A stretch of DNA of 34,154 nt from Bacteroidota bacterium (GTDB taxonomy: Bacteria > Bacteroidota > Ignavibacteria > Palsa-1295), in the NCBI GenBank assembly GCA_030706385.1, contig JAUZOQ010000031.1, positions 1-34,154 on the forward strand, read 5' to 3'. A program made the position numbers and the translations under genes. The notes beneath the pieces were generated by a model, which saw only the letters and a list, made by a program, of their open reading frames with translations, was not told the origin of the DNA and made no database searches. Below are positions 1-34,154 of this stretch, one piece after another. Positions within the stretch are counted from its first letter, which is position 1, and each line of letters begins with the position of its first letter.

Positions 1-20
1 ACCAACTGAGCTATGCCGGC
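1..20 (-). tRNA. tRNA, 5' end only (cut by window edge)
   Basis: The reverse complement of the first 20 bases reads GCCGGCATAGCTCAGTTGGT. This is a 7-nt acceptor strand followed by TA and a canonical D-arm start (GCTCAGTTGGT). The rest, including the anticodon, lies outside the window, so the amino acid cannot be called. Thr or Lys would be plausible from the D-arm alone. Confidence 0.75.
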
Positions 21-29
21 CTAAAAATC

Positions 30-65
30 AAATTCTCTCCCCCCGTAATTGGCGGGAGAGAATTT
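30..65 (-). terminator. Probable intrinsic terminator after the GT2 gene
   Basis: A perfect 12-bp inverted repeat (AAATTCTCTCCC at 30-41, GGGAGAGAATTT at 54-65) has a 12-nt loop. Read on the minus strand it is followed by TGATTTTTAG, a short U-rich run. It sits about 90 nt past the stop of the minus-strand glycosyltransferase gene and 10 nt before the 5' end of the partial tRNA. It most likely ends the upstream protein operon and separates it from the tRNA. Confidence 0.6.
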
Positions 66-152
66 AGCTTGGTGAAAATGAATTTGTTGCGTTTCTGGTT
101 CCCAAAATCGGTATTTTGCTGCTTTTATGTCGATCTTAACCTCAATGGATTC

Positions 153-866
153 TCAAAAGATATTATACTTGAGAATGCACCTAATTGCACTAATGCCATC
201 TTTCCAGCCGATCTTCTTTCCTTCTTCGTATGTCCGTCCATTATAAGAAATTCCCACCTCAAATATACGAATACGGTCGGTTTTGGCAAGTTTTGCCACT
301 TTGGCAGTTATTTCTGGCTCAAAACCGAATCGCTTTTCCTGCAGAGTGATCTTGCGAATCACTTCTATTCGCATGGCTTTGTAGCAAGTTTCCATATCCG
401 AAAGATTCAAATTGCTGAACATATTCGATAAGCGAGTAAGAAACTGGTTGCCAACATAATGCCAATAGTATAATACTCTGTGCGCTTGACCGCCCACAAA
501 TCTTGAACCAAATACAACATCTGCTTTTCCGTCAATTATCGGCTTCAGTATCTTTAGATACTCTTGCGGATCATATTCCAGATCAGCATCCTGAACAATG
601 GTAATATCTCCGGTGGCCGCTGAAAACCCCGTTTGCAGCGCTGCCCCCTTCCCCTGATTGATCTCGTGACTCATTATTCTGACACGCGGATCCGATTTGA
701 ATGGCTCAAGTGCCGCAAGAGTCCGATCAGATGAAGCGTCATCAACAACGACAAGTTCTTTCTCGAGTCCAAGCAATCCAAGATCAACGGCCAGTACACT
801 TCGCAGCAGCTCAGCTACTGAGTGCTCCTCATTGAAGACGGGAATAATAATCGAAAGTAGTTTCAT
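153..866 (-). CDS. Glycosyltransferase family 2, DPM1-like
   Basis: A 237-aa GT2 (GT-A fold) enzyme of the dolichyl/polyprenyl-phosphate sugar transferase type. The N-terminus SIIIPVFNEE is the usual start of the nucleotide-sugar binding fold. VVDDASSDRT is the first Asp motif, and QDADLEYDP near residue 93 holds the metal-binding D-x-D. The C-terminal part (ETCYKAMR, GFEPEITAK, ISYNGRTYEEGKKIGW) is characteristic of the DPM1-like subgroup that loads a sugar onto a lipid carrier at the cytoplasmic membrane face. No transmembrane helices are visible. It follows the YfhO-like gene with a 69-nt gap on the same strand, so the two probably act together in envelope glycosylation. The exact sugar and acceptor cannot be read from the sequence. 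Confidence 0.88.
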   Translation of the reverse strand: MKLLSIIIPVFNEEHSVAELLRSVLAVDLGLLGLEKELVVVDDASSDRTLAALEPFKSDPRVRIMSHEINQGKGAALQTGFSAATGDITIVQDADLEYDPQEYLKILKPIIDGKADVVFGSRFVGGQAHRVLYYWHYVGNQFLTRLSNMFSNLNLSDMETCYKAMRIEVIRKITLQEKRFGFEPEITAKVAKLAKTDRIRIFEVGISYNGRTYEEGKKIGWKDGISAIRCILKYNIF

Positions 867-935
867 CGTAGAATGAGCCTATACGTTATCCTTACTGGTT
901 GCCCCAATTCGTCATTGCGTCCCTCAACGATCGTT

Positions 936-3377
936 TCAAAGGACTGATCCTTTCTTGCGCCGGGAAAACACGATTCCGCCGATCGTAAAGAGAATCCCAA
1001 CTGCAGTAAGACCTGCACCTGCTTTGAATATATCAGGTTCAAATCGAAATACGACTTCGGATTTTCCAGGTTCAAGTACCACTCCTCTCATAAATTGGTT
1101 CACTCGATAACAATTTCTTTGAAGGCCATTGACATAACATTTCCAACCCGGATAATAGGTATCGGTAAGTATTAAAATACATTTGGAATCGGTTACTGCG
1201 TTGATGCTAACCAATTCATTCTCTGATCTACCAAATGCGAGTTTTGCCTGGCCTGAGGAAACTGACTCCAAGTTATCCGGTGGATTTTCGGACGTGAAAA
1301 GTGCCGTCGAACCGTCGAAATCCGGCCGTAGTAATTCTGCCGAAGCTTCTTTATCAGAAGGCACTACTTTGCTCTTGAAAGCAAAATAAGCACGAGGCAA
1401 GGCGCGAAGATTCTCATAAATCGTCATGCTATCAGCTGAATACAATTTTCTTAGATTTGAAGAGGTAACCTCCCTCTTACCCGTAAGAACGTACCTCACA
1501 TTTGCCAAGCCAAGAAGACGCAAATCTAAAGTATCGGTATGTACCATTTTTCGAAAGAAGATGCTCATAGATCTAACGGAGAGGGTCTCATAGCCGTGAA
1601 TATCATTCAGCCCGTATACGACAGAATTATTTTCCGGCATCAGATATGGATCCTTAGATCCGTCACGCCACGTCGCGTATCGCCCATGCAAAGTATCCTC
1701 GCGCAGATATTGCACGATTTTATTGTCAGGATAGATCGGAAATTTTTTCTGATCAAGAGCAGGTAGCCAATCAAACGTAAATACGACAAGTCCGATGAGC
1801 GAGAAAGGTACTATGAGCATGCGGAGAGTTCGTTTCGACGTTCTGCCGTTACTGTAAGAACTCAGTAATACGGCGAGCACAACTGCAGCAACGATGGGAA
1901 TCCAGAGACCAAGTGATGTAAGGGAATAATACTGTAATGTCTTTTCGATTCTGCCATACATCCAGGATTCGTTACCTGTTCCGAATGCAGAACCAGGTAT
2001 CATGCCCGCAACGTACTTCACGATTCTTGGGTAAACTGAATCATGCATGAGTGCGAGATACCCACACGCAATGAGTAGCAAAACCGTCATCGACGCGAAA
2101 AAAATATTAGTCCACCGAAAGTACGACCGGAACTCACGCCTTGTAGTTGAATTATCAACAAAGGAGTGGAATGTTACCGCACCAATAATGCACATCGCAA
2201 ATGATGCAACAATAAAGAATCTATGATAGAGAATCGCGAATAACGGTGTGGCGATCGGAAGAAGTATGCTACCGAGAATAAGTAGGATAAACGGACGAAG
2301 ATGTTTTGACTTCCAAAGCCTATACGATCCCCAAATTGCGAAAAGCATCGGAAGGTAACCTATCGCGCCACTAAAATTCATAATGTCAACTCCTGCTATC
2401 TTTTTGAGATTGAAGGATTGGGCGTTTCCGGTTATTCCTGGAAAAACAAATGTAATGAGGAGCGGCAGGGATAGGATACGTTGCCGGATTGTATACTCGT
2501 CATAGACATTTGTTGAATTCAGACTTCCTCCATGAAAGAGGGTCTGGAACAGAAGCTCAAGAGAGGGCAACCACATAACCGCTGATAGAACGAATGATAA
2601 TAAACCGACGAGAATAACAAAACCACACCGAGCGAAAAGTGAATGTTCTTGTTGTTTCGAAGGATATCCGATCAGCACTACCGAAACGATCGCGGCTGCG
2701 AAGAATGATGTCTGGAAATTCCCGCCCAGAAACGACAGTGCCAGGAACATGGATGCGAAAAGGAGATTCTCTTTGTTTCCGTAATGATAGAATCGCAGAA
2801 GCATTAGCACAACGAAGGGCATCCAACAGAAGGATGCAATTGTGCATCGGTAATGTGCGCTCGTAATAAACATGGTATTAAGCATGTATGCGCCGGCGAA
2901 CGCGATGTTGACTAACCGATTTACACCAAAAAACCTCAGAAGCAAAACCATACCGATTCCGGCCACAAACAATTCGAGAATTGTCTGAAGAAGAATTGTA
3001 TCGAGGGGATTAAACCACAACAACAATAAATTAAAAATGTCGAAATTATTCGCCAACGACTCGGCATACTGCGGGTAACCAGCCAAGATATGAGGATTCC
3101 AGTAGGCAAGATTTCCATCCCTGAGCGCCTGTTGTGTAAGTATCTTATATGGGTAGGCTTGAGCAAGCCCGTCAAAAATATAGTGATTCTGTGCCTGCGG
3201 CGGTTTATACTCAGCGTTAGAAGGCGAGGTCATCGTGTCGAAAAGATCGGAAGGAAGGAATGTCTTTCCATCGAAAATGTAGGGGGAAAAGGTAAATGTC
3301 AAGACGATGGCGAGCACGAGACAAGGAAGCCATATTGAATATTCCCCGGGTGCTGATCTAAACTTTTCGTGGATCAT
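936..3377 (-). CDS. YfhO-family multi-spanning membrane protein
   Basis: An 813-aa protein with many hydrophobic segments from about residue 15 to 540, then a soluble C-terminal part and a final membrane helix. Typical YfhO/GT-C features are an early lumenal loop with PYKILTQQALRDGNLAYWNP and a C-terminal beta domain with DTYYPGWKCYVNG followed by FMRGVVLEPGKSEVVFRFEP. YfhO proteins are thought to transfer sugars from lipid carriers to envelope polymers, which fits the GT2 gene directly downstream. The ATG at 3377 has AGG about 8 nt upstream, and an in-frame TGA lies five codons before it, which fixes the start. The acceptor is unknown. Confidence 0.85.
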   Translation of the reverse strand: MIHEKFRSAPGEYSIWLPCLVLAIVLTFTFSPYIFDGKTFLPSDLFDTMTSPSNAEYKPPQAQNHYIFDGLAQAYPYKILTQQALRDGNLAYWNPHILAGYPQYAESLANNFDIFNLLLLWFNPLDTILLQTILELFVAGIGMVLLLRFFGVNRLVNIAFAGAYMLNTMFITSAHYRCTIASFCWMPFVVLMLLRFYHYGNKENLLFASMFLALSFLGGNFQTSFFAAAIVSVVLIGYPSKQQEHSLFARCGFVILVGLLSFVLSAVMWLPSLELLFQTLFHGGSLNSTNVYDEYTIRQRILSLPLLITFVFPGITGNAQSFNLKKIAGVDIMNFSGAIGYLPMLFAIWGSYRLWKSKHLRPFILLILGSILLPIATPLFAILYHRFFIVASFAMCIIGAVTFHSFVDNSTTRREFRSYFRWTNIFFASMTVLLLIACGYLALMHDSVYPRIVKYVAGMIPGSAFGTGNESWMYGRIEKTLQYYSLTSLGLWIPIVAAVVLAVLLSSYSNGRTSKRTLRMLIVPFSLIGLVVFTFDWLPALDQKKFPIYPDNKIVQYLREDTLHGRYATWRDGSKDPYLMPENNSVVYGLNDIHGYETLSVRSMSIFFRKMVHTDTLDLRLLGLANVRYVLTGKREVTSSNLRKLYSADSMTIYENLRALPRAYFAFKSKVVPSDKEASAELLRPDFDGSTALFTSENPPDNLESVSSGQAKLAFGRSENELVSINAVTDSKCILILTDTYYPGWKCYVNGLQRNCYRVNQFMRGVVLEPGKSEVVFRFEPDIFKAGAGLTAVGILFTIGGIVFSRRKKGSVL

Positions 3378-3452
3378 TTTGACCTGAATTCAAGTAAATA
3401 ACCTCCTACCTCATCAACTCTCATTTCGTACCCACATTAATAATAAATTCAA

Positions 3453-4907
3453 TTACGAGACAAATACCATTGCTTTCGCTCGTTCGTCTAAAAGGGATTG
3501 CACAGATAGGAAGGCCTCTGCGTTTTCATTTCCATTTTGATCACATAGATCCCTACTTATCTCAGCGGTGAACTCCGTCTCGATAAATTTCGTAGAAATC
3601 TCTCCGGATTGAAACAACCTATTCTCCATCACGAATCGAGCGAATGGTATTGTGGTCGAAACTCCGGCGATCTTCATTTCTTCAGTTGCGCGTTTCATTC
3701 TCTTGATCGCCTTCGACCTATCCAAATCCCATACAACAAGTTTTGCCAGCAAGGAGTCATAGTAGCCTGATACGACGAGTCCTGGGTAAAGAGCGCTATC
3801 ATTGCGAACAAACGCTCCACCAGGATGGCGAACATGGGTAATTCGTCCAAGACTCGGCATAAACTCATTCCACACATCTTCTGCTTGAATCCGGACTTCT
3901 ATTGAGTGACCGCGCGCGTGAACATCCTTCTGACGAATTCCAAGTTTTTCTCCCTCGGCAATCCGAAATTGTTCGCGAACCAGATCGAGTCCGGTTACAA
4001 ACTCCGTTACGGGATGTTCAACCTGCAGTCTTGTATTTACTTCAAGGAAATAGTATCTTCCATTCTGGTCAACTAAGAACTCAACAGTCCCCGCACCTTC
4101 ATACCGCGCTTCCCGGATCAAGTCAATTGCAGCTTCGCCCATTTCATTCCGAGTTGCCTGTGTTATCGCAACGGATGGTGACTCTTCCACGAGCTTTTGA
4201 TTCCGACGCTGTATCGAACATTCTCTCTCTCCAAGATGGACAATGTTGCCATGAGAATCGGCTAGAATCTGAAATTCAATATGGCGCGGAGCACTTATGT
4301 ATTTTTCTATATATACCCTATCGTCTCCGAACGCACCCAGCGCTTCGCTCATCGCCCGGTTCAGAGCCTCGGGGACTTGCGACGATGACTCGACTACACG
4401 CATTCCCTTACCGCCTCCGCCGGCCGCCGCCTTGAGCAGAATCGGATAGCCAAGCTCTTCTCCGACCGCAATAGCCTCTGCCGCATCTTTAAGTGCTTCT
4501 GTTGTGCCCCCCGGAGTAGCAATTCCCAACTTTGCAGCCAGCTTCCGAGCCTTTGTCTTATCGCCAAGAAGATCGATCGACTCCGGCGTCGGGCCAATAA
4601 ATTTTATTCCAGACTTCGTGCAGGCTTCGGAGAAGGCGGCATTTTCAGAAAGGAAGCCATAGCCTGGATGTATAGCTTCAGTCTTCGTTTTCGACGCAAT
4701 ACGAAGCACCTGCTCTATATCAAGATACGACTCCTTAGGAGAATTTCCAGATAGCTGAAAACACTCCCTTGCTTCTCGAGCATAAAGAGCAGTCTTATCG
4801 TGTGGTGAAGCAATTGCAATTGTATTATATCCATATTCATGCGCCGAACGAATAACTCGTATAGCAATTTCAGACCGATTTGCTATCAGTATGTTTTTGA
4901 ACTTCAT
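3453..4907 (-). CDS. accC: Biotin carboxylase (acyl-CoA / acetyl-CoA carboxylase subunit)
   Basis: A 484-aa ATP-grasp biotin carboxylase, slightly longer than the usual 450. It would carboxylate biotin on a carrier protein using ATP and bicarbonate. It has the N-terminal ILIANRSEIAIRVIRSA (most family members have NRGEIA), HPGYGFLSENA, the ATP lid KAAAGGGGKGMRV near residue 158, ERECSIQRRNQKLVEE, and the catalytic EVNTRLQVEHPVTE near residue 286. The VEHPVTE and TGLDLVREQ form is common in acyl-CoA (propionyl or acetyl) carboxylase alpha subunits. There is no biotinyl (MKM) domain, and no carrier or carboxyltransferase gene nearby, so partners must be elsewhere. The start overlaps the mutS2 stop by 1 nt (TAATG), which implies translational coupling. 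The exact substrate is undecided. Confidence 0.88.
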   Translation of the reverse strand: MKFKNILIANRSEIAIRVIRSAHEYGYNTIAIASPHDKTALYAREARECFQLSGNSPKESYLDIEQVLRIASKTKTEAIHPGYGFLSENAAFSEACTKSGIKFIGPTPESIDLLGDKTKARKLAAKLGIATPGGTTEALKDAAEAIAVGEELGYPILLKAAAGGGGKGMRVVESSSQVPEALNRAMSEALGAFGDDRVYIEKYISAPRHIEFQILADSHGNIVHLGERECSIQRRNQKLVEESPSVAITQATRNEMGEAAIDLIREARYEGAGTVEFLVDQNGRYYFLEVNTRLQVEHPVTEFVTGLDLVREQFRIAEGEKLGIRQKDVHARGHSIEVRIQAEDVWNEFMPSLGRITHVRHPGGAFVRNDSALYPGLVVSGYYDSLLAKLVVWDLDRSKAIKRMKRATEEMKIAGVSTTIPFARFVMENRLFQSGEISTKFIETEFTAEISRDLCDQNGNENAEAFLSVQSLLDERAKAMVFVS

Positions 4908-7408
4908 TATTTCAATTCAACAATTGTGACTCCCATACCTCCCTCAGTCCTCTCACCAAAACGAAACGAGGCTACATCCGGATTGGATTTCAAAGCTTGA
5001 TGGATCCGCCTACCGAGTGCTCCAGTCCCTGTTCCATGAAGGATCTCAACTCTGTTTAATCCTCGCGCATTAGCAGTGGCAAGAAATTTCTCGACTTCAA
5101 TGACACCTTCGTCTCCGTACTTACCACGAAGGTCAATGCGCGGTGAGAATGCTTCGTCAAAAAAAGTGCCAAATTGTTTTAGTTTGCGTTCTTCATTCCT
5201 GGCGTCCTTGTTTGAAACAACTTCAAGTTGTGCAACTTTAGCCTTCATCATCAAGGAGCCAAAACTTACATCTACAGTGTCTCCTTTAACAGAGATCACT
5301 TCTCCAACTTGAGCGGGATTCGAAATAAGTCTCACCCTCGCACCGAGAGTTAACTCCGGTCCTGACTGAGGGACAGAAATATTCTCAGACTTGGATTTGG
5401 AAACCTCTTTCTCTATTTTTCTTAACTCTTCTTTTTGGCGGGATCGCAGTTCTGATAATCTTGTAGCAGTCTCATCGCCAGCTACCTTGGCATATTGGCC
5501 GGCCGCTTCACGTGCTTCACGAATGGCTCGCTCAACAAGACTGTTTGCACGCCCAAGGAGATCGTCCGCCTTATTAGAAGCTTCCGCAAGGATCTTCTTC
5601 TTCTGTGTACTGATCTCCTCGGAAAGTCGCTCGTACTCTAATCTTGCAATCCGTGACTTGCCGAGTTCTTTCTCCATTTCAGCTTTTCTCGAAGCCAAGT
5701 CCTGTTCTTTCATACTGAGCGAATGCAGCAATTCATCAAGTCGCGATGTCTTTCCGCCGGCAATTTCGCGGGCATGATTGATGATAGTCCTCGGCAGTTC
5801 ATAGCGTTCGGCTATATCAAAGGCGTGGGATGAACCAGGAATTCCGATACGAAAACGATAGGTGGGCTTCAGATCCGATTCACTAAACTCCATTGAGCCA
5901 TTAACTGCGCCTACATACGTCTCGCCAAACGCAGCAAGTCTTCCAAAATGTGTTGTTGCAAGAGTGAAACCGGAGTTCTTAGTAAGGTATTCGAGAATAC
6001 TTTCGGCAAGGGCTCCCCCTTCTTCAGGCGCTGTGCCGCTCCCAATCTCATCTAGCAGCACTATTGAATACTCATTCGCATGCTCAATAATTTCTTTTAA
6101 CGACTTGATGTGGGAGCTAAAAGTTGAGAGATCATCTGCGATTGATTGGGCATCGCCGATATCGACATACAAACCATCGATCAAAGGCAACACCGCATCG
6201 GGCATCGCAGGAATTGGCAAACCGGCATGCGTCATCAGAAAGAGCAGCCCGACAGACTTTAAAAGTACCGTTTTCCCTCCAGCGTTAGGTCCTGTGAGAA
6301 TAAGTGTACGACTGTTGTGATCTAGCGATAGCGAGAATGGGACCGTCCCTGATTTTCCAAGTTTTGCTATTAAGAACGGATGTCTTGCCTCCCGAAGGAC
6401 AATCACATTCTCCTCGGGTTTTCGATGCGTACCAATTGTAGGATTCGAGGCTTCGATCACGGTTGCATATTTGCTCTTTGCATAAATGGATTCAAGATGA
6501 CCAACGATTTCCATTGACCTCAAGATCGCAGGGACAGAAGAACGCAGTCGATCGGTCAATTCCCGAAGGATTCTATCAACTTCACGCTGCTCAGCAAACT
6601 CGAATGACCGAAGCTCATTATTGAGTTCAATTGTCTCCGCAGGCTCAATATAAATAGTTTGACCAGTTTGGGAAACGGAATGTATCATCCCGGCAACCTT
6701 ACGTTTATGCTCCGTCTTTACCGGGATGACCGATCTTCCATCGCGCTGGGTAATAATATTCTCTTGGAGAAGATCATCATCAGTGAATTTCTTAATCAGT
6801 GCAGCTAGTTTACTCCTTAGACGTTCACCGGTAGTGACTATGTCGCGGCGAATCCTATTCAGCTCTGCACTCGCAGAATCTCTGACTGAGCCGTTTTCCT
6901 CGAACACAGAGTCAAATGCCATCTCGATTAGTCTGTCCTCAAACAAATGGACAGCAGATTTCCAGATTGTTGGGGTTGCCTTTGTCCGGCCGGCAAAAAA
7001 ATCTCTAAGCTGACGCATGCCGCGCAGGGTCTGAAGCAATGGTTGGCCTTCGTCTATAAATAAGGTACTGCCCTCGATCTCCACCTTATGCAATACTGTC
7101 CTGATATCGACAATGCCAGTGAAACTCGGAACCTCCCCGCTATTAAGGAGAGTGCGGAGCTCTTCAATTTCACTTTGGGAAGAGTTGATAAGATCCCGAT
7201 CTAATTTTGGGATTAGTTCTTTTGCCAGAGTTGATCTGCCGAGTGGGGTATGAGCATACTTCAGGTGTTCCGACAGAATCTTATCATACTCCAATGCGAG
7301 AGCCGCTCGACGGAAAACACGCGGAATTTCGCGAAGAAATTGGGCGAGCAATTGCTCGTTTGGAATAAGAAACATGTCCTGAGTAGCGGTATCGGCTTGA
7401 TCCATCAT
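4907..7408 (-). CDS. mutS2: MutS2 family ATPase/endonuclease with Smr domain
   Basis: An 833-aa protein. The MutS core and clamp helices cover about residues 20-340. The ABC-type ATPase follows, with Walker A GPNAGGKT near 372, Walker B VLLDEIGSGTAPEEG and the THFGRLA switch. A long charged coiled coil comes next (about 530-650), then a C-terminal Smr nuclease domain starting at IDLRG and containing HGTGTGALGRRIHQ. The mismatch-recognition N-terminal domain of MutS is absent, as expected for MutS2. Known roles are suppression of recombination and, in Bacillus, splitting of collided ribosomes. It lies in a tight operon: the start overlaps the CvpA stop by 4 nt, and its own stop overlaps the biotin carboxylase start. 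Confidence 0.95.
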   Translation of the reverse strand: MMDQADTATQDMFLIPNEQLLAQFLREIPRVFRRAALALEYDKILSEHLKYAHTPLGRSTLAKELIPKLDRDLINSSQSEIEELRTLLNSGEVPSFTGIVDIRTVLHKVEIEGSTLFIDEGQPLLQTLRGMRQLRDFFAGRTKATPTIWKSAVHLFEDRLIEMAFDSVFEENGSVRDSASAELNRIRRDIVTTGERLRSKLAALIKKFTDDDLLQENIITQRDGRSVIPVKTEHKRKVAGMIHSVSQTGQTIYIEPAETIELNNELRSFEFAEQREVDRILRELTDRLRSSVPAILRSMEIVGHLESIYAKSKYATVIEASNPTIGTHRKPEENVIVLREARHPFLIAKLGKSGTVPFSLSLDHNSRTLILTGPNAGGKTVLLKSVGLLFLMTHAGLPIPAMPDAVLPLIDGLYVDIGDAQSIADDLSTFSSHIKSLKEIIEHANEYSIVLLDEIGSGTAPEEGGALAESILEYLTKNSGFTLATTHFGRLAAFGETYVGAVNGSMEFSESDLKPTYRFRIGIPGSSHAFDIAERYELPRTIINHAREIAGGKTSRLDELLHSLSMKEQDLASRKAEMEKELGKSRIARLEYERLSEEISTQKKKILAEASNKADDLLGRANSLVERAIREAREAAGQYAKVAGDETATRLSELRSRQKEELRKIEKEVSKSKSENISVPQSGPELTLGARVRLISNPAQVGEVISVKGDTVDVSFGSLMMKAKVAQLEVVSNKDARNEERKLKQFGTFFDEAFSPRIDLRGKYGDEGVIEVEKFLATANARGLNRVEILHGTGTGALGRRIHQALKSNPDVASFRFGERTEGGMGVTIVELK

Positions 7409-7920
7409 TGAGTCTTCTGGATTTTCTCAGGAGCAATGTCTTCGTAGATATCTCCCGATAGCTGCGAGGCTAAAGGTTTCAATTGCGATACCATGATCGC
7501 GCTACTCCTTAGCACTATGGGGTAAGCCACGGACCCGTTGGCAACCTTAACAGATGGAATTTGAAAAATCCTCAGAAAGCCAAAAATCAGTCCCAATACG
7601 AGAACAGCGATCACAGTATTGAGAATAAGACCGACGATCTTGTTTGCACCGGAAAACAAACCTCCCTTCGGTGTAAGAAGCCGCTTCAGGAAACTGCCGA
7701 TGATAAGTAGAATAACAAAAAGGATGAAAAATCCTATGACCGGATGTAATAATGTCGGACCTACGCCCAAGGCTCTCCCGAATTGAGTGCCGAAGATCGT
7801 GGCTAACACTATTGAAGCTATGAGAATCAAGAACGAACCAATAATTCTCACTGCACCTTTCCGCCAACCGCGAAATGCTGCGAGACAAAGGAATAAGATG
7901 ATGATGATATCGATGATCAT
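7405..7920 (-). CDS. CvpA family inner membrane protein
   Basis: A 171-aa integral membrane protein with about four hydrophobic helices in residues 1-125. It begins MIIDIIIILFLCLAAFRGWRKG, the signature start of the CvpA/colicin V production family (short helix, then a G-x-x-x-G positive turn). The family is linked to envelope homeostasis and, in Proteobacteria, colicin V export; a biochemical function is not established. The start overlaps the GatB/YqeY stop (ATGA), and the stop overlaps the mutS2 start in the same way. A cvpA-mutS2 neighbourhood is common in many bacteria. Confidence 0.85.
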   Translation of the reverse strand: MIIDIIIILFLCLAAFRGWRKGAVRIIGSFLILIASIVLATIFGTQFGRALGVGPTLLHPVIGFFILFVILLIIGSFLKRLLTPKGGLFSGANKIVGLILNTVIAVLVLGLIFGFLRIFQIPSVKVANGSVAYPIVLRSSAIMVSQLKPLASQLSGDIYEDIAPEKIQKTQ

Positions 7921-8369
7921 AATTGGGCAAGTTTCTCCTTGACAACTTCCTGAATTAATTTTCCTTCAGCCTTGCCCTTTAACTCCTTCATCACAACTGG
8001 AATTACCTTGTTCGTATCTGCAGGCCCCTTGGCACCAACTTCTGCGATTACTTCAGCTATACGCTTTTCTACCTCACCACGACTCATTTGCTGCGGAAGG
8101 TAAGCAGAAATTACCTCCAACTCGGCCTTCTCCTTCTCGGCAAGTTCTGGCCGATTATTAGCGGCAAAAAGCTCCATCGCCTCTTTGCGTTTTTTGGCCG
8201 CCGAGAGTAGAAGTTTCAACTCTTCATCTGCAGTCATTGCACGATCGGCGCCACTCTTCTCAAAATCCAAGACAAGTGCACGAAGACTACGAAGTGTTTC
8301 TGTTCGAATTCGATCTCCCGATTTCATCGATGCGGTTAGATCATTATTAATTTGGTCCTTTAATGCCAT
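7917..8369 (-). CDS. GatB/YqeY domain protein
   Basis: A 150-aa cytoplasmic protein with the full YqeY pattern. It starts MALKDQINNDLTASMKSGD and continues with ETLRSLRALV, the helical AAKKRKEAMELF, ISAYLPQQMS and a C-terminal PADTNKVIPVVMKELKGKA segment. It resembles the tRNA-binding tail of GatB (amidotransferase subunit B), but the enzyme core is missing. The role is unproven; involvement in tRNA-dependent amidation or tRNA binding is only suggested by the domain. It is the first gene of the YqeY-CvpA-MutS2-carboxylase operon, with a 4-nt overlap to CvpA. Confidence 0.9.
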   Translation of the reverse strand: MALKDQINNDLTASMKSGDRIRTETLRSLRALVLDFEKSGADRAMTADEELKLLLSAAKKRKEAMELFAANNRPELAEKEKAELEVISAYLPQQMSRGEVEKRIAEVIAEVGAKGPADTNKVIPVVMKELKGKAEGKLIQEVVKEKLAQL

Positions 8370-8444
8370 AAGAGATGTTCGTTAGTAAAATTTTCGTCCG
8401 TATCTTGTACTATAGCATACAAACGCTTGCAGAATTTGTCACCT

Positions 8445-9128
8445 TTACATTTTATTTGGCACTCGCAGTATTGAACCGTTTATGGCCCTGCCCGCCTCCG
8501 AAGATAGGAACAAACAAAGTGCTGCAATATCTTCCGGCTTTGTCCACTTGCTGAATTCATCGGGTGAACCCCAAGATTCATTCGCTTTTGTATGAATAAC
8601 CGTGGGAACGATACAATTCGCGTTTACTCCGTATTCCTTTGTTTCCAGAGCGATGGCTCGGGTGAACCCAATGACCGCGGATTTTGCAGCCACATAAGCT
8701 GATTTATTGGGATCCGGATGTAACGCCGTTTCGGCCCCCATCGTGATGATCGAGCCAATAGACAGCAGTTTCATTAATTTCGTTGCATGCTTTACACAAG
8801 TAAATGTGGAAATGAGATTGAGTTCTGTAATAAATCGAAAATCTTCGATTGAGATTTCCTGATGTGGAGACCAAGGTCTCAAACCTCCGATCGTCGCAAA
8901 TAGGGTGCGCGGAGGGCCAAAGGTTAAGACAGCGCTCTCGAATGCCGTTTGGACTGAGAGTTCACTTGTGCTATCGATCTTCTGAAAGAAAAAATTCTTA
9001 TTCTCAAAACCGTCATCTTTTGCGTCAAAACCAGCAACATTCCAGCCCCTTTCGAGGAAATATCCCCGTGTCTCACTTCCGAGCGCACCTGATGATCCGG
9101 TCAAATACAGAGTTTGTTTCGTAGGCAT
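8445..9128 (-). CDS. Short-chain dehydrogenase/reductase, dihydropteridine reductase (QDPR)-like
   Basis: A 227-aa SDR starting at the ATG at 9128. A longer reading to 9224 adds 32 residues ahead of the first Rossmann strand and is unlikely. The cofactor motif is TGSSGALGSE, and the strand after it, GWNVAGFDAKDD, carries an Asp typical of NAD(H) preference. The catalytic YVAAK is present. The usual catalytic Ser, 12-13 residues before the Tyr, is missing: the segment is TMGAETALHPDPNKSAY. The same Ala-for-Ser change and the GALGS cofactor turn are known from animal quinonoid dihydropteridine reductase, so this is probably a QDPR-like SDR. The substrate is unproven. The gene has its own unit, divergent from the permease gene. 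Confidence 0.75.
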   Translation of the reverse strand: MPTKQTLYLTGSSGALGSETRGYFLERGWNVAGFDAKDDGFENKNFFFQKIDSTSELSVQTAFESAVLTFGPPRTLFATIGGLRPWSPHQEISIEDFRFITELNLISTFTCVKHATKLMKLLSIGSIITMGAETALHPDPNKSAYVAAKSAVIGFTRAIALETKEYGVNANCIVPTVIHTKANESWGSPDEFSKWTKPEDIAALCLFLSSEAGRAINGSILRVPNKM

Positions 9129-9309
9129 GCTGATTGTATCGTCAATAAATGCGTGCTTTTGAAAAAGTCGAACGAAAATTTCAACTCCCAGTCGACGGTA
9201 ATCTAAGAAGCGAAAGTCTTGCAAACCGCAAATTTACGAGGTTAGGCGAAGGAATCGATGAAAAATGTGTTAAATTGCATTAATTACTTTAGATTCAGGT
9301 AACTACCGC
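9129..9309. promoter_or_regulatory. Divergent promoter region between the SDR and permease genes
   Basis: A 181-bp AT-rich spacer between two divergent genes must hold both promoters. On the plus strand TACTTTAG, about 25 nt before the GTG start at 9310, resembles the FCB-type -7 box TAnnTTTG. I see no convincing -33 element and no operator. Confidence 0.35.
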
Positions 9310-10584
9310 GTGGCGAAAACACAGGACAATATTATTCTAACGGCCGAACAGGACGATCCCGAGTCGGTAGCCGAAGCGCTGAAGCGCTCATCACGCTTCG
9401 ATGGTATTGCGATTGCACTGGGTGGCGCAGCTTTCATTGCTCTAGTCGGGTTTATCATAACGGGTAATTGGCCATTTATTGCTGGTGCGGCACTCTTTCT
9501 CCTGCTCTTTCCTTACCGCGACTATCGAGCAGCGCGAACAATAATGTTCAGTGCAGGGATATTGATGGGACTTTGGCTCTTCATTACACTCGCAAGTTTA
9601 CTATTCCCATTCATCATTGGTTTATTGATCGCCTATCTCTTCAATCCCCTTGTTTCGCGAATTGATATTCGTTGGAAAGTTGCTCGCGGTTGGAGCTCTC
9701 TTGCCATTGTATTCATCTTATGCGGTATCATCTTCCTACTTGGATTGTTTCTAATACCACGTATTGTCGTGCAACTCCAGGCACTGCTAACAACGATCAC
9801 TGACTATTTTCAGCAATCCACGCTCACTCTTGACGAAACTGGAATCCGAAATTTCTTTCTCTCAATCGGACTGTCCCAGAAGTATGTTGACCAATACGTG
9901 ACCGGCCAGCTCATTCCTCAGCTAAAATCACTGTATGCCGAGCTGCCTCGCATCACGATTGCTATCCTATCTGCAATTCCCGGGTATGCAGCTCGGCTTC
10001 TCGATCTTATCATTATTCCGATCGCCGCTGTCTATTTCCTAAAGGATTGGAATACGATGATCGAGAGCATTCAGTCTTTGATTCCACAACGGCATCGCCT
10101 CCCTTTTATAGCAACGTTCCGAAACATCGATAAAGTACTCTATGGATATATTCGAGGGCAGTCAATCGTTGCAATAACAATTGGGACTCTCGCGGCTATC
10201 GTTTTCATGATAATAGGAATTCCGTACAGTGCCCTTCTTGGCATTGTCATTGCATTTCTTGATCTCATTCCGTTTATCGGACTCATCATGAGCATTGTAG
10301 TCGTTGAAGCCGTAATACTGCTAACGATGCCTATTACTTTTTCAACGATCGCGAGCGGCGTATTAGTGATTGCAGGACTGCACACTTTTGAAAACTATTA
10401 TCTTGGCCCTAAGATAGTCGGCAAAGGAGTTGGGATTCCACCAATACTGATCATTATTTCGATTTTCATATTCGGTTATTTCATGGGATTTCTGGGAATG
10501 ATCATCGCCGTTCCGCTCACAGGAGTGATTCTTCTTTTCGTCAGAGAATACCGTCAGGCCCTTGCCGATCATCCCCTTCTGTAG
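9310..10584 (+). CDS. AI-2E family transporter (PerM/YhhT type)
   Basis: A 424-aa membrane protein. After a charged N-terminus (1-35) there are hydrophobic pairs near 40-90 and 100-130, a periplasmic/cytoplasmic insert (about 150-240), and then the conserved C-terminal bundle. Family marks are LIAYLFNPLV, YGYIRGQ, ALLGIVIAFLDLIPFIG and the late segments FENYYLGPKIVGKGVGIPP and FIFGYFMGFLGMIIAVPLTG. Members have been linked to autoinducer-2 export, sodium/proton exchange and other fluxes, so the substrate cannot be assigned. The start is GTG at 9310 with AGGT about 10 nt upstream. It lies 12 nt upstream of the RsmI-like gene and is likely co-transcribed with it. Confidence 0.9.
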   Translation: MAKTQDNIILTAEQDDPESVAEALKRSSRFDGIAIALGGAAFIALVGFIITGNWPFIAGAALFLLLFPYRDYRAARTIMFSAGILMGLWLFITLASLLFPFIIGLLIAYLFNPLVSRIDIRWKVARGWSSLAIVFILCGIIFLLGLFLIPRIVVQLQALLTTITDYFQQSTLTLDETGIRNFFLSIGLSQKYVDQYVTGQLIPQLKSLYAELPRITIAILSAIPGYAARLLDLIIIPIAAVYFLKDWNTMIESIQSLIPQRHRLPFIATFRNIDKVLYGYIRGQSIVAITIGTLAAIVFMIIGIPYSALLGIVIAFLDLIPFIGLIMSIVVVEAVILLTMPITFSTIASGVLVIAGLHTFENYYLGPKIVGKGVGIPPILIIISIFIFGYFMGFLGMIIAVPLTGVILLFVREYRQALADHPLL

Positions 10585-10596
10585 TATATTCAATCA

Positions 10597-11286
10597 ATGC
10601 TATTTATCGTCTCCACTCCGATAGGAAATCCTGCAGATATTTCATCTCGTGCAATCGAAGTTCTGCAAAATTGCGATATTATTATTTGTGAGGAATTGAA
10701 GCCAGCTCGACGCCTTCTTGCGGGTCTGAAGATTCAGAAAGAACTCATCCTGCTCAATGAGCATACGACTAAAGAAGCTACTCGTGAAGCCCTTGAATTG
10801 CTTAAGAATGGAAAATCACTCGCTCTCATTTCGGACGATGGAACCCCTCTTCTAGCAGATCCCGGGAGTGAGCTCGTCCGTGAGTGCATACGCCAGCACA
10901 TTCCGATTTCTCCGATTCCTGGTGCATCAAGTGTTTTAGCCGCTATAGTTGCAAGCGGCTTCTCATTACTGCAATTTACTTTTGTAGGTTTCCTCCCACG
11001 TGAAAAGAATGGAAGAAAAGCTGTAACCTTGAAATATCGAAACCATTCGGAGACACTTGTTTTTCTTGAAGCACCATATAGGCTGAACCAACTCCTCGAT
11101 GACCTCTCGAATGGAATCGGGCCGGAGCGTAATGCTGTCATATGCATGAACCTCACTATGCCATCTGAGCGATTCGAGCGAGGAACACTTTCTGAACTCC
11201 GGAATACCTTCATTGCACATCCATTCAAAGGTGAATTCGTTGTCGTCGTTGAAGGCGCCAGGGGAAAATTATTGCCTAAAAGATAG
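10597..11286 (+). CDS. rsmI: RsmI-type 16S rRNA (cytidine-2'-O-)-methyltransferase, short form
   Basis: A 229-aa SAM-dependent methyltransferase of the tetrapyrrole-methylase fold. It starts LFIVSTPIGNPADISSRA, the RsmI signature, and then has SLALISDDGTPLLADPG, the PIPGASSVLAA loop, FVGFLPREKNGRK and FLEAPYRLNQLLDDL. In RsmI these form the SAM pocket for 2'-O-methylation of C1402 in 16S rRNA. It is shorter than typical RsmI (about 280 aa): it stops right after the methylase fold and lacks the C-terminal helical extension. The usual CEDTR is replaced by CEELK. It could be a divergent RsmI or a paralogue with another target. It is followed by the large exported protein gene after 81 nt. Confidence 0.82.
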   Translation: MLFIVSTPIGNPADISSRAIEVLQNCDIIICEELKPARRLLAGLKIQKELILLNEHTTKEATREALELLKNGKSLALISDDGTPLLADPGSELVRECIRQHIPISPIPGASSVLAAIVASGFSLLQFTFVGFLPREKNGRKAVTLKYRNHSETLVFLEAPYRLNQLLDDLSNGIGPERNAVICMNLTMPSERFERGTLSELRNTFIAHPFKGEFVVVVEGARGKLLPKR

Positions 11287-11367
11287 GTGACAAGATCAAG
11301 TACTTCTCTGTTTTGAGACATGCGATATGTATAGTGAAGAAGCAACACACAATTCGACTGGAAGCGA

Positions 11368-14300
11368 GTGAAAGCAGGCATTAAGATCATCTCGTTTTCT
11401 TTTTTTTTCATCCTTGGAATATACTTCCCAGAAAAGGCCTTAACTCAAGAGCATCACTTCCATATTATCCTGAGCTCATTCAATGATTCGGTTATTCGTC
11501 TTCCGCAAGAATTTCTCATACCCTCAAGTATTAATCTTGAGGTTGATTCCGCAATTGCATTGAAAGAAGGGAGCGACTTCTCAATTGATTCGAGTCTAAG
11601 CATCATCATACTCTCCTCCCGAATTAGAAACGTGTTTTTCGGCGCACCCAGCGGCGAGAATTCCTACCTCCGACCGAGGAGTCTGGAAGTTAGTTATTCC
11701 GTACTTCCCGTAAACCTGCGTAAGACGTACACAAGATATGAGAATCCGATAGACTCTGGATTCGAGCACAATATTGCTCTCGATACAGACCTAGTAAAGA
11801 GTCAACCCGGATATCTGTCAGCAGCAGAAGAGAGACCATTAAATTTGGTGAAGTCGGGAGGAATCACCCGTGGCTTGCAAGCAGGCAATACACAGGATCT
11901 GACATTCACGAATAGTTTTAATCTCACCTTTAGTGGGAATCTCGGTGAAGAACTAGCTTTTAAGGGCGCGGTAAGTGAGGAGTCCACTCCATTGCAGCCC
12001 GAGGGAAACACTCAGACCCTTCGAGAAATCGATCGAATCTATTTGGAAATGATTGCGGGCAAGGTGTTCCAAGCAGTTTTAGGAGATTATACGCTTGATC
12101 TCCATCCAAGGCGAATGTCATCAATGAATGGCGACATAGGGTTGAAGCCAATTTATAATGAATTTTCTCGTAAAGTCCTTGGCGTTAGGACAGATCTTCA
12201 AGTAGGTCCGACCGAACTTATCTTGAGTGGATCAGCAACAAAGGGAAAATTTACGACTCTTGCGATTCAGGGATCAGATGCTGTTCAAGGTCCCTACCGA
12301 CTCGAAGGAAAAAACGGCGAGCGCGCAATAGTCGTAATTGCGGGGACTGAAAGAGTTTATATTGATGGAGTCCAACTTCTTCGAGGTGAACTGAATGATT
12401 ATGTTATTGACTACGGCTTAGCAGAGATTCGCTTCACCAATAAACGTATTATTACCAGCTCCACTAGAATAACAGTTGACTTTGAGTATACCGATGAACA
12501 GTACAGCCGAACTCTCGCGGCAGGTTCGCAAAACTCATTATTTTTTGACAACAGACTTCAATTCAGCACTAGTTACATAAGGGAAGGAGAAGACCAGAAC
12601 TCGCCGCTGAACCTAAGTTTGAGTGACTCCGACAAAATGATCCTTGCCAGTGCAGGGCCCGATCCAAGGAAAGCCGGTAAATCAGGAGTCATAACAACAG
12701 GGAGGGATTCCTTGGGGAGGGCTCGTGGGAATTACTTGCGGCAAGATACGGTACTTTCCGGATTACGGGTTCTCTTCTACAAATATGCGCCGTACGATAC
12801 AACAAATGCGATATACAATGTAGCATTTGGATATGCAGGCAATCTTAAGGGATCTTATGTACGAAATGCTTTGGGCGAATACTCATTTGTTGGGCCAGGT
12901 CTCGGGAATTATGATACTACGATCTTTCTCCCGCTGCCGCAACTCACTCAGTTAGTTTCGGCACAACTTTCTTTTTTCCCATTCCGGACTTTGGCATTCA
13001 CAACGGAATTAGCACGTTCGGACTTAGAGCCTAATCGATTTGCTCCAAACTATTCAGTACAAGACAATGCATATCACCTTTATGGCAGTTTCCAGGACAC
13101 GATCGGCACCTCGGCTATTGAAGCGAATTATTCTGAACGTTACAAAGGCGGTAATTTTTCTCCGATTGATAGGGATCGCAAAGTCGAGGAATTACGAGAC
13201 TACGGTATTGACGCTCCAATTGAAACCTACAGCTTTTCGTCAAATTCGGAACGAGAACGAAAAGCGAAGATGCAGTATGGAATCGGCGCGGGTTCGCTCG
13301 CATTGAATTATGCTTCATATACCCGAGGAGTTGACATCTATCAAGCAGAGAGGTTTGCCGGCGCACTAAGTCTAAACGAGGACACTGGCTACATTCCGAA
13401 AGTAATTGTTACGGATTCACGAACGAATACGACTGATTTATCCGATACACTCCGTTCTCAATGGGAACTCTATTCTGCGACCGCAAAAAAAACCTACAAG
13501 CTACCTACTTTTCAATTGACGCCTGGCCTTCAGGCTAGCATGGAGAGCAGAGCATCGAACACGCTGAGCAAAAGTGATTCACTCACAGCACAATCATTTC
13601 GTTTCCGCCAAATCACGCCCTCACTTGATGTTTATCTTAGTCCTCACGTAAATCTGGGAGGATCGATTCAACTTCGGAACGACGACAGTTCAAGATTAGG
13701 ACTTTTTAAGCAGGTTAGTACTGCAGCTACTTACCAGTTCACTTCATCACTAATAAATCTTTCCGGCTTCTCAACGCAAATCGATCTCGGTTATCTTAAC
13801 AAAGAATATCATGATTCACTTTCCCGAACTTTGAACGGCGGGAATATCTCAAGCCTTCTCGTCCGTTTGATTCCCCGTTATCAAAGCTCGAATTCCTTCC
13901 TCAATATCGACGGAATATATGAAGCATCTGAGCAGAGAGCCGCACGACTAGAACGAGTGTTTTTTCCCGTACAAAAAGGACTTGGCAACTACAAATATCT
14001 TGGCGATTTAAATCGAAACGGAAAACAAGATCCCGATGAATTTGCCCCTGCAGCATACGCTGATGAAGGAGCTTTCATACTACTTACTCTTCCGACTGAA
14101 GCCCTCTTTCCTGTCACCGATCTTCGTTCATCGCTCCACGTTCGCATGAATCCTCTGCCATATTTAGGAGTGGAAACCTCTATTCGAATCGAAGAGAGCA
14201 GTAATGATCCAAATTCGTCCGATATTTATCTCTTTAGACTATCGCATTTTCTTAATGAGACTTCGACAATTCGGGGGCTAATTGAAACACAGCAGGATCT

Positions 14301-14943
14301 CAGTGTCTTGGATAATAATCCTGCTCAATCCTATAGGTTGCGCTGGATAGAACGAAAGAACGCGGTGCAGTATAATACCGGACTCGAGCGACTCTACTAT
14401 CGCGAATACTCACTACGTGGAAGATTCCGACCAACCGTGGAAATTGGCGATGAAACGGTAGTTTCCTTGATTCAGGACAATGCTCAATCAGGCGAACACT
14501 CCACGACATACCCTCACGCTACCACTCGGCTCGACATGCATTCCGAGTTGACGTATGAGCCTTTCGCATCTGCACTAGGGTTCGGTTCCAAGGTCGGTTA
14601 CTCGATAGCATCCGACAATTCCTTTCATCCTGAACTTCAGGCCACAATGAGCACGGTTTCAATTAATTGCAGATATAGTGTATCCGGCACTACTCGGCTT
14701 CGTGCTGAACTTGGAAGAGATGAGCTTATTGTTCGCAATGCGGCAAGTATCATTGCGATACCCTACTCAGTGTCGCAGGGCAAGTCTCTGGGGTCAACAT
14801 GGCTTTGGACTGTCTCCCTTGACGTGCAGATTGCTTCTGGTATAGTTCTGACAGCCGGGTACAGTGGTCGATCCGAGCTGACGGACGGTCTAAACCGTAG
14901 CGTGATCCATAATGCCAGAGCTGAGGCAAGGGCTTCATTCTAG
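11368..14943 (+). CDS. Large exported beta-rich outer-membrane protein, FCB-type, function unknown
   Basis: A 1191-aa protein with an N-terminal signal peptide (KIISFSFFFILGIYF, likely cleaved after about residue 27). The start is GTG with GGAAG 6 nt upstream. Around residues 165-400 it has a conserved module that I recall from uncharacterised Bacteroidota/Chlorobiota surface proteins: GGITRGLQAGNTQDLTF, LQPEGNTQTLREIDRIYLEM, GTERVYIDGVQLLRGELNDY, then IDYGLAEIRFTNKRIIT and VDFEYTDEQYSR. The rest is alternating hydrophobic/polar strands, with a Ca-binding-like DLNRNGKQDPDEF near 885 and a final aromatic residue (ARASF), as in outer-membrane beta-barrels. A barrel is inferred and the role is unknown. 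It lies between rsmI and an unknown gene that leads into obg. Confidence 0.7.
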   Translation: MKAGIKIISFSFFFILGIYFPEKALTQEHHFHIILSSFNDSVIRLPQEFLIPSSINLEVDSAIALKEGSDFSIDSSLSIIILSSRIRNVFFGAPSGENSYLRPRSLEVSYSVLPVNLRKTYTRYENPIDSGFEHNIALDTDLVKSQPGYLSAAEERPLNLVKSGGITRGLQAGNTQDLTFTNSFNLTFSGNLGEELAFKGAVSEESTPLQPEGNTQTLREIDRIYLEMIAGKVFQAVLGDYTLDLHPRRMSSMNGDIGLKPIYNEFSRKVLGVRTDLQVGPTELILSGSATKGKFTTLAIQGSDAVQGPYRLEGKNGERAIVVIAGTERVYIDGVQLLRGELNDYVIDYGLAEIRFTNKRIITSSTRITVDFEYTDEQYSRTLAAGSQNSLFFDNRLQFSTSYIREGEDQNSPLNLSLSDSDKMILASAGPDPRKAGKSGVITTGRDSLGRARGNYLRQDTVLSGLRVLFYKYAPYDTTNAIYNVAFGYAGNLKGSYVRNALGEYSFVGPGLGNYDTTIFLPLPQLTQLVSAQLSFFPFRTLAFTTELARSDLEPNRFAPNYSVQDNAYHLYGSFQDTIGTSAIEANYSERYKGGNFSPIDRDRKVEELRDYGIDAPIETYSFSSNSERERKAKMQYGIGAGSLALNYASYTRGVDIYQAERFAGALSLNEDTGYIPKVIVTDSRTNTTDLSDTLRSQWELYSATAKKTYKLPTFQLTPGLQASMESRASNTLSKSDSLTAQSFRFRQITPSLDVYLSPHVNLGGSIQLRNDDSSRLGLFKQVSTAATYQFTSSLINLSGFSTQIDLGYLNKEYHDSLSRTLNGGNISSLLVRLIPRYQSSNSFLNIDGIYEASEQRAARLERVFFPVQKGLGNYKYLGDLNRNGKQDPDEFAPAAYADEGAFILLTLPTEALFPVTDLRSSLHVRMNPLPYLGVETSIRIEESSNDPNSSDIYLFRLSHFLNETSTIRGLIETQQDLSVLDNNPAQSYRLRWIERKNAVQYNTGLERLYYREYSLRGRFRPTVEIGDETVVSLIQDNAQSGEHSTTYPHATTRLDMHSELTYEPFASALGFGSKVGYSIASDNSFHPELQATMSTVSINCRYSVSGTTRLRAELGRDELIVRNAASIIAIPYSVSQGKSLGSTWLWTVSLDVQIASGIVLTAGYSGRSELTDGLNRSVIHNARAEARASF

Positions 14944-14955
14944 GCAGGAACGCAA

Positions 14956-16092
14956 ATGTTTCCATGGTTTTCTGCGTTATACTCCGTCCAGAAAAATCCT
15001 GCTGCAATGGAATCTACAATAGCTCATCAAACTGCGATCGCAATGCTTTGCGAAGGTAAAGCCTCCGAAGTTATGCGCTGGATATCCCGGACCGAGGATA
15101 TATCCAAGAGCACCTTCTCGGTTGCCCGACTCTTTGAGGTAGGAGTCCTGAATGAGGATACGAAAGCCTTCCTGCACTTATTGCTGGAGGAAAGTTTTCC
15201 CGGAGACCGAATAGATCTCGAACTTTCTCCTGAAGAGGTACACTCAATCGTAAATGAGGCCATTCGCAATACGTATTCGTACTTGGTGACTCCGGAATCG
15301 TTTATTGCAGATTTTTTATGCAATGGTGGGAGTACACTTCGGATTAATGAGGCAATGCTGTCACGATTGAGCTACTTCGTCGATTACGAGTATTTCCCAG
15401 AAATGATTGACGAATGGCTCGCAATCCAATTGCGCGAAGGATGCACAGAAATTCCGAGGAGCGATTTACAGAAATTTCTCCTGCGGGCTGACAGAGCAAT
15501 TATGACATATGCACCCACGGAGCGGATCGTCAAATACCTTGATCCGATATTTGAGTTTCATCACAAGACCGACTTGCTTGACCGAACCATCGTCGACTCG
15601 TTCTTGCGTGATAAGGGACTTACGATGCCCGACTCAACTGCGCTTGAACAGTTCAATCGCGATGAATTTGTTTTCGCCATCAAGGAGTCCCTTCTGGCAT
15701 CAACGATACCTGAACAGAAAAATGAATTTCCACCGATTCCTCAGTATGATGCCTTTCTGAAAGAATTGCGAGATGTCGGCGTCGTGCTTCCACCTCCACA
15801 TAAAGAAAAAGGAGAGTTACAGGATCATTCGATCACGCTACCGCCGATTGAGATGTTTATCAGCGCCAAGCAACGGAAGAAGATACTTGAGAAGGTATTT
15901 CGGTCAAACATCAACGAATACGAGCGGACAATGAGGATGATCGATGAAATACCCGATTATTCTCAGTCCGAGCTAAATTTGCGTTCAGTGCTTGAACTTC
16001 ATAAGATTTCACAGGATTCTAAAGTGGCGATTCGCATGAACGAGGCGATTCGTGCTCGTTTTGGAATTACATCTACATCATCAATTCAATAA
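14956..16092 (+). CDS. Hypothetical protein, 378 aa
   Basis: I do not recognise a family. It is a soluble, acidic, probably mainly helical protein with no signal peptide, no membrane helix and no obvious enzyme motif. It starts 12 nt after the stop of the large exported protein, with AGGAAC ahead of the ATG. A second Met at residue 18 (15007) is possible. Its stop overlaps the obg start (TAATG), so it is translationally coupled to obg and is a real gene. The tail (from about residue 290) is rich in charged helices. The coupling suggests a constant, perhaps housekeeping, expression level, but says nothing about function. Confidence 0.75.
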   Translation: MFPWFSALYSVQKNPAAMESTIAHQTAIAMLCEGKASEVMRWISRTEDISKSTFSVARLFEVGVLNEDTKAFLHLLLEESFPGDRIDLELSPEEVHSIVNEAIRNTYSYLVTPESFIADFLCNGGSTLRINEAMLSRLSYFVDYEYFPEMIDEWLAIQLREGCTEIPRSDLQKFLLRADRAIMTYAPTERIVKYLDPIFEFHHKTDLLDRTIVDSFLRDKGLTMPDSTALEQFNRDEFVFAIKESLLASTIPEQKNEFPPIPQYDAFLKELRDVGVVLPPPHKEKGELQDHSITLPPIEMFISAKQRKKILEKVFRSNINEYERTMRMIDEIPDYSQSELNLRSVLELHKISQDSKVAIRMNEAIRARFGITSTSSIQ

Positions 16093-17093
16093 TGAAATTT
16101 GTCGATCAAGCAAAAATCACGGTTACCGCAGGAAAAGGCGGCGACGGAGTCATTGCATGGCGCAAAGAAAAATATGTGCCGAAGGGCGGCCCAACTGGTG
16201 GCAACGGCGGACCCGGAGGAAACGTAATTTTTCAAGCGGATCCGCAACTTTCAACGTTGCTGGATTTTCGATATAACCGGAAGTACGAAGCGCAAAATGG
16301 TAATCCTGGTGAAGCCGATAACTGCACAGGCCGAACTGGCGTTGATCTCATTATCAAGGTACCTGTCGGTACCTTGATCAAGAATGCTGAATCAGAAGCA
16401 ATCTTGGCCGATCTCGTAAAACCGTTCGATCAAGCAATAATTGCAAAGGGCGGCCGCGGTGGCTTGGGAAATAACTTTTTCAAATCAGCTACGAATCAGG
16501 CACCAAGACAAAGGACTGTTGGCAAACCTGGTGAAACATTCGAACTTGAGCTTGAATTAAAGCTTTTGGCTGATGTTGCTCTTGTTGGATTTCCAAACGC
16601 AGGTAAATCGACGCTCATTAGCCGCATCTCCGCCGCAAAGCCTAAGATAGCCGACTACCCCTTCACTACGTTAATACCAAATCTCGGCATTGTTCAGGCA
16701 CCGGAAGAACATCGCTCTTTTGTAGTAGCCGATATTCCTGGTCTCATAGAGGGTGCGAGTGAAGGTAAAGGATTGGGTTTGCAATTCCTTCGGCATATTG
16801 AACGGTCAAGTATTTTACTATTCCTTCTTGATGGAGCCGACTCGCTCCAGCATCCCGAGAAGGCATATGAAATACTAAAAAAAGAGTTAAAAGCCTTTAG
16901 CAAGGAGTTGATGAAGAAGCCACGATTGGTAGCGATTACGAAATCCGACGCCTTCACACCAAAGGATTTGCGGGAATTTTCGACGATGACGTTCGATCGG
17001 AAGAAGCCTCTTATTATCAGTGCCGTCACCGGCGAAAATATTCCTGATCTTGTTTCAAGGTTGTGGACGATGGTGAAGAAGGAAAAGGAGTAG
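16092..17093 (+). CDS. obg: GTPase Obg/CgtA
   Basis: A 333-aa Obg GTPase involved in 50S ribosome assembly and stress control. The N-terminal glycine-rich Obg fold (1-158) has GKGGDGVIAWRKEK, GGPTGGNGGPGGNV and AKGGRGGLGN. The G domain follows: G1 GFPNAGKST near 168, G2 DYPFTT, G3 DIPGLIEGA and G4 TKSD. The TKSD replaces the classical NKxD and is, to my knowledge, a frequent variant in Bacteroidota-type Obg. The protein ends after the G domain, so the C-terminal OCT domain is absent, which is normal outside Firmicutes and close relatives. The start overlaps the previous gene by 1 nt. Confidence 0.95.
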   Translation: MKFVDQAKITVTAGKGGDGVIAWRKEKYVPKGGPTGGNGGPGGNVIFQADPQLSTLLDFRYNRKYEAQNGNPGEADNCTGRTGVDLIIKVPVGTLIKNAESEAILADLVKPFDQAIIAKGGRGGLGNNFFKSATNQAPRQRTVGKPGETFELELELKLLADVALVGFPNAGKSTLISRISAAKPKIADYPFTTLIPNLGIVQAPEEHRSFVVADIPGLIEGASEGKGLGLQFLRHIERSSILLFLLDGADSLQHPEKAYEILKKELKAFSKELMKKPRLVAITKSDAFTPKDLREFSTMTFDRKKPLIISAVTGENIPDLVSRLWTMVKKEKE

Positions 17094-17100
17094 CACCTCA

Positions 17101-17478
17101 ATGATTTATCTCTACCTTGCGATCGGCTCCGTTGCCGGGGCAATGAGTCGGTATCAGTTAGGACTATGGGTGACCGGCATTTCCCCGAATCCTCTCGGAT
17201 TTCCGTGGGCCACCTTTCTCATTAACATTTCCGGTTCCTTCGTTATGGGATTCTTGATGGAGTATCTGTCAGGTGTGGCATCGAGTAGAGAAATGAGAGC
17301 AATGCTTACAGTAGGATTTTGCGGCTCCTACACAACTTTTAGTACCTTCAGTCATGAAAGTATAACACTGCTGCGGGAAGGACAGACTAGCCTTGCCCTT
17401 CTTTATGGAGGCGGAAGTTTTCTTCTCGCGCCTATTGCCTATCTGATCGGATATCTTATTGCTCGTTCAGTTCGATAA
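17101..17478 (+). CDS. crcB: Fluoride exporter CrcB/Fluc
   Basis: A 125-aa four-helix membrane protein. It has the Fluc hallmarks: GSVAGAMSRYQLG in helix 1, ATFLINISGSFVMGFL in helix 2 (with the conserved Asn), and GFCGSYTTFSTFSHE in the broken helix 3 that forms the fluoride pore. Fluc works as a dual-topology dimer that lets fluoride leave the cell. It starts 7 nt after obg and is followed 17 nt later by a DUF190 gene, its frequent partner. There is no room for a fluoride riboswitch directly upstream. Confidence 0.93.
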   Translation: MIYLYLAIGSVAGAMSRYQLGLWVTGISPNPLGFPWATFLINISGSFVMGFLMEYLSGVASSREMRAMLTVGFCGSYTTFSTFSHESITLLREGQTSLALLYGGGSFLLAPIAYLIGYLIARSVR

Positions 17479-17495
17479 TTCATATTAAAACTCTA

Positions 17496-17861
17496 ATGAA
17501 CGATACATTGACCGGCGAGAGGAAATTGATGCGGATCTTTATCGGTGAATCCGATAAGGCCGAACGAGGAGAATATGCCGGGAAACCACTCTGGGAAGCA
17601 ATTCTGAGAGACTTCCGGAAAAAAGGTCTTGCCGGTGCAACCGTCATCCGTGCAATAGCGGGCTTCGGAGCAAATGCGAAAATTCACTCACGTCTCTCTG
17701 AATACCTTTCGCTAGATCAACCGATCGTAATCGAAGTCGTGGATACTTCCGAAAAAATTCAGTCAGTACTTCCAGATCTCGAAGAAATGATCGGAGCGGG
17801 CCTTGTGACGCTCGAAAAAGTGGACGTGATCATATATCGCTCGCTGGACAAAAAGAGTTAG
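17496..17861 (+). CDS. DUF190 family protein (CrcB-linked)
   Basis: A 121-aa cytoplasmic protein of the DUF190 family: MRIFIGESDK, GKPLWEAILRDFRKKGLAGATVIRAIAGFG and VEVVDTSEKIQ. It has a ferredoxin-like, PII-resembling fold. Members are often next to crcB and are suspected to sense or regulate fluoride handling; this is not proven. An inner start at residue 12 (MRIFIG) is an alternative. Its stop overlaps the stop of the convergent TMEM175-like gene by 4 nt. Confidence 0.88.
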   Translation: MNDTLTGERKLMRIFIGESDKAERGEYAGKPLWEAILRDFRKKGLAGATVIRAIAGFGANAKIHSRLSEYLSLDQPIVIEVVDTSEKIQSVLPDLEEMIGAGLVTLEKVDVIIYRSLDKKS

Positions 17862-18472
17862 CGATCCGAATCATCTTCTTTAAAATAGTTATCAACTCTG
17901 GAGCGAAACATATACATGAATGGTAGTGCGGCGAAGAGCACGAGACTTATGCGTGTCGAGAGGAAAGCGATCGCCGTAGTAACGATATAGAAGCCGATGC
18001 CGGTCAATATCCTTACCTTCGTTATATAAATTACACTCTTCGGAGTATTGGGGTGAATTAAGTTTCCTTTTCCCGAAGCATAAACCCAATGGAGATATAA
18101 TGCAATTCCGGAGAATATGACATTTGCTCCGTATAGGATTACTGCTTCTTTTTCCTGATTATAACTTGCCAGTAAGCCTGTGGAAAAAGGCACGAATGCT
18201 ATTGACATGAGGAAGAAAATGTTAATCCACAGCAACGTGCGGTCAGTAGATGCGATGAGATGGAATTGATTATGGTGACCGATCCAATATACTGCAAGTA
18301 CCATGAAACTTACGACGTAGGCCGCAAGCTGCGGGCCCAATAAAATGGCCGCATCAAGTAATTTCCCAGGAGTAGCCCCAACAGGGACTTTGAGATCGAG
18401 AACCAACAGAGTCATTGCAATCGCAAATACGCCGTCACCAAGAGTCTCGATTCTTGCCGTCGATTGTGCCAT
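17858..18472 (-). CDS. TMEM175-like (DUF1211) membrane channel protein
   Basis: A 204-aa protein with about six hydrophobic helices, the length of bacterial TMEM175 potassium channels. I choose the ATG at 18472 because the family begins right there (ARIETLGDGVFAIAMTLLVL). Upstream reading to 18631 only translates the tRNA repeat and island DNA. The family motif is RxxxFSDxxxA, with the Phe, Ser and Asp stabilising the pore helix. Here it is R-IET-LGD-GVF-A: Leu replaces Phe and Gly replaces Ser. The promoter lies across the island boundary, because the tRNA repeat begins 41 bp upstream of the start. Insertion of the island will have replaced its native upstream region. Confidence 0.82.
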   Translation of the reverse strand: MAQSTARIETLGDGVFAIAMTLLVLDLKVPVGATPGKLLDAAILLGPQLAAYVVSFMVLAVYWIGHHNQFHLIASTDRTLLWINIFFLMSIAFVPFSTGLLASYNQEKEAVILYGANVIFSGIALYLHWVYASGKGNLIHPNTPKSVIYITKVRILTGIGFYIVTTAIAFLSTRISLVLFAALPFMYMFRSRVDNYFKEDDSDR

Positions 18473-18512
18473 TCGTATCGCCTGCGAATACTCGTTGAAG
18501 ACTATGAGTATT

Positions 18513-18568
18513 GTGCCCAGAGTCGGACTCGAACCGACACACCATTGCTGGCGGCAGATTTTGAGTCT
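18513..18568. repeat. attL: tRNA-Leu 3' fragment, 56-bp direct repeat
   Basis: Identical over 56 bp to 28937-28992. It covers the T-arm, variable region and 3' anticodon stem of tRNA-Leu (minus strand) but then diverges (ACGGCTAAAC), so no tRNA can form here. It marks the left end of the island. Confidence 0.93.
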
Positions 18569-18824
18569 ACGGCTAAACCCTATTCCGATAAGGTTTGTAG
18601 GACTACGTCGGTATGAGTGTCGGTATGGCAACGAAAAGAAACGGTTCGGAATTCCTGAATCGGTGAAACTATTCGTGCATAGAATACACTTCTATTCATC
18701 GAAGAAGTTGCCCCCCTCCATTGATTCTTCGAAGGGCTTTCCTCTTTTTTCTTTCTGTGTTTATTTCTCTGACCATACACCCTCATACGATGTACGCGTC
18801 AGGGTATTGCTATAAGCAAACTAA
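18569..18824. other. Left island end, non-coding
   Basis: 256 bp between attL and the integrase start. Besides the arm-type repeats it holds an inverted repeat (TCGAAGAA near 18698, TTCTTCGA near 18725) and a pyrimidine-rich run before the integrase gene. I see no credible gene. The integrase promoter must be here, but no clear consensus box is visible. Confidence 0.5.
18607..18628 (+). repeat. Left arm-type repeats (GTCGGTATG motif, two copies)
   Basis: GTCGGTATGAGTGTCGGTATGG lies 39 bp inside attL. The same motif occurs nearly three times at 28651-28686 near the other end. Short direct repeats shared by both ends of an integrated element are typical arm-type binding sites for a tyrosine integrase or excisionase. 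Confidence 0.55.
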
Positions 18825-20141
18825 ATGCAGACAGACTCGACAGAGTTTGAGAGGGTAAGAGAATTCGCAGACGCACTTTCACAGAACATCTCGTATAACA
18901 TAGGAGAAAATACTGTGACAAGTGTATCAATCTATAAACTCAAATCCCGTAAGTTTTACATTGTAGAAATCCGCTATCTTGATCCTGATACCGGAGTCAA
19001 AAGGACGTATACCAAATCAACAGGCGAAGAGAAGCTCACACGGGCACGAATAAGAGAACGTGAGATAGTTCAGGCCTTTCTTGCCAAATATAAGAAACTA
19101 AGCGGCAAAGGCATAACGTTGGGCGAACAAATTGATTGCTATGTTAACGAAGTCCGCGACGGAGTAAGAAAAGGTCACAACGGCCACTTCAAGGATACGC
19201 GACAATTCTGCAACGGACTTAAAGATTTGTTAGGCCACAGCACTCTCTTATCCAATGTTGAAACAAGGCACATAAATAAATATCTCAACTCAATCGCAAC
19301 CGTGTCCCGAAAGGCTGCGGCAAGACGAATTCTCCACACCTTTTTCGAACGTGCAGTCATTAATCGTTACATTCAATGGAATCCTGTTAGGGCAGCTTTA
19401 AAATTTCGACTCAAAGCCGCGGACGAAGAATATATTCTTCCACACGAATTTGCAGAACTCTTATTAACACTCCCGAAAGAATCTTATTTTCAGCGAGCAA
19501 GCGGTTTCCTTATCGGACTTGCCTACGAAACGGGAGTTCGTTTAGACGAGGCCGTAAGCATTAGAGAAAGGGATATCATGATTACGGATAAAGTCAAAAC
19601 ACTAATTGTTGCGAATACTGTTGAACATGGGACAAAGAGTGGAAAGAGCAGACCGATTCCACTAAGCGATGAGGCAATCGCATTCATCCAACTTCAAAGA
19701 TCACTAAAAATGCAATCTTCGGACGTTTCCATAAGGGGTTCACAATACTTATTTCCGTCAACTGCGACGCGTTCAGGCATTCTTCGTAAACGTACCGTTT
19801 CAGAGTTTTGGATTGCTCACGCAAAACAAGTATTTCCAGATCGAAAAATAAAATTCAAATCACTTCGACATACCTTTGGGCAGAATCTCCTTATTGACGG
19901 CAGTACAGAGACATACATTTCACAAATGCTCGGCCACTCATCAAGTGCTGTTACTGAAACACACTATGCCAAAACCTCCTTGCTGAATACGCATACTCCG
20001 GCAATGTACGCCGCTCTAAACAGATCCCTTACTCCTCCAGGGACTGCCGCGAAGTTGGCGGCGAGTGAATCGGAATATGGGCTCCCAATAAAAATGCTTG
20101 AACGGCTCGGAATATCAACTTCACTATCTGACCATGTTTGA
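18825..20141 (+). CDS. int: Tyrosine recombinase / integrase of the island
   Basis: A 438-aa site-specific recombinase. An N-terminal arm/SAM-like DNA-binding part (1-195) precedes the catalytic domain. Box I has the first catalytic Arg in YETGVRLDEAV near residue 238, followed by a KSGKSRPIPLS strand carrying the catalytic Lys region. Box II is KSLRHTFGQN, where the first position is Lys instead of His, a common variant. LGHSSSAVTETHYAK carries the His and the nucleophilic Tyr. It would recombine the tRNA-Leu sites bounding the element. There is no Shine-Dalgarno ahead of the ATG. The 3' end overlaps the next gene by 8 nt. Confidence 0.93.
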   Translation: MQTDSTEFERVREFADALSQNISYNIGENTVTSVSIYKLKSRKFYIVEIRYLDPDTGVKRTYTKSTGEEKLTRARIREREIVQAFLAKYKKLSGKGITLGEQIDCYVNEVRDGVRKGHNGHFKDTRQFCNGLKDLLGHSTLLSNVETRHINKYLNSIATVSRKAAARRILHTFFERAVINRYIQWNPVRAALKFRLKAADEEYILPHEFAELLLTLPKESYFQRASGFLIGLAYETGVRLDEAVSIRERDIMITDKVKTLIVANTVEHGTKSGKSRPIPLSDEAIAFIQLQRSLKMQSSDVSIRGSQYLFPSTATRSGILRKRTVSEFWIAHAKQVFPDRKIKFKSLRHTFGQNLLIDGSTETYISQMLGHSSSAVTETHYAKTSLLNTHTPAMYAALNRSLTPPGTAAKLAASESEYGLPIKMLERLGISTSLSDHV

Positions 20142-21111
20142 AAGTGTCGGAATTGATAACGTTGTCCTTTGGATGCCTCTTTCAAAAGAAGAGTTCTTTC
20201 TGCTTACAAAGAATAGTCCGCGAATCGACCCCGAAGGTACGCTAAGAGTTTCGGATTCGCTTCATGTTACGCCGTTTACGACTCCGTATGGTGCAGTCAT
20301 GTATAAAGTAAATCTCAATCCGGCAAAGGCCGTTAACGGCCACAATGTTTCGCTTGCGAATCCTGAAACAATCTCACGAATGATATTGCAACTGCGACAG
20401 CAGTACGATATAGATTTTGCGTCTGCTCCCGTATGCGAATTGCATATTACTTTGACAATAGAGCGAGAAGAGGAATTTGGGACATTACTAAAATTCTTCA
20501 AGCCTCCGAAGGGATATGCTCCATACCCTAAACTACAACCTCACTACTTCAATGGTATTCATATTCTTTCGTTGTATGAGAAATCCGAACAGGCCGGTAT
20601 ACCCGCAGACGTTCAGAGGGAAATTGAAAGTCTGCACCCCACCCTGTTTCGTCTTGAACTGCGGATGAAAGAAGTTTCAAAGTATCTAAGGCAAAATAAA
20701 TTACTCAAGGGACGTCTTACGCTTAGAGACCTAACAGAGGTTGACGGCTACTTTGCAGCATTACGGTATCTTCAAATTGCCCTTCCTCGTTTCCTATCTG
20801 TCCCCGATCCTCCAAAGACCGGAAAAACAAAGCAAACCCCAAAGGCATATTTGAAGCAGCTCGCTTGTACAGAGGACGGGTTTGCCATGCTAAAACGAGA
20901 CTTCAAAGAGCAGCGATTAGCAGGTAACCTTTATGAAGAGTGTTGTGCTTTTCGTTTGGAAGTCCTCAATTACCAACTCGGAAATTCGCTCAGGTCACAA
21001 ATCGCATCCGTTCTCGAATCCGCTCTTTCAAAATGCACTCAAAACGTGAAAGCAGACCCTAACCTTGTTCACGGGTTACAGGAGTTCTTGCAACGGATCC
21101 GGGAAGCGTAA
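20134..21111 (+). CDS. Probable replication initiator, phage/plasmid gene II/X-like
   Basis: 325 aa from the ATG at 20134, which overlaps the integrase stop; a TTG at 20098 is an alternative. The pattern matches what I know of inovirus and Bacteroidota mobile-element initiators (gene II/X, CRI family). An early DNVVLWMPLS strand is followed by VNLNPAKAVNGHNV, a helix ISRMILQLRQQYDI and a strand with VCELHITLTIE. The hallmark YFNGIHILSLYEKSEQ then leads to LFRLELRMKEVSKYL. These correspond to the family's 'N-G-x-x-x-x-x-Y-D/E-K' and 'R-x-E-x-R' segments. Such proteins nick DNA to start rolling-circle replication. I cannot pinpoint a catalytic Tyr or the HUH residues, so this is a hypothesis; otherwise the protein is unknown. 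Confidence 0.45.
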   Translation: MFESVGIDNVVLWMPLSKEEFFLLTKNSPRIDPEGTLRVSDSLHVTPFTTPYGAVMYKVNLNPAKAVNGHNVSLANPETISRMILQLRQQYDIDFASAPVCELHITLTIEREEEFGTLLKFFKPPKGYAPYPKLQPHYFNGIHILSLYEKSEQAGIPADVQREIESLHPTLFRLELRMKEVSKYLRQNKLLKGRLTLRDLTEVDGYFAALRYLQIALPRFLSVPDPPKTGKTKQTPKAYLKQLACTEDGFAMLKRDFKEQRLAGNLYEECCAFRLEVLNYQLGNSLRSQIASVLESALSKCTQNVKADPNLVHGLQEFLQRIREA

Positions 21112-21121
21112 GTAAAGAGGG

Positions 21122-21601
21122 TTAATAATAAAGTCCGTATCTCTTCTTTATATCTGGGGTAATCGTTACGGCCGCCTTTATCTTTTGTTTTACCTCGGCT
21201 ATATGATTTTCTCTCAAAAACCCTTTGTGACTTTTGGGATTGGCCGAAATAATATCCTCAATGTATTTTTTTGAGATAGGGAAAAGGGTTGTACAGTCGG
21301 CAAATGAATCCCATCCTAAGAATGGGTACTCTGTTGTGGTAATCGGAATATGAAGCGATTGCTGCGCGGGCGTAGGATTGCATTTCACATTGATAGTGGA
21401 ATTTATCACTATTACCCCAAGGTCATTATCATCATGAATACACTTTGCCGCGACTGAAAAAAATTTTTCTTTCCCAATCTGAGGGAAATATGCAATGTAT
21501 ATGGATCCTACGACAATGACCGGTTGGGATAAAGCGACTAATGATTCTCTTGAAAGTCGTTCAGCGATTGAGTCCGGCATGAGCGTGGAGAGACTGAGCA
21601 T
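21122..21601 (-). CDS. Probable toxin of a Panacea (PanAT) pair
   Basis: 159 aa from the ATG at 21601; a TTG at 21607 is also possible. It follows the Panacea antitoxin gene with a 41-nt overlap, the usual antitoxin-first order of PanAT systems. After an N-terminal tail (1-28) a compact beta domain begins VIVVGSIYIAYFPQIG and continues VAAKCIHDDNDLGVIVINS. It then has TTTEYPFLGWDSFADCTTLFPISKKYIED and ends with helix-forming charged residues. The layout (short strand, 'INS', 'YPFL-x-W/Y-DS-x-DC') resembles SH3-like PemK/MazF-fold proteins found next to Panacea genes. The toxin activity (RNase or other) is inferred from context, not shown. Confidence 0.5.
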   Translation of the reverse strand: MLSLSTLMPDSIAERLSRESLVALSQPVIVVGSIYIAYFPQIGKEKFFSVAAKCIHDDNDLGVIVINSTINVKCNPTPAQQSLHIPITTTEYPFLGWDSFADCTTLFPISKKYIEDIISANPKSHKGFLRENHIAEVKQKIKAAVTITPDIKKRYGLYY

Positions 21602-22139
21602 TTTCAATATTTAGCGCAATGTAAGCTTTCATTTCGTCGCTTACATTTTCAGCTTCTGCCATATCTTTATAAGAAATGTCTGCGTTTTCGCTTGCCTTGT
21701 CGTAGGCAACATCATGCGATTCGGTGGTTAGCGCATCGAAACTCTTATCTCCATGCTGTGCAACAGACCATTCAAGCATTTCAATGGAAGAGGCTGACAA
21801 ATAATCTAAATTTGGCTCTGACTCTGCCTTGACGTAATAAGGGAGAATAACCTTTAAATTCTTAATCAATGGAAGTAATTCAGCGGGAGGTACAAATAGC
21901 AATTCGTCTCCCCTATTATATTTAAGAATATCATATAATTCCGAGGGCACGGGACCGCGTGTCATCGCAACATAAGTATCGCCAGTTATGGGTTTTCCAT
22001 ACGTAGCAATATGTTTTCTATCTGCGAAATAGAGAATCTTAAAAAGCTTATGAAAATCCACATTACGTTGATTAAGCTTATTAATCACAAATAACGCGCT
22101 ATTTACAGTTGCTTGTATGTCTATTCTGAATTCTGCCAT
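21561..22139 (-). CDS. Panacea-domain antitoxin (DUF4065 / SocA-like)
   Basis: 192 aa with a clear Panacea domain. It has the helical start IDIQATVNSALFVINKLN, the signature LFKILYFADRKHIATYG immediately followed by KPITGDTYVAMTRGPVPSEL, and the C-terminal WSVAQHGDKSFDALTTESH segment. Panacea (PanA) is a promiscuous antitoxin domain that neutralises many different toxin folds, and it also occurs in SocA, an adaptor for proteolysis. It is the first gene of a two-gene unit. A 9-bp inverted repeat surrounds its leader immediately upstream of the ATG (22142-22185), which could serve autoregulation. Confidence 0.85.
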   Translation of the reverse strand: MAEFRIDIQATVNSALFVINKLNQRNVDFHKLFKILYFADRKHIATYGKPITGDTYVAMTRGPVPSELYDILKYNRGDELLFVPPAELLPLIKNLKVILPYYVKAESEPNLDYLSASSIEMLEWSVAQHGDKSFDALTTESHDVAYDKASENADISYKDMAEAENVSDEMKAYIALNIENAQSLHAHAGLNR

Positions 22140-22141
22140 AG

Positions 22142-22209
22142 TAATGTAACCTATTAACTCGCCTAACCTGTGCTTTGTTACATTAATTCCTAATTATCAC
22201 TTTAAGTGA
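22142..22209 (-). promoter_or_regulatory. Candidate operator/leader structure of the PanAT operon
   Basis: TAATGTAAC (22142-22150) pairs with GTTACATTA (22177-22185), a perfect 9-bp inverted repeat with a 26-bp spacer, starting 2 bp upstream of the ATG. A second perfect palindrome, TCACTT-T-AAGTGA, lies at 22197-22209. In RNA the first repeat would trap the ribosome-binding region; in DNA either could be a repressor site. Confidence 0.45.
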
Positions 22210-22626
22210 CTGATTTATATAAAATTGATAGGCTGCTAATTATTGTGATTCCCTTTCCTCTACTCTTTGAACTTTGTCCACTATCCGTTTGACATATACC
22301 TTCATCTGTTCAAACCCTTCAACGCCAAAAGAGTTCTCTCGGAGTCTTCAATCTTCTTATTGTCTAAGTGAGACAATTTGTGCCATTTGAGTCACAATAT
22401 TGCCACCTGAGGTTTGAAATAGATCTCTGCTCCATCCTCACTGCTTTCCCACTGTTATTAGACTGCATTTCAACTGTATTTGGTATCTCCTGCCGATACG
22501 GAAAATTGCCTTTTGGAAGTTGAAAAGTGCCAACCGCTTTTGCCAACTGCAATCTTCATTTGAGGCACTTCCTTGCCCCTGTACGGCATTTTAGAATTGA
22601 GGTTAGGTCACCGGTGGCATTGCCTC

Positions 22627-22727
22627 CACCGCGTCCGATAATTCGAATCCTTCAAATTTACGAACTCCACTTCACCGCGTCGGAAAACTCGAATCTTTCG
22701 ATTTGAAGAACTCCCCTTCACCGAGAC
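22627..22727. repeat. 46-bp imperfect tandem repeat, just over two units
   Basis: Units start at 22627, 22673 and (partial) 22719, with CACCGCGTC, CACCGCGTC and CACCGAGAC at the same phase. Each full unit continues with a variant of CGAATCYTTC and ends in GAACTCC near its end. The second unit can fold TCGAA-TCT-TTCGA. Confidence 0.75.
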
Positions 22728-22761
22728 GGAATATTCTCTCCGATCCTGCCGCAGCCATGCA

Positions 22762-22903
22762 AGGCAGAATTCCTTTTTGTTCGTAAAGTGTACATTTTGT
22801 ACGGTCAAAAACCCGATTCATGCGGAATCGGTAGGCAGAATTCCTTTTTGTCCGAAAAGTGTGCATTTTGTGCCACTAAAACACTGATTTATGCAAAATC
22901 GGC
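22762..22903. repeat. 71-bp tandem repeat with conserved hairpin
   Basis: Copies at 22762-22832 and 22833-22903 match at 56 of 71 positions without gaps; both start AGGCAGAATTCCTTTTTGT. Each ends in a 7-bp hairpin with an ATGC-type loop: CCGATTC-ATGCG-GAATCGG, and CTGATTT-ATGCA-AAATCGG. One pair changes C-G to T-A and another C-G to T-G, so the stem is kept. A shorter GCC-ATGCAA-GGC hairpin precedes the first copy. Confidence 0.8.
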
Positions 22904-23291
22904 ATTATTGAGCAAAAAATGGTACTTTAGGGCAATGTGAGAATTCGCGAAACGCGGTATAATTACCAGTAATTTATTGAAATATAATGCGTTATGGGAA
23001 GAGTTTACATAAGGTATATATTCGGCCACATAGCAAACATACGGCTTTCAGGGCTTATTTTTCAAAACCATGCTCTTTGCGAAAAGTGCAAACATTCTTA
23101 TATACTCGGAGCACAAAAGGACATAATTCAACGAACAAAATGCCTGACCAACCCTTGCCAATCTGTTCCCTAATGTGAGAAGATTGGCTTTTCCCCGAAG
23201 ATCCAATCCCCCACATGGATAGGAGTAAAACAGCCCGATCTTTGGAGGCTCTGCAAAATACGGAAAGTCGTGACTGAGTTCTCCAAGCCTA

Positions 23292-23795
23292 TTATGTCAA
23301 AGCACCAATTTGTTCATCGGATAGATATTGCAGGGGCTTCTGAGGCAAGAGTTTCTTTATATCGAAAATCGGAAGAATTATTCGTTCAAAAGCCGTCCCG
23401 AAATTCTTTGCAAACATAACTCCCCGCGTCGTGCTTAAAGCCGTTATAGTTAGGAATGCTAAAGTAGTTTCAGGCAATAAGACGAAGCCTTTATCAGTGT
23501 AAAACTCAGCATTCTTAATCCCAAAATACATAAGCGTGGATAAAGAAAGTAGTGTATGATCAATATCGTTTTTAGGGCTCATTGTTATACTGCACCCAAC
23601 TCTGACATTCGCTAAATCTTCGGAAATACCGAACGTCATAGTATTTTTGAAATTGAATTGATCCTGAGGTATATCCCGTATTTCAGGCAGAAGTGATTCC
23701 TCCGCGAGAAAATAAGAAGCTATCTGAAACCAATCAATTCTAATTTCAGGAGAGGGTGGTTTTTCAGCATCTAATTTCTTTTCGGATTTATCCAT
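23292..23795 (-). CDS. SecB-like chaperone of a TAC system
   Basis: 167 aa from the ATG at 23795, which overlaps the antitoxin stop by 8 nt; a TTG at 23804 is an alternative. It has a charged N-terminal tail, then a beta-strand core (FNFKNTMTFGISEDLANVRV, GCSITMSPKN) and a C-terminal part LTITALSTTRGVMFAKNFGT followed by ERIILPIFDIKKLL. This 'STTRG ... LPI(I/F)' ending is the form I know from SecB-like proteins of the FCB group, corresponding to the last helices of SecB. As the third gene after a toxin and an XRE antitoxin it fits the chaperone of toxin-antitoxin-chaperone systems, which keeps an unstable antitoxin folded. It is unlikely to be the housekeeping SecB, given the island setting. 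Confidence 0.62.
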   Translation of the reverse strand: MDKSEKKLDAEKPPSPEIRIDWFQIASYFLAEESLLPEIRDIPQDQFNFKNTMTFGISEDLANVRVGCSITMSPKNDIDHTLLSLSTLMYFGIKNAEFYTDKGFVLLPETTLAFLTITALSTTRGVMFAKNFGTAFERIILPIFDIKKLLPQKPLQYLSDEQIGALT

Positions 23796-24285
23796 GTGCT
23801 TCAATAAAAATTTTAGGCTCTACAAAAGGCGCTGCTGCTTGAGCGTTATCCTGAGATGAATATACTTTCTCAAAATCTTTGCGAACGATACCGTTCTTAC
23901 TTATTCGCAGCCTCTTCGCGCATACATTTTCCAATTCATCAAGAAAATCTTTTATATCCTGATCGGAAAGATCACTGTTAATGATAGCTTCGTTTAAGGC
24001 TATCACTATTTCTGGATTACTAATAAATTCATCAATGTAAAAAGAGCGCGACTCAAGTATATCGCCCTTCAATCCTAATTCAAATTTAACTATTGTTTCC
24101 AGAGTCATATTTGAGCCTGGAGGATAACTTAGAATTCGGGAAATCGACTGTTTCTCCATGCCTATTATTTCGGCAAGTTGCGTTTGGCTCATTGAATTGC
24201 GTTTAAGCAATTCCTTAATGCGTCCGATAACATCTACGGTTTTTTGCGCTAACGAGCGATCAATCTGCTTTTGAGTAATAGTCAT
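23788..24285 (-). CDS. XRE-family (Cro/C1 HTH) antitoxin
   Basis: 165 aa. The helix-turn-helix spans about residues 18-72: GRIKELLKRNSMSQTQLAEI then GMEKQSISRILSYPPG and MTLETIVKFE. This is the HigA-like antitoxin form that binds DNA and represses its own operon. The middle region is helical and acidic. The tail (about 140-165) is low-complexity and ends in APFVEPKIFIEAHG, a short hydrophobic stretch that could act as the chaperone-addiction segment described for TAC antitoxins. The start overlaps the toxin stop by 1 nt (TAATG), so translation is coupled. Likely operators are the two 18-bp sites upstream of the operon. Confidence 0.72.
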   Translation of the reverse strand: MTITQKQIDRSLAQKTVDVIGRIKELLKRNSMSQTQLAEIIGMEKQSISRILSYPPGSNMTLETIVKFELGLKGDILESRSFYIDEFISNPEIVIALNEAIINSDLSDQDIKDFLDELENVCAKRLRISKNGIVRKDFEKVYSSQDNAQAAAPFVEPKIFIEAHG

Positions 24286-24833
24286 TACAAATACTCGGTC
24301 AAGTTAAATTCTTCTTTATTTCGGATTAATATCCTCAATGCATCATCTTCGTAATAGCCGCCTGTCGGTGCTAATTTTATATATCCGAGACTTTCTGCCT
24401 TCTTAATGCCGTTCACCGCTTGGGTAATACGCCGAGCCTTATGAGCATAATTGGGGTGTACGTTATAATCACACGTAATGCCGTTGTGGTGATACCCATT
24501 CAAATAAACAAGTGTCTTGTTATTGGGCATAAAGCAAAAAAGTCGAAGACCGATCTCGCTGCCTGCTACGATTCCATCATTATCATCTTTCCCAGGGATT
24601 GCGATTAAAGCCCCCTCTGGTCGGAAAAAAGGATATTCGTTCATATTGCTTTCTCCGATAACCCGCCGATGCAATTGCTTAATAATGGCGCGAATGAATT
24701 CGAATTCAGGGTGATTTCCGTATTCTCTCAGGAACGCTCCAAATTCGGAATATTCCTCGCCCTCACAATAAAGAGCATAGAAAAATCCACGCCCCGTTTG
24801 TTTAATAAGCTTCAGATGGGTAAAAGAGTTCAC
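24285..24833 (-). CDS. Probable RelE/HigB-like toxin, first gene of the TAC operon
   Basis: 182 aa from a GTG start at 24833. The N-terminal strand YALYCEGEEYSEFGAFLREY is followed by a helix rich in basic residues (FIRAIIKQLHRRV). The core GSEIGLRLFCFMPNNKTLVY then LNGYHHNG has the HigB/RelE order: a strand with Arg, an FxF strand and 'LNG(F/Y)'. The following helix NYAHKARRITQAVNGIKKAE matches the 'P-x-x-x-x-x-KA' helix of that family. It is larger than a typical HigB (about 100 aa) because of an insert and a C-terminal tail. RelE/HigB toxins cleave mRNA at the ribosome. Being first, before an XRE antitoxin and a SecB-like gene, it matches the order of the mycobacterial HigBA-Rv1957 system. 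The family call is by eye and not certain. Confidence 0.5.
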   Translation of the reverse strand: MNSFTHLKLIKQTGRGFFYALYCEGEEYSEFGAFLREYGNHPEFEFIRAIIKQLHRRVIGESNMNEYPFFRPEGALIAIPGKDDNDGIVAGSEIGLRLFCFMPNNKTLVYLNGYHHNGITCDYNVHPNYAHKARRITQAVNGIKKAESLGYIKLAPTGGYYEDDALRILIRNKEEFNLTEYL

Positions 24834-24879
24834 TTATAAGTTGACTCGGTGGAACCTGGTAGTCAACTTATAGGTTGAC
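24828..24879 (-). promoter_or_regulatory. Two operators (O1, O2) of the TAC operon
   Basis: O2 (24862-24879) is GTCAAC-TTATAG-GTTGAC, a perfect 6-bp inverted repeat around 6 bp. O1 (24828-24845) is GTTCAC-TTATAA-GTTGAC, the same site with a degenerate left half, and it covers the GTG start codon. The centres are 34 bp apart. This is the arrangement expected for autorepression by the XRE antitoxin. Confidence 0.7.
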
Positions 24880-24903
24880 ATATCTTTTGAAATTAGATAC
24901 TTA

Positions 24904-24911
24904 CAAAGATA
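24904..24911 (-). promoter_or_regulatory. Candidate -7 box of the TAC operon
   Basis: On the minus strand TATCTTTG matches the FCB-type -7 consensus TAnnTTTG exactly. It lies about 70 nt upstream of the GTG start, with O2 just downstream of the expected transcription start. A matching -33 TTTG is not evident. Confidence 0.35.
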
Positions 24912-25110
24912 CGGTTATTTACAACGAAACTTTGTCATTTCTTCCTTTGGACGCTTGATAACCCTCAGACCATTAGCAGAGAGGAATATTGGTTATTTCA
25001 GCTATTAACACGGCTTTTCAAAATTCGAAAACTATGGGGAGGGAATTTCCTGAGGCTTCTCAAAAAGCTTAATGAGGAAACCGAATCTTCCCGATCTTGT
25101 TTAGATTCCG

Positions 25111-25533
25111 ATGAGTATATATTTTAATTTTCAAGAAGACTTCAAGCCCATTGGTAGTGCTATTCTTCCGGGTGGCACGATTATTCCTGATGGGTATGTG
25201 TCCGCGGTATTTGAGGGCTTTACACGGCGCTGCAATGAGATAGGAGAGTCTCTTGAATATGCTGCGCTAAGATGTTTCAAAATGGAAAATGGGAACATTG
25301 TTGGCAAAGGAGTCGCTGCTTACTGGGATATGGAGAATGGTGAGATTCGGATGGAATGGAACTCACTATGGGAAAACGAACGATGGCTTCAACTGAAAAC
25401 TCGTTATGCTGTCTCATATCTAACAGACGCAGAAAAGGAAGAGATTACCCAAGAAATGAAGGAACTCGCCGGAACCTCCGATTTGGATTCGGTCGATCTT
25501 GAATTAAGAATATCCAGACATTATTGGCGTTGA
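25111..25533 (+). CDS. Hypothetical protein, 140 aa
   Basis: I do not recognise a family. It is a small, acidic, soluble protein with many aromatic residues and no signal peptide or membrane segment. It starts MSIYFNFQEDFKPIG, has a strand-rich middle (VAAYWDMENGEIRMEWN) and helical stretches such as YLTDAEKEEITQEMKEL. It is transcribed away from the TAC operon and towards the restriction-modification gene (33-bp convergent gap). There is no ribosome-binding site ahead of the ATG. Its place between two defence modules makes a defence-related or counter-defence role possible, but nothing in the sequence shows it. Confidence 0.6.
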   Translation: MSIYFNFQEDFKPIGSAILPGGTIIPDGYVSAVFEGFTRRCNEIGESLEYAALRCFKMENGNIVGKGVAAYWDMENGEIRMEWNSLWENERWLQLKTRYAVSYLTDAEKEEITQEMKELAGTSDLDSVDLELRISRHYWR

Positions 25534-25566
25534 GATTTGATAGTATTGAAAAGCCGAATACCACAT

Positions 25567-28491
25567 TTATCCGTGCTCAACAATACGTATCTCTTCAGCA
25601 GTCAGTCCGTAGAGCGCATATACTAATTTGTCGATCTGCGAATCTAAATATTCACACTTCCTTTCGATCTGATCACGTTCTGCATCCCTGTTTGTCGCAG
25701 CAAGGTATTGTTTTGAACTAAGCATCTGTTCGACAAGGCTCACAAGTTCATCGTGCCGCAGCTTGTCAGACGAACGAGTAGCATCGAAGTTCGGAATCGG
25801 CAATGCTTTGATATCTTCTGGGTTCAACTTAGGAAAAATATTCTTACCAAAATTCGACAATTTGTATGAACCATACCAACTGAGTAATCTTGAATTAACT
25901 ATACCAAGCAAAAAAAGTGGATTTACCGACCGATCTTTTAGAAGAAATGGCGTTATGCTGTGACCATGATAGAATTTCTCAACAGCAAAAGAAGCCTGAA
26001 TTCTTTTCCCCTGTCCCGGAATTTCTCTGAATAACAAACGCTCACCATCAAAAAACTTTGGGTCTCTCGGTGCTGCCAACCAATTTCCGTAACTTAACCA
26101 TTCTCCGCTCCACGTGATAATATATCTCATTATGTCGCCACCCGCTAACCATTTCCCGTATGAGTCATCAACTTGTGTTTTGGAATGATAAGCTCTAGAT
26201 TTAATTATTGATTCACTCTGTCCCCGGTACTTATCATATGGGGTAATCCCTTGTATGGTATCACCATATTGTTCCAATCGTTTTAGTGGAACAAATTTAT
26301 CTAATATGGCTTCGACATTTTCAGATATTCGATAATCAATCGCTCGCTTTTCGCTCCTCTTAATCTTGTCCAGATCCATTCTTGTAGTACGTCCCCCTTC
26401 ATTTGGAAACTTAACCATCAGAGTATTATTAGTTTCGCTTTTCTTTAGTACAAAAGTGACTGTATTCACTATAGCTTGTGCAAAAACATTTTCTCCCCAG
26501 ATTGTCAGATCATCAAAAGCACAATTTTCAAGAACAATTCTTCTTATGTTATCTGAGTTCGATAGCGTTAGCCATAGTTCGGGGGTGATATAAGAAATGT
26601 ATCCACCCTTCTTAGTTAGCTGAATCGCTCGATCAATGAAATAAAGATAAGTGTCATACTTATACTGATAAGACTTATATCTTCTTTTTATGTAGGATTT
26701 TGTGTTTTCATCTAACAAGCCACCATAGGGAGGATTTCCAACTATCGCATCAAATCCGTCATTTTCCATTACTTGCTTGAATGAGGTGTTGAAATCGAAT
26801 GGCTTTATTCTCTCGAAATCTTCAGGGAGGAGCGGAAAGAGTTGTTCAATGTCGTATTCCACAAGCGAATTGCCGCACTGAATGTTTTTTGAGAGGTCTG
26901 GCAGTATTTTTGTTTTCTCAAATGAAAGCTGCCCGGCAGTAGCGTCGGATTCTGATTCGAGTAATTTCAAAAACAATGAAAGCTGAGCCACTTCCACTGC
27001 TTGGTGGTCAATGTCAACACCAAAGATATTATCAAGTAAAATCTTTTGTTTCTGCTTTAGGGTAAGAGCATAAACCCCCTTGTCAATTTCCAAACATCCG
27101 GCCTTTATTGCCTCGGAAGGATTTCCATTGTAATACTTTTCAATTGAATGAAGAATAATGTCATACACGGAAATCAAAAACGAACCGGAGCCACAGGCAA
27201 TATCTGCGAAACGCATTGAAGAGATTTCCTTCGGCTTCTTCCCTTCAATTAGCTTTCCAACCGTATTTGAAACAATGTAGTCAACAATATATTTTGGGGT
27301 GTAATAAACCCCCCCGGCCTTTCGGACTTCCGGTTTATATTCTATGTCTGCTCGTTTTGCAGTTGCAGTTACAACTTTGCCAAGAAAACGTTCGTATATA
27401 GAACCCAGAATCTCAATGGGGATATAACTAAAAAGGTACTTCGAATTCCTATGTGAAATGTCGTTACATAGCTCCGCAAATACTTTGTCGTCCGGTGCAA
27501 CAAATGAAGGTTTGTCTATGGCGTGAGGCTTGAACACAATACCATTATATTTTACGTCAAGCTCTTTACTCCAATTAATGAAGCTCTTCCACGCACCACC
27601 TTTCTTAGCTGCAATCTGATCAACAATGTAATCCGATTCAATATTTTTATCTTCCAAGAACCGAACAAAAACAAGTCGGTCAATAACCTTTTGAGTTGCT
27701 TCGGTGAGGTCTTCGGCTGTTAGTGATTCGTCCGCTTTCTTGAAAGCCTTGGCAAGCGTAAGACGGTATTCTTCCAACTTTGTGAGGAATGCTTCGTCAA
27801 CGGGTTTGGATTCTTCAACTGTGAGTTTTGCTTTTCCTGCTCCGCGTTGCTTCGGGAGTCCCCTTGCAAATTCTTTCAGCTTGTCACCTTCGATTGCCTC
27901 ACGAGAAAACAACCAATAGATATACCCGAAGTTCTCCCTGTCGAGATAGTCTTTGTAGACAAATGTTTTGATCTGTGCCGAAGGATAACTCTTTTGAAGG
28001 TTTGGTTCGTAACGGCAATCAATTATGTGGAATTCTTCAAAATCAGTCAGTACTCCAACAGGTGTGCTTGCTCCGCGTCCGTACCTTACAAGCTGAAAAT
28101 AGAACTCAGGATCACTCAATTTGCGGGAAGGCTTTTTAGCTTCGCAGAAGAAAACGGGATTCCGGTAGTCCGGTTTCAGATAGAAAGCGTAGTCCGCTTT
28201 TCGAGATGTTGCCGATGAATCTGGATTCCTTTCAACCTTTACCTCCTGTTCTCGGGGATTCGTTTGGTATTTGTGCCGAACATCCCACCCAAGAGCAATC
28301 CAGAATTTGTTCAGAAAATCCTCTCTTACTTCTGCCTCCTGATACTTAGGGGAAAGGTAGTGCTCTTCATTTGCAGCGAACTCATTAACTAACACGGACA
28401 CTTTCTCAAACGCTGTCTCAAATAGGGTCATAGCTTTGTTTGGGGCTACCACTGCGGTTATGTCTTTCAAGAAACCTGAATCCTTGGACAA
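25567..28491 (-). CDS. Type IIG-like restriction-modification enzyme (Eco57I family)
   Basis: A 974-aa single-chain RM enzyme. An N-terminal PD-(D/E)xK nuclease of HsdR_N type has KADYAFYL then VFFCEAKKPSRKL near residue 115. A helical linker follows, then an N6-adenine methyltransferase with motif I FADIACGSGSFLISVYD near 432 and motif IV VGNPPYGG near 585. The C-terminal target-recognition region (about 700-970) is TaqI-like, with FLLGIVNSRLLSWYGSYK and FPKLNPEDIKALPIPN. It would methylate one adenine per site strand and cut unmodified DNA. It looks intact. The start is a TTG at 28491; the next Met is residue 21. No separate methyltransferase or specificity gene is present, as expected for type IIG. 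Confidence 0.88.
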   Translation of the reverse strand: MSKDSGFLKDITAVVAPNKAMTLFETAFEKVSVLVNEFAANEEHYLSPKYQEAEVREDFLNKFWIALGWDVRHKYQTNPREQEVKVERNPDSSATSRKADYAFYLKPDYRNPVFFCEAKKPSRKLSDPEFYFQLVRYGRGASTPVGVLTDFEEFHIIDCRYEPNLQKSYPSAQIKTFVYKDYLDRENFGYIYWLFSREAIEGDKLKEFARGLPKQRGAGKAKLTVEESKPVDEAFLTKLEEYRLTLAKAFKKADESLTAEDLTEATQKVIDRLVFVRFLEDKNIESDYIVDQIAAKKGGAWKSFINWSKELDVKYNGIVFKPHAIDKPSFVAPDDKVFAELCNDISHRNSKYLFSYIPIEILGSIYERFLGKVVTATAKRADIEYKPEVRKAGGVYYTPKYIVDYIVSNTVGKLIEGKKPKEISSMRFADIACGSGSFLISVYDIILHSIEKYYNGNPSEAIKAGCLEIDKGVYALTLKQKQKILLDNIFGVDIDHQAVEVAQLSLFLKLLESESDATAGQLSFEKTKILPDLSKNIQCGNSLVEYDIEQLFPLLPEDFERIKPFDFNTSFKQVMENDGFDAIVGNPPYGGLLDENTKSYIKRRYKSYQYKYDTYLYFIDRAIQLTKKGGYISYITPELWLTLSNSDNIRRIVLENCAFDDLTIWGENVFAQAIVNTVTFVLKKSETNNTLMVKFPNEGGRTTRMDLDKIKRSEKRAIDYRISENVEAILDKFVPLKRLEQYGDTIQGITPYDKYRGQSESIIKSRAYHSKTQVDDSYGKWLAGGDIMRYIITWSGEWLSYGNWLAAPRDPKFFDGERLLFREIPGQGKRIQASFAVEKFYHGHSITPFLLKDRSVNPLFLLGIVNSRLLSWYGSYKLSNFGKNIFPKLNPEDIKALPIPNFDATRSSDKLRHDELVSLVEQMLSSKQYLAATNRDAERDQIERKCEYLDSQIDKLVYALYGLTAEEIRIVEHG

Positions 28492-28523
28492 ATTTACGAC
28501 ATAAACCTTTTGACTTCAAGAAT

Positions 28524-28554
28524 ACGAAGGAGTACCTTCGTCCGCGCTTCGCGC
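28524..28554. repeat. Two adjacent hairpins upstream of the RM gene
   Basis: ACGAAGG-AGTA-CCTTCGT (28524-28541) is a perfect 7-bp hairpin, and GCGC-TTC-GCGC (28544-28554) follows at once. They lie 33-63 bp upstream of the TTG start, in the likely leader or promoter of the RM gene, and could affect its expression. There is no U-run, so a terminator is unlikely. Confidence 0.45.
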
Positions 28555-28650
28555 TCCTCCACTCGCTTATATTTGGGGGAAAGAATTTCATTCTCTTTAG
28601 AACCCCTTATTATATATGCAAGACAAATCCTCAAGAACTACCCGGAGTAG

Positions 28651-28686
28651 TGTCGGTATGAGTGTCGGTATGAGTGTCGGTATGGA
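28651..28686 (+). repeat. Right arm-type repeats: 12-bp tandem motif, nearly three copies
   Basis: TGTCGGTATGAG at 28651-28662 and 28663-28674, then TGTCGGTATGGA. Two copies of the same motif occur at the left end (18607-18628). This is probably an integrase or excisionase arm-site cluster. Confidence 0.6.
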
Positions 28687-28936
28687 TTTAGGAAAGTCTG
28701 TGCAATCACTGGGAAGAAATTCTTTCTCGGATCGGTCGGCCGCTTACAAAGGTGTTTGTATCTTTGTGGCTGAAAGCAGAGGAAGTTTTGCTGAAAAAGA
28801 CACGGAAACGTTAACTATAACTAACAATATTTGAGCATCTTAGGAGTAGCTTTCCACACGTTCCGTACAGCGAACTTTCCACTCTTAGGCGGCTCGTTTG
28901 TTCTTTGAAAGTTCGCTGCGAATTCTCTTTAGCTCA

Positions 28937-28992
28937 GTGCCCAGAGTCGGACTCGAACCGACACACCATTGCTGGCGGCAGATTTTGAGTCT
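28937..28992. repeat. attR: 56-bp direct repeat within intact tRNA-Leu
   Basis: Identical to 18513-18568. Here the sequence continues into the 5' half of the tRNA, so this end restores a complete tRNA-Leu. Confidence 0.93.
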
Positions 28993-29021
28993 GCTGCGTC
29001 TACCAATTTCGCCATCCGGGC
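28938..29021 (-). tRNA. tRNA-Leu (CAA)
   Basis: An 84-nt tRNA. The acceptor GCCCGGA pairs with TCTGGGC, discriminator A. The D arm is GGCGAAATTGGTAGACGC. The anticodon stem GCAGA/TCTGC has loop CTCAAAA, giving anticodon CAA (reads UUG). It has a long class II variable arm as expected for Leu, and the T arm is GTCGG-TTCGAGT-CCGAC. CCA is not encoded. The 3' part is the island's attachment core. Confidence 0.96.
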
Positions 29022-29051
29022 AGAATAGAGTAAATTACTGATACAAAAATA

Positions 29052-29531
29052 CTACCGCGAGATTTCCAGGATCTCAAATTCTAAAATCCCTGCCGGTACC
29101 TTTACTTGGACTGACTTCCCTACCGGATTATTCAGCAGTGCCTTGCCGATCGGAGAAGAAGCCGATATCTTGCCACCTTCAAAATCTGCATCCTCGGCAG
29201 AGACGATCTGATAAGTATTTTCTTTCTTCGTTTTCTTATTGAGAACCCGCACTTTCGTTAACATCCCTACCTTATCGATCGATATCTCGGACTCGTCAAT
29301 AATCGTTGAGTTCATCAACATTACTTCCATTTTGTGGATGCGCAACTCGAGCAACCCCTGCTCTTCCCTAGCAGCATCGTATTCCGCATTCTCCGAGAGA
29401 TCCCCTTGCGCCCTGGCCTCAGCGATCTTATTGGCAATTTCTTTCCGGGCGTGAAACTTCAGGTGCTGGAGTTCTTTTTCGATCTCCGACAATCTGTCCC
29501 GAGTAACATATACTTTCGATGGTGCTGGCAT
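29052..29531 (-). CDS. greA: Transcription elongation factor GreA
   Basis: 159 aa, full family length. The N-terminal antiparallel coiled coil (about 1-75) has at its tip ARAQGDLSENAEYDAAREEQ, containing the acidic pair (D-x-x-E) that enters the RNA polymerase secondary channel and stimulates cleavage of backtracked RNA. The C-terminal FKBP-like domain has ISASSPIGKALLNNPVGKSV and EFEILEIS. It lies 30 bp upstream of tRNA-Leu on the same strand, and 21 nt after the T-run of the ribBA terminator, so it probably has its own promoter. Confidence 0.96.
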   Translation of the reverse strand: MPAPSKVYVTRDRLSEIEKELQHLKFHARKEIANKIAEARAQGDLSENAEYDAAREEQGLLELRIHKMEVMLMNSTIIDESEISIDKVGMLTKVRVLNKKTKKENTYQIVSAEDADFEGGKISASSPIGKALLNNPVGKSVQVKVPAGILEFEILEISR

Positions 29532-29540
29532 GTGTGCAAA

Positions 29541-29589
29541 CCTATAATAAAAGAAGGCATCTTTCCGCGCTTTGCAAAAAGATACCTTC
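29541..29589 (-). terminator. Intrinsic terminator downstream of ribBA
   Basis: On the minus strand GAAGGTATCTTT (29589-29578) pairs with AAAGATGCCTTC (29564-29553): 12 bp with one G-U pair and a 13-nt loop. TTTTATTATAGG follows directly. It ends the ribBA transcript 126 nt after the stop and separates it from greA. Confidence 0.75.
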
Positions 29590-29714
29590 GCATAAATTCT
29601 TCGTGCGGTATTAAAGGCTTTTTTTCTCCATTATGTTCCCTCTCAATGCCGATGTCGAATGGCTTCAGATGTCGTCGTGCATTGCTGACGCGATTCCAAA
29701 AGCTTGCCAAGGCA

Positions 29715-30959
29715 TCATGGTTTTTCTTCGATCAGGCTCTTGAGCATGGCCTCGACGCTATGCGAATCTGCTCCGATCATGTGACCAAGTTTTTTTCTCT
29801 TGGTTTCCAAATAGGAGGCGTTGTTCTCATTGGCCGGGACTTCAATTGGAACGCGATCGACTACTTCAAGTCCGTAACTGCCGAGACCGACAATTTTCTT
29901 GGGGTTGTTGGTAAGGAGTCTCATCTTTCGAACTCCAAGATCGACAAGAATTTGAGCACCGATTCCATAGTCGCGAAGATCGGCTTTGAAACCCAGCGCT
30001 TCATTTGCCTCAACCGTATCCTTGCCTTCTTCTTGCAGTTTATAGGCTTTCAGCTTGTTGGCAAGCCCAATACCGCGACCTTCTTGGCGCATGTAAAGGA
30101 CAATACCTCTTCCTTCCCTCTCCACCATCATCATTGCGGCATGTAATTGGTCCTGACAGTCGCATCTCAACGAACCTAAGGTATCGCCGGTGAAGCACTC
30201 GGAATGAACACGAACAAGTACCGGTTCGCCACTGATATTGCCTTTCGTAAGAGCGATATGCTCTTTACCATCGACCTTATTTCGATAGAGATGGAGCTTG
30301 AACTCACCGTAATACGTGGGTAAATTAACTTCAACGATCTTTTCCACAAGCTTCTCTCGCTCCGTACGATATTTGATCAAATCCTGAACAGAGATGATCT
30401 TCATATCATATTCAACCGCTACTTTCTTGAGGTCGGGAAGACGTGCCATCGTCCCATCCTCATTCATGATCTCGCAAAGTATCGCGACTTCCTTAAATCC
30501 AGCAAGTCGAGCGAGATCGACTGCTGCTTCTGTATGGCCTGCACGTCGGAGGACACCCTCATCCACTGCTCGAAGAGGAAAAATGTGGCCCGGCCTCGCA
30601 AAATCCGTCGCCTTCGTCTTCGGATCTGTTAGCGCACGAACTGTAACGGCACGATCACTAGCAGAAACACCTGTCGTTGTTCCATGAACATAATCGATGC
30701 TAACCGTGAAAGGAGTTCCATGACGCGCAGTATTTACATCAACCATCATCGGCAGATCAAGTTCTGCGGCACGCGCTTCAGTCAGTGGTGCACAAATAAT
30801 CCCGCTCGTGCGGCGAAGCATGAACGCGATCATTTCCGGAGTTACGACTTCTGCAGGCGCAACAAAGTCGCCTTCGTTTTCACGGTCTTCATCATCGACA
30901 ACGATCACGAAGCGCCCTCGCCTAATATCCGCTAAGGCTTCATCAATGGTATTTAGCAT
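29715..30959 (-). CDS. ribBA: Bifunctional riboflavin enzyme RibBA
   Basis: A 414-aa fusion that performs both entry steps of riboflavin synthesis. The RibB part (1-200) makes 3,4-dihydroxy-2-butanone 4-phosphate from ribulose 5-phosphate and has [12 protein letters not shown] (acidic metal loop), [13 protein letters not shown] and [10 protein letters not shown]. The RibA part (205-400) is GTP cyclohydrolase II, with the zinc motif [14 protein letters not shown] near 255, [18 protein letters not shown] and LLTNNPKK. All key motifs are kept in both halves, so both activities are expected. I see no FMN riboswitch in the 80 bp upstream. Confidence 0.96.
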
Positions 30960-31041
30960 TTTATGGCCGGTAGTATGAAGAACATGAATAAGGTCGCATC
31001 CCGAACATAAGTGAAGGTGGAATTCCGGTGGCGAGCTATTC

Positions 31042-31362
31042 TTATTTTGGTATCACCGAATTGACCGAAGATTTCTCAAAACGGATCTTCGTGTTATCTG
31101 AAACTTGGATGAGAACGGTCGTATCCTCGATAGCGCTGATCGTACCATGGATACCTCCGGCAAGAATGACTTTATCTCCCTTATCCATCTTCGCAACCAA
31201 AGCCTCGCGATCCTTTTGACGTTTGCGCTGAGGACGATAAATCATGAAATAGAAAATAAGAATAATGGAGCCGAACATAATGACGGTCGAGATTGCACTC
31301 GAACCTTGCTCGCCACCTTGCGCAGGAGCCATGAGAATAAGTCCTAGGATATTTGAAATCAT
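31042..31362 (-). CDS. yajC: Preprotein translocase subunit YajC
   Basis: A 106-aa single-pass inner membrane protein. It has a short N-terminus, one helix ([20 protein letters not shown]), the family motif [18 protein letters not shown], then a small beta domain with [20 protein letters not shown] and [21 protein letters not shown]. It associates with SecDF in the Sec translocon. It lies 82 bp upstream of ribBA on the same strand and may share a transcript with it. Confidence 0.95.
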
Positions 31363-31614
31363 ATTGTTAATGGTGGAATAGTAATATTTTTGTATCGCTC
31401 AAAAACAAAATGACTGAGTAAAACATTCGAGGCGTCGAAAGGACTCTCTTCAAGAGAGCAAGGAAGACTTTTGAAGAGCCCGACTTTTCTCCATTAATGA
31501 AGAAGAATTAATCAAATTGAAGGTCAAAAACGCGTATCTTTTTACTCGAGCTTACGTTAGTATTGGCGTCAATGATGATATGCGATAATTATTAATTCAT
31601 TATCTGACACTTAT
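31363..31614. other. Divergent intergenic region yajC / lipoprotein
   Basis: 252 bp that must hold both promoters. Features seen are TATCTTTT about 80 bp before the lipoprotein start (near a TAnnTTTG box), CTCTCTT-C-AAGAGAG near 31452, and GATAAT (31584-31589) / ATTATC (31599-31604) just before the lipoprotein gene. None is decisive. Confidence 0.35.
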
Positions 31615-32874
31615 ATGAAACGCCTAAACATTTTGCTACTGTCGGTTTTGTTTGGCACCGGCTGTTATACGCAAGTAAAGTCGTCGGGTGATTACTGGGG
31701 ATATACCGGTCGTCACCAGCGTGAAAAAGTTGTTGTAGTCCCCGACGAGATCGATTCCAATGCAGCCTATCAACAGCCGGATAGTACCTCCGATGACCAA
31801 CGTGGCCGCGATGATGAAGGCTACTCTTACGGCGATTCGTACTATGATGGATATTACGGTTATGCGCCGGGATGGACTTACGTTCCTCCGCCCGTAGTAA
31901 GTCTATCATTTGGATTCGGCCACCATGCATGGTGGGGATTGGGCTACTCTTCCTGGTACCCTTCTTGGTATCCGGGATACTATGATCCATACTGGGATTG
32001 GTACTATCAACCCGGTTTTTATCCTTATGGCTGCATCGCTCCTGTGTACCCATGCTATGATCCATTCTATAATCCATATTTTGGATACTATGGCGGATAT
32101 CATCACTATTACGGTGGTTACTACGACGGATTTTATCACGGGCACCGCGATAACCATGGTTTTGCAAATGATCATGTAAGATCTGGGAGAATTGGCGGTG
32201 GAGAAGATCGTGGAAGAGGGAGTACGACCGGACAATCCGGATTCGGAAGTGGCACATCGACAAGATCGGAAAACAACAATCTCGGAGGCACTCTTTCTGG
32301 GTCGAGCGGTCGTTCCGGTATGTCAACTCAATCTGGAACATCGGGCACAAGAACAGCACAACAGCCTAACGGAAACTCAACAGAGTCCGGATCTAGATCA
32401 AGCAACCAAAATCCTGCAACTGGAAATGCAGCAAGCCGGACTCAAGGCTCAACAGGCGCAAGTCAGGCGGCTACCCGATCTAGTGAAAAAACATCGCCGG
32501 CTTCGTCAGCTCGTGAAAATGAGAGTAACTCACGCGCGAATGAAAGAACAGCGCCTGAGCCCGCTCGCTCGAATGCCGCACCTCAAGAACATTCAACTCC
32601 TGCCCAAACGCATAGCGGAAATCGATCTCAAAGCCAGTTGATGAATGCCCCTCGAAATAATCCCCGGCTGGCTCCCTCAGGTAGAGTAGGACAGAACTTT
32701 GCACCTCGTCGTGGCTCATATCGAGGATCGTCACGCGGCTCTTATTCCGGCGTTCAACGAGGGGCAAGCCCGAGAAGCGGTTCACCTTCCCGCGGTGGCG
32801 GAAGTTATAGCGGCGGCGGTTACCATGGCGGCGGCAGTTCTCGTTCCGGCGGAGGCGGACACCGCGGTAGATAA
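31615..32874 (+). CDS. Tyr/Trp/Gly-rich probable lipoprotein, low complexity
   Basis: 419 aa in three parts. First comes a short signal with a lipobox-like FGTG-C near residue 17 (the -3 Gly is not ideal), so lipidation and an outer-membrane location are probable. Residues 70-185 are extremely rich in Tyr, Trp, Gly and Pro (for example SSWYPSWYPGYYDPYWDWYY). The C-terminal half is Ser/Gly/Asn/Arg-rich and ends in a GGG/SRS/HRGR tail. No enzymatic domain is visible. Similar aromatic low-complexity lipoproteins are common but uncharacterised in the FCB group; adhesive or envelope-matrix roles are guesses. The biased composition also creates long open frames on the other strand (31592-32359), which I regard as accidental. 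Confidence 0.72.
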   Translation: MKRLNILLLSVLFGTGCYTQVKSSGDYWGYTGRHQREKVVVVPDEIDSNAAYQQPDSTSDDQRGRDDEGYSYGDSYYDGYYGYAPGWTYVPPPVVSLSFGFGHHAWWGLGYSSWYPSWYPGYYDPYWDWYYQPGFYPYGCIAPVYPCYDPFYNPYFGYYGGYHHYYGGYYDGFYHGHRDNHGFANDHVRSGRIGGGEDRGRGSTTGQSGFGSGTSTRSENNNLGGTLSGSSGRSGMSTQSGTSGTRTAQQPNGNSTESGSRSSNQNPATGNAASRTQGSTGASQAATRSSEKTSPASSARENESNSRANERTAPEPARSNAAPQEHSTPAQTHSGNRSQSQLMNAPRNNPRLAPSGRVGQNFAPRRGSYRGSSRGSYSGVQRGASPRSGSPSRGGGSYSGGGYHGGGSSRSGGGGHRGR

Positions 32875-32941
32875 CTCGGTCTTGACTCTTCCACCTCACC
32901 ATTTTTCTTTTCCCGAAAGAACTTAATCGACAAAAACTGCT

Positions 32942-34154
32942 ATGTTAAAAACCCTCACTCTCTCGATGATACTCGTTGTGTATAGCCTCGGAACTGCTCA
33001 TGCGCAGAATCTTTCCGATGCCCTCCGATTGGCAAAAGAACCTATGGGAACAGGCGCAAGGTCGATCTCCATGGGCGGCGCTGCAATTGCCTCAGCTAAC
33101 GATTTTAGTGCTCTTGATTGGAATCCTGCTGCACTGACGCTGATGGATTTTGGCGAAGTTAATCTGTCACTTTTGATCAGGGGCCACAACTCTACTGCAT
33201 CCTTTCTCGGAAACACCAGCGTTCAGACGTTGACCAATACCGATCTGGCATCTTTTGGTTATGCTTCGCCGATCCAAACAGTTCGAGGACATCTTGCATT
33301 TGGAATAAGCTATGACCGCGTCCAGGATTACCACACGACGTATTCATTTAGCGCCGTCAATCTGAACTCCTCCCTCTTGGATACAAAGCGCTTTGTGGAT
33401 AATACAGGCAATCGCTTCGGCCTCTCAACGGCCGACTACAGAAGTTTCCTTGATGCAAACAATCTTGCTTGGGCATTATTCTTGACTCATGATGTCGATT
33501 CGGCACATCCCAACCTGACAACTCCGTTCGGAAACGGAGGCCTTTTACAGTCCGGAACCGTCACTGAAGAAGGCGGTATGAATGCACTCCGGTTTGGCGG
33601 AGGAATTGACGTTGCAGAGAATCTCGCCGTTGGAGCAACCGTAAACGTTTTTTTCGGTAACTACAATTATCGGAGGGTATATTCAGAGAAGGACGTTAAT
33701 AATATTTTCACTGCCCCTAATGATACCCTTCCACCTGATAACTTCCAAAGTGCTCAGATCATCGACACCCGATCGCAGTCCCAGGCGGGCTTTAGTCTTA
33801 AACTTGGCTTGCTTGCAAGTCCTAATGATCATTTACGATTTGGTTTTACATTCGAGACGCCAGAAGTCTTCTCCGTCGAAGACCAGTTCCAACGTACCGG
33901 ACGAACAACCTTCAGAGATGGCTCATCTCACAGTTCTACCGATGAACTCACTAATCCCGACGTTGGATCTCTTAATCCTATTATAGTCAATAATTATACC
34001 GTCACGACTCCAATGAAATTTGGAGCAGGCATCTCCTTCAGTCTATCGGGACTAACGATCTCCGGAGATGCAGATTTTAGTGATCTCTCGCAATTACGGT
34101 ACAGCAATGAGGATGTGGATCTGAGTGACCTAAATGACTCTGCGCGACAAAATC
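32942..34154 (+). CDS. OmpP1/FadL/TodX-like outer membrane protein, 3' end missing
   Basis: The frame is open from ATG 32942 to the end of the window (404 codons without a stop). Signal peptide MLKTLTLSMILVVYSLGTAHA, cleavage before QN. The mature start has the FadL-like pattern: GTGARSISMGGAAIASANDF then SALDWNPAALTLMD, the conserved NPA motif of hydrophobic-compound porins. The remainder alternates like beta strands (LAFGISYDRVQDY, NLAVGATVNVFFGNYNYRR, FKLGLLASPNDHLRFGFTFETP-like segments). It probably forms an outer-membrane barrel for uptake of hydrophobic molecules. About 40-100 residues are likely missing. It follows the lipoprotein gene after 67 bp. Confidence 0.82.
   Translation, partial: MLKTLTLSMILVVYSLGTAHAQNLSDALRLAKEPMGTGARSISMGGAAIASANDFSALDWNPAALTLMDFGEVNLSLLIRGHNSTASFLGNTSVQTLTNTDLASFGYASPIQTVRGHLAFGISYDRVQDYHTTYSFSAVNLNSSLLDTKRFVDNTGNRFGLSTADYRSFLDANNLAWALFLTHDVDSAHPNLTTPFGNGGLLQSGTVTEEGGMNALRFGGGIDVAENLAVGATVNVFFGNYNYRRVYSEKDVNNIFTAPNDTLPPDNFQSAQIIDTRSQSQAGFSLKLGLLASPNDHLRFGFTFETPEVFSVEDQFQRTGRTTFRDGSSHSSTDELTNPDVGSLNPIIVNNYTVTTPMKFGAGISFSLSGLTISGDADFSDLSQLRYSNEDVDLSDLNDSARQN

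Follow-up and report, generated by a model that had tools for sequence, protein, structure and literature searches.

The window, i.e., the whole stretch of 34,154 nucleotides that was analysed, contains a predicted toxin-antitoxin-chaperone (TAC) operon, whose three open reading frames at positions 23292-24833 are intact, overlapping and located on the minus strand (Table 1). The preliminary description had proposed three overlapping genes for proteins of 182, 165 and 167 amino acids, the second one being an XRE antitoxin, in the order of the HigBA-SecB TAC systems. All of this was borne out by the reading frames, by the matches of the antitoxin to Pfam HTH_3 and to PDC-M64C of PADLOC (4.2e-9), and by the same order in a same-family genome as well as across the protein family. 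The toxin and antitoxin genes share 1 nt (TAATG), the antitoxin and SecB-like genes 8 nt; the latter overlap would amount to 17 nt if translation began at an in-frame TTG at 23804, a possible alternative start which would extend the SecB-like protein to 170 amino acids. The XRE antitoxin gene is directly preceded by the toxin gene, which is the locus order of the HigBA type. Paired 19-nt palindromes at the toxin start would fit an autoregulated operon with an XRE antitoxin. Matches to sigma-70 promoters around the operon were fewer than in shuffled sequences and were not used.

Table 1. Features of the predicted TAC operon and of the surrounding island (positions in the window).
Feature	Position	Strand	Remarks
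Toxin gene	24285..24833	-	GTG start, 182 aa; extended protein, probably RelE/Gp49-like (BECR)
XRE/HigA-like antitoxin gene	23788..24285	-	165 aa; Pfam HTH_3 3.8e-6, residues 23-69
SecB-like chaperone gene	23292..23795	-	167 aa from ATG
Candidate chaperone-addiction (ChAD-like) tail	23791..24054	-	Antitoxin residues 78-165, 88 aa, 8 aromatics
Motif FVEPKIFI in antitoxin tail	23803..23826	-	WVGIEDFI in same-family antitoxin
Operator-like palindrome, copy 1, AGTTCACTTATAAGTTGAC	24827..24845		Overlaps toxin start codon
Operator-like palindrome, copy 2, AGTCAACTTATAGGTTGAC	24861..24879		19 nt, ahead of toxin start
Left attachment repeat	18513..18568		56 bp, identical to part of tRNA-Leu
Right attachment repeat	28937..28992		Within 3' part of tRNA-Leu(CAA), 28937-29021 (-)
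Tyrosine integrase of island	18825..20141	+	Pfam Phage_integrase 1e-18; PHROG integrase 4.9e-41

Among the three operon proteins, only the HTH of the antitoxin was recognised by Pfam and NCBIfam. In PADLOC, all three matched profiles of the phage defence candidate PDC-M64: the toxin M64B/M64A (PDC-M64B, 1.9e-8), the antitoxin M64C/M64B and the chaperone M64C (PDLC04763, 1.1e-10). With E values of 1e-8 to 1e-10 these are remote matches, and PDC-M64 is a catalogue entry without a mechanism; none of the papers searched mentioned it or described its function. The toxin/antitoxin/chaperone family is not new as a catalogue entry, being contained in PADLOC-DB as PDC-M64 with its function unexplained.

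The PADLOC chaperone model detected a SecB-like gene in 77 of the 395 genomes that were sampled from the phylum; the toxin family was present in 79 of the 395. Many of the loci found with the chaperone model possess XRE antitoxin and toxin genes directly upstream; across the phylum, 39 related toxins precede an antitoxin and a SecB-like gene, and iterative profiles group them into one superfamily. Alignments were constructed for toxins (A2), chaperones (A3) and antitoxins (A4); the broad alignments A2, A3 and A5 proved too heterogeneous for a pattern scan. The genome of a bacterium from the same family (L002/L127) carries all three genes, arranged alike, with overlaps of 4 nt and a toxin about 24-35% identical to that of the window. 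Since genes and order recur there, the arrangement is not due to chance. Members of the same toxin, antitoxin and chaperone families were also present, in order, on a plasmid of Bacteroides thetaiotaomicron BFG-119 (NZ_CP103284.1, 59688-61030), where the toxin is about 32% identical to a Chlorobiaceae query; the annotation there is hypothetical protein for both toxin and chaperone, and HTH regulator for the antitoxin. Single-sequence searches of genome contigs with query P0003, and of plasmids with P0003 and P0001, gave no match, nor did the relatives (set A6) in viral contigs, or toxin and chaperone in PHROGs. In eight further loci (L010, L020, L021, L031, L039, L054, L070, L072), SecB-like genes stood beside apparently unrelated toxins, shorter HigB-like ones and others; therefore several TAC types coexist in the phylum.

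The operon had been placed in an island beforehand, and the boundaries could be located: an exact 56-bp repeat at tRNA-Leu(CAA) encloses 10.4 kb (18513-28992), with a G+C content of 41% as compared to 45-47% outside. The cargo consists of the integrase, a protein of 337 amino acids, a Panacea-domain antitoxin with its partner, the TAC operon, a protein of 140 amino acids and a type IIG enzyme. In a genome of the same genus (G001, L169) the site is empty, and CrcB directly adjoins the tRNA and greA. From the repeats, the integrase and this empty site it follows that the operon is mobile cargo alongside defence genes. The type IIG restriction-methylation enzyme (974 amino acids, 25567-28491, minus strand, PADLOC 3e-159) adjoins the TAC operon. 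A Panacea/SocA-type antitoxin gene (Pfam 2.2e-18; 21122-22139, minus strand) overlaps the gene of a 161-aa protein, and the two are probably a second toxin-antitoxin pair on the island. The 337-aa and 140-aa proteins (20098-21111 and 25111-25533, both plus strand) had no Pfam, PADLOC or PHROGs match at the cut-offs used. The noncoding region 22624-22902 contains two imperfect tandem duplications (a 46-nt unit and a 71-nt unit, each twice) and had no match in Rfam.

A location of this kind raises the question of whether a working TAC would serve mainly island maintenance (addiction) or stress response instead of phage defence, with loss of the island freeing the toxin. This appears possible, if somewhat doubtful. 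The island carries an integrase and is missing from the genome of the same genus, and toxin-antitoxin modules stabilise mobile DNA. The neighbours, however, a type IIG enzyme and a Panacea pair, are cargo of the defence type, PADLOC lists the family as a candidate for phage defence, and the TACs characterised in E. coli defend against phage (PMC9519451, PMC11618068). The operon is probably an anti-phage system, in the form of an uncharacterised and strongly diverged TAC variant.

The toxin sequence matched none of the HigB, Gp49 and RelE families of Pfam at E<1, no family of the Pfam RelE superfamily matched any of 39 relatives, and a search of solved structures by sequence gave chance matches only, so that the structure was predicted instead. 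AlphaFold returned a model of intermediate confidence (pLDDT 76); its first nine Foldseek matches in the PDB were HigB2, Streptococcus pneumoniae HigBA and BrnT toxins, with weak scores (best E 0.024, TM-score about 0.4-0.6 depending on target length). Independently, the profile of 62 toxins was compared by hhalign with that of 25 Gp49 proteins (PF05973) from the same phylum, which gave E 3.8e-6, a probability of 87% and 90 collinear columns; unrelated profiles and 30 column-shuffled versions reached at most 0.5% probability. According to these profiles the toxin would be nearer to HigB of the Gp49/RelE type than to a new fold. It can be regarded as a remote RelE/Gp49-like protein, with a RelE-superfamily ribonuclease as the best guess, although support for this is less strong than for the SecB fold of the third protein. 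The earlier assignment as RelE/HigB-like is upheld to that extent. As regards putative catalytic basic residues, Arg97 is invariant in the family alignment, as is Gly113, and the Lys found at position 116 in at least 90% of the relatives is replaced by His here (His116).

An oversized toxin had also been taken as a sign of a divergent or new TAC type. The divergence was confirmed, whereas the size is not peculiar to this locus and represents the norm of its family, since relatives of about 150-200 amino acids share the architecture of the 182-aa toxin; an enlargement through fusion was rejected for the same reason. A different enzyme with a similar beta-sheet core could perhaps account for the weak structural scores, the approximately 60 additional residues and the change from Lys to His at a conserved position, but such a toxin is unlikely in view of the collinear Gp49 match, which shuffled controls did not approach, the leading structure matches, all of them RelE-superfamily toxins, and the HigBA gene order.

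The third protein, which had been called SecB-like, is represented by an AlphaFold model with a pLDDT of 88.6. The top 23 Foldseek matches of this model were all SecB or SecB-like (probability 0.98-1.00, best E 2e-4) and included the SecB proteins of E. coli and Haemophilus influenzae as well as streptococcal SecB-like proteins. Structures 1ozb, 1fx3, 1qyn and 5mtw were matched with a probability of 1.00; the last is Mycobacterium tuberculosis Rv1957 with the addiction (ChAD) peptide of HigA1. Because the leading matches are SecB structures, the designation SecB-like is retained, and the model clearly points to a SecB fold, though Pfam missed it: SecB (PF02556) did not match the window protein and matched one of 56 relatives (E 0.053). 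A search of solved structures by sequence gave a weak SecB match (E 0.16).

A separate hydrophobic tail of the antitoxin, APFVEPKIFIEAHG, had been suggested as a possible chaperone-addiction segment. It is the true C-terminus of the protein, and tails of this kind co-vary with the chaperone gene. The tails of the window and of the same-family antitoxin have in common a core [F/W]-V-x4-F-I, a motif which was defined after both had been seen. For a broader comparison, 39 operons with a SecB-like gene were set against 23 related pairs of toxin and antitoxin in which no chaperone gene was detected, a few of the latter being called solely from the lack of a match within roughly 1-1.5 kb. Behind the HTH core, the tails had a median length of 56 amino acids with 6 aromatic residues in the former group, and of 34 amino acids with 1 aromatic residue in the latter (p 3e-6 for length and 2e-10 for aromatics, values which ignore relatedness). 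On the toxin tree, well-supported branches show at least nine switches of the chaperone label. The tree yields 9 independent pairs, among which the aromatic tail followed SecB in 8.6 on average and went in the opposite direction in none (sign test p 0.004); the cut-off of three aromatics was set after seeing the data, and the effect is large. These sequence comparisons support the notion that chaperone gene and aromatic tail have been coupled repeatedly in evolution, as chaperone addiction predicts.

That the operon is an ordinary two-gene toxin-antitoxin system, beside which the SecB-like protein acts as a stand-in export chaperone, is very improbable. In its favour, the genome gave no second SecB-like match, and overexpressed TAC chaperones can substitute for E. 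coli SecB (PMC5105189). Against it, the SecB-like and antitoxin genes overlap, the linkage to this toxin and antitoxin extends across the phylum, the mobile island on which the SecB-like gene is located is missing from the genome of the same genus, and aromatic antitoxin tails come and go with the gene.

The extreme C-termini were also compared. A small terminal residue was present in 29 of 39 antitoxins with SecB and in 3 of 23 without; the endings AA or AS occurred in 17 of the 39 antitoxins with SecB, and in none of the 39 toxins or 39 chaperones. Such ends resemble the C-terminal Val-Ala degron for ClpX of M. tuberculosis HigA1 (PMC8165232). Taken alone, the small-end trait did not reach significance once phylogeny was corrected for (median p 0.125). 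The antitoxins of the window and of the same-family relative end in EAHG and QNNS, neither being a typical ClpX degron. A degron at the C-terminus of the window antitoxin was not adopted, since EAHG does not fit, although most relatives with SecB end small.

Taken together, we would assign a probability of about 80% to a type II TAC operon which is cargo of a defence island integrated at tRNA-Leu and which acts in the following manner. Judging by its predicted fold, the toxin is most likely an mRNA-cleaving enzyme that probably works at the ribosome. The XRE antitoxin would bind the toxin and repress the operon via the palindrome pair at the toxin start. Its long, aromatic-rich tail should make it prone to aggregation or proteolysis unless bound by the SecB-like protein, a proposal supported by the finding that tail and chaperone gene have repeatedly been coupled in evolution. 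We infer that the chaperone could be titrated by some factor, most likely a structural protein of a phage as in HigBAC and CmdTAC. The tail would then be exposed, the antitoxin degraded (by ClpXP in known TACs) and the toxin freed, which could halt translation and phage growth within the infected cell.

On a wider scale, we suggest tentatively, and at slightly less than even odds, that in the Bacteroidota in the sense of GTDB (including Chlorobia) a SecB-like chaperone and a fitting aromatic tail have repeatedly been acquired or lost as a unit by one RelE-like toxin-antitoxin family, in which a CmdC-type chaperone sometimes takes the place of the SecB-like one. Chaperone and tail would constitute a plug-in module for phage sensing, and the window locus would be among the most diverged forms. 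Experimental work on TACs is sparse and comes mainly from Mycobacterium and E. coli. Two of the three proteins of the family are invisible to Pfam, yet the family occurs in about one fifth of the sampled genomes of the phylum. Chaperone and tail, switching together many times, provide a natural experiment on the way in which a toxin-antitoxin system of two genes becomes addicted to a chaperone and possibly capable of sensing phage. Closely related pairs with and without the chaperone (for example L014/L111, L005/L109 and L050/L125) make the idea of chaperone addiction directly testable.

Among known systems, HigBA1-SecB(TA) of M. tuberculosis (Rv1955-1957) has the order toxin-antitoxin-SecB, the SecB fold and an XRE antitoxin with a C-terminal extension in common with the window. 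The extension serves addiction in M. tuberculosis, where the chaperone binds it and guards the antitoxin against aggregation and degradation (PMC5105189, PMC8165232), and is a candidate for this role here. In contrast, the window toxin is about 60 amino acids longer and outside the HigB families of Pfam, the chaperone is outside Pfam SecB, and tail sequence and C-terminal residues differ. E. coli HigBAC, a gp49/HigB TAC, follows the same three-gene logic, and the window toxin profile is closest to Gp49, although the toxin is longer and highly diverged; a phage trigger is predicted for the window locus, whereas that of HigBAC is the lambda tail protein, according to earlier work as cited in PMC11980606. 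CmdTAC, the renamed PD-T4-9 (PMC9519451), is likewise a TAC with a SecB-like chaperone, which senses a phage capsid protein, the antitoxin being lost to ClpP (PMC11618068). Its toxin CmdT is an mRNA ADP-ribosyltransferase, unlike the predicted RelE/Gp49-like toxin of the window, and the PD-T4-9 models of PADLOC matched neither toxin, antitoxin nor chaperone of the window. In one locus (L121), the third protein beside a toxin relative appeared by eye to be similar to the CmdC-like chaperone. In another (L104, 1306-1746), the third gene following a member of the toxin family encodes a CmdC-like chaperone (PD-T4-9_C, 2.4e-8), which suggests that chaperones are exchangeable between TAC types.
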